From assembly GCF_014058425.1 (NCBI RefSeq), contig NZ_CP049366.1, positions 868,001-932,000 of the forward strand: a stretch of DNA of 64,000 bases, given 5' to 3'. This DNA is from Companilactobacillus pabuli (GTDB taxonomy: Bacteria; Bacillota; Bacilli; Lactobacillales; Lactobacillaceae). How positions within the stretch are numbered: the stretch's first letter is position 1; every line of letters begins with the position of its first letter. Made by a program: the position numbers and the translations under genes. Of the stretch, positions 1 through 64,000 are shown one piece after another. The notes beneath the pieces are model-generated. The model saw only the letters and a list, made by a program, of their open reading frames with translations, did no database searches and was not told the origin of the DNA.

Positions 1-1335
1 GGTATTTGGGACGTATTTTTAGCACCGATCAACGGAATGGTTGGTACCGATGTTACTGAAGGGTCAATTTCAGTCTCGCTATTTATCCTAGTTATCGGTG
101 GATTTTTAGGTGTCGTCAATAAGACTAAGGCCTTGGATGATGGTATCAGTTCTACCGTTCAAAAGTATAAGGGTAAAGAAAAGGCACTTATTCCTATTTT
201 AATGACATTATTTGCCATCGGTGGTTCTACTTATGGTATGGGTGAAGAAACAATTGCTTTCTACCCAATCTTGATCCCAGTTATGATCAGTGTTGGTTAC
301 GACTCGATCACAGCGATTTCTCTAGCTTTAATTGGTTCACAAGTTGGATGTTTGGCTTCAACAGTTAACCCATTTGCGACTGGTGTTGCTTCACAAACAA
401 TCAACATTTCACCTGGTGACGGGTTGATTCCACGTTTCATTCTTTTGATTTTGGTAACTGGAATTAGTATTTTTTACGTTATGCACTATGCAGATAAAAT
501 CAAAAAAGATCCATCACAATCATACGTTTTTGAACGTCGTCAAAAGGATTTGGAAGAATTCTCTATGGCTGACAGAACAATTGGTGAAAAATTAACTAAG
601 AAGCAAAAGAGTGTTCTCTGGCTATTTGCACTTACTTTTGTAGTTATGATCACTAGTTTGATTCCTTGGTCAAGTTTGAATCCAAATTGGACATTCTTTG
701 ACAGCTTTACAAAATGGTTAACAAACGTACCATTCTTAGGTGCTTTGATTGGTAAAGATATTGCTCCACTTGGTACATGGTACTTTACAGAAATCACAAC
801 GCTATTCTTCATGATGTCAGTTATCATTATGTTCATCTTTGGTATGAAAGAATCAGAATATATTGATGCTTTCTTGAATGGTATGAATGAATTCTTGAGT
901 GTTGCGATTATCGTTGCGGTTGCTCGTGGTATTCAAGTTATCATGAACAATGGTTACATTACTGCTACAGTTCTACACGCTGGTGAAACAGGACTACAAA
1001 ATCTTTCTGCCGGTGTCTTCATTGTATTAACATATATTTTCTACATTCCAATGTCATTCTTGATTCCTTCAACTTCTGGACTAGCTGCCGCTACAATGGG
1101 AATTATGGGACCATTAGGTAAGTTCTCTGGTGTTGACGGATCATTAGTTATCACAGCTTATCAATCAGCTTCAGGATTAGTTAACTTGATTACACCAACT
1201 TCAGGTATCGTTATGGGTGCTTTGGCTATTGGACATGTAAGTATCGTTAAATGGTGGAAGTACATGTGGAAGTTGGTTGCCATTTTATTCGTGGTAATTG
1301 CAGTCTTCTTAGTTATTTGCTCGATGTTTAAGTAA
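1..1335 (+). CDS. YfcC family membrane carrier (5' end outside window)
   Basis: Integral membrane transporter of the YfcC/DcuC-like family, members of which are predicted to move dicarboxylates or basic amino acids and peptides; the substrate cannot be read from sequence. The frame is open from base 1, so the true start lies upstream and the in-frame ATG at 37 is internal. At least 444 residues are visible, with about ten hydrophobic segments and the glycine-rich stretch GGSTYGMGEE followed by a second re-entrant-like stretch (IPSTSGLAAATMG) near the C-terminus, typical of this ion-transporter clan. It ends 28 nt before the pepV start with no terminator between, so the two are probably cotranscribed; coupling to a dipeptidase suggests import of a peptide or amino-acid substrate (inference). 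Confidence 0.75.
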   Translation, partial: GIWDVFLAPINGMVGTDVTEGSISVSLFILVIGGFLGVVNKTKALDDGISSTVQKYKGKEKALIPILMTLFAIGGSTYGMGEETIAFYPILIPVMISVGYDSITAISLALIGSQVGCLASTVNPFATGVASQTINISPGDGLIPRFILLILVTGISIFYVMHYADKIKKDPSQSYVFERRQKDLEEFSMADRTIGEKLTKKQKSVLWLFALTFVVMITSLIPWSSLNPNWTFFDSFTKWLTNVPFLGALIGKDIAPLGTWYFTEITTLFFMMSVIIMFIFGMKESEYIDAFLNGMNEFLSVAIIVAVARGIQVIMNNGYITATVLHAGETGLQNLSAGVFIVLTYIFYIPMSFLIPSTSGLAAATMGIMGPLGKFSGVDGSLVITAYQSASGLVNLITPTSGIVMGALAIGHVSIVKWWKYMWKLVAILFVVIAVFLVICSMFK

Positions 1336-1363
1336 TTTTGTTTAAATAATGGGGGAAAGAATA

Positions 1364-2698
1364 ATGGAAAAATTTATTACAGATGAAATTCAAGATGCAG
1401 CGATTAAGGATTTAGGTAAATTAGTTGGTGTTGCCTCATACAACGAACCAGCTGAGCCTAATGCACCTTTTGGTAAAGGACCTAAAGCTGCTTTGGATAA
1501 AGTTTTGGAAATTATCGGTAATCTAGGTTTTAAGACTTATGAAGATCCAGATGGCTATTACGGCTATGCTGATATTGGTGAAGGCGATGAAACCTTTGGT
1601 ATTGTTGGTCACGTTGATGAAGTACCAGCTGGCAACTTAGAAGCTTGGGATGTAGAGCCTTATCAATTGACTGAAAAAGATGGCAAATTGTATGGTCGTG
1701 GAACTCAAGATGACAAGGGACCTACAATCGCTGCTATTTATGCCGTTAAATCTATCCTCGATAAAGGCTACAAATTAAATAAAAAGATTCGTGTAATTTT
1801 TGGTACTGACGAAGAAATCCTTTGGAGATGCTTAGCTGAATATAACAAGAAAGAAGATCCAATCGATTTAGGTATCGCACCGGATGCTGAATTTCCATTG
1901 ATCTATGCTGAAAAAGGCTTGCAACAATCACACTTATTTGGACCTGGTTCAACGGAATTAAATATTGATTTGGAAAATGCCTTCAATGCCGTACCCGGTA
2001 AGGCAATTTACAATGGTCCAAAACAAGATGAAGTAATGAAAGCTTTGAAAGCTCATAATTTTGAAGCTGACCAGACAGCTGATGGTATCGAAGTTCATGG
2101 TCATTCAGTTCACGCTATGAATGCTCCAGAAGGAACTAATGCTGTAGTTAGATTAGGAATTGCTTTAGCTGACGTTTATCCTGATATCAAAGTATTGCAA
2201 TTCTTGAAAGACTTTGGTGAAGATGCTAATGCTACTAATCTATTAGGTGATGTATCCGATGATGTTTCTGGTAAATTGACTTTCAATATTTCTAGTTTGA
2301 AAATCACGCCAGAAGAATCTAAAATGCAAATCGATATGAGAATTCCTGTTAAGATCGATCACGATGAATTGATTCAAAAGGTTTCCGATGCAGTTGCTAA
2401 GTACGATATGAGATATGAAAACTTCGACTACGTTGCACCACTTTATGTGCCAACTGATAGCACATTAGTTAAGACTTTGATGCAAACTTATCAAGATTTG
2501 ACTGGTGATACTAAATCACAACCTGCTATTTCTGGTGGGGCAACCTTTGCTAGAACGATGCACAATTGTGTGGCCTTTGGTGGAATGTTGCCAACAACTC
2601 CTGATTTCATGCACCAAGCTAATGAAAATTGGAGCAAAGCAGATATGAGAAAAGCTATGGAAATATTTGCCGAAGCAATTTATAGACTATGCTTCTAG
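1364..2698 (+). CDS. pepV: Dipeptidase PepV (M20 family)
   Basis: Zinc-dependent cytosolic dipeptidase that releases amino acids from imported dipeptides. 444 residues, a normal length for PepV. Metal and catalytic residues are visible: H83 and D85 in GHVDEVPAG, D116/D117 in GRGTQDDKGP, the Glu pair E150/E151 in GTDEE, and a late His in the DFMHQANE segment. An in-frame ATG lies at 1349, but the GGGGGAAAG ribosome-binding site falls between it and 1364, which fixes 1364 as the start. A hairpin terminator follows directly, closing a two-gene unit with the upstream YfcC carrier. Confidence 0.9.
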   Translation: MEKFITDEIQDAAIKDLGKLVGVASYNEPAEPNAPFGKGPKAALDKVLEIIGNLGFKTYEDPDGYYGYADIGEGDETFGIVGHVDEVPAGNLEAWDVEPYQLTEKDGKLYGRGTQDDKGPTIAAIYAVKSILDKGYKLNKKIRVIFGTDEEILWRCLAEYNKKEDPIDLGIAPDAEFPLIYAEKGLQQSHLFGPGSTELNIDLENAFNAVPGKAIYNGPKQDEVMKALKAHNFEADQTADGIEVHGHSVHAMNAPEGTNAVVRLGIALADVYPDIKVLQFLKDFGEDANATNLLGDVSDDVSGKLTFNISSLKITPEESKMQIDMRIPVKIDHDELIQKVSDAVAKYDMRYENFDYVAPLYVPTDSTLVKTLMQTYQDLTGDTKSQPAISGGATFARTMHNCVAFGGMLPTTPDFMHQANENWSKADMRKAMEIFAEAIYRLCF

Positions 2699-2709
2699 AA
2701 TGAAAATTT

Positions 2710-2734
2710 AATAGGGCGAAAGCCCTATTTTTTT
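2710..2734 (+). terminator. Rho-independent terminator after pepV
   Basis: Eight-base-pair stem AATAGGGC / GCCCTATT closed by a GAAA tetraloop and followed by a T run. Confidence 0.9.
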
Positions 2735-2843
2735 GTCTTCAAGACTAAAAGTTTGTTTTATATCCCAAAATTAGGTAGCGTAACAGTAAGAAAACAAAGA
2801 GAGAAGTAAGATAATGAACAGCTTATTAATGAGGTGTATTTAA

Positions 2844-4145
2844 ATGTTTAACTATAATACGAAAGCACACAAGTTCAAATTTCAGGGTGAAGTGACGGTT
2901 CCAGGCGATAAAAGTATTGCCCACTTAGCTATTACTTTGGGATCTCTGGCTAGTGGCGTTACTCAAATCGGCAATTTTAATTATGCTGATGATTTAGCTG
3001 TTACTGCTAAAACCTTTCAACAATTAGGAGCTAAGATACACACAGAAGTTAGTACTAAAGCAATGGTTATTAAGGGATTAGATCATCATCTAAAACCTTT
3101 AGATAAACCATTGAACATCGAAAATGTTGGAACACTGGAGAGTTTGTTATTTGGTGTTTTGGCAAGTAGTCCCAATCAGTATGAAGTAATGGGAGGAGAT
3201 TACCTTTCAAAACGGCCTAATGACCGCTTAGTAGAACTTCTTCAGGAAATGGGTGCTAGTTACCAAGCTTTGGGGGAAAACTCGTTACCAGCTAAAATAA
3301 CAGGTAGTGAGAACTTGAAGGGAATAATTTATCATCAAGATATTTCAAGTGCTCAAATCAAGAGTAGTTTGATGTTAGCTGGTATCTATGCCAAAAGCGA
3401 TACGACAATAATTCGTAAACAGGCGACACGTAATCATACGGAAGTGCTGTTAAATTATTTCGGTGGTAATGTTTCGGTTGATCCTGATACAATCGTTGTT
3501 CATCCAGGAGCCCATTTAAAGGGACAAAGTATTACGATTCCAGGAGATTTTTCTTCAGCTGCTTTATATATTGCTGGGGCTTTATTGTCTGAGGGAAGTC
3601 AAATAACCTTGCCACGAGTCAGCTTGAATTCTACAAGAATTGGGCTTTTGAATGTTGCTAAACAAATGGGAGCTAACATTTATGTTGATCATCGTTCAAT
3701 CAATAGTATCGAACCTTATGGCGACTTGATTATTAAACATCAAAAATTACATGGTACTAAGATTACAAATAAACAAGTGCCATTTATTATTGATGAAATA
3801 CCCTTAATTGCTTTGATGGCTTCACAGGCTAGTGGACAAACAGTGATTGAAGGTATTCATGACGTTCATTTGCAATTAGGTGACCGTATTAGAAATATGC
3901 GTGTAGAGTTGGCCAAATTAGGCATTGTTATGCAAGTTAACGATGATACGATCATAATCGATGGTGATCAAGAAATTAAGGTCAAGGATGATGTTGATAG
4001 TCACAATGACCATCGTATTGCTATGATGCTCTGTATCGCTTCAATTTTAACTGATAGTCCGTTTCAAATTAAAAACATTGAATCAATCGACGTTTCTTAT
4101 CCAAGTTTTATTGCCGATATGAATAAAGTTCTCGTTAACAAATAA
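2844..4145 (+). CDS. EPSP synthase-like protein (AroA family, atypical active site)
   Basis: 433-residue protein of the enolpyruvyl transferase fold, closest in overall pattern to 3-phosphoshikimate 1-carboxyvinyltransferase. Family landmarks are kept: PGDKS near residues 20-24, SAQIKS, PGDFSSAA, DEIPL with D317, and NDHRIAM. Several residues that bind shikimate-3-phosphate or PEP in true AroA are changed: the Arg of the DKSxxHR motif is L28; the Arg of the GNSGTxxR loop is S100; and the KESDRI motif reads QLGDRI (Q344, L345 in place of Lys and Glu). The gene stands alone, without other aro genes. It may be a very divergent AroA, a paralogue with another substrate, or a protein losing function. 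RBS GAGGTG precedes the ATG. Confidence 0.7.
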   Translation: MFNYNTKAHKFKFQGEVTVPGDKSIAHLAITLGSLASGVTQIGNFNYADDLAVTAKTFQQLGAKIHTEVSTKAMVIKGLDHHLKPLDKPLNIENVGTLESLLFGVLASSPNQYEVMGGDYLSKRPNDRLVELLQEMGASYQALGENSLPAKITGSENLKGIIYHQDISSAQIKSSLMLAGIYAKSDTTIIRKQATRNHTEVLLNYFGGNVSVDPDTIVVHPGAHLKGQSITIPGDFSSAALYIAGALLSEGSQITLPRVSLNSTRIGLLNVAKQMGANIYVDHRSINSIEPYGDLIIKHQKLHGTKITNKQVPFIIDEIPLIALMASQASGQTVIEGIHDVHLQLGDRIRNMRVELAKLGIVMQVNDDTIIIDGDQEIKVKDDVDSHNDHRIAMMLCIASILTDSPFQIKNIESIDVSYPSFIADMNKVLVNK

Positions 4146-4199
4146 TTTGGTGTTTGTTTTTTACAGGCGGTGTCGTATGATTAATGTAAATTGATTTTA

Positions 4200-4213
4200 T
4201 GTAAGGGGTTACT
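4200..4213 (+). promoter_or_regulatory. Palindrome TGTAA-N4-TTACt (candidate operator)
   Basis: TGTAAGGGGTTACT matches the inverted repeat TGTAA-N4-TTACA in 9 of 10 fixed positions. Perfect copies lie before rpiR (9005) and celB (9912). Here it overlaps the ribosome-binding site of the HAD gene at 4220, so part of the match could simply be the Shine-Dalgarno. Confidence 0.35.
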
Positions 4214-4219
4214 TAATTA

Positions 4220-5038
4220 ATGATCAAATTTATAGGGACTGACCTAGATGGGACGTTGTTAAATAGTTACAGTAGAATATCAACACAAAATGCTCAATCC
4301 ATCCGTGATGCGGTCAATTCTGGAATTGATTTTGCGATTTGCTCGGGGAGAACGTTACATTCAGTTAATAAGTTTTTTGAAAAGGACTTAAAAATTGACG
4401 GCTATCGAGTCGTTTTAAACGGTGCCGTCGTAGTAGGACCAAAGGGACAAAAAATAATCGACCAGCCAATGGATCCAGCTGTTATTGCTGAAATTTTAAA
4501 AAGAGCAGAATTTAGCAATTTTAAAGTTGTTTTAGATGGACTCAATGATATTTACGTCTATGATCCTAACCACAGTTGGACGACTTATTTTGAAGGGATG
4601 GACCGCCACCACAAAAAGGCTCATTCAATCGCTGATTTGATGAAAATTAATCAAAATCAACAAATCGATATTTATAAAGTTTGTTTTAGTTGCGTGCCAA
4701 AACAATTATCATTCTTACAAAAAAAATTAGAGTCGTTTACTTCCATGCCAATAACTATCAGTCGTTCGGGGAGTTATTATTTTGAAATAAATGGTCAAGA
4801 TGTTACGAAATTATCAGCTTTACAACGGATTTCCGAATACTCTGAAATTCCTATGGCGGATTTTATGTGCTTTGGCGATTATGGCAATGATTTAGATATG
4901 ATCAAAGAAGTTGGTTATGGAGTGGCGATGGATAATGCCATTGAGAGTGTTAAGAAAGTTGCTTGGAAGGTGACGGACAATAACAATCACGATGGCGTAG
5001 CTAAAATGATTCAACGCGTGTTAAAAAAAGAGATATAG
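4220..5038 (+). CDS. Cof-type HAD phosphatase
   Basis: Cytosolic HAD-superfamily hydrolase of the Cof/IIB type (272 residues, usual length), expected to dephosphorylate sugar phosphates or similar small phosphoesters with Mg2+. Motif I is DLDGT with nucleophile D8 and acid/base D10; motif II is the Ser/Thr region CSGRT; a mid-protein cap follows; motif IV is GDYGNDLDM. First of four Cof-type proteins in the window, each near a PTS or antiterminator locus. It precedes the cellobiose cluster but is separated from it by a strong terminator and a new promoter. Substrate unknown. Confidence 0.85.
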   Translation: MIKFIGTDLDGTLLNSYSRISTQNAQSIRDAVNSGIDFAICSGRTLHSVNKFFEKDLKIDGYRVVLNGAVVVGPKGQKIIDQPMDPAVIAEILKRAEFSNFKVVLDGLNDIYVYDPNHSWTTYFEGMDRHHKKAHSIADLMKINQNQQIDIYKVCFSCVPKQLSFLQKKLESFTSMPITISRSGSYYFEINGQDVTKLSALQRISEYSEIPMADFMCFGDYGNDLDMIKEVGYGVAMDNAIESVKKVAWKVTDNNNHDGVAKMIQRVLKKEI

Positions 5039-5040
5039 AA

Positions 5041-5095
5041 GCATCTATTCAGATTCTTAGTCATGAGACGGATCTGAATGGATGTTTTTATTTGT
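5041..5095 (+). terminator. Terminator after HAD gene
   Basis: Long stem: CATCTATTCAGAT pairs with ATCTGAATGGATG (one G-U pair), followed by TTTTTATTTG. Confidence 0.85.
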
Positions 5096-5153
5096 TCTTG
5101 TATAGTTTTTGAATAATTATTTTAAAGAATATTTGTTTTTCAATAAAAACAAC

Positions 5154-5208
5154 TTGATAAAATTTTTGATGAGTTATATACTCTAAGTGTTCTATGAAAG
5201 CGTTTTTA
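5154..5208 (+). promoter_or_regulatory. Promoter and cre-like site of the cellobiose-type PTS locus
   Basis: TTGATA (5154-5159) and TATACT (5177-5182) are spaced by 17 bp. The sequence TGAAAGCGTTTTTA at 5195-5208, just after the expected transcription start, matches the cre consensus TGWAANCGNTNWCA with one mismatch, so CcpA roadblock-type repression is likely. Confidence 0.7.
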
Positions 5209-5268
5209 GTAAACGTTTTAGATAAAAAACAAACAAATAAATTTTATAACCAAGAGGGGTATTTCATT

Positions 5269-5577
5269 ATGGCTGAAAAAACAATTATGTTATGTTGTGC
5301 CGCAGGTATGTCAACAAGTTTACTAGTATCAAAGATGCAAAAGGCTGCTGAAAGTGACGGCATCGATGCTGAAATCTTTGCTGCCGCTGCTGCCGATGCA
5401 GACGCAAAATTGGAAGAAAAACATCCAGATGTATTAATGCTTGGACCTCAAGTAAGATACATGGAAGGTCAATTCAAAGACAAGTTGAGTATTCCTGTTG
5501 AAGTTATTAATATGCAAGACTACGGAATGATGAATGGTGAAAAAGTTCTACGTGAAGCCGTAAAGCTAATCGACTAA
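5269..5577 (+). CDS. celA: PTS cellobiose/lichenan-type EIIB
   Basis: Phosphotransfer subunit of a Lac/Cel-family PTS permease: takes phosphate from EIIA and passes it to the sugar bound by EIIC. 102 residues. The phosphorylation loop reads MLCCAAGMST, with C10 as the active cysteine. A longer frame starts at ATG 5194, but that overlaps the cre-like site; GAGGGG upstream of 5269 and the N-terminus MAEKTI fix the start. Followed by a weak hairpin and EIIA; the EIIC partner is probably the gene at 9993, after the RpiR regulator. Confidence 0.88.
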   Translation: MAEKTIMLCCAAGMSTSLLVSKMQKAAESDGIDAEIFAAAAADADAKLEEKHPDVLMLGPQVRYMEGQFKDKLSIPVEVINMQDYGMMNGEKVLREAVKLID

Positions 5578-5597
5578 TCATCAATAAAAACCAAACA

Positions 5598-5628
5598 AAA
5601 GGGGCGCAAATTGCACCCCTTTCGTTAT
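5598..5628 (+). terminator. Intra-operon hairpin between EIIB and EIIA
   Basis: AAGGGGCGCA / TGCACCCCTT stem with one mismatch, without a solid T tract (TTCGTTATTT). More likely an mRNA-stabilising hairpin or partial attenuator than a full stop. The palindrome TAAGCGCTTA at 5641-5650 follows it. Confidence 0.45.
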
Positions 5629-5671
5629 TTAAAAATAAAGTAAGCGCTTAATTATTGAGGGAGAAATAAAA

Positions 5672-7458
<1,787 letters not shown>

Positions 7459-7482
7459 TAAAAAGGAATTGAGGGTTAATAA

Positions 7483-8940
<1,458 letters not shown>

Positions 8941-8949
8941 ATCTATTAA

Positions 8950-8998
8950 AATAAGCTGAGACAAAGCCAAATTGTTTGTCTCAGCTTATTTGTTTTCT
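8950..8998 (+). terminator. Terminator after tandem GH1 genes
   Basis: Near-perfect 16-bp stem AATAAGCTGAGACAAA / TTTGTCTCAGCTTATT followed by TTGTTTTC. Confidence 0.85.
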
Positions 8999-9003
8999 GG
9001 AAT

Positions 9004-9026
9004 ATGTAACTTGTTACATTTATAAT
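9004..9026 (+). promoter_or_regulatory. Palindrome ATGTAAC-TT-GTTACAT with -10 box before rpiR
   Basis: Perfect 7-bp arms at 9004-9019, immediately followed by TATAAT at 9021-9026. A repressor bound here would cover the -35/-10 spacer of the rpiR promoter, consistent with autoregulation. The core TGTAA-N4-TTACA recurs before celB at 9912. Confidence 0.55.
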
Positions 9027-9079
9027 TAAAATGTCTTTACTGAAAGTGATATAGACCAATTAAAAGAGGAGGGAGATTT

Positions 9080-9856
9080 ATGTTTCCATATCAAAAAGTA
9101 CATGAGCTCAATCGCTTGGAACTTATAGTTTATAAGTACATTATTGGCCACACCAAAGAAGTTCAAAATATGACGATTCGTGAGATGGCGGATGCGGCAC
9201 ATGTTTCAACGACGACTATTTTACGTTTCCTGAAGAAAATGGATTACAGTGGTTTCTCAGAATTCAAGTTTGCTCTAAAACAAAGTCTTAAACAACCTGC
9301 TAAAGCCCAACAAGACCCTAGTATGGAGCCTATCAAGAACTTTTTCCAATTAGTGGCTGATGAAGAACCATTTGATGACAAGATCAATCAGGCAGCCGAT
9401 ATGATTAATGCATCAGACTTAGTGTTGTTTTTTGGGGTAGGTAACAGTGGTAGAATCGCCCAATACGGTGCTAGCATCTTATCGAGTTACGGAGTCTACT
9501 CTTTGCCAATCCTTGATCCTTTCCAACCAGAACCGTTCTCAGATCGTGATTTTTCGAAAACTTTATTGATCTTAGTGTCGATTTCTGGTGAGACGGATCA
9601 AGTTTTGGAGCAAGCTCGTTACTACAAAAAAAACGGTGCTGAGACGATTGCTTTGACTGCCAATTCATATTCAGTATTGAATCAAATTACTGATTTTTCG
9701 ATCTCTTATGATACGCCACAAAACCGTAAGGGACACATCAATGTCACAACTCAAGTGCCAATCGTCTATACTTTGGAACAGATTGCTAACTGTTCATATC
9801 ATAAGATGGTAGACCACATTGATAATCGCTTTACGGAACATGTCACAGAAAAGTAA
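9080..9856 (+). CDS. RpiR family transcriptional regulator
   Basis: 258-residue regulator: N-terminal HTH_6 DNA-binding domain (about 1-75, with VSTTTILRFLKKMDYSGFSEF) and C-terminal SIS sugar-phosphate-binding domain (about 105-235). RpiR proteins sense phosphosugars. Position between the EIIB/EIIA/GH1 operon and the EIIC/MupG operon makes it the obvious local regulator; a shared palindrome lies before both its own gene and celB. The effector could be a glucoside-6-phosphate, or MurNAc-6-phosphate by analogy with MurR and the adjacent MupG-like gene (inference). Confidence 0.87.
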   Translation: MFPYQKVHELNRLELIVYKYIIGHTKEVQNMTIREMADAAHVSTTTILRFLKKMDYSGFSEFKFALKQSLKQPAKAQQDPSMEPIKNFFQLVADEEPFDDKINQAADMINASDLVLFFGVGNSGRIAQYGASILSSYGVYSLPILDPFQPEPFSDRDFSKTLLILVSISGETDQVLEQARYYKKNGAETIALTANSYSVLNQITDFSISYDTPQNRKGHINVTTQVPIVYTLEQIANCSYHKMVDHIDNRFTEHVTEK

Positions 9857-9884
9857 CACGTTTTTTCTACGTTAACTTATTATT

Positions 9885-9925
9885 TTGCTTATAAAAACAC
9901 ACATATTTTAATGTAAAGGGTTACA
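9885..9925 (+). promoter_or_regulatory. celB promoter with TGTAA-N4-TTACA palindrome / cre-like site
   Basis: TTGCTT (9885) and TTTAAT (9907) are separated by 16 bp. TGTAAAGGGTTACA at 9912-9925 overlaps the -10 end and start region. It fits two readings: a cre site with one mismatch, or the same TGTAA-N4-TTACA operator found before rpiR. Confidence 0.5.
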
Positions 9926-9992
9926 ATAGTTCTTGTAAGCGGATAACAGTGTTTCTGCTTGGTAACAAATTTTATTTGAGGGGGTTTTGCAC

Positions 9993-11297
9993 ATGGCTGA
10001 AAAGAAATCCGGCAGCTTCGTCCAAGAGAAATTGATTCCTCTTGCTGGTAAGCTTGCTTCTTCTCGTCATTTGATTGCATTGCGTGATGGTATGACATTA
10101 GCCGTTCCAATGATCATCATTGGTTCTATCTTCATGATTATCGCGCAATTCCCAATTCAAGCCTATCTAGACTTCATGGCTAGTATCTTCGGTAAGAACT
10201 GGGCAACAGTATTACAATATCCAACAAACGCATCGTTCCACATCATGGGGCTGATTGCTGTTATTGGTATTTCTTATAACTTGGCTAAGAGTTATAAGGT
10301 CGATCCTATCTCTGCTTCAATTGTTTCATTAGGTGCTTTCGTCCTAACAATTCCATTGAAGACAGACAAGGCTGGAGCATTGTGGATTCCATTGACACAA
10401 TTTGATTCAGCTGGTTTATTTACAGCTATTATTGTTGGTTTGTTTATTACCGACTTTTATGTTTGGATGGTCCACAAGAACTGGACAATTAAGATGCCTG
10501 ATACAGTTCCACCAGCAGTAAGTAACTCATTTGCTGCTTTGTTCCCAGGTCTGATTGTTTTACTTCTTGTATGGTTAATTCGTATGGGTGTCGAAGCAAC
10601 ACCAATGCAAAGTATTCCAAATATCATTTCCTTCTTCTTGGCTGATCCACTAGGTCACTTGAGTAACACATTGCCAGGTGCTTTAGTAGCTGAATTCTTG
10701 ATTTCCTTCCTATGGATTTTCGGTATTCACGGTGCTAACGTTGTTTCTGGTGTTATGATGCCTATCTGGTTGACAGCTTTGAACCAAAACCACGCAGCCT
10801 TTACTGCTGGTAAAGCTTTACCAAACATTGTTACAACATCATTCTTCGATAACTTTGTTCACATGGGTGGTTCAGGTGCCACAATTGGTTTGGCATTCTT
10901 GTTAGCCTTTGCTGCAAAGAGTAAAGAATTAAAGACCTTAGGTAAATTGGTTGCCGGGCCTGCAATATTCAATATTAATGAACCTATTCTATTCGGTCTA
11001 CCTATTGTTATGAACTATAAGATGTTAGTTCCATTTATCCTAACACCACTTATTAACGTAACAACAACATATATTGGTATGGCTACAAACTTAGTTGCAA
11101 GACCAATGGGTGTTTATATCCCATGGACAACTCCACCAATTCTATCAGGATTTATTTCAACTGGTCACATTTCTGGTGCTGTAATGCAAATTATCAATAT
11201 TATTCTTGATACTTTGATGTACTGGTACTTCTTCAAGTCAATGGATAAAGACAAGTTGGCTGAAGAATTAGGTCAAACAAAAGAAGCTGCTAAATAA
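9993..11297 (+). CDS. celB: PTS cellobiose/lichenan-type EIIC
   Basis: Membrane channel subunit of a Lac/Cel-family PTS (434 residues, about ten membrane spans) that binds and translocates the disaccharide. Family signatures include the NEPILFGLP motif and an N-terminal amphipathic region ending in ALRDGM. ATG 9993 is preceded by GAGGGGG; the upstream TTG at 9987 is too close to the RBS. It has no EIIA or EIIB domain, so it probably uses the separate EIIB (5269) and EIIA (5672). The next gene (MupG-like) starts 21 nt later. Confidence 0.88.
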   Translation: MAEKKSGSFVQEKLIPLAGKLASSRHLIALRDGMTLAVPMIIIGSIFMIIAQFPIQAYLDFMASIFGKNWATVLQYPTNASFHIMGLIAVIGISYNLAKSYKVDPISASIVSLGAFVLTIPLKTDKAGALWIPLTQFDSAGLFTAIIVGLFITDFYVWMVHKNWTIKMPDTVPPAVSNSFAALFPGLIVLLLVWLIRMGVEATPMQSIPNIISFFLADPLGHLSNTLPGALVAEFLISFLWIFGIHGANVVSGVMMPIWLTALNQNHAAFTAGKALPNIVTTSFFDNFVHMGGSGATIGLAFLLAFAAKSKELKTLGKLVAGPAIFNINEPILFGLPIVMNYKMLVPFILTPLINVTTTYIGMATNLVARPMGVYIPWTTPPILSGFISTGHISGAVMQIINIILDTLMYWYFFKSMDKDKLAEELGQTKEAAK

Positions 11298-11318
11298 TAA
11301 CTTTTTGGAGGTCATGTT

Positions 11319-12404
11319 TTGAGAAGACTAGGATTGTCACTATATCCTGAACATTCAACTTTAGAAGAGGATAAGAAATATCTCGATACTGCTAGTAAGT
11401 TAGGCTATTCAAGAATCTTTGCTTCATTACTTGAGTTAGGTGATGACAAGGATAAGACGATCAGTCGTTTTAAAGAAACTATTGCTTATGGAAATAAACT
11501 TGGTTTTGTAACGATCGTTGATATGAATCCTAGACTATTTAAAGCATTAGGTATTAGTTACGATGACTTATCATTTTTCCATGAATTAGGAGCCTTTGGT
11601 ATCCGTTTGGATGAAGGATTCTCTGGAATGGAAGAAGCTAAGATGACGCGTAATCCTTATGGGTTAAAAATTGAAATCAATATGAGTTCTGGTACACACT
11701 ACTTAGATAATATTCTTTCCTACCATCCTAAAAAGGATAATCTACTCGGTTGTCATAACTTTTATCCTCAAAGATATACCGGTTTAGGTGAAGAGTTCTT
11801 CATTAAATGGTCAAACTTCTTTAAAGAACGTAACATTCATTCAGCTGCCTTTGTCAGTTCCCATAATGCTACTTTTGGCCCATGGCCAGTTCAAGATGGT
11901 TTGCCAACACTTGAAGATGATCGTGATTTACCAATTTCTACTCAAGTCAAACATCTATTGTTGAGCGGGGTAGTTGATGATGTCATCATTGGTAACACGT
12001 ACGCATCGGATGAAGAATTAAAAGAAGCTGCAGATGCTTTCTATGCACCATTCCCAGTATTGAAAGTCGATTTATCTTCTGACATTACAGATTTAGAAAA
12101 AGAAGTTATTTTGAAATCTACTCACGTTTATCGTGGTGATGCATCTGACTATTTGTTACGTAGTACAATGACTCGAGTAGTTTATAAAGATGGGAATTTC
12201 CCTGCCCATGATACTCAAGACATTAAACGCGGCGACATCATTATAGTTAATGAGGACTACGGACAATACAAAGGTGAAACGCAGATTGCACTTCGTGATA
12301 TTAAGAACGATGGGCGTCGTAACGTTGTTGGACACTTGAATTCGAATGAGGCTTTCTTATTGAGTTATATCAAGCCTTGGAGTAGTTTTAAATTAGCAGA
12401 ATAA
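11319..12404 (+). CDS. MupG-like DUF871 protein (GH170-type 6-phosphoglycosidase)
   Basis: 361-residue protein of the DUF871/MupG family: a TIM barrel with a C-terminal cyclophilin-like domain. The characterised member, staphylococcal MupG, hydrolyses MurNAc-6-phosphate-GlcNAc, a cell-wall recycling disaccharide taken up by a PTS. It starts with TTG behind GGAGG (8-nt spacing), 21 nt after celB, and a terminator follows, so it is in the EIIC operon. In lactobacilli such proteins commonly sit with cellobiose-type PTS genes and the substrate is not settled; a beta-linked phosphodisaccharide is likely. Confidence 0.78.
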   Translation: MRRLGLSLYPEHSTLEEDKKYLDTASKLGYSRIFASLLELGDDKDKTISRFKETIAYGNKLGFVTIVDMNPRLFKALGISYDDLSFFHELGAFGIRLDEGFSGMEEAKMTRNPYGLKIEINMSSGTHYLDNILSYHPKKDNLLGCHNFYPQRYTGLGEEFFIKWSNFFKERNIHSAAFVSSHNATFGPWPVQDGLPTLEDDRDLPISTQVKHLLLSGVVDDVIIGNTYASDEELKEAADAFYAPFPVLKVDLSSDITDLEKEVILKSTHVYRGDASDYLLRSTMTRVVYKDGNFPAHDTQDIKRGDIIIVNEDYGQYKGETQIALRDIKNDGRRNVVGHLNSNEAFLLSYIKPWSSFKLAE

Positions 12405-12412
12405 AAACAAAG

Positions 12413-12444
12413 AAATACTATTCTCAATTGAATAGTATTTTTTT
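12413..12444 (+). terminator. Terminator after MupG-like gene
   Basis: AAATACTATTC / GAATAGTATTT stem with TCAATT loop and T run. Confidence 0.9.
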
Positions 12445-12458
12445 ATAGGGAGAAAAAT

Positions 12459-13619
12459 ATGAATAAATATTTACTCGATAAAGATAAATTCAATCAATTT
12501 TATGAACTATACTTATATTCTTTTAACCGGCCCGATTCACCACATAGAAGATCAGTCTTAAAAGAGCGTTTTGATCATGCAAAAGTATATGGAATTATGA
12601 ATGAAGATAAATTAGGCAGTGGTTTATTCAGTATTCCATTCAATGTTAATTTCCATGATGTTGATTTTAAGATGAACGGTATCGGTGACGTTATGAGTGC
12701 CCCAGAATTCGGTGGCCGTGGAGGAGCTAGTTCACTCATGGAATCAGCACTTTCAGATATGTATAACGATGGCGTAACGCTTTCATATTTGGCGCCATTT
12801 TCGTATGGCTATTATCGGCAATTTGGTTTTGAACAAGTTTTTGATCACACTAAGATAACTATTAAGAATTCTGATTTACCAAGATTGAAAAATGCCAAAA
12901 AAGGACTAGTCAAGCGTGCTCAAATCACTGAACTGCCTACAGCACTTAAACATTTGTATCAAGAGAAAAATCATCTTGGTGGGATGTCTCGTGCTGATTG
13001 GTGGTGGGATCATATGATTGATAAACATCCAGAATATCAATTAGCCTTGGCTTATCAAGATGATGAGTTAATAGGTTATCTAGTTTATTACACTGAAGGT
13101 ACTAATTTTGTTATTCATGAATGGGTCAACAGTAATCCTTTGAGTATTCAATTATTATTGAAATTTGTTACTAAGCATCAGTCTATTTTTGAAAAATTCA
13201 TATATGAATCTCCAAACGCTGATTTCAAAGCTGATCTATTGGAAAACCCCAATTCAGCTAAGCTAGAAGTTGTTCCATATATGATGGCTCGAATAGTTAA
13301 TTTAGAAGATTTTTTGAAACGTTATCCAATCCAAAAAATGAATTTAGCACGAGTCAATTTTAAAGTAGAAGACTCATTGACTTGGAATAATCACGTCTGG
13401 TCATTGGCAATTAATGATGGAATTGTTGATTTGAAAGTAAATGATGAACTGAAGCCAGATTTTGTGCTAACTATTCAAAGCTTAACTAAAGCAATGTTTG
13501 GCTATCGTAGTCTTAATTCACTACTTAAATTTGGATTAATTAAAGGTGATACAGAGAAGATTGCTGACTTGTCGAGTCTCTTTGTACAAGAAAAACCTCA
13601 ATTAATTGATTACTTCTAA
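12459..13619 (+). CDS. Eis-like GNAT N-acetyltransferase
   Basis: 386-residue acetyltransferase of the Eis-like type: two GNAT domains in the first 290 residues and a C-terminal SCP2-like domain. The acetyl-CoA loop appears as GGRGGASSLM, and the segment YGYYRQFGFE is typical of the first GNAT domain. It probably acetylates a small amine or peptide; no substrate can be assigned. Monocistronic, between a terminator and the diguanylate cyclase pair. Confidence 0.8.
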   Translation: MNKYLLDKDKFNQFYELYLYSFNRPDSPHRRSVLKERFDHAKVYGIMNEDKLGSGLFSIPFNVNFHDVDFKMNGIGDVMSAPEFGGRGGASSLMESALSDMYNDGVTLSYLAPFSYGYYRQFGFEQVFDHTKITIKNSDLPRLKNAKKGLVKRAQITELPTALKHLYQEKNHLGGMSRADWWWDHMIDKHPEYQLALAYQDDELIGYLVYYTEGTNFVIHEWVNSNPLSIQLLLKFVTKHQSIFEKFIYESPNADFKADLLENPNSAKLEVVPYMMARIVNLEDFLKRYPIQKMNLARVNFKVEDSLTWNNHVWSLAINDGIVDLKVNDELKPDFVLTIQSLTKAMFGYRSLNSLLKFGLIKGDTEKIADLSSLFVQEKPQLIDYF

Positions 13620-13744
13620 ATGATTATCAAAATATAAAAATATTTATCGCAAATGCCATTTTTTGTAGTAATATTAGAAAGTACTAGTCTTTTTATGGAT
13701 TTGATCAATGGTTTACTACATACAAATGGGAGGTACAAGTATAG

Positions 13745-14875
13745 TTGACTTGGCTTGTATGGCGAGTTTCACCATTTATCACTAGTATTTTCTTTATTTT
13801 GGGTGTTTTTACACTCTTTGAAGTATTAGTTGATTGGATTAAAGTAAAGCTTCATTCAAAAGACATTAATATCAAAGATCATACGGTTGAATCTGTTGTA
13901 GGAATAATTTACATGCTGATTTTTTCCTTTGGCTTGCAGTATTCTGTTTTGGGGCAATCGTATTCTTGGGAATTTATGAATTTTCAGTTGATAGCAATCG
14001 TATTTTGTGCGTATTTTTTGAATATTCGCATTCCATATTATTTTCTTTTACCGATTGTTTTACTGTTTATGATCTACAATTCCTCAGTCGGGTACTGGGA
14101 ATCATGGTGTCACGCAATTACGTTAATAATATTTTATGTAACGATGAATAAAGGCTATCTATGGTCACAAAAACTAAAATCACCTTTATTCTTTTATTTA
14201 GGTACAGGTACATTCTTTGGAGCATTACTGTGGTATTTCATGAAATTGAAATTTGATTTCTCTTGGACTACTTATGTTCAGGAATTATCATATTTAGTAA
14301 TTTTTGAATTGCTATTGTATTCTTATGTCAGAATGCTCTTCAGAGATGACCGTCTCAAAGCACGATTAGCTGAAGTTGCTAGTCACGATGCGTTGACAAA
14401 GGCTTTGAACTATTCAGCCTATGAAACAGAAATTAAATATTTATTTAAAAACAGTAAAGATAACAATTTGAGTTTTTCTATGGTCATGTTCGATATCGAT
14501 CATTTTAAACGTGTAAATGATACCTACGGACATTTAGCTGGTGATCGGGTTTTACAACATACAGTTGACGTTGTGCAAACAGTTTTGAATGCCAATGATT
14601 CGTCGGTGAAGCTATATCGAACTGGCGGAGAAGAATTCAATGTTTTATTTCCTAATTATGATCTTGAAGGAACGCAAGCAATTGTTGAAGAAATATTTAC
14701 CGCTTTAAATCATTTAAAAGTTGAAACTGACAAGAAAGAAATTGAAATTTCTGTTTCAATGGGGGTTTCTCAAATTTCGAATAAAGATGTTACACCAAAT
14801 GATTTTTATAAGCGAGTTGATAACAATCTTTATTACTCTAAAAAGCACGGCCGTATGCAAATTACGACAATTTAA
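13745..14875 (+). CDS. Membrane diguanylate cyclase (GGDEF), copy 1
   Basis: 376 residues: about six hydrophobic segments in the first 200 residues, then a GGDEF domain (about 205-375). The active-site motif is GGEEF (294-298), and the metal/substrate motif FDIDHFKR is intact, so it should make c-di-GMP. The position where an inhibitory RxxD I-site would lie does not match, suggesting no product inhibition. The TTG start follows GGGAGG and gives the N-terminus MTW that is also seen in copy 2. The N-terminal sensor region is not a named domain I recognise. Tandem paralogue of the next gene. Confidence 0.87.
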   Translation: MTWLVWRVSPFITSIFFILGVFTLFEVLVDWIKVKLHSKDINIKDHTVESVVGIIYMLIFSFGLQYSVLGQSYSWEFMNFQLIAIVFCAYFLNIRIPYYFLLPIVLLFMIYNSSVGYWESWCHAITLIIFYVTMNKGYLWSQKLKSPLFFYLGTGTFFGALLWYFMKLKFDFSWTTYVQELSYLVIFELLLYSYVRMLFRDDRLKARLAEVASHDALTKALNYSAYETEIKYLFKNSKDNNLSFSMVMFDIDHFKRVNDTYGHLAGDRVLQHTVDVVQTVLNANDSSVKLYRTGGEEFNVLFPNYDLEGTQAIVEEIFTALNHLKVETDKKEIEISVSMGVSQISNKDVTPNDFYKRVDNNLYYSKKHGRMQITTI

Positions 14876-14912
14876 AGAGAGCATCCTATAAATGATGTTC
14901 TCTTTTTTTAAT
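14876..14912 (+). terminator. Terminator between the two GGDEF genes
   Basis: AGAGAGCATC / GATGTTCTCT stem (one G-U pair) followed by seven T residues. Confidence 0.88.
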
Positions 14913-15014
14913 ATAAAAAAGATATTAAAAATAAGTCCTTTTATAATAAAATAAATATAAAATTGTAGTAGAATAAGGCTAGTGAGTTAATACCTGAGAT
15001 GGGAGGGATGATTA

Positions 15015-16145
15015 ATGACTTGGTCTGTTTGGCGAGTGACGCCAGTAGTAACGAGTGTCTTTTTCATTTTGGGTGTTTTTACATTATACGTAGTTTTAGT
15101 TGATTGGTTGAAATCAAAAATACGTTTAAAATATCCAAAAGTCCGAGAGCATACGATTGAATCGTGGTTCGGCGTAATCTATATTTTGATTTTTATTTAT
15201 AGTTTGCAATTAGGAATCGCTGGGCAAGATAATTCTTGGTTATTTATGAATTTTCAATTGATTGCGGTTATCTTTTGTGCTTACTTTTTGGCTATTCATA
15301 TTCCATTGAAGGCTTTTTTGCCAATTGTAGTGTTGTTTATGTTGATTAATTCGTCACTTACTTATTGGGAGTCGTGGACTTATTCCGTGATAATTATTTT
15401 GTTCTATTGGTGTATGAATTATGTTTATAAGTGGTCGCAGAAGCACAATTATATCTTTGCAATTTATTTTATTACAGGAACCTTTTTTGGAATGATATTG
15501 TGGTTTTTGGTTAAAGTCAAATTCTCATTATCATGGTATATTTATCTTCAAGAAATTAGCTATTTCTTAGTATTTCAAGCGTTATTATACAGTTACATTA
15601 GAATGTTGAATAAAAATCAACGTTTGGAAAATAATTTGGCACGGTCTGCTCATCATGATGCGTTGACTCAAGCCAAAAATTATGCGGCTTATATGACAGA
15701 AGTCAGTGATTTGTTCCAAAATAGTCATAATAATAAATTGCATCTATCAATGATGATGTTCGATATTGATCATTTTAAGCGAATCAATGATACTTATGGG
15801 CATTTAGCGGGGGATAAAGTCTTGCAACATGTGGTGGATGTCGTTCAAACTGTAATAGATGAAAACGATTCGAGAATCAAATTGTATCGGACCGGTGGGG
15901 AGGAATTCAACGTCTTATTCCCTAGTTATGATTTGGATGAAACTCAAAAAGTTGTTCCTCAGATTTTTAGTGCCTTGAATCATTTAGGAATTGATTTCAA
16001 TGGCCAACACATTAATATTTCCGTCTCGATAGGTGTTTCTGAAGTATCTAAGAAAGACAACGATCCTAATGACTTCTACAAGCGAGTCGACGCTAATCTG
16101 TACCATTCAAAGGATAATGGTCGAATGCAAATAACCGCAAAATAA
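15015..16145 (+). CDS. Membrane diguanylate cyclase (GGDEF), copy 2
   Basis: Tandem paralogue of the 13745 gene with exactly the same length (376 residues) and layout: about six membrane spans, then GGDEF with GGEEF at 294-298 and an intact FDIDHFKR motif. The classical RxxD I-site is absent here as well. ATG start with GGGAGGG upstream. The N-terminal halves are clearly homologous but more diverged than the catalytic halves, which suggests a changed input signal with the same output. No EAL or PilZ gene is nearby. Confidence 0.87.
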   Translation: MTWSVWRVTPVVTSVFFILGVFTLYVVLVDWLKSKIRLKYPKVREHTIESWFGVIYILIFIYSLQLGIAGQDNSWLFMNFQLIAVIFCAYFLAIHIPLKAFLPIVVLFMLINSSLTYWESWTYSVIIILFYWCMNYVYKWSQKHNYIFAIYFITGTFFGMILWFLVKVKFSLSWYIYLQEISYFLVFQALLYSYIRMLNKNQRLENNLARSAHHDALTQAKNYAAYMTEVSDLFQNSHNNKLHLSMMMFDIDHFKRINDTYGHLAGDKVLQHVVDVVQTVIDENDSRIKLYRTGGEEFNVLFPSYDLDETQKVVPQIFSALNHLGIDFNGQHINISVSIGVSEVSKKDNDPNDFYKRVDANLYHSKDNGRMQITAK

Positions 16146-16148
16146 AAG

Positions 16149-16180
16149 AAGGAATCCAATTAAGAAGATTCTTTCTTAAG
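16149..16180 (+). terminator. Hairpin after second GGDEF gene
   Basis: GAAGGAATC / GATTCTTTC stem (one G-U pair) starting four bases after the stop codon, with only a short T-rich tail (TTAAG); a weak terminator. Confidence 0.5.
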
Positions 16181-16195
16181 TTAGGTTACTATTAT

Positions 16196-16273
16196 ATGTC
16201 GCCGTCTGTTCTGTTTTGTGGATACTGGGACGTATTGGGCATCCACAAAGCTGCCACTATCGAATAACGACAT
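16196..16273. repeat. Palindromic structure 1 in the 16.2-16.6 kb gap
   Basis: Perfect inner hairpin TTTGTGGAT (16215-16223) / ATCCACAAA (16241-16249) inside flanking ATGTCG (16196) / CGACAT (16268). No reading frame explains it. Confidence 0.5.
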
Positions 16274-16300
16274 TTATTATTTATCTCAAGTAAATCAAAA

Positions 16301-16356
16301 AGCCTCAATTCAAAGATAGTCGATTTAATTATCTATCTGAATTGAGGTTTATTTGT
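16301..16356. terminator. Stem-loop between convergent transcripts
   Basis: Stem CCTCAATTC..AGATAG / CTATCTGAATTGAGG with an A-rich left flank and T-rich right flank, so it could terminate in both directions. Confidence 0.65.
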
Positions 16357-16387
16357 TTGGTCATAAAAATATAAAACTACTATCTAG

Positions 16388-16549
16388 TCCGGAATAGCAA
16401 AGAAAATTGGCTCAGTAGTGAAATTATTCTTAGCAACTTGTTGCTTAGAATAAGGCCGAGTTTTGAGATTTTGCGCACTTGGTTTATGCAAAAGCTCAAA
16501 ATCGTGCCCACTACGTTCCAGCCAAATTTTCTTTGCTATGGAGGACGGA
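16388..16549. repeat. Cloverleaf-like inverted-repeat element
   Basis: Outer arms ATAGCAAAGAAAATTGGCT (16394-16412) and AGCCAAATTTTCTTTGCTAT (16520-16539) pair almost perfectly, extended inward by GTAGTG / CACTAC. Inside are two further hairpins: TATTCTTAGCAA / TTGCTTAGAATA (16425-16452), and a second pairing 16454-16477 with 16487-16508. This makes a three-way junction. It lies in the 446-bp gap between convergent genes, with no plausible protein. It could be an interspersed palindromic repeat or a structured RNA. Confidence 0.6.
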
Positions 16550-16591
16550 ATATTACTGTTCACCTAAGAAAGAACCATAAAGATTTCTTTT

Positions 16592-17932
16592 TTAGGCAGT
16601 TTTTACTTCTGGACTACTTTTAGGCATGACCAAATTTAAGATGATAGCAGCAATAGCAGCTACGGCAATTGGGGAACCTAATAAGTATTGTAAAATTTGT
16701 GGTGCGTTCTTAGTAACACTAGCAGGTAATAGAACTAAAGCTAATGTTAAAACGATTGGAATACCGATGATGTAAAGATCACGGTCAGTTGTTTCTAAGC
16801 CACGGATGACGTTAAGACCATTTAGCATGATCGTAACGGTGATGATGGCGAAGACTCCACCAATCACTGGTGCGGGAATGGCAGCTAGAAAGGCGGATAA
16901 TTTACTGAAAAATCCTAAAATTGAGAACCAAATACCGGCGAATAAGAAAACACGTTTACTGGCAACACCGGTAATAGAAATGACACCAGCGTTTGTAGAA
17001 TAACCAGTAACAGGAGTAGTTCCTAGTAGGGAAGCTACCATACAGCTAAGTCCTTCACCGATAATTCCGTGATTCCATTGTTTATCAGTGATTTCATGAT
17101 TTGTAACGGCACCCATAGCGAACCAAGTACCAGTAGTTTCAGTCGTTATAACGGCGTAAATGATGATGAAAGTAATGATTGCTGATGGACTAAAATTGAT
17201 GCCCCAGTGGAAGATAGTTCTTTCTGGAAGACCGAACCAAGCGGCCTCACTAACTTCTTTCCAATTGAACATGCCCATCATAGTTGAAACGATCGTACCT
17301 ACACCCAGTGCTAAAATAATTGAACTAGTTCTGAAAAAGCGACGAACTTTTTTAAACTTCAAGCTGATACCAACAGAAACCAATAATGTCAATGCGGTAA
17401 CTGAAGCTAAGATGATATTGTTGTTAACATTGCCACCAGCATTAAAGATGTTGTCATTCAATGCTGTAGGAATCAATGATAATCCAACACAAGTAATAAT
17501 AGTTCCACCGACTAAAGCGGGGACTAAACGGTTAATTATCTTCTGGAAGATTCCAGTTGCACCTAGAATAATCAAGATAATTGAGCCAATTAAGGTAGCT
17601 CCAATCAAAGTACCCATTCCGTTACCTTTTAAACCACCAGATGCCAAGACAACACCAGCGGCAGCTCCCAAGGGAACAAATGAAGGGCCTTGAGAAACAG
17701 GCATTTTCATGAAGACGAAAGTTTGTAAAATTGTACCGATTCCGGCAGCTAAGAATGTTGATTGCAATAATCCCATTTGGTCACCCAGACCCATGGCCAT
17801 CATACCAGCTAAAACAATTGGTGGTACATAAATATCCATTGCTAAGACGTGTTGTAATCCTAAGAAACCAGCTTCTCCCATGCCAATTTTGTCATCAGGA
17901 CCAACGAGTAGACTACTCTTATTATTATCCAT
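16592..17932 (-). CDS. NCS2 family purine/xanthine permease
   Basis: 446-residue nucleobase:cation symporter-2 protein with about 12-14 membrane segments. Family features include the QGPSFVPLGAA segment and the later TTETTGTWFA and TPVTGYSTNAGV stretches. The start codon overlaps the stop codon of guaD by one base (TAATG), so translation is coupled and the pair works together. Because guanine deaminase yields xanthine, the likely substrate is a purine such as guanine or xanthine rather than uracil (inference). Confidence 0.83.
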   Translation of the reverse strand: MDNNKSSLLVGPDDKIGMGEAGFLGLQHVLAMDIYVPPIVLAGMMAMGLGDQMGLLQSTFLAAGIGTILQTFVFMKMPVSQGPSFVPLGAAAGVVLASGGLKGNGMGTLIGATLIGSIILIILGATGIFQKIINRLVPALVGGTIITCVGLSLIPTALNDNIFNAGGNVNNNIILASVTALTLLVSVGISLKFKKVRRFFRTSSIILALGVGTIVSTMMGMFNWKEVSEAAWFGLPERTIFHWGINFSPSAIITFIIIYAVITTETTGTWFAMGAVTNHEITDKQWNHGIIGEGLSCMVASLLGTTPVTGYSTNAGVISITGVASKRVFLFAGIWFSILGFFSKLSAFLAAIPAPVIGGVFAIITVTIMLNGLNVIRGLETTDRDLYIIGIPIVLTLALVLLPASVTKNAPQILQYLLGSPIAVAAIAAIILNLVMPKSSPEVKTA

Positions 17933-19260
17933 TATTCTTCTCCTAAGTTGTCATGTACTAATTTTCCAGATACATAAACTTTTTTGATATTTTCTTTATT
18001 CGTGTGGTAAATCAGTCTTTCAAAAATTTCTTGCGGTTCATTAGATGAAATGTTGAAATATTGATCTTGAACAATTTGTAAATCAGCTTTGAAGCCAGAT
18101 TTAATTTGTCCTGATTTGATATGCAAAGCATTTGCTCCGCCAACAGTGGCAAGGTAAAAGGCATTTGCGGCTGAAATACGTGCATTTTCATGTCCTTGTT
18201 CAGTTAGAACTTGTGAAGACATGATACTTTGTTGCATATTGCGATAAAGACTAGGAGAAAAACCTCCGGAAATATCGGTACCTAAACCGACTTTAACGTT
18301 TTTTTGATGAGCATCTTGGACTCGCATAACGGAGTTACCAAAATAAATATTAGAAATTGGACAGTGAGCAATGGCTGTTTTACGACTATTGAAAGTGTCT
18401 AAATCTTGGTCACTTAGTTGAGTACCGTGTGCCATAACTGATTTATCAGTCAATAATCCAAATTTGTCCAAAACTTCAGTGTCTCTTAAATGATAATGTT
18501 CTAGAGCATAGTGATCTTCCCAAATACTTTCACTGCAGTGTGATTGAATAGGTAAATCATATTTCTTCGCTAATTGTCCAAGACCTTGTAGAGTCTCTTC
18601 GGTACAACTAGGAACAAACCTCGGCGTTATAACGGGGGTTATTTCAGCATTGGTTTGTTTTTGCAAATCGAACATCTTTTGAATAAATGCCTCAGTTTGT
18701 TTTAATGCAACTTGAGAATTTTGATCACGATAATAATCTGGTGTTTGATCAGGATTGTCCATCGCAACTTTTCCAATGAAGGCTCTTTGACCAAGTTTCG
18801 CACAGATTTTAGCAAGAATCAGATTAGCTTCATTGTGAATCGAACCAAAAAATAATCCGGTCGTCGTTCCGTTAGCTAGGAGTTCTTTAATTAGACTGTA
18901 GTAAATTTTTTCGGCATATTCTTTATCCTTGAATTTAGCTTCCAATGGAAAGGTATAAGAATTTAGCCATTCATTCAGCGGTTTATCCAAAGCTAAACCA
19001 GCTTGAGGCCATTGTGGCGCATGAATATGTAAATCAGTGAATCCTGGTAGAATGTAGCTACCTTTTTCAACTCGATGATAAGAACCATTTTGTTGAGCAG
19101 TTTGTTTAACAGGCTGATAATCGCTATCAGTAGCGGATATAACTCGGTCAATAATTCCTGACTGATCTACACATATAAGTACTTCTGGTGTAAAATCCGC
19201 CTTGTCAAACGAAACTGAAGAAATAATAGTTCCCTCAATAACTATTTGATAGGTGATAAT
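17932..19260 (-). CDS. guaD: Guanine deaminase, apparent ATT start
   Basis: Zinc amidohydrolase converting guanine to xanthine. The first conventional in-frame start (TTG ending at 18990) would give 353 codons and remove the metal-binding HxH motif. Upstream the frame stays open for 90 more codons and encodes family sequence, including PGFTDLHIHAPQ with H78 and H80, before a TAG. In those 90 codons there is no ATG, GTG, TTG or CTG. The first codon after the TAG is ATT (19260-19258), 6 nt after AAGGAAG, giving 442 residues, a normal family length. Other catalytic parts are present: QSHCSES and GTDISGG. The start is therefore either a real AUU codon or a single-base change of ATG. Confidence 0.85.
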   Translation of the reverse strand: MITYQIVIEGTIISSVSFDKADFTPEVLICVDQSGIIDRVISATDSDYQPVKQTAQQNGSYHRVEKGSYILPGFTDLHIHAPQWPQAGLALDKPLNEWLNSYTFPLEAKFKDKEYAEKIYYSLIKELLANGTTTGLFFGSIHNEANLILAKICAKLGQRAFIGKVAMDNPDQTPDYYRDQNSQVALKQTEAFIQKMFDLQKQTNAEITPVITPRFVPSCTEETLQGLGQLAKKYDLPIQSHCSESIWEDHYALEHYHLRDTEVLDKFGLLTDKSVMAHGTQLSDQDLDTFNSRKTAIAHCPISNIYFGNSVMRVQDAHQKNVKVGLGTDISGGFSPSLYRNMQQSIMSSQVLTEQGHENARISAANAFYLATVGGANALHIKSGQIKSGFKADLQIVQDQYFNISSNEPQEIFERLIYHTNKENIKKVYVSGKLVHDNLGEE

Positions 19261-19324
19261 CTAACACTTCCTTAAATTTTATATACGTAAGAATAACATG
19301 AATGATTATGTAAATAAATAGTAA

Positions 19325-19337
19325 ATAGTTCGTATTT
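19325..19337 (-). promoter_or_regulatory. PurBox-like site upstream of guaD
   Basis: On the minus strand AAATACGAACTAT matches the Gram-positive PurBox AWWWCCGAACWWT in 12 of 13 positions, about 65 bp upstream of the guaD start, a place where an activator-type PurR site would fit. The rest of the 353-bp gap 19261-19613 is AT-rich and carries cre-like sites and the promoter of the next gene. Confidence 0.45.
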
Positions 19338-19407
19338 TGCTTGCAAGATAATAAAAAGTGTGAAATATTAACTTTTATCGTTATGAAAATGCTAATAATA
19401 TATATGT

Positions 19408-19421
19408 TGAATACGATTACA
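19408..19421. promoter_or_regulatory. cre-like site in guaD/EIIC divergent region
   Basis: TGAATACGATTACA matches TGWAANCGNTNWCA with one mismatch. A weaker cre-like sequence, TTAAACCGTTATAA (two mismatches), lies at 19463-19476. Either could serve the PTS gene to the right or guaD to the left. Confidence 0.45.
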
Positions 19422-19552
19422 AACACTGATATAAATTAATTTACTTTCTTTTAAAAAACTGTTTAAACCGTTATAAATAAAAGAAATTAATTTTTTGAAA
19501 AAAATTTGACCGATATTGTTCTAAAAAGATTGAAAATTAATAAAATAATGAC

Positions 19553-19582
19553 TTGTCATATAAAAATTATCTAACGTATACT
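19553..19582 (+). promoter_or_regulatory. Promoter of orphan EIIC
   Basis: TTGTCA (19553-19558) and TATACT (19577-19582) with an 18-bp spacer, 31 nt before the GTG start. Confidence 0.7.
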
Positions 19583-19613
19583 TTTATCAGGGATAATATG
19601 GGGGAGTACGTTT

Positions 19614-20894
19614 GTGCAAGAAAAATTTGAAAAAAAATTGACGCCTTTAGCTAATAAGTTAGCTGAAAACGTCGTTTTAAAATCGTTACGCGATGGCTTT
19701 TTGATTATTACGCCACTGATTATAGTTATTTCGATATTTTTATTGATTGGTAATTTTCCAATTCCAGGATGGACAAAATTTTGGACTGGAATCTTTGGTC
19801 ATAAGTGGATTGAATGGTTTAGTGCAGTTTCTGGATCAGTGTTTAATTTTACCGGCTTATTGTCGTGCTTTGGGATTTCTTATGCTTATAGTAAAAATCG
19901 TGGATTAGTGCCAGTACATGCCACAGCGGTAGCATTAGTTTCTTTTTTCATTTTAACGCCAATGACTGTAACATTTGGCCAACATGAAGTTGGAGCTGTT
20001 AAAACTTTATATCTTGGTCCTAATGGAATTTTCTTAGGACTTTTTACAGCTTTAGTTAGTGTCGAGTTGTTTAGATTCGCTAAAAAGCGTAAATGGACGA
20101 TTAAGATGCCTAAAGGTGTACCGGATATGGTTCGAGAATCATTTGATGTCTTGTTGCCTAGTGGTTTTGTAATTTTGATTTTCTTTTTGATTAGGATTAT
20201 TTTTAGTTTAACATCTATGGGGACAGCTTATAATTTTATTTATACGCTGTTGCAAGCACCATTAAAGCATGTCGGGAATTCATTAGGTTCAGTTTTTTTG
20301 TATATTTTCATAGCTTCAATTTTGTGGTGTTTTGGAATTAATGGACCGTCAGTCGTTAATAGTGTCTGGTCACCGATATTCTTTGTCTTGAGTCAGGATA
20401 ACTTAAAGGCTTTCCAAACAGGTCATCCGTTACCTCACATCTATACTGAGCAGTTCATTGAAGATTTTGCGACATATGGTGGCGGTGGCAGTGTCTTATC
20501 GTTGATCATCGTGATGGTGTTTGTCTGTAAATCTAAACGAATCAAAGAATTAGGTAAATTGACGCTTATTCCTAGTATCTTTGGAATTGGCGAGCCACTT
20601 ATTTATGGGTTACCAGTTGTTTTGAATCCAATTATTGCGATACCGTTTGTAATAACACCGGTCGTGAATGTTTTGTTGTCAGGATTAGCTTTTTCAATTC
20701 ATTTGGTGCCATATACTAACGGTGTCATGTTGCCATGGACTACACCACCGATCATTTCGGGTTGGTTGACGACAGGAAGTTGGCGTGGTGCTGCGCTGCA
20801 AGTTATTGAGATTATTATTGGTATTATGATTTATTTGCCTTTTATTAAAATGTTAGATAATAAATATTTGTTGGATGAAGCAGCTGCTGAATAA
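19614..20894 (+). CDS. PTS EIIC, Lac/Cel family, orphan
   Basis: 426-residue membrane subunit related to the celB product at 9993, with the same N-terminal LRDGF region, about ten membrane spans and an EPLIYGLP motif equivalent to NEPILFG. It starts with GTG behind GGGGGAG. No EIIA or EIIB gene is adjacent; the next gene is a HAD phosphatase. It must borrow phosphotransfer subunits from another locus, for example the EIIB/EIIA at 5.3-6.0 kb, or it may have lost them. Sugar unknown. Confidence 0.82.
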   Translation: MQEKFEKKLTPLANKLAENVVLKSLRDGFLIITPLIIVISIFLLIGNFPIPGWTKFWTGIFGHKWIEWFSAVSGSVFNFTGLLSCFGISYAYSKNRGLVPVHATAVALVSFFILTPMTVTFGQHEVGAVKTLYLGPNGIFLGLFTALVSVELFRFAKKRKWTIKMPKGVPDMVRESFDVLLPSGFVILIFFLIRIIFSLTSMGTAYNFIYTLLQAPLKHVGNSLGSVFLYIFIASILWCFGINGPSVVNSVWSPIFFVLSQDNLKAFQTGHPLPHIYTEQFIEDFATYGGGGSVLSLIIVMVFVCKSKRIKELGKLTLIPSIFGIGEPLIYGLPVVLNPIIAIPFVITPVVNVLLSGLAFSIHLVPYTNGVMLPWTTPPIISGWLTTGSWRGAALQVIEIIIGIMIYLPFIKMLDNKYLLDEAAAE

Positions 20895-20919
20895 GTGGTT
20901 GTTTTTTTTTTGATGTATT

Positions 20920-20933
20920 TGAAAGCGCTTAAA
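20920..20933 (+). promoter_or_regulatory. cre-like site before HAD gene
   Basis: TGAAAGCGCTTAAA matches the cre consensus with one mismatch, 43 bp before the HAD start codon. Confidence 0.5.
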
Positions 20934-20975
20934 TGTTAAGCTATTATCAAAATAAACAGTGAAGGGAGCATAATT

Positions 20976-21794
20976 ATGCCAAAAATCAAATTAGTAGCAA
21001 TGGATATTGATGATACCTTGTTAGATGATAAGAAGAACATTTCTTTACAAAATAAAACGGCTATTCAGAGTGCACTTGATGATGGGGTCAAGATAGTATT
21101 AAGTTCAGGAAGAACCTTCAATGGGATGATTGAATATTTGGATGAATTAGGTATTGAAGGTAATGATCAATTTGTAATTATTGACGGTGGTGGTGTCGTT
21201 CAGACAGTATCAGGACATATTATCTATCAACAGACTTTGTCGAATGCTGCCTATCGGAAGATTGATAAATATGTAGTTGATAATGGACTGCATTATAATG
21301 CCGTAGATGTAGAAGGAAATACTTATACTAGTAATCGAGATTTTATTGATAAATATACTGTTTTACAAGCTTTTGAAAATAACAAAGGATTAATTATTAA
21401 GAGTCCAGATGAGCTACCTAATGATTTTGAAATAGTAAAAGCTATTTTAAATGAGGATGGATCAAAATTGGATGCTATTACACCAGAAGTAAATGATCTG
21501 TTTGGAAAAAACCATTACGTAGTAAGAACGGATGTTGGTTTTTTGGAGATCATGCCACAACATGTCGATAAAGGCAACGCCTTATTACATTTAGCTGATC
21601 ATCTAGGAATTGATATAAAAAATACTTTGGCAATTGGTGATGGAGCCAATGATATACCAATGTTAAAACAAGCTGGAGTATCCGTGGTCATGGAAAATGC
21701 CGCTGAATCAATAAAAGAAATAGCAGATTTCGTTACTAAAAATAATAATGAAAGTGGCGTGGCAACAGCTTTTGAGAAATATGTTTTAAATTAA
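20976..21794 (+). CDS. Cof-type HAD phosphatase
   Basis: 272-residue HAD hydrolase with nucleophile D10 and acid/base D12 in MDIDDT, SSGRT as motif II, and GDGANDIPML as motif IV. It is closely related to the HAD proteins at 31323 and 37769, sharing the segments TYTSNRDF/KYT and VRTDVGFLEI. It follows the orphan EIIC, with a cre-like site between. Probably a cytosolic phosphatase for a sugar phosphate made by the neighbouring PTS systems; specificity cannot be inferred. Confidence 0.85.
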   Translation: MPKIKLVAMDIDDTLLDDKKNISLQNKTAIQSALDDGVKIVLSSGRTFNGMIEYLDELGIEGNDQFVIIDGGGVVQTVSGHIIYQQTLSNAAYRKIDKYVVDNGLHYNAVDVEGNTYTSNRDFIDKYTVLQAFENNKGLIIKSPDELPNDFEIVKAILNEDGSKLDAITPEVNDLFGKNHYVVRTDVGFLEIMPQHVDKGNALLHLADHLGIDIKNTLAIGDGANDIPMLKQAGVSVVMENAAESIKEIADFVTKNNNESGVATAFEKYVLN

Positions 21795-21823
21795 GATAAA
21801 TAGTGATTTAAAAAATAATCTTT

Positions 21824-21860
21824 TGAAACCGTTTACAAATCATAGTGAATGTTTTATACT
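21824..21860 (+). promoter_or_regulatory. cre-overlapped promoter of lac-type operon 1
   Basis: TGAAACCGTTTACA (21824-21837) is a perfect cre match; its last six bases TTTACA form the -35 box, with TATACT at 21855-21860 after 17 bp. CcpA binding would block RNA polymerase directly. Confidence 0.85.
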
Positions 21861-21890
21861 AATTTGTGTTGAAAGAAATGAACATGGCTC

Positions 21891-21976
21891 AGTGAGTTGT
21901 TACTATTAAATTAGGCGAGATCACTTAGCATTTTGATTAAGTTTTTTATTAGTCGAAGTGTGGGTGGTCTTTTTTA
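21891..21976 (+). promoter_or_regulatory. RAT 1 and overlapping terminator, lac-type operon 1
   Basis: The RAT hairpin is bounded by AGTGA / TCACT at 21891-21926 with the antiterminator-binding core TTGTTACT...TTAGGCGAGA. Its 3' part AGATCAC also pairs with GTGGTCT (21964-21970), followed by TTTTTT, giving a mutually exclusive terminator. Confidence 0.8.
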
Positions 21977-21983
21977 TTTGTTG

Positions 21984-22073
21984 AGTGAGTTGTTACTATT
22001 AAATTAGGCGAGATCACTTAGTATTACAGACTTGTAGTTTACCGCAAAACTGTATACTAGTGGTCTTTTTTTT
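21984..22073 (+). promoter_or_regulatory. RAT 2 and overlapping terminator, lac-type operon 1
   Basis: A second RAT (21984-22019) lies inside a 38-nt exact direct repeat of the first, 93 bp downstream. Here the 3' half pairs with TATACTAGTGGTCT (22053-22066) before eight T residues, a stronger terminator than the first. The 306-bp gap 21795-22100 is filled by cre, promoter and these two modules. Confidence 0.82.
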
Positions 22074-22100
22074 ATGGATTAAGGAAAGGAGGCAATTAAA

Positions 22101-22952
22101 TTGGTACAAATAGTACAAGTTTTTAATAACAACAGTGCTCTGGTTGACATAGGAGACCATCGTCAAGCAATTGTGAATGGAACCGGCATTGCTTTTAACA
22201 AGCATAAGGGGTCGGAGATTGACTCTAAAAAAGTGAATAAGATTTTTTATTTAGATACAAAAGAATCACAACAAAATTTATATTTCTTGATTAAAGATAT
22301 TCCAATCGATATCGTAACTACTACTTATGAAATTATTGATTATGGTGTTAAAAAATATAAGTATCATGTACTAGATTATGCGTACATCACTTTAAGTGAT
22401 CATCTTTTAGGATCATATAACCGCATAATGGATGGTACTTATCAAGAAGCTTTAATCCCTGATATGCACAATGAATATCCTTTGGAATACAGAATTGCTG
22501 AACATGCTTTAGAAGTAATTAACAATAACTTGGGTGTTGAATTTCCTAAATCTGAAATTAAAAGTATTGCACTTCATTTTATCAATGCAAAAGGTAACGG
22601 GCCAGAAGAGAGTGGCCTTAAGAAAGATGAAAGCCAAGATATTAATGAAATTGTAAATGGCATCTTAGACAAGTATGGAATCAAACGTATCGGAAGCAAT
22701 AGTAATTATTATGACCGATTTATGATTCATCTCCAATATTTAGCTGGTCGTTTGGATAAGCCAGAAGATAAAAAGGAAATTAGTCCAAGTTTAGAGATCG
22801 AAATGAAGAAGTCATATCCAGATTCTTTTGAAATTGCTAGTGAAATGTATGACGAGCTTCAAAATAAACTTAATAAGAATTTAGGTTCAAATGAGTTAAT
22901 TTATTTCATTATTCATATTCAGCGTTTAATTCAAGAAGAAGTTAAAAGTTAG
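22101..22952 (+). CDS. lacT: LacT/LicT-type antiterminator 1
   Basis: 283-residue BglG-family RNA-binding antiterminator: N-terminal CAT domain (about 1-56, QVFNNNSALV) that binds the RAT hairpin, then PRD1 and PRD2. All four regulatory histidines are visible, in LSDHL, IALHF, IHLQY and IIHIQ. PTS phosphorylation of these controls activity. TTG start after AAAGGAGG. Two RAT/terminator modules lie just upstream, so it controls its own operon together with the following lacF, lacE and lacG genes. Confidence 0.88.
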   Translation: MVQIVQVFNNNSALVDIGDHRQAIVNGTGIAFNKHKGSEIDSKKVNKIFYLDTKESQQNLYFLIKDIPIDIVTTTYEIIDYGVKKYKYHVLDYAYITLSDHLLGSYNRIMDGTYQEALIPDMHNEYPLEYRIAEHALEVINNNLGVEFPKSEIKSIALHFINAKGNGPEESGLKKDESQDINEIVNGILDKYGIKRIGSNSNYYDRFMIHLQYLAGRLDKPEDKKEISPSLEIEMKKSYPDSFEIASEMYDELQNKLNKNLGSNELIYFIIHIQRLIQEEVKS

Positions 22953-22965
22953 CGAGGGAAAAATT

Positions 22966-23316
22966 ATGGCCGTTACTAAAGAAGATATATCAATGACAGG
23001 TTTTGCAATCGTTGCTTATGCGGGGGATGCCAAGACAGCACTTCTAAAAGCCTTGGATAATGCTCGTGAAGGTAAAATTGCTGAAGCTAAAAAATTGGTT
23101 GAAGAAGCAAATCAATCAATTGTTGATGCTCATAATGAACAAACCAAATTGTTAGCTGATGAAGCTGGTGGCATGGATATGGATGTCACATTTATTATGG
23201 TTCATGGACAGGATACTTTGATGACAACAATGATGTTGATGGATCAATGTAAATTCTTCATTGATGAGTATGAAAGAATTAATAAGATTGAAGAGAAGTT
23301 AGATATGCAAAATTAA
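22966..23316 (+). CDS. lacF: PTS lactose-type EIIA, copy 1
   Basis: 116-residue Lac-family EIIA with active H80 in MVHGQD. It differs from the EIIA at 27601 at only three residues (A to E, Q to K, Q to K), although the DNA shows many silent changes and the neighbouring genes have diverged far more. Start ATG after GCGAGGG, 13 nt after lacT; the EIICB gene follows 18 nt later. It phosphorylates the C-terminal EIIB domain of that protein and could cross-serve the second operon. Confidence 0.9.
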   Translation: MAVTKEDISMTGFAIVAYAGDAKTALLKALDNAREGKIAEAKKLVEEANQSIVDAHNEQTKLLADEAGGMDMDVTFIMVHGQDTLMTTMMLMDQCKFFIDEYERINKIEEKLDMQN

Positions 23317-23334
23317 ATAAGGGGGATTAAAAAA

Positions 23335-25032
23335 ATGGATGTCATTACTAATAGAATTGAAAAAATGAAACCCGGATTTGAAAAAATTGCATCTAATGCA
23401 TATGTTTCTGCTATCCGTGATGGTTTCATTGCCGCAATGCCAATTATTTTGTTCTCAAGTTTGTTCATCCTAGTTGCATATGTTCCAAACGCTTGGGGAT
23501 ATCATTGGCCAACTAATGTTGAAAATAACATTATGATTGCCTATAACTACTCAATGGGTCTTTTAGCTTTGTTTGTTACTGCGACAACTGCTAAAAATTT
23601 AACAGATACTAAGAACCTAGATTTGCCCAAGACTAATCAAATGAATTCAGTGTCAATCATCATGGCAGCTGAAATTGCATTTATTATTAGTTCTATCGTT
23701 CAAAACAAAGGTGGAGCAGATCTTACATATTTAGGAACACAAGGTTTGGTAGCATCATATCTTGTCGGCTTGATTGTTCCTAATATCTACTACATTTGTA
23801 TTAAAAATAACGTTACTATCAAAATGCCTCCACAAGTACCACAAAATATTTCTCAGACATTCAAAGACGTTATTCCAATGTTCTTATCAGTTACAGTTTT
23901 CTGGGCTTTCTCATTACTACTAGTAAATTTAACTGGTAAAAACTTAGCTCAATTAATTATTGCAATATTAGCACCTATTTTCAGTGCTAGTGATTCGTAT
24001 ATTGGCTTAGCCATTATTGCTGGTGCGATGGGATTCTTCTGGTTTGTTGGTGTTCAAGGACCATCAATCGTTGCTCCTGCCGTTTCAGCTATTGAAGTTA
24101 CAAATACAGCAGCCAACTTGAACTTGATTCAAGCTGGTCACCAAGCAACACACGTTTTAGCTCAAAATGCTCAAGATTATGTTATGAATATGGGTGGTAC
24201 TGGATCAACCTTTATTCTAGTATTTTTGTTCCTATTCTTAGCTAAATCGAAACAATTGAAAGCTTTAGGTAAGGCTTCATTTATTCCAGTTAGTTTCTCA
24301 GTTAATGAACCTATTTTGTTCGGTGCTCCAATTATTATGAATCCTATTTTCTTCATTCCTTTCGTTGTTACACCAATGGTCAACATTTGTATGTTTAAGT
24401 TCTTTATTGATGTCCTAGGAATGAACGGTATGATGTACACCATGCCATGGGTAATTCCAGCTCCAATTGGTATTTTAGTAAGTACCGGTTTTGCACCATT
24501 AGCCTTTGTCTTCGTACTTCTAAGTTTGGTTGTCGATGCATTCATCTGGCTTCCATTCATGAGATCATATGATAGAGATTTGCTCACTGCTGAAAATAAG
24601 AAAGCAGAAGAAGAAGGAATTGCTACTGACGATTCAACAGATGAAACAACAGATGACTCCAATGATGCAACTGTAATGGCAACAGATGAATCTGATGATA
24701 AAGATGATACTACTTTAGATAAAGATACTGCTGTTATGGTTATCTGTGCCGGCGGTGGTACTAGTGGTATTTTGGCCAATGCTTTGAATAAGATGGCTAA
24801 GGAACGTGATTTGCCATTATCAGCTGCAGCTCGTGCTTATGGTCAGGATATGAATATGATTCAGGATATGGATCTAGTTATTTTGGCACCACAAATGGAA
24901 AGTATGAAAGGTAATGTAAAGAAGATTACTGATAAGTACGGTGCTAAATTAGCAACTACGTCAGGTAAAGAATATATTGAATTAACTAGAAATCCTGAGA
25001 AATCATTGAAATTTGTAAAAGATCACTTATAG
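23335..25032 (+). CDS. lacE: PTS lactose-type EIICB, copy 1
   Basis: 565-residue fusion: membrane EIIC (about 1-420, with NEPILFGAP), an acidic Asp/Thr/Ser-rich linker (about 425-460), and an EIIB domain with phosphorylated C471 in VICAGGGTSG. The EIIC-EIIB order and the partner EIIA make this a LacE-type permease. The downstream GH1 enzyme is of 6-phospho-beta-galactosidase type, so lactose or another beta-galactoside is the likely sugar. It is 14 nt from the next gene. Confidence 0.88.
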   Translation: MDVITNRIEKMKPGFEKIASNAYVSAIRDGFIAAMPIILFSSLFILVAYVPNAWGYHWPTNVENNIMIAYNYSMGLLALFVTATTAKNLTDTKNLDLPKTNQMNSVSIIMAAEIAFIISSIVQNKGGADLTYLGTQGLVASYLVGLIVPNIYYICIKNNVTIKMPPQVPQNISQTFKDVIPMFLSVTVFWAFSLLLVNLTGKNLAQLIIAILAPIFSASDSYIGLAIIAGAMGFFWFVGVQGPSIVAPAVSAIEVTNTAANLNLIQAGHQATHVLAQNAQDYVMNMGGTGSTFILVFLFLFLAKSKQLKALGKASFIPVSFSVNEPILFGAPIIMNPIFFIPFVVTPMVNICMFKFFIDVLGMNGMMYTMPWVIPAPIGILVSTGFAPLAFVFVLLSLVVDAFIWLPFMRSYDRDLLTAENKKAEEEGIATDDSTDETTDDSNDATVMATDESDDKDDTTLDKDTAVMVICAGGGTSGILANALNKMAKERDLPLSAAARAYGQDMNMIQDMDLVILAPQMESMKGNVKKITDKYGAKLATTSGKEYIELTRNPEKSLKFVKDHL

Positions 25033-25046
25033 GAGGATGTTTTTTA

Positions 25047-26468
25047 ATGCTTAAATTACCAAAAGATTTTTTGATGGGTGGAGCAAGTGCCGCTTATCAA
25101 GTTGAGGGTGCAACTAAGGAAGACGGAAAAGGTAAAGTTCTTTGGGATGATTATCTTGAAAAGCAAGGCCGTTTTAGTCCAGATCCTGCAGCTGATTTTT
25201 ATCATCGATATGATGAAGATCTAACGTTAGCTGAAAAGTATGGCGTTCAGACTATTAGAGTATCAATTGCTTGGTCAAGAATTTTTCCAGAGGGAACTGG
25301 TAAAGTAGAACCACGTGGTGTTGAATATTATCATAAATTGTTTGCATCTTGTGCCAAACATCATATTATTCCTTTCGTCACATTACATCACTTTGACACA
25401 CCACTTACTCTGCATGATAAAGGTGACTGGTTGAGTCAAGAAATGCTTGATGCTTTTGTTGATTATGCCAAATTCTGCTTCAAAGAATTCCCAGAAGTAA
25501 AATATTGGATCACTATCAATGAACCTACTTCTATGGCTATCCAACAAACTGTCAGTGGAACTTTCCCTCCAGGGACTAAAGGCCGTTTTGATTTGGCATT
25601 TCAAGCTGAACACAACCAAATGGTAGCTTCTGCTAGAATTATCAACGCTTATAAAGAAATGAATCTCGGTGGCCAAATTGGTATCGTTCATGCTTTACAG
25701 ACGGTTTACCCATACAGTGATAGTCCAGAAGACAAGCATGCTGCGGATTTGATGGATGCATTTGAAGATAGACTATATTTGGATGGTACTTTAGCCGGTA
25801 AATATAATCCTGAAACACTTAGTTTGGTTAAGGAAATATTGGATGCCAATAATCAACCTATGTTCAAGTCAACTGATGAAGAAATGGCACAGTTAGATAA
25901 AGCCGCACATCAAATCGACTTTGTCGGAGTAAACAATTACTTTAGTAAATGGATGCGTGCATACAAAGGTGAATCAGAGATGGTTCACAACGGTACGGGT
26001 GCTAAAGGCACATCAGTCTCTAGATTACATGGTATCGGAGAAGAAAAGAAACCTGATGGGATTGAAACGACTGATTGGGATTGGTCGATTTATCCTAAAG
26101 GGATGTATGATATTTTAATGCGTATTCATAATGAATATCCATTGGTTCCAGCTATCTATGTAACAGAAAATGGTATCGGTTTGAAAGAGAGTTTACCAGA
26201 AGGTGCAACTTCCGATACGATCATCGATGATCCAAAGAGAATTGACTATCTTAAGAAGTATATTTCTGCCATTGCGAAAGCAATTAATGATGGAGCAAAT
26301 GTCAAAGGTTACTTTATTTGGTCATTGCAAGATCAATTCTCATGGACAAATGGTTATAGCAAGCGTTATGGACTATTCTTCGTAGATTTCCCAACACAAA
26401 AGAGATACGTCAAGAAGAGTGCTTTGTGGTTCAAGAAGCTCAGTGAGACTCACGAAATACCTGAATAA
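25047..26468 (+). CDS. lacG: 6-phospho-beta-galactosidase (GH1), copy 1
   Basis: 473-residue GH1 enzyme. Acid/base E159 in TINEP and nucleophile E374 in TENGIG. The sugar-phosphate site reads QFSWTNGYSKRYG, with S432 and W433; in the GH1 family Trp here, in place of Ala, is the mark of 6-phospho-beta-galactosidases such as lactococcal LacG. It is the last gene of the lacT-F-E-G unit and hydrolyses the phosphorylated galactoside imported by the EIICB just upstream. Confidence 0.87.
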   Translation: MLKLPKDFLMGGASAAYQVEGATKEDGKGKVLWDDYLEKQGRFSPDPAADFYHRYDEDLTLAEKYGVQTIRVSIAWSRIFPEGTGKVEPRGVEYYHKLFASCAKHHIIPFVTLHHFDTPLTLHDKGDWLSQEMLDAFVDYAKFCFKEFPEVKYWITINEPTSMAIQQTVSGTFPPGTKGRFDLAFQAEHNQMVASARIINAYKEMNLGGQIGIVHALQTVYPYSDSPEDKHAADLMDAFEDRLYLDGTLAGKYNPETLSLVKEILDANNQPMFKSTDEEMAQLDKAAHQIDFVGVNNYFSKWMRAYKGESEMVHNGTGAKGTSVSRLHGIGEEKKPDGIETTDWDWSIYPKGMYDILMRIHNEYPLVPAIYVTENGIGLKESLPEGATSDTIIDDPKRIDYLKKYISAIAKAINDGANVKGYFIWSLQDQFSWTNGYSKRYGLFFVDFPTQKRYVKKSALWFKKLSETHEIPE

Positions 26469-26538
26469 ATTCAAAGAATGGAGTTAAGAATTTAATTATT
26501 CTTGGCTCTATTTTTTGATTATTTAAAAAAAAGTTTAT

Positions 26539-26575
26539 TGAAACCGTTTACAAATAATTGGATGTGATATATACT
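26539..26575 (+). promoter_or_regulatory. cre-overlapped promoter of lac-type operon 2
   Basis: The same arrangement as operon 1: perfect cre TGAAACCGTTTACA (26539-26552) whose end TTTACA is the -35 box, 17 bp, then TATACT (26570-26575). Confidence 0.85.
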
Positions 26576-26598
26576 AAGTTCTGTTGAAAGATGAATAA

Positions 26599-26709
26599 CT
26601 AGTAAATTGTTACTATTAGATTAGGCGAGATTACTAGACATTTCACTTGGAGATAACTGTTTTTAATGAACAGCTATATCTAGGGGGGATGTCAGTAATC
26701 TCGTCTTTT
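26599..26709 (+). promoter_or_regulatory. RAT and overlapping terminator, lac-type operon 2
   Basis: RAT at 26599-26637, bounded by CTAGTAA / TTACTAG, with core TTGTTACTATTA...TTAGGCGAGA nearly identical to operon 1. Its 3' half CGAGATTACTAGACA pairs with TGTCAGTAATCTCG (26690-26703), followed by TTTTT. Only one module is present, unlike the doubled one in operon 1. Confidence 0.8.
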
Positions 26710-26733
26710 TGCGTCTGGAAAGGGGGCTGGTTG

Positions 26734-27588
26734 ATGGTAGAAATTGCTCAAGTCTTTAATAATAATAGTGCTTTGGTTAACCTAGGAGATCATAAGCAGG
26801 CAATTGTTAAGGGTAAGGGTATCGGTTTTCACATGACAAAAGGATCAAATTTAGAATCAAATAAAATCGAAAAAATATTTTATTTAAATACTAAAGGATC
26901 CCAAGAAAACTTATTTTTCCTAATGAAAGATATACCAATCGATGTGGTTACCACTACTTATGAAATTATTGATTATGCTAAAAGAAAATTTGATTATAAT
27001 GTTTTGGATTATGTTTATATCACGTTAAGTGATCATATTTTTGGCTCATATAAAAGATATCTTTCACATACGTATTCAGAAAGTTTAGTTCCTGATATGA
27101 GCAATCAATATACGACAGAATATTTAATCGCCAGTCATGGCTTAGATGTAATTAATAAAAATCTAGGTGTCAACTTTCCAGAATCCGAAATAAAAAGTAT
27201 TGCTTTACATTTTATCAATGCTCGCGGCGAAGAAAGTCAGAAAAATTATTTGAAGAAAGATGAAACAATCGATATTAATCAAATTGTTAAGGGCATTTTA
27301 ATTGATAATAATATTTTTCGAGAAGAGGGAAATGGAAATTATTATGATCGTTTCATGATACATCTTCAATATTTAACTGGTCGGTTAGATGACCAAACTG
27401 ATGAAAATGAGGACTTTAGTGAGAAATTGGAAAGAGAAATGCAGGATTCGTATCCTGTCTCTTATCAAATAGCTAAAGATATTTATGTCACTATTCAAAA
27501 CAAGCTAAATAGAAAATTAAGTAGCAGTGAGCTTTTATATTTCATCATTCACATTCAACGTTTAACGCACGAAAAAACAAAAAGTTAG
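26734..27588 (+). CDS. lacT: LacT/LicT-type antiterminator 2
   Basis: 284-residue BglG-family antiterminator: CAT domain (QVFNNNSALVNLG) plus two PRDs with histidines in LSDHI, IALHF, IHLQY and IIHIQ. The frame extends upstream to 26647, but that part is the terminator hairpin; AAAGGGGG followed by ATG 26734 is the real start. Its leader RAT is almost the same as in operon 1, so cross-talk between the two antiterminators is likely. Confidence 0.87.
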   Translation: MVEIAQVFNNNSALVNLGDHKQAIVKGKGIGFHMTKGSNLESNKIEKIFYLNTKGSQENLFFLMKDIPIDVVTTTYEIIDYAKRKFDYNVLDYVYITLSDHIFGSYKRYLSHTYSESLVPDMSNQYTTEYLIASHGLDVINKNLGVNFPESEIKSIALHFINARGEESQKNYLKKDETIDINQIVKGILIDNNIFREEGNGNYYDRFMIHLQYLTGRLDDQTDENEDFSEKLEREMQDSYPVSYQIAKDIYVTIQNKLNRKLSSSELLYFIIHIQRLTHEKTKS

Positions 27589-27600
27589 AGGTAAATTATT

Positions 27601-27951
27601 ATGGCAGTTACTAAAGAAGATATTTCAATGACAGGTTTTGCAATCGTTGCTTATGCTGGAGATGCTAAAACAGCACTTTTGAAAGCATTAGATAATGCAA
27701 GAGAAGGCAAAATTGAAGAAGCAAAGAAGTTAGTTGAAGAAGCTAACAAGTCTATCGTCGATGCTCACAATGAGCAAACTAAATTGCTTGCTGATGAAGC
27801 TGGTGGCATGGACATGGATGTCACATTTATTATGGTCCACGGTCAAGATACATTGATGACAACAATGATGTTGATGGACCAATGCAAGTTCTTCATTGAT
27901 GAATATGAACGTATCAATAAGATTGAAGAAAAACTAGATATGAAGAACTAA
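27601..27951 (+). CDS. lacF: PTS lactose-type EIIA, copy 2
   Basis: 116-residue Lac-family EIIA, active H80 in MVHGQD, 113 of 116 residues identical to the copy at 22966. Silent differences are frequent between the genes, so the likeness reflects protein-level constraint rather than recent copying. It is 12 nt after lacT and 54 nt before the EIICB gene. Confidence 0.9.
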   Translation: MAVTKEDISMTGFAIVAYAGDAKTALLKALDNAREGKIEEAKKLVEEANKSIVDAHNEQTKLLADEAGGMDMDVTFIMVHGQDTLMTTMMLMDQCKFFIDEYERINKIEEKLDMKN

Positions 27952-28005
27952 TTATTTAGAAATTTTAAGTATTCAAAAAAAACTAACTCTGGGGGGTAAG
28001 TACTT

Positions 28006-29742
28006 ATGAATACGATCGTTAAACAGATTGAAAAAGCACAACCGTTTTTCAAGAAACTCTCAGCCAACATTTATCTACAAGCCGTTCGTGATGGTTTCAT
28101 TTCACTAATGCCAATCATCATCTTCTCGTCCTTGTTCATTTTAGTTGCTGATGTACCTAATATTTGGGGCTTTTATTGGCCTACAAATGTTAGTGACGGA
28201 TTAATGAAGATTTACAACTTCTCAATGGGTGTTCTATCACTTATGGCTGCTGCCAACGTTGCTAGAGCATTAACTAAGAATTTGAACTTACGTTTGCCAA
28301 AGATTAATCAAATTCCTACGGCGGCCGTAATGTTCTCAGCACAAATTTCATTCTTACTTGTTGCTGTTGATCCATTTACTAATAAAGCCGGTGCTCTATT
28401 CTTCACAGAAGGATATATGGGTACTAAAGGTTTGCTAGCTGCATTCCTTGTTGGTTTTATCGTTCCAAACATCTACTACTTCAGTTTTAAGAATCACTTA
28501 ACTTTGAAGATGCCAGATGCTGTACCACAGAATATTTCTTCAGCTTTCGCTAATATCATCCCATTCGCATTAGCTACATCATTCTTTGGTTTGTTTGATA
28601 TCTTCTTCAGAATGGCAACTGGTACTAACTTAGCTGCTTGGATTATTCAAGTATTAGCTCCATTGTTTACAGCTGCTGATGGTTATGTTGGTTTAGCTAT
28701 TGTTTATGGTGCTATGGCCTTCTTCTGGTTCATTGGTATTCAAGGACCTTCAATTGTTGAACCTGCTGTTACAGCTATTTACTTAACAAACGTTGAAACA
28801 AACATGAAGATCGTTCAAGCCGGTGGACATGCTACACATATTCTTGCACAAGGTACTCAATACTTTGTTGCTACATTAGGTGGTACTGGTGCTACATTAG
28901 TTATCACTTACATGTTTGCTCTTTGGGCAAAATCAAAAGAATTGAAAGCTATCGGACGTGCAGCCGCAATTCCTGTTTCATTCGGTGTTAACGAACCTAT
29001 TTTGTTCGGTGCTCCATTGATTTTGAATCCTATTTTCTTCATTCCATTTATTGGTGCTCCAATTTTGAACGTTTGGTTATTCAAGATATTCGTTGATTAC
29101 TTTGGTATGAACGGATTCGTATTCAACTTACCATGGACAACTCCTGGTCCTATCGGATTGATCATGGGTGTTAGATTCTCAATTCAAGCTGTTATTTTGG
29201 CTGTTGCATTGATTGTAATGGATGTTATCGTTTACTACCCATTCTTCAAAGCATATGATACGCAAAAGGTTCAAGAAGAAGCTAAAAAGGCTGCTGAAGC
29301 AGAAGCAAATGGTGAAAGTGGTGTAGAAACTACTGATGCTGTTGTTGCTACAGATGCAGGTGATATTCCTCTAGGACTTACAAAGGATAAAAAGAATTTA
29401 AATATTTTAGTTATTTGTGCCGGTGGTGGTACATCAGGTATTTTAGCCAATGCCTTAAATAAGATGGCTAAAGAAAAAGACTTACCAATCGAAGCCGCAG
29501 CTGCCGCTTATGGTGCTCACGGTGATTTATTACCAGATATGGATGTCACAGTTCTTGCTCCACAAATGGATGCTATGAAAGATTCACTAAAGAAAGAAGC
29601 CGATGCAAGTAACGTTAAGATGATTACTACATCTGGTAAGCAATATATCGATTTAACTAGACACGCTGATAAAGCCTTGAGTTTCATTATTGACAAACTA
29701 AAAGGCAATGACGCTAATCAAGCAGAAGGAGATAAAAAATGA
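28006..29742 (+). CDS. lacE: PTS lactose-type EIICB, copy 2
   Basis: 578-residue EIIC-EIIB fusion homologous to the 23335 product, with NEPILFGAP in EIIC, an Ala/Glu-rich linker, C471 in VICAGGGTSG (the same residue number as copy 1), and a Lys/Asp-rich C-terminal tail. The linker and parts of EIIC differ considerably from copy 1, pointing to a different but related beta-galactoside. The stop codon overlaps the next gene by 4 nt (ATGA). Confidence 0.88.
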   Translation: MNTIVKQIEKAQPFFKKLSANIYLQAVRDGFISLMPIIIFSSLFILVADVPNIWGFYWPTNVSDGLMKIYNFSMGVLSLMAAANVARALTKNLNLRLPKINQIPTAAVMFSAQISFLLVAVDPFTNKAGALFFTEGYMGTKGLLAAFLVGFIVPNIYYFSFKNHLTLKMPDAVPQNISSAFANIIPFALATSFFGLFDIFFRMATGTNLAAWIIQVLAPLFTAADGYVGLAIVYGAMAFFWFIGIQGPSIVEPAVTAIYLTNVETNMKIVQAGGHATHILAQGTQYFVATLGGTGATLVITYMFALWAKSKELKAIGRAAAIPVSFGVNEPILFGAPLILNPIFFIPFIGAPILNVWLFKIFVDYFGMNGFVFNLPWTTPGPIGLIMGVRFSIQAVILAVALIVMDVIVYYPFFKAYDTQKVQEEAKKAAEAEANGESGVETTDAVVATDAGDIPLGLTKDKKNLNILVICAGGGTSGILANALNKMAKEKDLPIEAAAAAYGAHGDLLPDMDVTVLAPQMDAMKDSLKKEADASNVKMITTSGKQYIDLTRHADKALSFIIDKLKGNDANQAEGDKK

Positions 29743-31166
29743 CACTGATTAACCGAGTAAAATCATTACCAAAAGGTTTCGTTCTAGGAGGAGCTACTGC
29801 AGCTTATCAAGTAGAAGGGAATACTAAAGTAGACGGCAAAGGGAAGACCATGTGGGATGACTATTTGAAGAAACAAGGCCGTTTCAGCCCTGATCCTGCA
29901 AGTGATTTTTACAGCCGTTATCCAGAAGACTTGGCTCTTTCTAAGAAGTATGGACTCAATGCCATTCGTGTTTCAATTGCTTGGAGTAGAATTTTTCCAG
30001 ATGGCTATGGCGAACCTAATCAAAAGGGTGTTGATTACTATCACAGATTATTCAAGCAATGCCTAGATGATGGTATCGAACCTTATGTAACTTTGCATCA
30101 CTTTGATACACCAAAGACATTGTTTGATCAAGGTGATTGGTTGAACAGAAAGCAAATTGACTATTTTGTTGATTATGCTAAATTCTGTTTCAAAGAATTT
30201 CCAGAGGTTACTAACTGGTTTACGATCAATGAGTTGATTTCATTAGCACAATCACAATATATTGGTGGAAATTTCCCACCTAATCATCATTTTGATGTAT
30301 CAAGCGCTATCCAAGCTGAACACAATGAATTACTAGCACATGCCCGTGTAGTTAACTTGTTCAAAGAGATGGGATGCAAAGGTAGAATCGGTTTAATCCA
30401 CGTTATTCAACCAGTTTATCCAATCGTCGATACACCAGAAAATCGTCACGCTGCAGCGCTACAAGATGCTTTCATTAACCGTTTCTTACTAGATGGAACA
30501 TTTCTTGGTGAGTACAGTGATGAGACAATGAGCTTGATCAATGAAATCTTGGAAAAGAATGATGCACATTTGGATATCCAAGATGGTGATATGGAAATCT
30601 TGAAGAAGGCAAGTACTCAAAATGACTTCTTTGGATTGAATTATTATCAAAATCAATATGTCAAGGCTTATGATGGCGAAAGTGGCAATACTTTCAATGG
30701 TACAGGTGATAAGGGTACTAGTTCATTTAGATTCCACGGTGTTTGTGAAACGGTTAAGAATCCTGATATCCCAACTACTGATTGGGACTGGAATATTTAT
30801 CCAGAAGGGTTATATGATGTTTTAACAAGAATCCATCGTGAATATAAGAATTGTAAGACTATTTATATCACTGAGAATGGTATCGGTATGAAAGAGCACA
30901 TTGCTGATGATGCTCCAGATGACTTTATTTATGATGATGATAAACGAATCGATTACGTTGACCAACATCTACAAGCTTTGTTGAAAGCTTGTAGTGAAGG
31001 TGTTGATGTTAATGGTTACTTCATCTGGTCATTACAAGATCAATTCTCATGGGCAAATGGTTATAACAAACGTTATGGTCTATTCTATGTAAACTTTGAT
31101 AACCAAAAACGTTACGTTAAAAAGAGTGCACTATGGTTTAAAGAACTTTCAGATACAATGAAATAA
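29739..31166 (+). CDS. lacG: 6-phospho-beta-galactosidase (GH1), copy 2
   Basis: 475-residue GH1 enzyme of the LacG type. Acid/base E165 in INEL, nucleophile E379 in TENGIG, and S437/W438 in QFSWANGYNKRYG, again the galactoside-type Trp. Overlaps the EIICB gene by 4 nt, so translation is coupled. The Pro or Ile usually following the acid/base Glu in GH1 enzymes is Leu here, which may alter the aglycone side. Confidence 0.86.
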   Translation: MTLINRVKSLPKGFVLGGATAAYQVEGNTKVDGKGKTMWDDYLKKQGRFSPDPASDFYSRYPEDLALSKKYGLNAIRVSIAWSRIFPDGYGEPNQKGVDYYHRLFKQCLDDGIEPYVTLHHFDTPKTLFDQGDWLNRKQIDYFVDYAKFCFKEFPEVTNWFTINELISLAQSQYIGGNFPPNHHFDVSSAIQAEHNELLAHARVVNLFKEMGCKGRIGLIHVIQPVYPIVDTPENRHAAALQDAFINRFLLDGTFLGEYSDETMSLINEILEKNDAHLDIQDGDMEILKKASTQNDFFGLNYYQNQYVKAYDGESGNTFNGTGDKGTSSFRFHGVCETVKNPDIPTTDWDWNIYPEGLYDVLTRIHREYKNCKTIYITENGIGMKEHIADDAPDDFIYDDDKRIDYVDQHLQALLKACSEGVDVNGYFIWSLQDQFSWANGYNKRYGLFYVNFDNQKRYVKKSALWFKELSDTMK

Positions 31167-31245
31167 ATTTTGACTTCCCTCAATTGAAAATATTTCAGTA
31201 ACTGTTAGATGGCTTTTCCTAGGTAAAAATTAAGCGTTGAAATAA

Positions 31246-31288
31246 GAGAACCTTGAGACAATAAAAAAGTCCCAAGGTTCTTTTTTCT
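31246..31288 (+). terminator. Terminator after lac-type operon 2
   Basis: AGAACCTTGAG / CCCAAGGTTCT stem followed by TTTTT. Confidence 0.85.
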
Positions 31289-31322
31289 ATTACAATAGAA
31301 GTAAATAAATAGGAGGATTGTG

Positions 31323-32135
31323 ATGACTTACAAATTAATTGCATTAGACATGGATGATACGCTCTTAACATCTCAAAAGACGATATCAGATAAGAACAAA
31401 GAAATGATTCAAAAAGCTCTTTCTAAAGGAATCAAAGTGGTTTTATGCTCAGGAAGAACTCACAATGCGGTGGTAGATTATGCTGAAGAATTAGGTATCA
31501 AAGGTGTAGATCAATACATGATCACTAATGGTGGGGCAATCATTGAAAATTTAGAAGGCAAAATCATTTATCAACGAATGATGAGTAACGATTTTTATCG
31601 CCAATTTGTGCACTTTATTAAAGAAAATAATCTGCATTATAACGTCGTTGATAATCAAGGTAATACTTACACTAGTCAAAGTGACTGGTTTGATAAATAC
31701 ACTATTATGCAAGCCTATGAAAATGATAATGGTTTGTTTGTTCGAGAACCAGACGATTTACCAGATAACTTTGAAATTACTAAAGCAATCATTAATGGTG
31801 ATGAGAAGAAATTAGACGATATCACACCAATGGTCAACGAGAAATTTGCTAAAGATTATTTCGTAGTAAGAACTGGAGTTGGCTTCTTAGAGATTTTTCC
31901 TAAAGATGTTAACAAAGGCAATGCTGTCAAGATTTTAGCTAAGGATTTGAATTTTGATTTATCTGAAGTAATGGCAATGGGAGATCGTGATAATGATATT
32001 CCAATGTTAAAAATTGTTGGTAAAGGAATTGCCATGGAAAATGCGATGCCACAAGTAAAGACAGCTGCTGATTTTGTGACTGCTGATAATAATCATAGTG
32101 GAGTAGGTTTAGCAATTGAGAAATTTGCTTTGTAA
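31323..32135 (+). CDS. Cof-type HAD phosphatase
   Basis: 270-residue HAD hydrolase; D9 and D11 in LDMDDT, CSGRT as motif II, GDRDNDIPML as motif IV. Closely related to the proteins at 20976 and 37769. ATG 31323 follows AGGAGG; a GTG three bases earlier is less well spaced. It lies between lac-type operon 2 and the orphan antiterminator. Probably a sugar-phosphate phosphatase. Confidence 0.85.
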   Translation: MTYKLIALDMDDTLLTSQKTISDKNKEMIQKALSKGIKVVLCSGRTHNAVVDYAEELGIKGVDQYMITNGGAIIENLEGKIIYQRMMSNDFYRQFVHFIKENNLHYNVVDNQGNTYTSQSDWFDKYTIMQAYENDNGLFVREPDDLPDNFEITKAIINGDEKKLDDITPMVNEKFAKDYFVVRTGVGFLEIFPKDVNKGNAVKILAKDLNFDLSEVMAMGDRDNDIPMLKIVGKGIAMENAMPQVKTAADFVTADNNHSGVGLAIEKFAL

Positions 32136-32231
32136 AATATAATCTTTTTTAGCATACGCTTTCATTATTTTGCTTGATTTAACCGCAAACGCCTAGAAGT
32201 ACTTTATAATTAAAGTTATGAGGAGGGGATT

Positions 32232-33089
32232 ATGCGATTACTGATTGAACAAGTTTTTAATAACAATACAGCTGTCGTTAATTTGGGGGATGACCAACAC
32301 GCGATAGTTAAAGGTAAAGGGATAGCCTTCAATAAATCCAAAAAATCCTTTCTAGATAGTTCTAAAATAGAGAGGATTTTTTATTTAGATTCTGAAGAAT
32401 CACAAAAGGATTTGTATTTTTTATTAAAAGATATTCCTATCGATGTAGTAACCACAACTTATGAAATAGTCGATTATGCTAAGAAAAAATTTAATTATTC
32501 GGTTATGGATTACATTTATATAACGCTCAGTGACCATATTTTTGGAGCGTACCAGCGTTACAATAATGGGCAATATAAGGAAAGCCACATTCCTGATATG
32601 AGTGATAATTATTTGGATGAATATTTGATAGCTAGTAAGGGATTGAATATTATTAATCACAATTTGAATATTCAATTACCAGACTCAGAAATTAAAAATA
32701 TAGCGTTACATTTTATCAATGCTAAAACCGATAAAAAAATTCCTAAGCATAACGATAAAATTAAAGTTGATTTCGATAAAATTATTAAACGGGTAATGAT
32801 CAAGAATAATATTTTCCGAACTAAAAGCAATAGTAATTATTATGATCGTTTCATGGTTCATCTACAGTATTTATCCCAGAGATTGAATAATAAATCTCAA
32901 GACACTAATTTTGATAAAAAAATTGAATTAGAGATGGAAAGAGACTACCCGGGCTCAACGAGTATTGCCAAACAAATTTCATTCGAGATCAAACAGGCGA
33001 TGGGAGTGGAATTGAGTAGTAAAGAGTTATTGTATTTTATTATTCACATTCAGCGAATCACTCAGGAAGATGGTTTAAATCAAAAATAA
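32232..33089 (+). CDS. Orphan LacT/LicT-type antiterminator 3
   Basis: 285-residue BglG-family protein strongly similar to the two LacT proteins nearby, with an intact CAT domain (QVFNNNTAVVNLG) and all four PRD histidines (LSDHI, IALHF, VHLQY, IIHIQ). Unlike them it has no RAT/terminator in its 96-bp leader and no PTS or glycosidase gene downstream; a strong terminator follows. It is therefore an apparently functional regulator without a local target, which could act on the RATs at 21.9 and 26.6 kb. ATG after GAGGAGGGG. Confidence 0.85.
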   Translation: MRLLIEQVFNNNTAVVNLGDDQHAIVKGKGIAFNKSKKSFLDSSKIERIFYLDSEESQKDLYFLLKDIPIDVVTTTYEIVDYAKKKFNYSVMDYIYITLSDHIFGAYQRYNNGQYKESHIPDMSDNYLDEYLIASKGLNIINHNLNIQLPDSEIKNIALHFINAKTDKKIPKHNDKIKVDFDKIIKRVMIKNNIFRTKSNSNYYDRFMVHLQYLSQRLNNKSQDTNFDKKIELEMERDYPGSTSIAKQISFEIKQAMGVELSSKELLYFIIHIQRITQEDGLNQK

Positions 33090-33108
33090 GTAAAATTCTA
33101 ATAAACTA

Positions 33109-33176
33109 AGGATTTATTTCTCGTAAACGATACAATATTTGTATCATTTTATCGGAAATAGATCCTTTTTTTCTTT
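33109..33176 (+). terminator. Terminator after orphan antiterminator
   Basis: AAGGATTTATTTC / GAAATAGATCCTT stem around an inner hairpin GATACAAT / ATTTGTATC, then a T run. Confidence 0.8.
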
Positions 33177-33302
33177 TATTAAATAAAAATTAGAATCCGG
33201 CTAAACCTTTGAAAATTAACGAAAAAATGAAGAATCATTGTAATTTAAATAATTGATGCTTGAATTATAATTAGAAAATATTTAATATTATTAATAAATA
33301 GT

Positions 33303-33330
33303 TTGACAGATTAAAATAGAGTGCTAATCT
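33303..33330 (+). promoter_or_regulatory. Promoter of amidotransferase-like gene
   Basis: Consensus TTGACA (33303-33308), 16-bp spacer, TAATCT (33325-33330). Confidence 0.65.
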
Positions 33331-33360
33331 AAAGTGAAATTGGAAAAGGAGCGATTGCGC

Positions 33361-34074
33361 ATGAGTAAATTAATTGGAATTACTGCAGATATTTTTTTAG
33401 GTGCTACAGACGTGATCAATCAAAAGTTAATGGATTTTGTCCCACGTCCACTCGTTAATGGAGTTATCGCTGCTGGTGGTATTCCGGTTAGTTTACCCTC
33501 AATTCCTAAAGAAGAAGTCAACGGCTTGATTGCTAGATTGGACGGAGTAATTTTTCCTGGTGGTCCCGATATTGACCCGATTTTTATGGGTGAAGAGCCG
33601 ATACCTAATCTTGGTGTGACTAATCGAACTAGAGACTTGTTTGAAATTGCTTTAGCTAGAACGGCGGTTGCTAAAAAGATCCCCATTTTAGGAATTTGTC
33701 GAGGAGCTCAAGTTATCGATGTGGCTTTAGGTGGTTCTGTCTACCAAGATTTACCTAGTCAATATCCTGGAAAATTACTAAAGCACCATCAGCAGTCACC
33801 TGGAGATCAACCGACTCATTTTGTTTCAGTCAACCATGATTCTAAATTATTTAAGTCAATTGGAGATAACGTTTTTGTTAATTCCAGACATCATCAAGCA
33901 ATTAAAAATGTTCCTGAAGGATTGAGAGTTGTCTCTAAAGCGACTGACGGTGTGATTGAAGGAATTGAAAATGATGATGCGACTGTTCAAGCTGTTCAAT
34001 GGCATCCAGAAAATCTCTGGCAACATGATTCTCAACAATTACAACTTTTTAAGGATTTTATTGCTCGCACATAA
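33361..34074 (+). CDS. Gamma-glutamyl-gamma-aminobutyrate hydrolase family (class I GATase-like)
   Basis: 237-residue peptidase C26/PuuD-like protein that would hydrolyse a gamma-glutamyl amide bond in the cytosol. The triad is visible: nucleophile C113 in GICRGAQ, with H215 and E217 in QWHPE. ATG 33361 is chosen over the upstream GTG at 33334, which would put the ribosome-binding site AAAAGGAG inside the gene. Monocistronic, in front of the riboflavin operon; no putrescine genes are nearby, so the true substrate is open. Confidence 0.85.
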   Translation: MSKLIGITADIFLGATDVINQKLMDFVPRPLVNGVIAAGGIPVSLPSIPKEEVNGLIARLDGVIFPGGPDIDPIFMGEEPIPNLGVTNRTRDLFEIALARTAVAKKIPILGICRGAQVIDVALGGSVYQDLPSQYPGKLLKHHQQSPGDQPTHFVSVNHDSKLFKSIGDNVFVNSRHHQAIKNVPEGLRVVSKATDGVIEGIENDDATVQAVQWHPENLWQHDSQQLQLFKDFIART

Positions 34075-34088
34075 TAAAAAAATTGAAC

Positions 34089-34117
34089 TTGTCAAAAATA
34101 TTTTTGTGTTGTAGTAT
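34089..34117 (+). promoter_or_regulatory. Promoter of riboflavin operon
   Basis: TTGTCA (34089-34094), 17-bp spacer, TAGTAT (34112-34117), about 25 bp before the riboswitch begins. Confidence 0.6.
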
Positions 34118-34139
34118 TTTTAACTGAAAACTGAATAGA

Positions 34140-34268
34140 TTTCTTCGGGGCAGGGTGTAATTCCCGACCGACGGTGACAATTCAACGAAATTGAAGTCCG
34201 TGACCCACGCAAGTGGTGGACCTGGTGAGAATCCGGGACCGACAGTATAGTCTGGATGGTAGAAGAAC
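34140..34268 (+). ncRNA. FMN riboswitch (RFN element)
   Basis: All conserved blocks of the RFN element are readable in order: CTTCGGGGCAGGGTG, TTCCCGACCGACGGT, AGTCCGTGACCCACG, GTGGTGGACCTGGTGAGAAT, CCGGGACCGACAGTATAGTC and TGGATGGTAGAAGAA. The basal stem pairs TCTTC (34142) with GAAGA (34262). It senses FMN and lowers rib operon transcription through the terminator downstream. Confidence 0.97.
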
Positions 34269-34345
34269 AATGAGATAATTATTTCATGCTATTAGTCGGC
34301 TTATTTGAGTCGCTCTCGTGTGAAATCTTATTTAGCTTATCTTGG

Positions 34346-34377
34346 GCCCCGCATATTTTTATGTGGGGTCTTTTTTT
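34346..34377 (+). terminator. Riboswitch-controlled terminator
   Basis: GGCCCCGCATA / TATGTGGGGTC stem and seven T residues, between the RFN element and ribD; the expected expression platform. Confidence 0.88.
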
Positions 34378-34393
34378 GTGGGGTGAATAGGAT

Positions 34394-35425
34394 TTGGATA
34401 GATTTATGAAATTAGCTTTTGAGGAAGCAAAGAAAGGAAAAGATACTTGGACTAATCCACAAGTTGGTGCGGTGATAGTAAAAGACAATCAAGTTTTAGG
34501 CCAAGGACATCATGCAACATTTGGACATGAGCATGCCGAAATCAACGCTTTTAAGTCTTTAAAAGATATTGACGATGCCAAAAATGCGACGTTGTACGTT
34601 ACTTTAGAGCCTTGTTCGCATTTTGGTAAGACGCCACCTTGTGTTCAAAAAATAGTTCAGTTGGGTGTAAAAAAAGTTGTTATAGGACAAATTGATCCTA
34701 ATCCGCTAGTAAGTGGCAAGGGTGTTAAATATTTACGAGATAACGGAGTAGTAGTTGAGGAACAGTTGATTAGTTCTGAATTAAACCGTTCATACAATTA
34801 TTTTTATAAGAATAATCAACCACTAGTTACCGTTAAATATGCAATGACTTTGGACGGTAAGATCAATAAAAATAAAAATCAACGATCGATTATATCTAAT
34901 CAGGCTGCTTTTGAAGATTCTCAGCAATTACGCAGTCAACAACAAGTTATCTTGATTGGGGAGAATACTTTAAAAGTCGATAATCCGGCTTTGACAGTTA
35001 GAGACAAAAAAATGTCTTTTCCACCAATCAGAGCGGTAGTTGTTAGAGATATTAATCAAATATCATTGGATTTAAAGATTTTTCAAACTGATGAACCGAT
35101 TTGGTTTTTCAGTGAAACTAAGAATCTTCGAACCTTACCTGAAAATGTCAAAGTAATTGTTGGTGAGTGGACACCGGATAATATTTTAAATTACCTGACC
35201 ACTCAAAAAATTCAGGCCGTTTTAGTAGAAGGTGGAAGTTTCTTGCAAGCAAAGTTTTTATCCGCTGGTTTGGTAGAAAAATTAGTAGTTTATTTAGCAA
35301 ATAAAATTTATGGTTCAGGTTTACCAGCAGTTTGGGGTGCAGATTTCGATTCGATAGATTTTGTTGAACCAACTGTAGAAAAATTAGCTGATAATTTGAA
35401 AATAACGACGTGGAGGAAAGACTGA
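34394..35425 (+). CDS. ribD: Bifunctional riboflavin deaminase/reductase RibD
   Basis: 343 residues: N-terminal zinc deaminase (H47-A-E49, C74, C83 in PCSHFGKTPPC) and C-terminal reductase (about 145-340). Carries out steps two and three of riboflavin synthesis. The TTG start is supported by GGGGTG 8 nt upstream and by family-like N-terminal sequence (DRFMKLAFEEA); the ATG at 34406 is internal. Its stop TGA overlaps the ribE start by one base. Confidence 0.93.
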   Translation: MDRFMKLAFEEAKKGKDTWTNPQVGAVIVKDNQVLGQGHHATFGHEHAEINAFKSLKDIDDAKNATLYVTLEPCSHFGKTPPCVQKIVQLGVKKVVIGQIDPNPLVSGKGVKYLRDNGVVVEEQLISSELNRSYNYFYKNNQPLVTVKYAMTLDGKINKNKNQRSIISNQAAFEDSQQLRSQQQVILIGENTLKVDNPALTVRDKKMSFPPIRAVVVRDINQISLDLKIFQTDEPIWFFSETKNLRTLPENVKVIVGEWTPDNILNYLTTQKIQAVLVEGGSFLQAKFLSAGLVEKLVVYLANKIYGSGLPAVWGADFDSIDFVEPTVEKLADNLKITTWRKD

Positions 35426-36024
35426 TGTTTACAGGGATTATAAAAAATATTGGAACGATTGCCGGTGTAAATCGGGAAAATGATAACTATCGTTTAACTA
35501 TCAACCATGGTTTGAATGATTTGAATCTGGGCGATAGTGTTTCTATCAATGGAATTTGTCTGACTGTTGTTGATTTCCAAAAAAATCAATTTCAAGTAGA
35601 TGTTATGCCAGAAACCATTAAAAGAACTAATTTAGCGGAAATTTCAGTTGGAACAAAAGTAAACCTAGAACCAGCTTTGAAACCTAATTCTGAAATTGGC
35701 GGTCATTTCGTCTTGGGACATATTGATACAACGGGTAAATTATTATCCCGGGAAGTGACTGAAAATTCAGTATTACTAACGTTTTCAATTCCTAAAAAGT
35801 ACAATCCTTACTTAGTTGAAAAAGGATCGATTGCAATCGATGGGGTGAGTTTGACCTTGATTGCAGTAACTGAGGATACTTTCCAAGTGGGCATTATTCC
35901 TTATACGCAAGATGAAACAATTCTAGGTTCTTTAGAAGTTAATCAGACAGTTAATTTGGAAACTGACATTTTAGGAAAATACATTTATAAAGATTTGAAG
36001 CGAGGTTATCAAGATGAAAAATAA
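35425..36024 (+). CDS. ribE: Riboflavin synthase alpha chain
   Basis: 199 residues forming two lumazine-binding barrels: the first begins MFTGIIKN, the second is around GHFVLGHIDTTG. It dismutates two 6,7-dimethyl-8-ribityllumazine molecules to riboflavin and the diamino-pyrimidine. The start overlaps the ribD stop (TGATG) with GGAGG upstream; it overlaps ribBA by 11 nt. Confidence 0.94.
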   Translation: MFTGIIKNIGTIAGVNRENDNYRLTINHGLNDLNLGDSVSINGICLTVVDFQKNQFQVDVMPETIKRTNLAEISVGTKVNLEPALKPNSEIGGHFVLGHIDTTGKLLSREVTENSVLLTFSIPKKYNPYLVEKGSIAIDGVSLTLIAVTEDTFQVGIIPYTQDETILGSLEVNQTVNLETDILGKYIYKDLKRGYQDEK

Positions 36025-37216
36025 TGAAATTATTGCCAAAGTTGAACGAGCAATAGCAGATTTGAAACAAGGAAAACTAATAATTGTCGCTGATTCTGAA
36101 AAAAGAGAGGCCGAAGGAGACATGCTGGGATTAGCTGACTTTGTCACTCCAGAAAATGTTAATTTCATGATTACCCATGCTCGCGGTTTATTGTGCGTTC
36201 CAATGGCAAAATCAGTAGCCGAAAAATTAGATTTGCATCCAATGACCAAATCACACGATGCATTCGGGACAGCCTTTACCGTAAGTACTGATAGCAAGGA
36301 AACTACGACTGGAATTTCAGCTTTTGACCGAACTACAACGATTCAAAAATTAGCTCAGTCAACTGATGCCAATGACTTTTATCACCCAGGTCATATTTTT
36401 CCTTTGATTGCTAGAGATAACGGTGTAATTGAAAGAGATGGTCATACTGAAGCAGCGATTGATTTGGCTAAAATTGCCCAAGCAACACCAGTGGCCTACA
36501 TTTGCGAAGTAGTTAGAGAAAATGGTCGCATGGCCAGAAGACCACAATTGAAGCAAATTGCTCAAGAAAATAATTTAACTTTCATTACAATTGCTGACAT
36601 CATCAATTATCGTTATTTGAAGAATTTCAATATTTTACAATCAGTTTCCGACGTTGATCTACCAACGAAATTTGGTCATTTCCGTTTGAAGTCATTTACT
36701 TATAAAGATGAACCCGTTTTAGTGATTTATAAAGGACAAATTGAAAACAAGTCTGATTTGTTATTGAGAGTTCATTCTGAATGTTTGACTGGAGATATTT
36801 TAGGTTCAAAGCGTTGTGATTGTGGTGAACAATTGGAGCAGTCACTTCAAAGAATCGAGAAAAATGGCAGTGGTGCAGTGATCTATTTGCATCAAGAAGG
36901 CCGTGGAATTGGTTTGATCAACAAGTTACGTGCTTATCAATTGCAAGATGAAGGTTTAGATACAGTTGAAGCTAACTTGAAACTAGGTTTTAAGGCTGAC
37001 CAAAGAGACTATCGCGTTGTTTTAGCAGTTTTGGAAGAATTGGGCATTGAATCAGTCGATTTATTGACAAATAATCCCGACAAATTAAAACAATTGGAGC
37101 AATTTGGCTTAAAGGTAAACCGTGTGCCTTTAGAAACTGAACCCAATGCTAATGACATTGATTACTTAAGAACGAAAAAACAAAAATTTAATCATTTATT
37201 AAACGAGGTAAATTAA
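36014..37216 (+). CDS. ribBA: Bifunctional DHBP synthase / GTP cyclohydrolase II
   Basis: 400 residues. The RibB half (about 1-205) has EAEGDMLG, THARGLLCVP and GHTEAA; it turns ribulose-5-phosphate into dihydroxybutanone phosphate. The RibA half (about 206-400) has the zinc cysteines in CLTGDILGSKRCDCG and the GRGIGL motif; it opens GTP. Both starting branches of the pathway are thus present in one protein. One nucleotide separates it from ribH. Confidence 0.94.
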   Translation: MKNNEIIAKVERAIADLKQGKLIIVADSEKREAEGDMLGLADFVTPENVNFMITHARGLLCVPMAKSVAEKLDLHPMTKSHDAFGTAFTVSTDSKETTTGISAFDRTTTIQKLAQSTDANDFYHPGHIFPLIARDNGVIERDGHTEAAIDLAKIAQATPVAYICEVVRENGRMARRPQLKQIAQENNLTFITIADIINYRYLKNFNILQSVSDVDLPTKFGHFRLKSFTYKDEPVLVIYKGQIENKSDLLLRVHSECLTGDILGSKRCDCGEQLEQSLQRIEKNGSGAVIYLHQEGRGIGLINKLRAYQLQDEGLDTVEANLKLGFKADQRDYRVVLAVLEELGIESVDLLTNNPDKLKQLEQFGLKVNRVPLETEPNANDIDYLRTKKQKFNHLLNEVN

Positions 37217-37217
37217 G

Positions 37218-37679
37218 ATGAAACAAATTAACGGAAATTTGAATGGTCAAGGACTAAAAATTGGTATCGTGGTCGCTAAATTCAACGAAGTAGTTACCAA
37301 TAAGTTACTGTCTGGTGCGTTGGATAAGCTGGAACAATTAAATGTTGATACAGAAGACATCACAGTTGTTAAAGTTCCAGGAGCTTTTGAAATTCCTCGA
37401 ATGGCAAAAAAATTATCCAAGAGTGGCCAAGTTGATGGAATTATCACTTTAGGAGCTGTTGTCAGAGGAGAGACAGCTCATTTTGATTACGTTTGCTCTC
37501 AATCAGCAGCGGGAGTTAGCCAAGTTTCTTTAAATGGTGAAGTTCCTGTTATGTATGGAATTTTAACTACAAATGATATGTCACAAGCCTTGAATCGAGC
37601 TGGGGGGAAAGCTGGTAATAAAGGTAGCGAATGTGCAAGTGATGTCGTTGAAGTCATCAATGCCGAAAAAAATATCTAA
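37218..37679 (+). CDS. ribH: 6,7-dimethyl-8-ribityllumazine synthase
   Basis: 153-residue lumazine synthase that joins the two branches of the pathway. Typical motifs: GIVVAKFNE near the N-terminus, VPGAFEIP, and GAVVRGETAHFD with the catalytic His. Last rib gene; no clear terminator separates it from the HAD gene 89 bp downstream. Confidence 0.94.
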   Translation: MKQINGNLNGQGLKIGIVVAKFNEVVTNKLLSGALDKLEQLNVDTEDITVVKVPGAFEIPRMAKKLSKSGQVDGIITLGAVVRGETAHFDYVCSQSAAGVSQVSLNGEVPVMYGILTTNDMSQALNRAGGKAGNKGSECASDVVEVINAEKNI

Positions 37680-37768
37680 CAATCCCAATTGTCTATTAAC
37701 TCTATATAACAAAATCGTTATTTTGGATTACAATTTTAATAGAAAGAGTAATTTAAGGAGTGTTATGT

Positions 37769-38530
37769 ATGGGTTATAAATTAATTGCAATCGATATGGA
37801 TGGTACGCTCTTGAATTCCAAGCAAAAAGTTTCTCAAAAAAATATCCAAGCAATTCAAGAGGCTAAATCAAAGGGAGTTTATATAGTACTTTGTTCAGGT
37901 AGAGCTTATGATGGGATAATTGACAGTGCCAAAGTTTTAGGAATCAACGAGTCAGATCAATATATGATTTGTTACGGTGGCAGCGTTATTCAGAATTATG
38001 ATCAGAAAGTCCTTTATCAAAGAATTTTGAAGAATGAAAATTGTGAAGAAATTGCCCGTTTCTTAACAGATAAAAAGATTCATTATAAGTTTATTGACAA
38101 TACGGGAACACTATATCAGTCGTATCAAGATTGGATTGAAAAGCACATGTTGAATCCAAAATTAGGTATCGTCAAAGTATTATTGAAGACTAGAAAGCAT
38201 AAGTTACCGGAGGTATTGGAATTAGTACACAAACAATACGATAGTAATTATTTTGTCGTTCAAACGAGTGAAAAGGAATTAGAGATTTTTCCTAAAAATG
38301 TCAACAAAGGTAATGCCTTAGAGAGATTGACAAAATATTTGAAAGTCAGTCCTAAAGAAGTCATGGCTATTGGAGATTATGATAATGATATGCCAATGTT
38401 TAGAGCTGCAAAATTCAGTGTTGCCGTTGGGAATGCTATTCCTAAAGTAAAAGATTTAAGCGATGCCGTGGTGTCTGATAATAATCACGATGGTGTAGCA
38501 GAAGCAATTGAAAAGTATGTTTTGAAGTAA
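37769..38530 (+). CDS. Cof-type HAD phosphatase downstream of rib genes
   Basis: 253-residue HAD hydrolase with D9/D11 in IDMDGT, CSGRA as motif II and GDYDNDMPMF as motif IV. ATG 37769 follows AAGGAG; a GTG nine bases upstream is too close to it. The riboflavin pathway lacks a dedicated phosphatase gene, and in Bacillus Cof-type HAD proteins (YcsE, YwtE, YitU) do that step; location 89 bp after ribH without a terminator makes the same role possible. By sequence, however, it resembles the PTS-associated HADs at 20976 and 31323. Confidence 0.83.
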   Translation: MGYKLIAIDMDGTLLNSKQKVSQKNIQAIQEAKSKGVYIVLCSGRAYDGIIDSAKVLGINESDQYMICYGGSVIQNYDQKVLYQRILKNENCEEIARFLTDKKIHYKFIDNTGTLYQSYQDWIEKHMLNPKLGIVKVLLKTRKHKLPEVLELVHKQYDSNYFVVQTSEKELEIFPKNVNKGNALERLTKYLKVSPKEVMAIGDYDNDMPMFRAAKFSVAVGNAIPKVKDLSDAVVSDNNHDGVAEAIEKYVLK

Positions 38531-38532
38531 GC

Positions 38533-38561
38533 AAAAAGACATCCGTTTGGGTGTCTTTTTT
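38533..38561 (+). terminator. Terminator after HAD gene
   Basis: AAAAAGACATCC / GGGTGTCTTTTT stem with GTTT loop and trailing T residues. Confidence 0.88.
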
Positions 38562-38647
38562 GAAAAGATTGTCATTTTTTGTCCGCAAGGATTCTCATTG
38601 TATTGACGTTACTAGAATAAAAGCCAAATTAAAATCGCCTAAACCAA

Positions 38648-38689
38648 TGTAAGCGCTATTGCAATATTCATTTTTTATGTTAATATAAT
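38648..38689 (+). promoter_or_regulatory. cre-like site and promoter of beta-glucoside operon
   Basis: TGTAAGCGCTATTG (38648-38661) fits the cre consensus with two mismatches. It overlaps TTGCAA (38659-38664), which with TAATAT (38681-38686) at 16 bp forms a plausible promoter. Confidence 0.5.
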
Positions 38690-38744
38690 TTATAGATTGT
38701 GACTTCAAGTAGGCAATCTTAATATTCTAGAATATTTAAATATC

Positions 38745-38820
38745 GGGATTGTTATCATAAAAGTAAATTTATGAGCTAAACCCAGTTATACCTTTGTAGA
38801 GGGGATAACTGGGTTTTATT
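38745..38820 (+). promoter_or_regulatory. RAT and overlapping terminator before bglG-type gene
   Basis: RAT at 38745-38783 begins GGGATTGTTATCA and ends GAGCTAAACCC. AAACCCAGTTATACC (38778-38792) pairs with GGATAACTGGGTTT (38803-38816) before TTATTTTT, the competing terminator. The 316-bp gap 38531-38846 holds the previous gene's terminator, the promoter and this switch. Confidence 0.82.
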
Positions 38821-38846
38821 TTTGGATAGAGAAAGGGGAATATCTC

Positions 38847-39677
38847 TTGAGAATAGTTAAAGTAATCAATAACAATATTGTTACGTCAACTCAGGACGGC
38901 AATGAAGTAATTGTTATGGGTAAAGGATTAGGATTCAACAAAACTGGTGGAGACATTATTCCTCAAGCAAAAATTGACAAGGTTTTTGCTTTGAATGCTT
39001 CTGCGAGCGTTGATAGATTCAAATTACTTTTGAAAGATGTTCCAATGCAAGAACTGCAAGCCAGTGATGAAATCATTTCGTATGCAAAATTGTCATTAGG
39101 CAAAAGATTAAGCGACAGCATTTATGTTGCTTTAACTGATCATATTCATTTTGCAATTCAACGTTTCAAGAAAGGTATGGATTTTGGGAATGCATTATCT
39201 TGGGAAGTTAAGCATTTTTACAATCATGAATATTTGATTGGTAAAGAAGGGCTGAACATTATTGAAAAAAGAACTGGCACACGTTTACCAGATGATGAAG
39301 CGGTGACAATAGCTTTACATCTAGTAAATGCAGAATTAGACAGTTCTATGGATCATACAGTCGGGATGACTAAGCTTATAAAAGAAATATTAGGAATAAT
39401 TCAATATACGTTTCATGTTGAATTGTCAGACACCAGTTTGGCTTATGAACGACTTATGACCCATCTTAAATTCTTTATACAAAGAGTTATGACGAATCAG
39501 CCACTACCAGATAATGATGACAAACTATTCAATATGATCAAAGAGACTTACCCTAATGAATTCAAATGCTCATTAAAAATTAGTAAATACGTTAAGAAGG
39601 AATTAAATTACGATTTGACTGATGCCGAGTTATCATACTTGACAATTCACATCAATCGAGTAATTACTGAAAATTAA
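38847..39677 (+). CDS. BglG/LicT-type antiterminator
   Basis: 276-residue BglG-family antiterminator: CAT domain (KVINNNIVTS, then MGKGLGFNK) and two PRDs with histidines in LTDHI, IALHL, THLKF and TIHIN. It is more distant from the three LacT-like proteins and goes with a different RAT sequence. TTG start after AAAGGGG. It acts on the RAT in its own leader and on a second one before the EIIBCA gene. Confidence 0.87.
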   Translation: MRIVKVINNNIVTSTQDGNEVIVMGKGLGFNKTGGDIIPQAKIDKVFALNASASVDRFKLLLKDVPMQELQASDEIISYAKLSLGKRLSDSIYVALTDHIHFAIQRFKKGMDFGNALSWEVKHFYNHEYLIGKEGLNIIEKRTGTRLPDDEAVTIALHLVNAELDSSMDHTVGMTKLIKEILGIIQYTFHVELSDTSLAYERLMTHLKFFIQRVMTNQPLPDNDDKLFNMIKETYPNEFKCSLKISKYVKKELNYDLTDAELSYLTIHINRVITEN

Positions 39678-39682
39678 ATAAT

Positions 39683-39749
39683 AGGATTGTAATCGTTAAG
39701 AGCAAAACCTAAATCAAAGTCTAGTTTACTGGGCTTGGTTTAGGTTTTT
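39683..39749 (+). promoter_or_regulatory. Second RAT/terminator between bglG-type gene and EIIBCA
   Basis: RAT at 39683-39713: AGGATTGTAATCG ... GAGCAAAACCTAA. AAACCTAAATC (39705-39715) pairs with GGTTTAGGTTT (39737-39747), followed by T residues. This gives the permease and hydrolase a second checkpoint beyond that of the regulator gene. Confidence 0.8.
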
Positions 39750-39768
39750 GTTCTTTCAGGAGGAAAAA

Positions 39769-43072
<3,304 letters not shown>

Positions 43073-43111
43073 ATATAAGTACTTTTGCTTTGATAAAATA
43101 TTAAGCAATCA

Positions 43112-43147
43112 AAAAAATCAGCCCAAATCAATGGACTGATTTTTTAT
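43112..43147 (+). terminator. Terminator after beta-glucoside operon
   Basis: AAATCAGCCC / GGACTGATTT stem (one mismatch) then TTTTT; the A-rich left flank also suits the convergent reductase gene. Confidence 0.85.
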
Positions 43148-43155
43148 GTCATTTT

Positions 43156-44001
43156 TTAAATAGTATCAAGTGGTCTCTCATTTTTAGGAGCTGGATAAGT
43201 TTTATCAAGTAATTCCAATTCATCCGCTGAAAAACTAACATCGACGGCTTCAATATTTTGTTTCATATGTTCCACAGAAGAAGATTTAGGAATGCTCAAT
43301 AAGTCATGATTACGAATCACCCAAGCTAACAATAGTTGGTAAGCCGTAATATGCTTTTGTTTAGCCATTTCTTGAATAACAGGAGCAATCTTTAAGTATT
43401 CACTGCCATCGGAACCAAAAGGTGAGTAGGCGATAAATGACATATGATGTTCCTTTTGCCAAGGCAAGATTGAATATTCGATACCTCGACTGCCGATGTT
43501 GTAGAGATCTTCATTGACACGACAATTTTTACCAGCAGGTAGAGAGTCTAATTCTTTAAGATCTTCGATATCAAAGTTGGAGACACCCCAGTTTCTGATC
43601 AGGCCGGCTTGAACCATATTTTCCAATCCTTCAACTGTTTCGGCCAATGGAGTTTGACCACGCCAATGTAATAAGTAGAGATCCAAGTAGTCAGTTTGCA
43701 ATCGTTTAAGACTAGCTTTAAGACTTTGCTCAATTAATTTAGGTGTAGCGTGAAATGGATAAAACTTTGAAATTAATTGAAAATCTGAGCGTGAGTAATT
43801 TTTGATGACATTACCAATTAGAGTTTCCGATTTGCCTTCACCGTACATTTCTGCTGTATCAATGACGTTGATTCCGTGATCAAGACCAAATTTTAAGGCT
43901 GCCATTTCTGATTCAGTTTTTGCTTGGTTACCTTCGCCGATGTGCCAAGTTCCAATACCAATGGCTGAAGTATTTTGATGATTGAATGTAATTGATTTCA
44001 A
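43156..44001 (-). CDS. Aldo/keto reductase
   Basis: 281-residue NADPH-dependent aldo/keto reductase, cytosolic (beta/alpha)8 barrel. The catalytic tetrad is complete: D48 and Y53 in DTAEMYGEG, K79 in LISKF, H112 in LLHWRG. TTG start preceded by GAGGAA on the minus strand. Monocistronic; substrate (aldehyde, ketone or sugar) cannot be told. Confidence 0.88.
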   Translation of the reverse strand: MKSITFNHQNTSAIGIGTWHIGEGNQAKTESEMAALKFGLDHGINVIDTAEMYGEGKSETLIGNVIKNYSRSDFQLISKFYPFHATPKLIEQSLKASLKRLQTDYLDLYLLHWRGQTPLAETVEGLENMVQAGLIRNWGVSNFDIEDLKELDSLPAGKNCRVNEDLYNIGSRGIEYSILPWQKEHHMSFIAYSPFGSDGSEYLKIAPVIQEMAKQKHITAYQLLLAWVIRNHDLLSIPKSSSVEHMKQNIEAVDVSFSADELELLDKTYPAPKNERPLDTI

Positions 44002-44136
44002 AACTATTCCTCGCTTTCGATATTAAATAGGTAATTATAAAACATAATATTGTAAGGGATAACATTACTATTATAAAGCCAATCGTATTAATTATAAAAT
44101 GAAGACGATTTAATTGTGCCGAATTGTAAAAATTCA

Positions 44137-44165
44137 TTTACAAAGAGTTTTTTGCCATGTAATAT
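44137..44165 (+). promoter_or_regulatory. Promoter of nucleoside transporter gene
   Basis: TTTACA (44137-44142), 17-bp spacer, TAATAT (44160-44165). Confidence 0.6.
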
Positions 44166-44227
44166 AAAAAAAGAAGTGAAAAGTTTAACTAATTCTGACT
44201 TCAAATAAAAAAAGGGGTTAAGTATAG

Positions 44228-45433
44228 ATGAGTATGTACCTAGTAGTTAATATTTTAGGTCTTTTTGTTTTTCTAGGCATCGGGTTCCTCTTTTCGAAGA
44301 ATCGTAAGGGAATCCAATGGAAATCAATTGCCATCATGGTCGTTTTGAACTTGTTCTTGGCATGGTTTCTAACTAGTTTCGGTGCTGGTCGCGCAATCGT
44401 TTCGGGGGCTGCTGATGGCTTTAATTGGTTAGTTCAAGTTGCATATACTGGTATCGAATTTGCTCTACCTAGTTGGGTTCATGTGAAGAGTATGGACTTT
44501 GTAACTAGCGCTCTACTACCAATTTTGTTGATTGTGCCACTATTTGACATTTTGACATATATTGGAGTTCTACCTTTTATTATTAAGTGGATTGGTAAGG
44601 GATTGTCATTCATTACTGGTCAACCTAAGTTTGAATCATTTTTTGCCGTTGAAATGATGTTTTTAGGTAATACGGAAGCTTTAGCCGTATCAAGTTTGCA
44701 ATTAAAACAAATCAAAGCACAACGTAACGTTACTTTGGCAATGATGTCAATGAGTTGTGTTACAGCCTCAATCATCGGATCATACATCCAAATGATGCCA
44801 GGTCAATTTATTTTAACAGCTATTCCTATCAATATTATTAATGCAATTATCGTAACAAGTTTATTGAATCCTGTTACAGTTGAACCAGAAGAAGATACAA
44901 TTGCTAAGCTTCATGGTGAAGATGGTAAAAAAGAACCATTCTTCTCATTCCTTGGCGATTCAATCCTTGGTGCTGGTCGTTTGATCTTAATCATCACTGC
45001 TAACGTTATCGCATTTGTTGCTTTGGCAGCTTTGATTGATAAGATTTTACAACTAGTTAATCCATGGTTAACACTTGAACATATTTTGGGTATCGTAATG
45101 TATCCATTTGCATGGTTACTTGGTTTGAATGGTCATGATTCATTCCAAATGGCTCAATACATGGGAACAAAATTAGTTACTAATGAATTCGTTGTAATGG
45201 GTAAAGTTACAAGTATCATTAAAGACTTTGATCCTCACTTCAAGGCTGTTCTAACAGTCTTCATTACATCATTCGCTAACTTCTCAACTTTGGGAATGAT
45301 TATCGGATGTTTCAAGGGTATCGTTGATAAAGAAAAGAACGATGCTATTTCTAAGAATGTTGGTTACATGTTGTTATCAGGTATTTTGGTATCACTATTG
45401 TCAGCTGCATTCGTTGGAATCTTCGTTTGGTAA
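44228..45433 (+). CDS. Concentrative nucleoside transporter (CNT/NupC family)
   Basis: 401-residue membrane protein of the CNT family, a cation-coupled nucleoside importer. The GNTEAL motif after FFAVEMMFL and the later FANFSTLG region are family signatures. About ten hydrophobic segments, usual length. ATG with AAAGGGG upstream. No nucleoside catabolic genes adjoin it; the regulatory setting is a single-gene unit ended by a strong bidirectional terminator. Confidence 0.87.
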   Translation: MSMYLVVNILGLFVFLGIGFLFSKNRKGIQWKSIAIMVVLNLFLAWFLTSFGAGRAIVSGAADGFNWLVQVAYTGIEFALPSWVHVKSMDFVTSALLPILLIVPLFDILTYIGVLPFIIKWIGKGLSFITGQPKFESFFAVEMMFLGNTEALAVSSLQLKQIKAQRNVTLAMMSMSCVTASIIGSYIQMMPGQFILTAIPINIINAIIVTSLLNPVTVEPEEDTIAKLHGEDGKKEPFFSFLGDSILGAGRLILIITANVIAFVALAALIDKILQLVNPWLTLEHILGIVMYPFAWLLGLNGHDSFQMAQYMGTKLVTNEFVVMGKVTSIIKDFDPHFKAVLTVFITSFANFSTLGMIIGCFKGIVDKEKNDAISKNVGYMLLSGILVSLLSAAFVGIFVW

Positions 45434-45439
45434 AAATAA

Positions 45440-45472
45440 AAACCGCTAATTTCAAGATTAGCGGTTTTTTTG
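45440..45472. terminator. Bidirectional terminator between CNT and esterase genes
   Basis: AAACCGCTAAT / ATTAGCGGTTT perfect stem with A-rich and T-rich flanks; serves both convergent genes. Confidence 0.93.
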
Positions 45473-45475
45473 TAC

Positions 45476-46204
45476 TCATTTTTCTAACCAATCAAAGACC
45501 TGGTTGATATTTTGACTCCAGGTGTTCCAAGAATGATCTCCCTCGACTGGCATACAAGTGTAACGAGCTTTGGCATGAATTGATAGAAAGTTTTTGAACA
45601 TGACGTTATCTTCATGCATAAAGTCTTTATCGCCACACAAAGTCAAAATTTCTTGTTTTGGTTGACGGTTGTTGTAAATATTAGTCAATTGATTTTTAGC
45701 TAATTTTTCGGGACTGTCGAAGATACTGTCAAAGGTATTTTTGGCCATTGGACTCTTAGGATTGTCCCGGAAGTGTTCAATATCGGTAATTGGTGAGAGG
45801 GCAGCAACCTTACTGAATTTATCATCATTCATAAAGGCAATTTTCAAAGCTCCATATCCGCCCATGCTAGAACCGACGATATAGTTCTTTGATCTGTCTT
45901 TTGAAATAGGTAAGAGATGTTGCATCTTAGGGATGAATTCATCAATGAAATAGGAATAATAAGGTATGAAATTAGAATCAGAATAAAACGAGTTTCTCGC
46001 TTCAGGCATGATTATCGCAAAATTGTGATCACGAGCAATTTTTTCGATATTGACGTGACGGATCCAGGCACTGTCGTCTCCAGTATAGCCATGCAACAAC
46101 CAGACTGTAGTATATTCGGCTTCATTTGTATCTGGAATTACCACGGTCGTTTTGAAGTAAGTGTGTAAGTAATTAGTTCTGTAATTCAAATTCATTAATA
46201 CCAT
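45476..46204 (-). CDS. Esterase (EstA/esterase D-type alpha/beta hydrolase)
   Basis: 242-residue cytosolic alpha/beta hydrolase of the family that includes lactococcal tributyrin esterase EstA. Nucleophile S113 in GSSMGG; Asp in LCGDKDF and His in GDHSW complete the triad; the oxyanion region is LLHGYTGDDSAW. ATG at 46204 has GAGG 8 nt upstream. Likely acts on short-chain acyl esters. Confidence 0.82.
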   Translation of the reverse strand: MVLMNLNYRTNYLHTYFKTTVVIPDTNEAEYTTVWLLHGYTGDDSAWIRHVNIEKIARDHNFAIIMPEARNSFYSDSNFIPYYSYFIDEFIPKMQHLLPISKDRSKNYIVGSSMGGYGALKIAFMNDDKFSKVAALSPITDIEHFRDNPKSPMAKNTFDSIFDSPEKLAKNQLTNIYNNRQPKQEILTLCGDKDFMHEDNVMFKNFLSIHAKARYTCMPVEGDHSWNTWSQNINQVFDWLEK

Positions 46205-46271
46205 TTGATAGACCTCACAATATGAATTTATTTCACTTGAATAATAAGCAATTCGTCAAAAAATATCAATT

Positions 46272-47321
46272 TTAACGATGTTCATATTGATATTTTTTGA
46301 AATAAAGAAAATTAACGTATAGTTGTAAAATATCGGTCAAATCTTTTAAATCTAGTCCAAAATACTCTGAAATATTATTGAGACGATAATTAGTAGTATT
46401 ACGATGAACGTTTAAGGCTTTAGAAGTCTCCGTTACATTACCGTTATGCTTGAAATAACAGTCGATCGTATCGATTAATTCTAAACCGGATTTAGTCTTG
46501 AGAAAGCTTTTAAATACGCTCAAGGCTTTTTTTGAATACAAATTACTATCAAGAATGTGATTGAGAAAACGAATCTCTTTAAAGTGATAGAAGCCGGTTA
46601 GTTGTAATTCTTTACTGACGGTAATAGTGTCTGAAGCTTGGCGCACAGCTTGTTTAAGATTGGTCAACTTATCACTGATACCGACCATTAACTGATTTTC
46701 TTGACCAAATTTAAGATATCTATTTAAATCGGTTTCGTTTCTAACAATCAGTAAATATTCTCCAGGAGTTTTTCTAAAAGAAAAATCAAAGGGACTAATT
46801 TGTAATTCGTTCAAATCATTTGTTTCAATTAAAACAATATACCGATTGATCGATAAGTCGATGTTTAAGGTTTCAGCACGCAACTGTAGTTCATCATTTA
46901 ATGAAGCATCCTCAGTATTAGTCCATTCATATAAGAAATGATTCAAACTTTCTTTGCGACGACCTTCAACTTTAGTGTTATTAATTTGTGAAATCAATAA
47001 CTCGGTTGAAATCTTTAACAATGAGGCTAAAGGAGTAACTTTTTCGGGATCCCCGGTAATACCGATAACGCCAATAGTTTCATTGTTAAATTGTACAGGG
47101 ATGTTAACTCCGGGTTGACCATATTTTCCAAATGATTGGATCATTGGTTTAGTTTTGCCACTTTGAATAGTATCGACGGCACCGATATGTAAAGTATGGA
47201 TTCGTGATTTGTCGCCACTGGCAATAATAATTCCCTTTTCGTTCATCATATTAATGTTGTAAGGCACACTCTTCATCATTTTATCAACGATAGACTGTGC
47301 CAGATTCGGGTCTAATTTCAT
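46272..47321 (-). CDS. CdaR-type sugar diacid regulator
   Basis: 349-residue regulator: N-terminal diacid-recognition domain (about 5-135), middle region, and C-terminal PucR-type HTH (VTETSKALNVHRNTTNYRL). CdaR proteins activate glycerate, glucarate or galactarate genes. The frame runs up to 47489, but AAGGAAG before ATG 47321 fixes the start. Divergent from a GntP permease and glycerate kinase, which are the expected targets. Confidence 0.85.
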   Translation of the reverse strand: MKLDPNLAQSIVDKMMKSVPYNINMMNEKGIIIASGDKSRIHTLHIGAVDTIQSGKTKPMIQSFGKYGQPGVNIPVQFNNETIGVIGITGDPEKVTPLASLLKISTELLISQINNTKVEGRRKESLNHFLYEWTNTEDASLNDELQLRAETLNIDLSINRYIVLIETNDLNELQISPFDFSFRKTPGEYLLIVRNETDLNRYLKFGQENQLMVGISDKLTNLKQAVRQASDTITVSKELQLTGFYHFKEIRFLNHILDSNLYSKKALSVFKSFLKTKSGLELIDTIDCYFKHNGNVTETSKALNVHRNTTNYRLNNISEYFGLDLKDLTDILQLYVNFLYFKKYQYEHR

Positions 47322-47488
47322 ATTTTTATTCTTCCTTGTTAAAAAATATTCAAACTTTAATGAAAGCGCAAAGCATAAAATTGTGCATATATTTATTTTA
47401 CAATATTTTTGAGTAATAAAACATTGATTTATCAGGTAAAAAAAATAAAAATTCATCATTTTAACATTATAATTTGTGCAAGTGTACA

Positions 47489-47553
47489 TTGATTTTAAAA
47501 AATCAAAAAGGTATTATACACACGTTGCTCAATTGTTAATTATTTAACAATTG
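47489..47553 (+). promoter_or_regulatory. gntP promoter and leader inverted repeat
   Basis: TTGATT (47489-47494), 17 bp, TATTAT (47512-47517). Just downstream, CAATTGTTAA (47530-47539) and TTAACAATTG (47544-47553) form a perfect 10-bp inverted repeat, a possible operator or leader hairpin. Confidence 0.65.
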
Positions 47554-47586
47554 GCTAGAGAAGTTAAGAAAGGGTGTTAATTTAGG

Positions 47587-48870
47587 ATGGTTATTGCATG
47601 GTGGGCAGCTCTTTTGGGTTTGCTTTTAGCAATTGGGTTGATTTTATTTAGAGTTAATCCAGTTTATGCTTTGATCTTTGGTGCAATCATTGGTTGTTTA
47701 GTCGGTGGCATGTCTTTGACGCAGACGACTGATACGATTGTCAAAGGTAGTTCCGGTGTCATGGGGACGATTATTCGTGTAATCGCAGCCGGAGTGTTAG
47801 CAGGTGTCATGATGGAATCTGGTGCAGCTAATGTAATTGCTTCTAATATCGTGGATCATTTTAGCGATAAGTTGGCAATTTTGGCTTTAGCACTTTCAAC
47901 TATGGTTTTGACAGGTGTTGGGATTTTTATTCCAGTAGCAGTTTTGATCGTCGCACCAATTGCACTAGAAGTTGGTCAAAAAATGCATTACAGTAAACTT
48001 TCATTACTAGTGGCTCTGTCTGGTGGAGGTAAAGCGGGTAACGTTATCTCGCCTAATCCTAATACAATTGCGGCTGCTAAAGGATTCAATGTTGACTTAT
48101 CACAAGTGATGATTGCTGATTTCGTACCAGCAGTCGTTGGTTTGATTGTTACAGTTTTATTGGCCACTTTAATTAAGCATCGTGGTTCTTTTGTACCCGA
48201 CGACCAAAAATTTGAGTCGAAGAAACAAGATGATTTGCCAAGTTTAAAAGCTGCTATCGTTACACCTTTAGTAGCAGTGATTTTGCTTTTGATCACGCCA
48301 GTCGGGGATATTTTTGGTATCAAGGCTTTAGCTTCATTTAATCTTGATGCGATGTACATCTTGCCGATTGCTGGTTTAGTTGGAACCTTAGCTATGGGAC
48401 AAGGCAAGAAGTTCTTGCAATACATGGCTAAAGGTTTAGCTAGAATGACCGATGTTGTAATGATTTTGATTGGTGCTGGTGCGATTGCTGGATTGGTTTC
48501 AGCATCTAACTTGCCACAAAAGGTTGTCGAAATCGTTCAAACAACTGGAATTTCTGGTACCTTCTTAGCTCCAATCGCTGGTATTTTGATGGCTGCAGCA
48601 ACGGCTTCAACTTCAACCGGTGTTATCTTAGCTTCAAACTCATTTGCCAAATCAATTATGTCATTTGGAATTTCAGGAACTGGTGCAGCCGCAATGGTTC
48701 ACACTGGTGCCACAGTAATCGATCAATTGCCACATGGTAATTATTTTCACGTTACAGCTCAAGCGGTTCAAATGCACTTTAAAGAAAGAATGAGCGTTGT
48801 TTTGTGGGAAATGTTAGTTGGACTTTCAATGACAATTGTTGCAACATTGATGTATGGAAATCTGTTCTAG
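47587..48870 (+). CDS. GntP family permease (probable glycerate/gluconate importer)
   Basis: 427-residue GntP-family proton symporter with about 12 membrane segments; characteristic stretches include GGGKAGNVISPNPN and the Thr/Ser-rich MAAATASTSTGVI. GntP proteins move gluconate-like acids. With glycerate kinase 13 nt downstream and CdaR divergent, D-glycerate is the best guess. ATG after AGAAAGGG. Confidence 0.85.
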   Translation: MVIAWWAALLGLLLAIGLILFRVNPVYALIFGAIIGCLVGGMSLTQTTDTIVKGSSGVMGTIIRVIAAGVLAGVMMESGAANVIASNIVDHFSDKLAILALALSTMVLTGVGIFIPVAVLIVAPIALEVGQKMHYSKLSLLVALSGGGKAGNVISPNPNTIAAAKGFNVDLSQVMIADFVPAVVGLIVTVLLATLIKHRGSFVPDDQKFESKKQDDLPSLKAAIVTPLVAVILLLITPVGDIFGIKALASFNLDAMYILPIAGLVGTLAMGQGKKFLQYMAKGLARMTDVVMILIGAGAIAGLVSASNLPQKVVEIVQTTGISGTFLAPIAGILMAAATASTSTGVILASNSFAKSIMSFGISGTGAAAMVHTGATVIDQLPHGNYFHVTAQAVQMHFKERMSVVLWEMLVGLSMTIVATLMYGNLF

Positions 48871-48883
48871 AGGTGACGTATAA

Positions 48884-50023
48884 ATGAAAATAGTATTAGC
48901 TCCAGATTCATATAAGAACTCGTTAACTGCCAAACAAGTTGCTCAATCAATGAAAAAGGGCTTTGCCAAAGTTTATCCTGATGCCGAATTCGTCAATGTA
49001 CCAATGGCTGATGGTGGTGAAGGAACAGTTCAATCATTAGTTGATGCTAGAAATGGTCAAATGATCACTGAAACAGTGGTTAATCCTTTAGGTAACAAAA
49101 CACAGGCTCAATACGGTCTAATCGATGACGGCCAAGTGGCTATTATTGAAATGGCTCAAGCTAGTGGAATTCAATTTATTAATCAATTTACCCAAAATCC
49201 TTACGTTACAACGACTTTTGGAACTGGTGAATTGATTAAGTCGGCTATCCAAAAAGGTGCTAAGACCATCATTATTGGAATCGGTGGTTCTGCCACAAAT
49301 GATGGAGGTGCTGGAATGGCTCAAGCCTTAGGCGCTAAATTGTTAGACGACAAAGACAAAGAATTGCAGTATGGTGGTGCTATGCTCAAAAAGCTCGACC
49401 ATATTGACATTTCTCAGATGTTACCAGAATTAAAGGATGTCAAAGTTATCATTGCTTCTGACGTTACTAATCCTTTAACTGGTAAAAATGGTGCCAGTCA
49501 CGTCTTCGGACCACAAAAGGGTGCTAGTCCGGAAATGGTTGACTTCCTAGATGAGGCTCTATCACATTATGCCGATGTGTTAAAACGTGATCTAGGAAAA
49601 GATTTAGAACAAACACCTGGTGCCGGTGCCGCTGGTGGATTAGGAGCAGGGCTTTTAGCTTTTACTAATTCACAAATGCGTTCAGGGGTCGACATAGTTG
49701 TTGACTACACCGGATTAAAAGATATTGTGCAAGATGCTGACGTCGTTATAACTGGCGAAGGTCAGATCGATTTTCAGACTAAATTCGGCAAAACTCCCAT
49801 TGGGGTTGCCAAGGCTACTAAAGCTGTCAACCCCAATGCAACTGTAATTGCCATCGCTGGTTCCGTCGGCGAAAAGATTTCTGAGTTATATCCTTTGGGT
49901 ATTGACGCTATCTTCACTTGTGTTCCGGGGGTAGAAGATTTATCCAAAGCCATTGCTGATACTGATAAAAATCTTCAACAAGTATCAGAGAACATCGCCC
50001 GTTTAATCAAAAATACAAAATAA
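48884..50023 (+). CDS. Glycerate kinase
   Basis: 379-residue glycerate kinase of the GarK/GlxK family, phosphorylating glycerate with ATP and so feeding lower glycolysis. Starts MKIVLAPDSYKNSLTA and carries MADGGEGT and GIGGSATNDGGAGMAQALGA-type loops, all typical of the family. Forms an operon with the GntP permease. Confidence 0.92.
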   Translation: MKIVLAPDSYKNSLTAKQVAQSMKKGFAKVYPDAEFVNVPMADGGEGTVQSLVDARNGQMITETVVNPLGNKTQAQYGLIDDGQVAIIEMAQASGIQFINQFTQNPYVTTTFGTGELIKSAIQKGAKTIIIGIGGSATNDGGAGMAQALGAKLLDDKDKELQYGGAMLKKLDHIDISQMLPELKDVKVIIASDVTNPLTGKNGASHVFGPQKGASPEMVDFLDEALSHYADVLKRDLGKDLEQTPGAGAAGGLGAGLLAFTNSQMRSGVDIVVDYTGLKDIVQDADVVITGEGQIDFQTKFGKTPIGVAKATKAVNPNATVIAIAGSVGEKISELYPLGIDAIFTCVPGVEDLSKAIADTDKNLQQVSENIARLIKNTK

Positions 50024-50026
50024 AAG

Positions 50027-50071
50027 ACTGAGTATTCTATCATCTGCGGATAGGGTACTCAGTTTTTTTGT
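50027..50071 (+). terminator. Terminator after glycerate kinase
   Basis: ACTGAGTATTCTATC / GGATAGGGTACTCAGT imperfect stem followed by seven T residues. Confidence 0.85.
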
Positions 50072-50098
50072 TATGATATGACTAAGGAAGTGATGATT

Positions 50099-50950
50099 TT
50101 GCAAATTGATGAAAGTTGGTATCAAGAACTCAATTTAGGTCAAGTTTATCAAGTTACACCAGTATCAGGTGGTGACATTAATTTAGCCTTTGCAGTTGAA
50201 AGTGATCAAGGTAAGTATTTTTTAAAAGTTCAACCGAGCAATCAAGCTAGTTTTTTTAACCATGAAAAAGAAGGATTAGATTTGATTAATACGGTTGCTA
50301 ATGCTCCTAGGGTCATTAAAATTGGTACCTTTAAAAATTGTGGATATTTGATTCAAAGATTTGTTGATTTTGGTGCAGGTTCACAATATGACCTAGGACA
50401 ATTAGTGGCTAAGTTGCATCAAAAGCATGCCCCTAAATTTGGTTTAGATCATGATGTTTTAAATGCTAAAAATCCTAAAATCAACCAATGGCAAAGTAAC
50501 TGGAGTGATTTTTATATCGATCAACGTTTGAATGTTTTAGTGAAACTAGTCAAAGAAAAAGGATATTGGAACAATTATCGACAGAAATTATTTATGAATT
50601 ATAAAGATATGATTGTCAGATATTATCAAAAGAACCCTGTTGTTCCAAGTTTACTTCATGGTGATTTGTGGAATGGTAATGTTGGATTTGAAAAAAATCA
50701 TCAACCAATTTTGTTCGATCCCGATGTTTTCTATGGTAACCGTGAGATGGATATTGCTATGACTCTATTATTTGGTGGATTCACGGATGAATTTTATCAA
50801 GGATATAACAGTATTTATCCCTTATCGCATGGATGGCAACAACGGATGATTTGGTATCAAGTATATTACTTGTTAGCTCATTTGAACTTGTTCGGTGAAA
50901 CTTATGGTCCGAGCTTAGAAACAGCGCTTGAACGTAGTTTAAATGAATAA
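50099..50950 (+). CDS. Fructosamine kinase family protein
   Basis: 283-residue aminoglycoside-phosphotransferase-fold kinase of the fructosamine/ketosamine-3-kinase family. Kinase parts: an ATP lysine in YFLKVQ, catalytic loop LLHGDLWNGN, and metal Asp in LFDPDVFYG. It would phosphorylate glycated amines, a protein-repair role. Starts at 50078 (ATG) and 50093 (ATG) are possible, but AAGGAAG at 50084-50090 places the start best at TTG 50099. Confidence 0.83.
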   Translation: MQIDESWYQELNLGQVYQVTPVSGGDINLAFAVESDQGKYFLKVQPSNQASFFNHEKEGLDLINTVANAPRVIKIGTFKNCGYLIQRFVDFGAGSQYDLGQLVAKLHQKHAPKFGLDHDVLNAKNPKINQWQSNWSDFYIDQRLNVLVKLVKEKGYWNNYRQKLFMNYKDMIVRYYQKNPVVPSLLHGDLWNGNVGFEKNHQPILFDPDVFYGNREMDIAMTLLFGGFTDEFYQGYNSIYPLSHGWQQRMIWYQVYYLLAHLNLFGETYGPSLETALERSLNE

Positions 50951-51022
50951 GGATAATCCCTTGTCAATTTGAGGTTATTTGCGTGATACTAATCATATGG
51001 ATACTAGGTGGGAGTGAAGCAG

Positions 51023-51355
51023 ATGAATAATGAAATAAAGTTTATTATCAGTGAATTGGAAGTTATCTATGGGTTTTATCAAGACAATTTTAGTCTTAAA
51101 CGAATCAAAAGTTATATTCTCAGTATGCCTGAAGGGGCTAAAATCGTAAAAGTTGAAGCAGGAAATGTTCCCATGTATGATCACAATGTGACTTTACCGA
51201 TTGCTAAGTTTAATGATGATACGGATTCGATTGGACTTTTGCAAGTAACGCATACGATGATAAATAATCGTGGTGTTGACGTAATTGCCAATGATGCTAA
51301 CCGTGTGACTCAATTGGTTAATCGTCTGATCGATTTGATTGCACCAACAAAATAA
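51023..51355 (+). CDS. Small protein of unknown function
   Basis: 110-residue acidic, probably cytosolic protein that I do not recognise. An N-terminal stretch is predicted helical (NNEIKFIISELEVIYGFY), followed by mixed strand/helix; no membrane segment, signal peptide or Cys. ATG 51023 follows GGTGGGAG. It stands alone between the kinase gene and a terminator. Confidence 0.65.
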   Translation: MNNEIKFIISELEVIYGFYQDNFSLKRIKSYILSMPEGAKIVKVEAGNVPMYDHNVTLPIAKFNDDTDSIGLLQVTHTMINNRGVDVIANDANRVTQLVNRLIDLIAPTK

Positions 51356-51370
51356 TAATAAGTACACAAA

Positions 51371-51410
51371 AAAGCCGCCAAACCGCAGAATGTTTGACGA
51401 CTTTTTTTAA
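51371..51410 (+). terminator. Terminator after small unknown gene
   Basis: AGCCGCCAAAC / GTTTGACGACT stem with one mismatch, then a T run. Confidence 0.8.
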
Positions 51411-51506
51411 AATTTATTTGAGGAGGATCTGATTTTTTGTTTTAAATGTGTGAATGTGAATTGTTTTCAATAAATTTTTGATTTTTGGATTATTATTAAT
51501 GATCAA

Positions 51507-52469
51507 TTAGATCAAGTTTGCAACTTGCATCAAGATAGGAACAACGATTACGAACAAGACAGTTGAAGTAGTAACCAAGTTTGTTGCGTAGTCGACATCA
51601 CCGTGTGATTGATCAACTAGGATAGGCAATACGGCAAGACCAGGAGCAGCTGATTGGATGATAAATGAGCTACTTTCTAGTTGTGGCATTGAACCGATCA
51701 TTGAACCACCAACAAGGATGATACCAATCATGATAGCAGGAGCAACGATAAATCTACCAACCAAGGCAAGGATTGTATCACGGTCAAATTTGATAGATTT
51801 CAAACCAGCATCAGCTAAGATAATACCAATGTAGATAAGTGACATAGGTGTAACGATACCACCGACCATGTCTAAGGTCTTATTGATCCATTCTGGAACA
51901 GGAATTGCTAAGAGCAAGAATACTAATGAAACTAAGAAACCAACAAGTGGAGCAGGAAGTAATTTCTTCCAGTTGAAATCTTTCTTTTCACCTTTTTCAA
52001 CGGTTGGATCATCACTTGAGATGAAGAAGATACCAACAGCCCAAGTTGAAATTGTATTCATAACATAGTAGATAAGGAAGTAAGGTAAACTCTTATCTCC
52101 AAACAAAGCCATGTTTAAAGGTAAACCAATGAAGATTGTATTAGCATTAACGAACATGTTAATGAAAGTACCACGACGGCCTTTTCTAATACGGAAAACT
52201 TTCGTTAGGATCCATGCGACAATGTATCCTATAGTGAAACTGGCGAAGGTGAAGACCAAACCACCAGAAAGACTTGCTAATTTGTCTCGATTCAAATACT
52301 TAAGAACAGAAACAAAGATTGAAGCAGGTAGGGCAATCTTCATAATAATGAATGAGATATTCCCCTTAAATTCATCGCCTAAACGGCCTGATCCTCTAAG
52401 CCAGTAACCTAGGGCGATAACTAGTACGATTTCAGCAACACTCTCTAGAGAAGTGATAAATGCAGCCAT
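51507..52469 (-). CDS. mleP: Malate permease, AEC family
   Basis: 320-residue auxin-efflux-carrier-family membrane protein with about ten hydrophobic segments in two five-helix repeats. AEC proteins next to malolactic enzymes act as malate/lactate carriers. It is 34 nt downstream of mleS on the same strand and so in the same operon; uptake of malate and release of lactate would complete malolactic fermentation. Confidence 0.83.
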   Translation of the reverse strand: MAAFITSLESVAEIVLVIALGYWLRGSGRLGDEFKGNISFIIMKIALPASIFVSVLKYLNRDKLASLSGGLVFTFASFTIGYIVAWILTKVFRIRKGRRGTFINMFVNANTIFIGLPLNMALFGDKSLPYFLIYYVMNTISTWAVGIFFISSDDPTVEKGEKKDFNWKKLLPAPLVGFLVSLVFLLLAIPVPEWINKTLDMVGGIVTPMSLIYIGIILADAGLKSIKFDRDTILALVGRFIVAPAIMIGIILVGGSMIGSMPQLESSSFIIQSAAPGLAVLPILVDQSHGDVDYATNLVTTSTVLFVIVVPILMQVANLI

Positions 52470-52503
52470 AAAATAATTCCCCTTTATTTTACAAATTTAT
52501 ATA

Positions 52504-54126
52504 TTAATATTTAGGTTCCCATTTGGCGTCTTCAACAGCCTTCTTAGCATCAGTAGCAGATGTAAGTTTTTCATCAATAGCTTGTTGAGCAACACCTTCA
52601 GCAACAGTAATACTGAACTTGTCTAGTTTTGAAACTGGAGGAAGTACGGCGGCACCTGGTTGTGCAGCATCAACGATACCACCCAATGAGTGAGCAGCCT
52701 TGTTGATCATACCATCTGAAAGAACTTTAGCATTAACAGCTAATGAACCAAGACCAAGACCAGGGTAAACTAAAGCGTTGTTAGCTTGACCAATATTGTA
52801 TGTAACACCATTGTATTCGATTGGATCAACTGGAATACCAGTAGCAATAAGAGCTTTACCATCAGTCCACTTCAAAAGATCTTCAGCCTTTGCTTCAGCA
52901 AGTTTTGTAGGGTTTGAAAGTGGGAAAATGATTGGACGTTCTGTGTGAGCAGCCATTTCCTTGATGATAGGTTCTGTAAATGTACCAGGTTGTGTTGATG
53001 TACCAACCAAGATTGTTGGGTGAACTGCTTTAACAACAGCTTCCAAGTTAGTTAATTCATCAGCATTGTCGAATTCACTACGTTGTCTTGTGAATGGTTT
53101 TTGTTCAGGTGTAAGACCTTCTGTGTCGTCGAACAATAGACCTTGCTTGTCAACTAGGTAGAAGTGTTTCTTAGCTTCCTCTTCAGAAAGTCCTTCTTCA
53201 ACCATAGCGTCAAAGATTCTCTTAGTAATACCAGCACCAGCAGTACCAGCACCAAATGATAGGTAAACTTGATCAGTAAGCTTTTCTTTAGAAATGTTCA
53301 AAGCACCTAAAATACCAGCTAATGTAATGATACCTGTACCTTGGATGTCATCGTTGAATGTCAAGATGTCATCTTTGTACTTGTTCAAAATATTAGCAGC
53401 GTTGCTACGACCAAAGTCTTCAAAGTGAAGATACATATCAGGGAATAAGTTTTCTGCAGTTTGAACGAATTTGTCAACAAATGCATAGTACTTGTCGCCT
53501 GTAACACGTTGGTGGTGGTTACCCATGTAAAGATCATCTGAAAGAAGTTCTTTATTGTTAGTACCAACATCAAGAACAACTGGAAGAACTGACTTAGGAT
53601 CAACACCGGCAGCTGCTGTATAAACCATCAATTTACCAACAGAGATGTCAACACCTTGAACACCCCAGTCACCAATACCAAGAATACCTTCACCGTCAGT
53701 TACAACGATAAGTTTGATATCACGACCCTTAGTAGCATTCTTCAATGAAGCTTCTAATTCGTCTTGGTCATCGATTGATAGGTAAACGGCATTTTGTGGA
53801 TCCAAGAAGAAGTGACTGTAGTTTTCGATTGTGTCAGCGATAGTTGGATCATAAACAACTGGCATAAATTCGTTAACGTGTTCACTGAACAACTTGTAGA
53901 ACAAAGTAACGTTTTCGTTAAACAAATCCATCAAGTACATTCTCTTATCAAGGAAGGTAGCCTTCTTTGAATAGTTTTCGTAGGCTTGTTCTACTTGTTG
54001 GTCCAAAGTTTGAACAAATGGTGGAAGTAAGCCTTCAATATGATTTTCTTTTCTTTCTTCCTTAGTAAAGGCAGTACCTTTATTGAAGAAATGATTATTG
54101 AGTAAATCTAAACCTTCATATTTCAT
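52504..54126 (-). CDS. mleS: Malolactic enzyme
   Basis: 540-residue NAD- and Mn-dependent enzyme of the malic enzyme family converting L-malate directly to L-lactate and CO2. Segments such as [37 protein letters not shown] and [10 protein letters not shown] agree closely with lactococcal MleS as I recall it, more than with pyruvate-forming malic enzymes. Length equals that of the malolactic group. ATG after AGGAGGAA. Operon with mleP; divergent LysR gene mleR. Generates proton motive force and raises pH. Confidence 0.88.
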
Positions 54127-54229
54127 AAAAAAAATTCCTCCTAATTAACTTTTTCAACAGTTAAACATTAATATATTTAATACCCCTATACATATCGTAT
54201 TATATAAAATAATTTTATAAATATTGGAA

Positions 54230-54301
54230 TGTACTATTATTCCCATTTGGCATATTAAAAAATCAATGTCTTTAATTAACTTTCGAATGTATAATAGTAC
54301 A
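54230..54301. promoter_or_regulatory. Paired inverted sites in mleS/mleR intergenic region
   Basis: TGTACTATTAT (54230-54240) and its exact reverse complement ATAATAGTACA (54291-54301) lie 50 bp apart in the divergent promoter region. A minus-strand TATAAT for mleS is at 54199-54204. This is the layout expected for a LysR activator with two binding half-regions. Confidence 0.55.
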
Positions 54302-54359
54302 TGATAAAAAATATAGTCAAATATGTGTACTTTGATAAATAAAATTTATAGGTGGGAAA

Positions 54360-55229
54360 ATGAATTTAAAAGATTATCAATATTTTAAAAAATTATCTGA
54401 ATTAAAAAACTTTTCTGATACGGCTAATTTCTTTGGTGTCAGTCAACCAACGATTACTTATTCACTAAAAAGATTGGAAGATACGTACGGACTTTCTCTA
54501 ATTAAGCGTAAAAGTTTCGCTAATTCTTTGTCGCTGACTTATGCTGGTCGCCAATTATTAATGCATGTTGATCGAATTCTTTTGGAAAATGATTTAATCA
54601 GTGATGATATGGAACGAATCAAACGTGAAAAAATTGTTATGGGTTGGCCACCAATCATTACGAATTACGTAATTCCCAAAGTTTTTGACCGTTTACGAGA
54701 TGCAGATCTACTCAATGCAATTATTCCAATCGCCGATGGATCGGGGGAATTATTAGGCAAATTAAAAAATGGCGAAATTGATCTTTCCTTATTAGGAACG
54801 ACAATTTTGCCACAAGAGAATCATTTGGACTATCAGTTAATAAAAGAGCATCATTTTAAATTTATCGCTGCAGCGGATCGGGATGTCTCAAAAATCAAAA
54901 CGATTGAAGATTTATTTGCGGAAGATTTTATCTCATTAAATGGAGGTTCTGTTCACAATTTAGTTTTGCAAAGAATGATTGAGCGATACAATGTTACGCC
55001 GCATACTTTGTTCCAGACTTCAGATTATCGATTAATGCTCAGTTTAGTTAAAGAGAATAAGGGAATCAGTTTTGTTACGGAAACGGCTATTCAAGGAGTT
55101 TCGGGTATTCAAGAAATAAAATTACCTGAGATTCAATTGCCACCGTTTTATATCTTGTTTGTTTATCGTCATAATATGATAGGAAACGAAACTTTAGCCC
55201 AGTTGATGCACATTTTCAAAAATATATAG
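54360..55229 (+). CDS. mleR: LysR family regulator of the malolactic operon
   Basis: 289-residue LysR-type protein: winged HTH (1-60, with NFSDTANFFGVSQPTITYSLKRLE) and a periplasmic-binding-like effector domain (about 85-285). Divergent from mleS-mleP, matching the mleR position in other lactic acid bacteria, where it responds to malate. ATG after GGTGGG. Confidence 0.88.
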   Translation: MNLKDYQYFKKLSELKNFSDTANFFGVSQPTITYSLKRLEDTYGLSLIKRKSFANSLSLTYAGRQLLMHVDRILLENDLISDDMERIKREKIVMGWPPIITNYVIPKVFDRLRDADLLNAIIPIADGSGELLGKLKNGEIDLSLLGTTILPQENHLDYQLIKEHHFKFIAAADRDVSKIKTIEDLFAEDFISLNGGSVHNLVLQRMIERYNVTPHTLFQTSDYRLMLSLVKENKGISFVTETAIQGVSGIQEIKLPEIQLPPFYILFVYRHNMIGNETLAQLMHIFKNI

Positions 55230-55367
55230 ATAAATAGATATAAAAAAATTATGGTGTACAGGTATAGTCCAATAAGGGTACAATGTATTTACCAATTGGT
55301 ATTGGTGGATTAATCCTTAGATAGTTTTTATAATTATCTAATTGTCGACTGTGTGATAGTAATGCAA

Positions 55368-55536
55368 TATAATAAGAAATTTATATCTCATCAATATAGT
55401 TGTTTTATTATGCTTTCATTACATTTTTATCACTTTTTTTAAATAAAATGGATTAAAATTTGTGGGATAGTACATGTTTAAATAAATCCATTTTACTGTC
55501 AGAAAGCCATTGCAACGGCTTTCTGTCTTTTTTTTA
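55368..55536 (+). ncRNA. Candidate small RNA with terminator
   Basis: In the 598-bp gap 55230-55827 a TATAAT (55368-55373) precedes a perfect 10-bp hairpin AAAATGGATT / AATCCATTTT (55445-55494) and then a strong terminator CAGAAAGCC / GGCTTTCTG (55500-55525) with a T run. No open frame of note lies inside. A transcript of roughly 155 nt would end here. The terminator could otherwise belong to mleR. Confidence 0.35.
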
Positions 55537-55611
55537 TAGTGCTATTTATAAAAATATGGCGACTTTTTGAAATTGTCTGTTATTAAAAATGAGTGTGTTA
55601 GTATATTAAGT

Positions 55612-55724
55612 GAAGAGGAGATAAATCCTACATTTCCTCTTTCTTGATAATTTCATGATGATAATTGGTTAAAAACTATTGTCGATTTAATGGTGGTTCC
55701 TCCCTGAGCTACCATTTTTTTTGT
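55612..55724 (+). ncRNA. Second structured non-coding stretch with terminator
   Basis: AGAGGA / TCCTCT hairpin (55614-55640) followed by AATGGTGGT / GCTACCATT (55689-55716) and eight T residues. No ORF. It may be an sRNA or a leader for the gene at 55828. Confidence 0.3.
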
Positions 55725-55827
55725 GCTCTTTTTTAAATAAATCGACTGTTAAAACTCTGTTACATCAATAATAGAGTTATTTTGTATGGTATAATTTTTT
55801 GTAATAAGCCGTTTAGGAGTTTTTAGT

Positions 55828-56118
55828 ATGAATTACAATGAGAGTCAACAAAAAGAAATTGCACAATATGCAATTGAACATGATAACAATTACAAAGCTA
55901 CAGGTGAAAAGTATCAAATTTCTTATCAACAAGTTGCCGCTTGGGTTAGAAAGTACAATAAAAAGCCTACTAATAAAAAAGTAACTGCTAAGAAGGTTGC
56001 TAAAAAAGAAAACAAGACTTCGACACCACAAGCTAGTGCACTAGATGTTTTGAGTCGCAAAGACCCTGTTTTGGAAGCTCAATTAGAAGACGTTAAAAAG
56101 AGATTGGGATTGATTTAA
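55828..56118 (+). CDS. Small HTH-like protein
   Basis: 96-residue protein: an N-terminal helix-turn-helix-like region (about 1-45, KEIAQYAIEHDNNYKATGEKY then QVAAWVRKYNK) resembling transposase-type HTH modules, a Lys-rich middle (46-70) and an acidic C-terminal helix. Its stop overlaps the start of the tyrosine phosphatase gene by one base (TAATG). It may bind nucleic acid; it is not part of a recognisable insertion sequence. Confidence 0.7.
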   Translation: MNYNESQQKEIAQYAIEHDNNYKATGEKYQISYQQVAAWVRKYNKKPTNKKVTAKKVAKKENKTSTPQASALDVLSRKDPVLEAQLEDVKKRLGLI

Positions 56119-56573
56119 TGAAAAAAATCATTTTTGTTTGTTTAGGTAACATTTGTCGGTCACCAATGGCAGAGATGATGATGAAACACCTAATCGAAGA
56201 AAAGAACTTGTCAGACCAAATAACAGTTGCTTCTCGCTCGACATCCACTTACGAAATCGGTAATTCGCCGCATCCTGGTGCAATTGCTGAACTAAAAAAT
56301 AAAAAAATCCCAATTATTGACCACCATGCTCAACAGATCACCCGACAGGATTTTGATGAGGCCGATGTAATAATTGGAATGGATCAACAGAATATTGTCA
56401 ATTTACAAAATATGGCGCCGTCTGTTGATAAAGACAAAATTCACTTAGCTTATGAAGCTCTTGGACAAACGAAGGTAATTGAAGATCCTTGGTATGATCA
56501 TAAATTTGGTCGAACTTATAAACAGTTAGCTGAAGTTTTGCCTGTCTGGTTAAAGACATTGCTGAACCAATAG
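56118..56573 (+). CDS. Low-molecular-weight protein tyrosine phosphatase
   Basis: 151-residue cytosolic LMW-PTP. The P-loop is C8-LGNIC-R14-S at the N-terminus, and the general-acid Asp lies in EDPWYD near residue 120. Such enzymes act on tyrosine-phosphorylated proteins or arginine phosphate. No tyrosine kinase gene is visible here. Translationally coupled to the HTH-like gene; terminator directly after. Confidence 0.9.
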   Translation: MKKIIFVCLGNICRSPMAEMMMKHLIEEKNLSDQITVASRSTSTYEIGNSPHPGAIAELKNKKIPIIDHHAQQITRQDFDEADVIIGMDQQNIVNLQNMAPSVDKDKIHLAYEALGQTKVIEDPWYDHKFGRTYKQLAEVLPVWLKTLLNQ

Positions 56574-56593
56574 AGAAATCTATTGGCTTTTTT
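56567..56593 (+). terminator. Terminator overlapping phosphatase stop
   Basis: CCAATAG / CTATTGG stem with AGAAAT loop and TTTTTT; the stop codon is within the stem. Confidence 0.8.
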
Positions 56594-57332
56594 GCGTTCT
56601 GATAACATATGAATCTAGTAATATTCGACTAATTACTTGCAGGGGCAACCTTGATCTAACCTCATAATCAGGAAAATATGAGGTTTGTGATTTAAAGCCT
56701 AATAGTACCATTTCTGAATATTTGATAATGGAACCATCCTCGTTAGTAGTAATAGTGAGCGTACTAACTCCATTATCAAAGGCATTTTTAGCACCAGCTA
56801 CTAATTCTTTAGTTTCGCCATTTAGAGTAATAAAAATAACTAAGTCTTCACGTTTGATTCGTTTACTCATTGTGACAATGATATTAGGATCAGTGCTCAA
56901 TACACAATTCTTACCTAATAATTGCAGTTTTACGAGTAATTCTTGAGCAATAAATTCTGAAAATCCTCTGGCAAAGATATAAATGTCGGAGGATTTTTTT
57001 ATTTTTTGGATAGCATCCTCAATTGAACCGACATTTAGCATTTTTAAAGTATTATCGACTTCATATTTATTCTTTAAAATGGCTTGCTTGATGTCGTGGT
57101 CTACTTTTTCTAAGTTTTTGTATTGTTGTGTATCCTTTCTTTTGATTGTTAATTGTTGACGAAAATCAGTGTAACCAGAATAGCCCATTTTTTTCGTAGT
57201 ACGTACGATGGTTGCCGTTGAAACGTTAGCATCTTCGCTTAATTTAACTATAGATAGATTGGGAATGTCATCTAGATTATTTTGAATATATTCCCAAAGA
57301 TACTTTTCTGATGAACTTAATTTATTTTTCAT
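56580..57332 (-). CDS. RpiR family regulator of the fructose-type locus
   Basis: 250-residue RpiR protein with N-terminal HTH (VSTATIVRTTKKMGYSGYTDF) and C-terminal SIS domain (about 105-235). Divergent from the fruK-like/EIIBCA operon and so probably its regulator, responding to a phosphosugar. A DeoR-type FruR is more usual for fructose loci, so an RpiR protein here is noteworthy. Convergent with the tyrosine phosphatase gene. Confidence 0.85.
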   Translation of the reverse strand: MKNKLSSSEKYLWEYIQNNLDDIPNLSIVKLSEDANVSTATIVRTTKKMGYSGYTDFRQQLTIKRKDTQQYKNLEKVDHDIKQAILKNKYEVDNTLKMLNVGSIEDAIQKIKKSSDIYIFARGFSEFIAQELLVKLQLLGKNCVLSTDPNIIVTMSKRIKREDLVIFITLNGETKELVAGAKNAFDNGVSTLTITTNEDGSIIKYSEMVLLGFKSQTSYFPDYEVRSRLPLQVISRILLDSYVIRTQKSQ

Positions 57333-57369
57333 AAAATCTCCCTAATTAGTAAAAGATTTTCTAAATATT

Positions 57370-57401
57370 TGTAAATATAACGGATTATGAAAACATTTAC
57401 A
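57370..57401. promoter_or_regulatory. Inverted repeat and cre-like site before fruK-like gene
   Basis: TGTAAAT (57370-57376) and ATTTACA (57395-57401) form an inverted repeat 18 bp apart. TGAAAACATTTACA (57388-57401) is a cre-like sequence with one mismatch. Both lie in the rpiR/fruK divergent region. Confidence 0.5.
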
Positions 57402-57450
57402 TAATATCATATTGTAAGATGTATTTAGAAAGTAAAGAGGGGTATTGCAA

Positions 57451-58380
57451 ATGATTTATACTTGTACATTAAATCCGGCAATCGATTTATTCATTGAAAC
57501 TGAACATTTGAAACCGGAAATCGTTAATCGAACTAATAGTTATGATATTCAGCCAAATGGTAAGGGTGTCAATGTTTCCTTTATTCTAAAACATTTAGGT
57601 ATTGATAATACAGCTTTAGGAATCGGTGGTGGATTCACAAGTGACTTTATTGAAGAATCATTGCGAAGTAAAGGTATAAAGACAGAATTTACGCATATAG
57701 ATGGCATTTCACGAATCAATGTCTTCACACGAGTTATCGATACTGATACTGAATACAAGCAGGTCAATAATGGACCTGAAGTTAACGAAGAAAAGTTAAA
57801 TGATTTTCTTGAAAAAATTTCTGAGTTAAAAAAAGACGATAAATTAGTTGTTTCCGGTAGTTTTTCTAAGGGAGTCCCATCTGATATCATTATTGAAATC
57901 GCCAAGATGGCACAGAAACAACAATTCGATTTAGTGATTGATACTAGTTATCCGGATGTTGTTCAAACTATTGGCTATCATCCATATTTATTGAAACCTA
58001 ATGACGAAGAACTTTTATCATGGTTTGATGATGAACAAAACAACAATATTCCTACACTGATCAAACACTCAAGAGAATTAATTGAAAAGGGTGCTAAAAA
58101 TATTCTGTTATCTTTAGGCAGCAAAGGAGCTTTGTTGATTAACGAAGACACAGTTCTTTTCGGCAATGCACCTAAAATAAAAGTTGTTAATACGGCTTGT
58201 TCTGGAGATACGATGCTAGGTACCTTCTTGGCAGGAATTGAACAGAATTTAAGTGCGGAAGACAACTTGAAGAGAAGTATTGCTGCCGCAAGTTCGACCG
58301 CTGCAAGTTCAGGATTAACCGATTTTAGTGATGTAGAAGATTTGATGAAACAAATTACTATTAAAAAAATGGAGGGATAG
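57451..58380 (+). CDS. fruK: 1-phosphofructokinase family kinase
   Basis: 309-residue PfkB-family kinase of the 1-phosphofructokinase/tagatose-6-phosphate kinase subgroup. Start pattern YTCTLNPAIDL, substrate loop PNGKGVNVS, catalytic Asp in TACSGDTMLG. It would turn fructose-1-phosphate (made by the PTS just downstream) into fructose-1,6-bisphosphate. ATG 57451 follows GAGGGG; the TTG six bases before is too close. Two nucleotides separate it from the EIIBCA gene. Confidence 0.85.
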   Translation: MIYTCTLNPAIDLFIETEHLKPEIVNRTNSYDIQPNGKGVNVSFILKHLGIDNTALGIGGGFTSDFIEESLRSKGIKTEFTHIDGISRINVFTRVIDTDTEYKQVNNGPEVNEEKLNDFLEKISELKKDDKLVVSGSFSKGVPSDIIIEIAKMAQKQQFDLVIDTSYPDVVQTIGYHPYLLKPNDEELLSWFDDEQNNNIPTLIKHSRELIEKGAKNILLSLGSKGALLINEDTVLFGNAPKIKVVNTACSGDTMLGTFLAGIEQNLSAEDNLKRSIAAASSTAASSGLTDFSDVEDLMKQITIKKMEG

Positions 58381-58382
58381 AT

Positions 58383-60299
58383 ATGGCAAAATATGAAGTT
58401 ATTGCAGCCACAGGCTGTCCTACTGGAATTGCTCATACATATATGGCTCAAGAAGCTTTAGAAGAAGCTGCTAAAAAACGTGGTATTTCTATAAAAGTTG
58501 AAACACATGGACAATCTGGGGTAGAACATGCTTTTAGTCAATCGGAAATCGATCAAGCTAAAGGTGTTATCGTTGCCGCTGATAAAGATGTTGATATTGA
58601 TAGATTTGATGGTAAACGGTTGATTAATGTTTCAGTAACCAAAGGGATGAAAGAACCAGATGAGTTGATTGAGAAAATCTTAAATGATAAGAACGTGCCA
58701 GTTTATCACAGTGCTGGTGGGTCTAAAGCAAGTAGCTCTGAAGAAACGGAATTAACAGGATCATTTTGGCATAAATTATATGTGTACTTAATGAACGGTG
58801 TTTCACACATGCTACCATTGGTCGTTGCTGGTGGTGTTTTAACAGCTGTTTCATTCTTCTGGGGTATTAATTCAGCGGATCCTAAGAGTGCTCAATATAA
58901 TGCCATTGCTGCCTTATTAAATACTATTGGTGGCTTTGCAATGAACTTGATGGTACCTGTTTTATGTGCTTATATTGCCGAGGCAATCGGTAAGAGAACT
59001 GGTTTAATCATCGGATTTGTTACTGGTATGATTGCTTATACTAATGGTACTGGTTTCTTAGGCGGCATCGTTGGTGGTTTCTTGGCCGGATATGTTGCTG
59101 TATTATTAACGAAATTATTCAAATCTATACCAAAATCACTTGATGGATTAAAATCTATTTTTATTTTTCCAGTTTTAGGTGTTTTAATTTCTGGAACAAT
59201 TATGTGGTATGGTTCAGTTCCAATGAAAGATCTTAATACCGGAATGATGGCTTTTCTAAAGAGTATGGAAAATTCAAGTCCAATTCTCTTAGGATTGATC
59301 GTAGGTATTATGTGTGCCGCTGATATGGGTGGTCCAATTAACAAAGCTGCTTATTTAACAGGTACGGCTCTACTTGCACAAGGTAATTACTTCTTTATGG
59401 CTGGAGTTTCAGCTGCTTGTATCGCTCCGCCACTAGCTACCGGATTTGCTGTTCTGTTCAATAAAAAAGCTTATACTGCAAAAGAACGTAGTGCTGGTTA
59501 TGTTAATTTCTTGTTAGGTTCAACTCATATTACTGAAGGTGCAATTCCATTTGCAGCTAAGAATCCTTTGCTAAATATCCCATCATTTATGGTTGGTTCA
59601 GCAATTGCTGCTATTTTATCTTATGTAACTAAAATTTCTGTTCCAGCTCCCCATGGTGGTTTCATTGTTTTGCCACTAGTCAATAAACCATTCTTATGGG
59701 TTCTTTGGATCGTTATTGGAGCATTAGTATCAGGATTCTTGTTATCTATTATTGCAGGCCGTCAAAGTCAAAAGAATACCGTAGTAGCTACTTCTGCTGG
59801 TAATGTAGAGGTTGGTAGTGAAGATAAACAAGTACCAAAAGAAGAATCGAATAATGATTTAGGAGAAATTCTCAATAAAAATAATATTGCGTTAAATGTT
59901 GATGTTTCTTCAAGAGATGAGCTTCTACAATATCTATCTGATTTTTCAGAAAAATTAGGATACTCAACAGATTCAAAAGCTGTTTATAAGAAATACTTAG
60001 CACGTGAAGATGAAAATTCTACCGGAATGGAAAAAGGGATTGCCATTCCACATGCTCAGGATAAATCTATTAAAGGATCGGCCATGTTGATTGCTAAACT
60101 TACAAAGCCTGTTGAATGGAAGACTTTTGATAATCAACCAGTTGATATTGTAATTTCATTCTTAATACCTGATGAAGACAATGGCAGCAGTCATTTGGAA
60201 TACTTATCAAGTACTTCGAAATTACTTATGCACGATGAATTTATCGAATCATTGAGAAAGGCTCAAACTAAAGAAGAAATTCTCAAATTATTTAAATAA
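58383..60299 (+). CDS. PTS fructose-type EIIBCA
   Basis: 638-residue fused permease in the order EIIB (1-100, C12 in ATGCPTGIAHTYMA), EIIC (about 130-460, with ADMGGPINK and APHGG), EIIA (about 490-638, H557 in IPHAQD). The Fru family makes sugar-1-phosphates, matching the adjacent FruK-like kinase. A C-terminal EIIA is not the commonest arrangement for fructose permeases, so a related ketose is possible. Confidence 0.88.
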   Translation: MAKYEVIAATGCPTGIAHTYMAQEALEEAAKKRGISIKVETHGQSGVEHAFSQSEIDQAKGVIVAADKDVDIDRFDGKRLINVSVTKGMKEPDELIEKILNDKNVPVYHSAGGSKASSSEETELTGSFWHKLYVYLMNGVSHMLPLVVAGGVLTAVSFFWGINSADPKSAQYNAIAALLNTIGGFAMNLMVPVLCAYIAEAIGKRTGLIIGFVTGMIAYTNGTGFLGGIVGGFLAGYVAVLLTKLFKSIPKSLDGLKSIFIFPVLGVLISGTIMWYGSVPMKDLNTGMMAFLKSMENSSPILLGLIVGIMCAADMGGPINKAAYLTGTALLAQGNYFFMAGVSAACIAPPLATGFAVLFNKKAYTAKERSAGYVNFLLGSTHITEGAIPFAAKNPLLNIPSFMVGSAIAAILSYVTKISVPAPHGGFIVLPLVNKPFLWVLWIVIGALVSGFLLSIIAGRQSQKNTVVATSAGNVEVGSEDKQVPKEESNNDLGEILNKNNIALNVDVSSRDELLQYLSDFSEKLGYSTDSKAVYKKYLAREDENSTGMEKGIAIPHAQDKSIKGSAMLIAKLTKPVEWKTFDNQPVDIVISFLIPDEDNGSSHLEYLSSTSKLLMHDEFIESLRKAQTKEEILKLFK

Positions 60300-60306
60300 T
60301 TGGAAT

Positions 60307-60337
60307 CACTAATCCTATTGGGATTAGTGTTTTTTTG
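60307..60337 (+). terminator. Terminator after EIIBCA gene
   Basis: CACTAATCC / GGATTAGTG perfect stem, TATTG loop and T run. Confidence 0.92.
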
Positions 60338-60342
60338 TTAAA

Positions 60343-60356
60343 TGAAAGCGACAACT
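60343..60356 (+). promoter_or_regulatory. Weak cre-like site before standalone EIIA
   Basis: TGAAAGCGACAACT has two mismatches to the cre consensus; it sits between the terminator and the EIIA gene. Confidence 0.3.
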
Positions 60357-60409
60357 TAAAAATAATTGTATGATAAAAGTAGAATAATTATTTGATGGGG
60401 GACGAGCAA

Positions 60410-60985
60410 ATGGCTTTTTGGAAAAAGATTGGAGATTTTTTTACTGGAAAATCGGCTAATGACGATAAACCTAAGAAAACTATCGTAGTGGTAGCGCGTG
60501 ACAGCAACGTTCCAAATCAAAAGCAAGTTGACAAAATGATGGATTTATCCAAAATTTTAAGTAAAGATAATATCGTTTTGAATGTTGAGGCTGATACGAA
60601 AGAAAAAACTCTGAAGTATTTAGCTAATTTTGCCCATCATTTGGATAATAACGTTGATTCTGAAGCCGTTTATGGTAAGTTGTTGATGCGGGAAAATGAA
60701 TCGTCTACGGTTTTAGGTGGAGGTATCGTTATGCCACATGTTCAAGATGAGTCAATTAATAAACTAAAAATGATTGTTTTAAAGTTACAACAACCGATAA
60801 TTTGGGACGACCAAAAGTCGACTGATATGATTTTGGCCTTATTAGGCCCTGACCCAGAAGCAAATTATGAACATGTCCCATATATGTCGACAATTGCTCG
60901 CCTATTGCTAAGAAAAGATTTCATTGTTACACTAAAAAGTGCATCCACAAAGGAAATAATATTTAAATTATTCGAAAATAGTTAA
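60410..60985 (+). CDS. Standalone fructose-type PTS EIIA
   Basis: 191-residue protein whose residues about 45-191 form a Fru-type EIIA domain with the phosphorylatable H110 in MPHVQD, homologous to the C-terminal domain of the EIIBCA just upstream. A 45-residue Lys-rich N-terminal extension (WKKIGDFFTGK...) precedes it. Separated from the EIIBCA gene by a strong terminator, so expressed on its own. It could be a second phosphodonor or a regulatory (PtsN-like) protein. ATG after GGGGGA. Confidence 0.82.
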   Translation: MAFWKKIGDFFTGKSANDDKPKKTIVVVARDSNVPNQKQVDKMMDLSKILSKDNIVLNVEADTKEKTLKYLANFAHHLDNNVDSEAVYGKLLMRENESSTVLGGGIVMPHVQDESINKLKMIVLKLQQPIIWDDQKSTDMILALLGPDPEANYEHVPYMSTIARLLLRKDFIVTLKSASTKEIIFKLFENS

Positions 60986-61019
60986 TAGCTTTGAATCTGA
61001 AGGACATCGGAGGGGTTAT

Positions 61020-61724
61020 TTGATTAGTCAATTAAGTGTTCTTACAGTTATCACAAGATTATTAGTTTCAGTTTTGTTTGCTGGAATAATTGGAATTGAT
61101 CGCGCTTATAAACATCGTCCAGCTGGATTGAGAACTCATATTTTAGTTTGCTTAGGTGCCTGCATAATTGCAATGATTCAACAAAATATTGGCTTTAATG
61201 CTATCGAGATGGCTCGACACTATCCGGAAGTAAAGGGTGTCTTAAGAGCTGACGATGCTAGATTGATTGCTCAAGTTGTTAGCGGAATCGGATTCTTAGG
61301 TGCCGGGACGATTATTGTTGAGCATCATTCGATTAGAGGCTTAACGACTGCGGCTAGTTTGTGGGTCGTGGCTTGTATTGGTTTGGCTGTTGGTATGGGA
61401 GACTATATCATTGCTGTTGCCGGTTTTTTAGTTGTCTATGCAGTTTTAGGATTCTTGAAGAAGATTATTCGCATTAGCCCAGTTCGAAAATTAAGGGTCG
61501 AATATCTACATAAGGTTGAGACAAAGAAATTCATCGATGATTATTTCAAGAAGAATGAAATCACGGTTGAAGGAGTTCGCTTTAGCGTCTATAAACGTGA
61601 TGACGAAAAGGTTTATACGAATGTTTATTCAATAGATTTTGGGAAGAATCTTGATTATGTCGATATCGTTGAAGGCTTGTCGATGAATTCCAATATAATT
61701 AAAGTTGAAACTATTAATGTTTAA
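61020..61724 (+). CDS. MgtC/SapB family membrane protein
   Basis: 234 residues: four to five N-terminal membrane helices with the family pattern GIIGIDRAYKHRPAGLRTHILVC and GFLGAGTI, then an ACT-like cytoplasmic domain (about 155-234). MgtC-like proteins are linked to Mg2+ starvation and membrane potential in pathogens; the role in lactobacilli is uncertain. TTG start with GGAGGGG 4 nt upstream, a tight spacing. No Mg2+ transporter adjoins. Confidence 0.82.
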   Translation: MISQLSVLTVITRLLVSVLFAGIIGIDRAYKHRPAGLRTHILVCLGACIIAMIQQNIGFNAIEMARHYPEVKGVLRADDARLIAQVVSGIGFLGAGTIIVEHHSIRGLTTAASLWVVACIGLAVGMGDYIIAVAGFLVVYAVLGFLKKIIRISPVRKLRVEYLHKVETKKFIDDYFKKNEITVEGVRFSVYKRDDEKVYTNVYSIDFGKNLDYVDIVEGLSMNSNIIKVETINV

Positions 61725-61730
61725 AAAAAT

Positions 61731-61761
61731 ATTCCTAAATATAGATTTAGGAGTATTTTTT
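61731..61761 (+). terminator. Terminator after MgtC-like gene
   Basis: ATTCCTAAAT / ATTTAGGAGT stem (one G-U pair) with T run. Confidence 0.85.
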
Positions 61762-61860
61762 ATTGGTTCGTTTATATGAAAATATTTAAATAATTAAATG
61801 GTCTAAATCAATTGTAATTTGTCTAGACCTTTGCTATCTTTGGATTATTGGGGGAATTAA

Positions 61861-62361
61861 ATGATAAGAAATTTACCGACCAGGCTCTTGATCATGGTCT
61901 TGTGTTTATTTGCTTTGTTGGCAGTTTTTTTGATTTCATCAAAAGATAAAATATCTGGAAGTATTATGGCAACAAGAATTAATCTAGTTGATAAATCAAA
62001 ACAAATCACTGCTGCAGAATTTGCAAATAAGCGTAAAGATTATTCCTATGTCTCTTTTGATAATCTTTATTCTAATACGAGTTTGTATTATGGAACGAAG
62101 GTTCATCAAAAGGGTCATATCAAAGATCTTGACATGGAACATAAATACTTATTAATTGCTTTAGACGGGAATGATGAGTCAAAAACTATCAAATTGAAAT
62201 ATAATCTATCCAATTTTGAACGGGGAAAAGTTAGTTTACAGGAGAATGATCCTATAAAATTTTATGGTCGCGTTTTGACAACTGATAATTACATCAACGA
62301 CAAAGGGCGAACCGTTCAACGACCAGTTATTTCCGCTGATTTTATTCAATCTAAAATATAA
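61861..62361 (+). CDS. Membrane-anchored small protein, OB-fold-like
   Basis: 166-residue protein with one N-terminal hydrophobic segment (about 8-27, LLIMVLCLFALLAVFLI) that acts as signal anchor, leaving about 135 residues outside the cell. The beta-rich C-terminal part (VHQKGHIKDL ... IKFYGRVLTT) looks like a small OB-fold, as in several Firmicute lipoproteins, but there is no lipobox Cys. Function unknown. A 40-codon gene follows 12 nt later. Confidence 0.65.
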   Translation: MIRNLPTRLLIMVLCLFALLAVFLISSKDKISGSIMATRINLVDKSKQITAAEFANKRKDYSYVSFDNLYSNTSLYYGTKVHQKGHIKDLDMEHKYLLIALDGNDESKTIKLKYNLSNFERGKVSLQENDPIKFYGRVLTTDNYINDKGRTVQRPVISADFIQSKI

Positions 62362-62373
62362 AGGGGATAAATT

Positions 62374-62496
62374 ATGGCGTTATTCAATGGTGTATCAGAC
62401 GCTTATTTTGAATATTTGATGTATCAGGAACTAATTGATTTGCGACAAGAAGAAACTGATGTGGATATTCGTTTTGATAACAAAAAATTTGAATAA
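62374..62496 (+). CDS. 40-residue small protein
   Basis: Short frame missed by length-limited callers. ATG follows AAGGGGAT with 6-7 nt spacing, and a strong terminator begins just after the stop. The product starts MALFNGVSDAYFEYLMYQEL and is acidic (E/D-rich) with a predicted amphipathic helix, soluble. I do not recognise it. Probably in an operon with the anchored protein upstream. Confidence 0.6.
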   Translation: MALFNGVSDAYFEYLMYQELIDLRQEETDVDIRFDNKKFE

Positions 62497-62499
62497 ACA

Positions 62500-62540
62500 A
62501 AAAGGCCTAGAACTTAATGTTCTAGGTCTTTCTTTTTCAT
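62500..62540 (+). terminator. Terminator after 40-residue gene
   Basis: AAGGCCTAGAAC / GTTCTAGGTCTTT stem followed by T-rich sequence. Confidence 0.88.
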
Positions 62541-62615
62541 CAAAAGGATTCTCATTAAAGAAATAGTAAAATAAATGGCAGTCGCTTTCGAGAAGCAACA
62601 CTAAACAAGAGAAGT

Positions 62616-62765
62616 TTATTTTTTATCTTTTAGATTCTTATCTTTTGAAGATTTTTTATCTGCAGAATCTACGCGTTTTACGTTTTCTTTTACATCATCG
62701 GGAAGAGAGGCAAACTTATCAAATAAACTGCCAAAATCACTTTCACGTTTCACTGTTAGGCCCAT
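62616..62765 (-). CDS. SPJ_0845-like small protein
   Basis: 49-residue minus-strand gene. ATG with AAAGGGG upstream; product begins MGLTVKRESDFGSLFDKFAS, followed by a Lys/Asp/Ser-rich tail. The MGLT(V/Y)K... start and LPDD segment fit the SPJ_0845 family of short proteins common in Lactobacillales, as I recall it. Role unknown, probably cytosolic. Confidence 0.68.
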   Translation of the reverse strand: MGLTVKRESDFGSLFDKFASLPDDVKENVKRVDSADKKSSKDKNLKDKK

Positions 62766-62841
62766 CGGTATCAGCCCCTTTCAGGTTTCTTTATAATTAC
62801 TTACATTATAAAACCTTTTTGAATAAATAACAAATATCTGC

Positions 62842-63399
62842 TTAAGCTTTTTCAATCTTTCCAGTAGCGATTGGAAGAGTTACATGAGCATCGTAGTCGC
62901 CGACTTCACCGGCTACAGATACCGGTAATTTAAGATCTTGAGGAACACCATGAACATAGATGACACGCTTGTCTAATTCCAAATCGTCTGTTCCAAAGAC
63001 TTCTTTAAATTGTTTCTTCAAAGCATCTAAGGGAACATCCTTTTCATAGGCGAAATGACCATTAGCATCAGAAGTTGGATAATTGTCATTAGGAATATTC
63101 ATATCTTGAGGGGCATTGTCAAAAGGAACCATAGTTGTACCGGAAACAGCCTCAGTTTCTGGTAAATCAACTAAGTTATCATGGTTGATGTCTTGATCCA
63201 TGGTAGCAATTTGAGCATCTCTTCCATCAGGGAAGCCGTGGAAATGTTCCCAATGTTGTGTATTAGCAGGGGTATCGAACATTTCGATTTTAATGTGTAG
63301 GTTATTTTCCCCTTCGGTGAATTCAGCTTGTCCGTGGGCAGAAACACCAATATAGTCAGCATTTAAAGGAACAATTTTAGCAATATATTTTTTTGTCAT
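62842..63399 (-). CDS. Unknown protein with CHRD/SOD-like features
   Basis: 185-residue acidic protein without signal peptide. A His-rich stretch HWEHFHG (49-55) and a later VIYVHGV resemble the beta-sandwich pattern of CHRD or Cu/Zn-SOD-like domains (GENNLHIKIE before the first, LPVSVAGE after the second). Residues 70-81 (DINHDNLVDLPE) fit an EF-hand/dockerin-type calcium loop DxNxDxxxDxxE. Function not known; metal binding is inferred. ATG on the minus strand with an A/G-rich leader. Confidence 0.6.
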   Translation of the reverse strand: MTKKYIAKIVPLNADYIGVSAHGQAEFTEGENNLHIKIEMFDTPANTQHWEHFHGFPDGRDAQIATMDQDINHDNLVDLPETEAVSGTTMVPFDNAPQDMNIPNDNYPTSDANGHFAYEKDVPLDALKKQFKEVFGTDDLELDKRVIYVHGVPQDLKLPVSVAGEVGDYDAHVTLPIATGKIEKA

Positions 63400-63512
63400 A
63401 GTGAATACCTTCTTAATTAATTTTGTACAAATCGATTTTACACAATGAATTATATTACAAATATATATATATTTTCAAATAAATTGCTCATATCTTAGAG
63501 GTGGCAGTTAAT

Positions 63513-63540
63513 TTGACAATTATTTAGATTAAATTAAGAT
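63513..63540 (+). promoter_or_regulatory. Promoter of uvrC
   Basis: TTGACA (63513-63518), 16-bp spacer, TAAGAT (63535-63540). Confidence 0.55.
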
Positions 63541-63577
63541 TAAATAAGTCTAGTGTTAAAAGGGAGGGATATTTTCA

Positions 63578-64000
63578 TTGGCAACTGAATATCTTGAACA
63601 TAAATTAAGTCTTTTGCCACCGCGTCCGGGTTGTTATCTAATGAAAGATATCAATTCCAAAATAATTTACGTTGGTAAGGCTAAAAATTTAAAAAATCGT
63701 GTTCGTTCATATTTTAAAAGTTCACATGAAGGTAAAACAGCACGATTAGTTTCAGAGATCAGAGATTTTGAAACTATTATTACTTCTAATGATAAAGAAG
63801 CATTTTTACTAGAAATAACTTTGATTCAAAAGCATCAACCTTATTACAACATCAAATTGAAACGTGGTACGGGATATCCGTATATCAAGATCACTAATGA
63901 ACGTGATCCAAAAATGGAAATCACCGGGTTAGTTAAAAAAGATGGTGCTTATTACTTTGGCCCATATCCTAATGTTTGGGCAGCTTCTAATACATTGAAT
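63578..64000 (+). CDS. uvrC: Excinuclease ABC subunit C (3' end outside window)
   Basis: N-terminal 141 residues of UvrC, the nuclease subunit of nucleotide excision repair. The GIY-YIG nuclease domain is clear: [12 protein letters not shown], then [14 protein letters not shown] with its catalytic residues, and [14 protein letters not shown] start 10 nt after GGGAGG. The frame stays open to the window edge; the second nuclease and UvrB-binding domains lie outside. Confidence 0.93.

Follow-up and report, generated by a model that had tools for sequence, protein, structure and literature searches.

Where does translation of guaD begin when its reading frame offers no canonical start codon at the expected place? 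The question arises in a 64,000-nt stretch of Companilactobacillus pabuli DNA (the window; contig 1, 868001–932000), for which an earlier note had described a long guanine deaminase frame, bounded by TAG, without ATG, GTG, TTG or CTG, and with an ATT 6 nt behind AAGGAAG. Inspection of the minus strand confirmed each of these points. Codons 1–90 contain none of the four codons, and the first in-frame ATG, GTG or TTG is a TTG at 18990, codon 91. The extended Shine-Dalgarno (SD) AAGGAAGTG matches eight of the nine letters of AAGGAGGTG, the complement of the organism's own 16S tail, and the 6 nt between AAGGAAG and ATT fits the SD to ATG spacing of 3–13 nt seen in the 31 ATG genes of the window. 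The features of the locus are collected in Table 1.

Table 1 Features of the guaD–permease locus, in positions of the window
Feature	Position	Strand	Remarks
NCS2 nucleobase permease	16592..17932	(-)	best model pbuX (xanthine permease), below its cut-off
guaD, guanine deaminase	17932..19260	(-)	442 codons from ATT, plus stop TAA (17932-17934)
Downstream partner, codons 47-54	19100..19122	(-)	predicted to be able to pair with the block B strand instead
Conserved RNA element	19184..19274	(-)	spans SD, ATT and roughly codons 1-26
Block B, GACAAGGCGGATTTTACACC	19187..19206	(-)	conserved in aligned leaders
Variable hairpin between blocks	19205..19249	(-)	UCAAA/UUUGA stem and distal stem
Block A, AAGGAAGTGTTAGATTATCACCTATC	19248..19273	(-)	30/36 genus genomes
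ATT start codon	19258..19260	(-)	in-frame TAG (19261-19263) immediately 5′
Extended Shine-Dalgarno AAGGAAGTG	19265..19273	(-)	16S-tail complementarity
Candidate extended -10 promoter box TGTTATTCT	19290..19298	(-)	conserved as TGTTAnnCT
Conserved CGAAC box	19324..19334	(-)	29/29 loci L001-L029

Read from ATT, the product matches the NCBIfam guanine deaminase model TIGR02967 over residues 23–432 with 391.7 bits (cut-off 375.4), and the Pfam Amidohydro_1 match begins at residue 69. The encoded enzyme thus belongs to this family; its start is non-canonical and the rest is ordinary. The closest named relative among the matches is from C. formosensis (96%). The metal-binding HxH motif (H78 and H80), which the earlier note had placed within the upstream codons, is invariant in an alignment of 17 proteins. 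Codons 27–89, which in the window gene precede any canonical codon, have a pN/pS of 0.31 across 24 genes of the genus, as expected for translated sequence. We also scanned 448 kb of the same genome (the window plus 20 sampled stretches of 8–20 kb each) for coding signal upstream of the first canonical codon. Among 342 coding-like open reading frames guaD alone scored 10 or more, with 13.7 against 4.3 for the runner-up, in a scan that would miss a non-canonical start closely followed by a canonical codon. An AlphaFold2 model of GuaD (17 proteins) had a mean pLDDT of 58.9, with residues 1–48 below 50, and is uninformative on the N-terminus.

GuaD was matched in 29 of 36 genomes of the genus, at full length in 24 and over only the first 58–106 residues in five. 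All 24 full-length genes carry the AAGGAAGTGTTAG-ATT context with an in-frame TAG directly before the ATT, and none has ATG at that place, nor any canonical codon before residue 10. An ATG occurs at codon 12, far from the SD, in three genes (L005, L019 and L020), and in some others the first canonical codon is at position 36 or 56. This agreement rules out a single ATG-to-ATT change in this strain or a read error, which had been raised as the alternative: the alignment of relatives proposed in the earlier note found ATT in 24 of 24 species and ATG in none, in keeping with its reading of an AUU start. An in-frame GTG inside the SD is impossible as a start in this genus, as the GTG is out of frame and a TAG precedes the ATT in all 24 genes. 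A frameshift from an upstream GTG frame seemed improbable, since the window gene does not preserve the slippery sequence. On sequence grounds, a start of guaD at AUU in this group of food lactobacilli is thus supported, and almost certain. The organism's own infC likewise has no canonical codon near its SD and an ATA at the likely start; it appears to start at ATA, in parallel to guaD.

We then looked at starts outside the genus. A family-wide search matched GuaD in 99 of 397 genomes. Strong matches, with an E of 6.5e-116 or below, numbered 64 outside the genus, and 53 of these 64 loci were read. By an automatic rule, under which no ATG, GTG or TTG lies 3–12 nt from the best SD, the canonical codon is missing in 25 of these 53 Lactobacillaceae loci, a figure to be corrected downward because of frame breaks and in-frame canonical codons at individual loci. 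Only five of the 25 have neither an in-frame canonical codon nor a frame break (L083, L111, L115, L121 and L122). Eleven loci have an in-frame GTG inside the SD, which is an open alternative start there (L081, L087, L089, L094, L096, L097, L099, L105, L106, L108 and L123). The 25 also include a TTG behind a different SD (L128), frame breaks near the start (L085 and L124), an ambiguous start (L091) and an ATG elsewhere in frame (L088, L095 and L114). L103 has a CTG at the start place and a TTG adjoining the SD, as does L120 for the TTG. In families outside Lactobacillaceae, the canonical codon is in place in 27 of 29 scored loci (30 fetched); the other two are L163, with a good ATG overlooked by the rule, and L189, with a broken frame. 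This contrast makes it likely that Lactobacillaceae guaD tends towards AUU, AUC or AUA starts. A guaD tree was built by a quick method from 83 loci, the full set of 107 having been reduced by thinning (22 loci) and by the exclusion of L179 and L189. With start labels assigned by hand, it requires at least seven changes of the start state, gain and loss being indistinguishable.

Within the genus, the region around the start is frozen at the nucleotide level. Synonymous divergence among the 24 guaD genes is 0.000 in codons 1–5 and 0.136 in codons 18–26, against 0.703 from codon 90 onwards. The aligned leaders share two frozen blocks, AAGGAAGTGTYAGATTATCACCTATC and GACAAGGCGGATTTnnCACC; the second, block B, sits 54–73 nt inside guaD, and codons 18–22 are identical in all 24 genes. 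Block A is exact to its pattern with Y in 29 genomes and has three mismatches in one. In four groups from other genera, the first ten codons have a pS of 0.46–0.70, which confines the 5′ nucleotide freeze to this genus. The AUU start appears wider than the frozen element, other genera using AUU, AUC or AUA without it, and these AUU-like starts suggest that the weak start preceded the fold described below.

The element pattern occurs once per genome in 30 of the 36 genomes of the genus, and a reversed-pattern control occurs in none of the 36. The same 30 genomes hold an ortholog of the downstream permease at 81–100% identity (in two pieces in G025); the other six have only permease paralogs at 26–30%. 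Six of the 30 have the element and the permease without a full-length guaD. Since the blocks are kept before the permease in these genomes, they are under selection separately from the guaD protein. With a covariance model, 23 matches at an E of 1.1e-9 or below were obtained from the 397 family genomes, every one of them within the genus. Outside it there were eight matches at E 0.15–0.84, seven of which were read and judged to be chance, the eighth (G222) being without a locus and unread; the search, which covered more than 40 genomes, used stricter filters that lose weak matches. Rfam 15 gave no match at E 1 or better in window positions 15000–21000, and on L067, L026, L029, L001 and L024 it gave 11 weak matches, none at the gathering score. 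One of these, rli47 (17.1 bits against a gathering score of 200), overlaps the L067 element on the opposite strand. The exact element pattern was absent from the viral contigs searched.

RNAfold and RNAalifold predict pairings GUGU/ACAC, AGAUU/GAUUU, CCU/AGG and UCAAA/UUUGA, plus a distal hairpin. In this predicted fold the start codon AUU is paired with the GAU of codon 22; the U at the third position of AUU faces a G, and neither AUG nor GUG could make that pair. The strongest support for the fold comes from a synonymous null in which the protein and both blocks were held fixed: the real codons 6–17 fold better than re-coded ones, with a mean z of -2.28 in 12 representatives, against a mean of -0.27 (sd 0.52, minimum -1.19) in 16 control windows of the same genes. 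Over all 24 genes the mean z is -2.17, and the signal is weak in L016 (-0.76), L022 (-0.39) and L023 (0.04). Against plain shuffles, 12 sequences gave element z values between -0.68 and -3.54.

Covariation adds little and does not prove the fold. The observed score of 0.022 was below the 0.030 obtained with partners slid by -2 columns, the core being invariant: 13 of 18 pairs never vary, and both sides change in two pairs only, both times in L067. The fraction of cells paired is 98.1%, against at most 53.4% in the controls, a difference that arises partly by construction. The distal stem adds one compensatory change, and pair 11–84 is unpaired in five of 27 distinct rows. In L067 (genome G022), where only the two blocks remain of the guaD region, a short hairpin, UCAGU/ACUGA, replaces the element interior; the frame between the blocks is lost and their spacing is 28 nt shorter, with the flanking complementarity retained. 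The predicted accessibility of the start region is ordinary, with a mean unpaired probability of 0.46 against 0.48 (sd 0.11) for the 31 ATG genes of the window, and so indicates no unusual masking.

A second helix, between block B and codons ~47–54, would compete with this fold. In the synonymous null it has a mean z of -1.49 in the 12 representatives and -1.44 in all 24 genes; the 26 control windows gave a mean of 0.03 (sd 0.42, minimum -0.99), and none reached the observed value. In four genomes without full-length guaD (L026–L029), the codon 47–54 stretch forms the 5′ arm of a terminator-like hairpin with energies between -18.9 and -25.0 kcal; a run of 6–7 T comes after it, and it is located 30–33 nt before the permease ATG. 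The z-scores of these hairpins are -4.5, -3.4, -3.5 and -5.1, and 0 of 200 shuffles was as good in each case. A simple terminator scan of L026 and L029, whose rule permits loops of 3–8 only, did not list them. The minimum-energy fold combines the element core with the hairpin in three of the four leaders, and in the fourth this combination lies 1.0 kcal above it. In three leaders the antiterminator-like state lies 4.4–7.4 kcal higher than the best fold, and in L029 the two coincide; the forced pairs of this state exclude just the base of the terminator stem. In L067, a GUUCUC/GAGAAC hairpin covers the permease SD.

The remnants of the gene in these leaders retain an open frame. A guaD 5′ stub is present in five genomes (L025–L029), with CAG in place of the TAG before ATT in four of them. 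In L026, L027 and L029 no stop interrupts the AUU frame before the end of the terminator-like hairpin, and in L028 the frame ends within the hairpin. In L025 it is 125 codons long and reaches into the permease ATG; in L067 it covers the 5′ arm of the hairpin over the permease SD. Up to the hairpin, the gaps of L026–L029 relative to full-length genes resemble multiples of three.

The explanation we favour, with a probability of about 0.7 for the whole, is that guaD is translated from AUU with an extended SD and that the stretch from the SD through codon 26 is a riboswitch-like, cis-regulatory RNA. In the putative off state, the folded element would pair GUGU at the SD end with ACAC and AUU with the GAU of codon 22, masking both and holding initiation down. 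In the on state, the block B strand would pair instead with codons ~47–54 and free the ribosome site. In guaD operons, the switch would set guaD translation, and translational coupling would pass the effect on to the permease, whose ATG overlaps the guaD stop by one base (TAATG). Where full-length guaD is absent, the element would persist as a permease leader, in which the folded state may let the terminator-like hairpin (four genomes) or the SD-masking hairpin (one) form, so that the same choice would set termination or SD masking. A purine is the most likely signal, given the element's association with the permease and guaD. IF3-dependent control of guaD is possible.

One alternative is that the start codon alone matters: AUU with an extended SD would keep guaD low and IF3-sensitive, as for infC, pcnB, cvfC1 and sigR, and the frozen sequence would be a tuned ribosome-binding site. 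The non-canonical starts outside the genus, which lack a frozen sequence (the 25 of 53 loci, five of them clean), fit this view, as do the apparent ATA start of infC in this organism and the extended SDs that accompany AUU or AUA starts in Staphylococcus aureus (PMC13009471). We nevertheless hold it to be improbable, since start-codon use alone cannot explain conserved letters that are retained upstream of the permease without full-length guaD; block B, well inside the gene, is nearly as frozen as block A, and the inter-block codons show a bias towards stability. A DNA operator or protein binding site without any RNA element would account for very strong sequence conservation with little covariation, but we rate it as quite improbable: the L067 spacing shrinks while the flanking complementarity stays, the inter-block codons are chosen for folding energy, and the candidate promoter is placed upstream of the site. 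A start further downstream at ATG, GTG or TTG, with the upstream frame a remnant or the ATT a sequencing error, might draw on the ATG at codon 12 in three genes and the canonical codons at 36 or 56 in others; against the ATT of all 24 species, the pN/pS of codons 27–89 and a first canonical codon that in the window gene comes after the HxH motif, it deserves hardly any credence.

Somewhat unlikely, in our estimate, is a leader-ORF attenuator, in which the short AUU frame of the guaD-less leaders is translated, the ribosome blocks the terminator or SD-masking hairpin, and the peptide is incidental. The overlap of these frames with the hairpins in L026–L029 and L067 and with the permease ATG in L025 argues for it, together with the apparent multiples of three up to the hairpin. 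The open frame may, however, be just inheritance from guaD, and L067 has lost the frame between the two blocks. Such an attenuator is compatible with a riboswitch-like element, and the two could hold together.

A more specific form of the favoured, riboswitch-like reading is put forward tentatively: a new, purine-sensing riboswitch class whose core includes the SD end and the AUU start, with AUU kept since AUG misfits the fold, and whose coding-derived RNA, after loss of guaD, became a transcription-terminating permease leader. The overlap of start codon and RNA element may represent such a class. In SAM-III (SMK) and preQ1 riboswitches, the fold includes the SD and can mask the ribosome site. 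By analogy, the guaD element resembles them as a predicted RNA fold that takes in the ribosome site; unlike them, it also includes the start codon along with 26 codons, and it has no Rfam match above the gathering score. The overlap of a start codon with a putative regulatory RNA, retained after gene loss, is new relative to these known systems.

The start codon taken by itself is one more case of known conserved non-AUG starts. E. coli infC (IF3) and pcnB have AUU starts, thought to set low or feedback-controlled translation; compared with infC, guaD has no role in initiation and hence no direct feedback loop. A report on S. aureus describes conserved non-AUG starts with extended SDs, AUU in cvfC1 and AUA in ccpN, infC and citZ, with initiation at ~10% of AUG in reporters in poor medium (PMC13009471). 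Like cvfC1 and ccpN there, guaD combines a non-AUG start conserved across species with an extended SD; it differs from these cases in being another gene, whose start lies inside a frozen RNA element that outlives it (PMC13009471). Streptomyces sigR, the first gene of a coupled pair, starts at GTC and is repressed by IF3, according to the abstract of its report (PMC5472188). Both sigR and guaD have a non-canonical start and lead a gene pair with translational coupling (presumed for guaD), and the sigR start limits output; sigR differs in the GTC, in the IF3 dependence shown for it and in that the abstract names no RNA element (PMC5472188). Among the open-access papers searched, a scope outside which fall most subscription papers and bioRxiv preprints, none turned up that names an AUU start for guaD or the element. 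If the favoured reading is true, a metabolic enzyme joins the few genes in which an AUU start is conserved, and a start codon and coding sequence are shared with a regulatory RNA that outlives its gene of origin. A gene caller that accepts only ATG, GTG and TTG would shorten guaD in these species by as much as a fifth, which in the window gene means 90 of 442 codons, and lose the metal motif. The element is compact and linked to a single permease.

For that permease, the score against the general NCS2_1 purine/pyrimidine model exceeds the cut-off. Upstream of the element, the candidate extended -10 box, which a simple promoter scan did not list, is conserved in all 29 loci L001–L029 and differs in L067. 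Further upstream lies the conserved CGAAC box, which we take to resemble a PurR box.

In the same C. pabuli genome, the infC start region (locus L192; G000:C1, near 1425963, minus strand) reads CCGGAGGTGACTACTC-ATA-GCA-AGA, and the first ATG, GTG or TTG in the open frame is codon 20. The sequence suggests that AUA is the likely start codon of this infC.

The related guanine deaminase (guaD) genes L123 and L124, both from outside Companilactobacillus, appear to differ by a single A in an A run close to the start, and L124 is put out of frame by this difference. The guaD match is split into three pieces in genome G095 (C1:1782451-1783760) and into two in G385 (C123:65073-66409); these fragmented matches are possibly pseudogenes.

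In four of the six Companilactobacillus loci without full-length guaD (L026-L029), predicted folds place an additional small hairpin, with arms that vary across the loci, 3′ of block B, where it separates the terminator-like hairpin from the RNA element. In genome G025, the permease ortholog (C46:5233-6542) occupies two overlapping frames rather than one, likely reflecting a frameshift or assembly error.

Other genes in the window, read from translations
Feature	Window positions
Membrane protein, 376 aa, GGEEF-like motif	13745-14875
Membrane protein, 376 aa, GGEEF-like motif	15015-16145
BglG/LicT-type antiterminator-like ORF	22101-22952
BglG/LicT-type antiterminator-like ORF	26647-27588
BglG/LicT-type antiterminator-like ORF	32232-33089
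BglG/LicT-type antiterminator-like ORF	38847-39677

The two membrane proteins lie side by side and are alike; judged by their translations and their GGEEF-like motif, they are probably a tandem diguanylate cyclase-like pair. Four ORFs resemble, by their translations, antiterminators of the BglG/LicT type and lie next to PTS and glycosidase-like genes.
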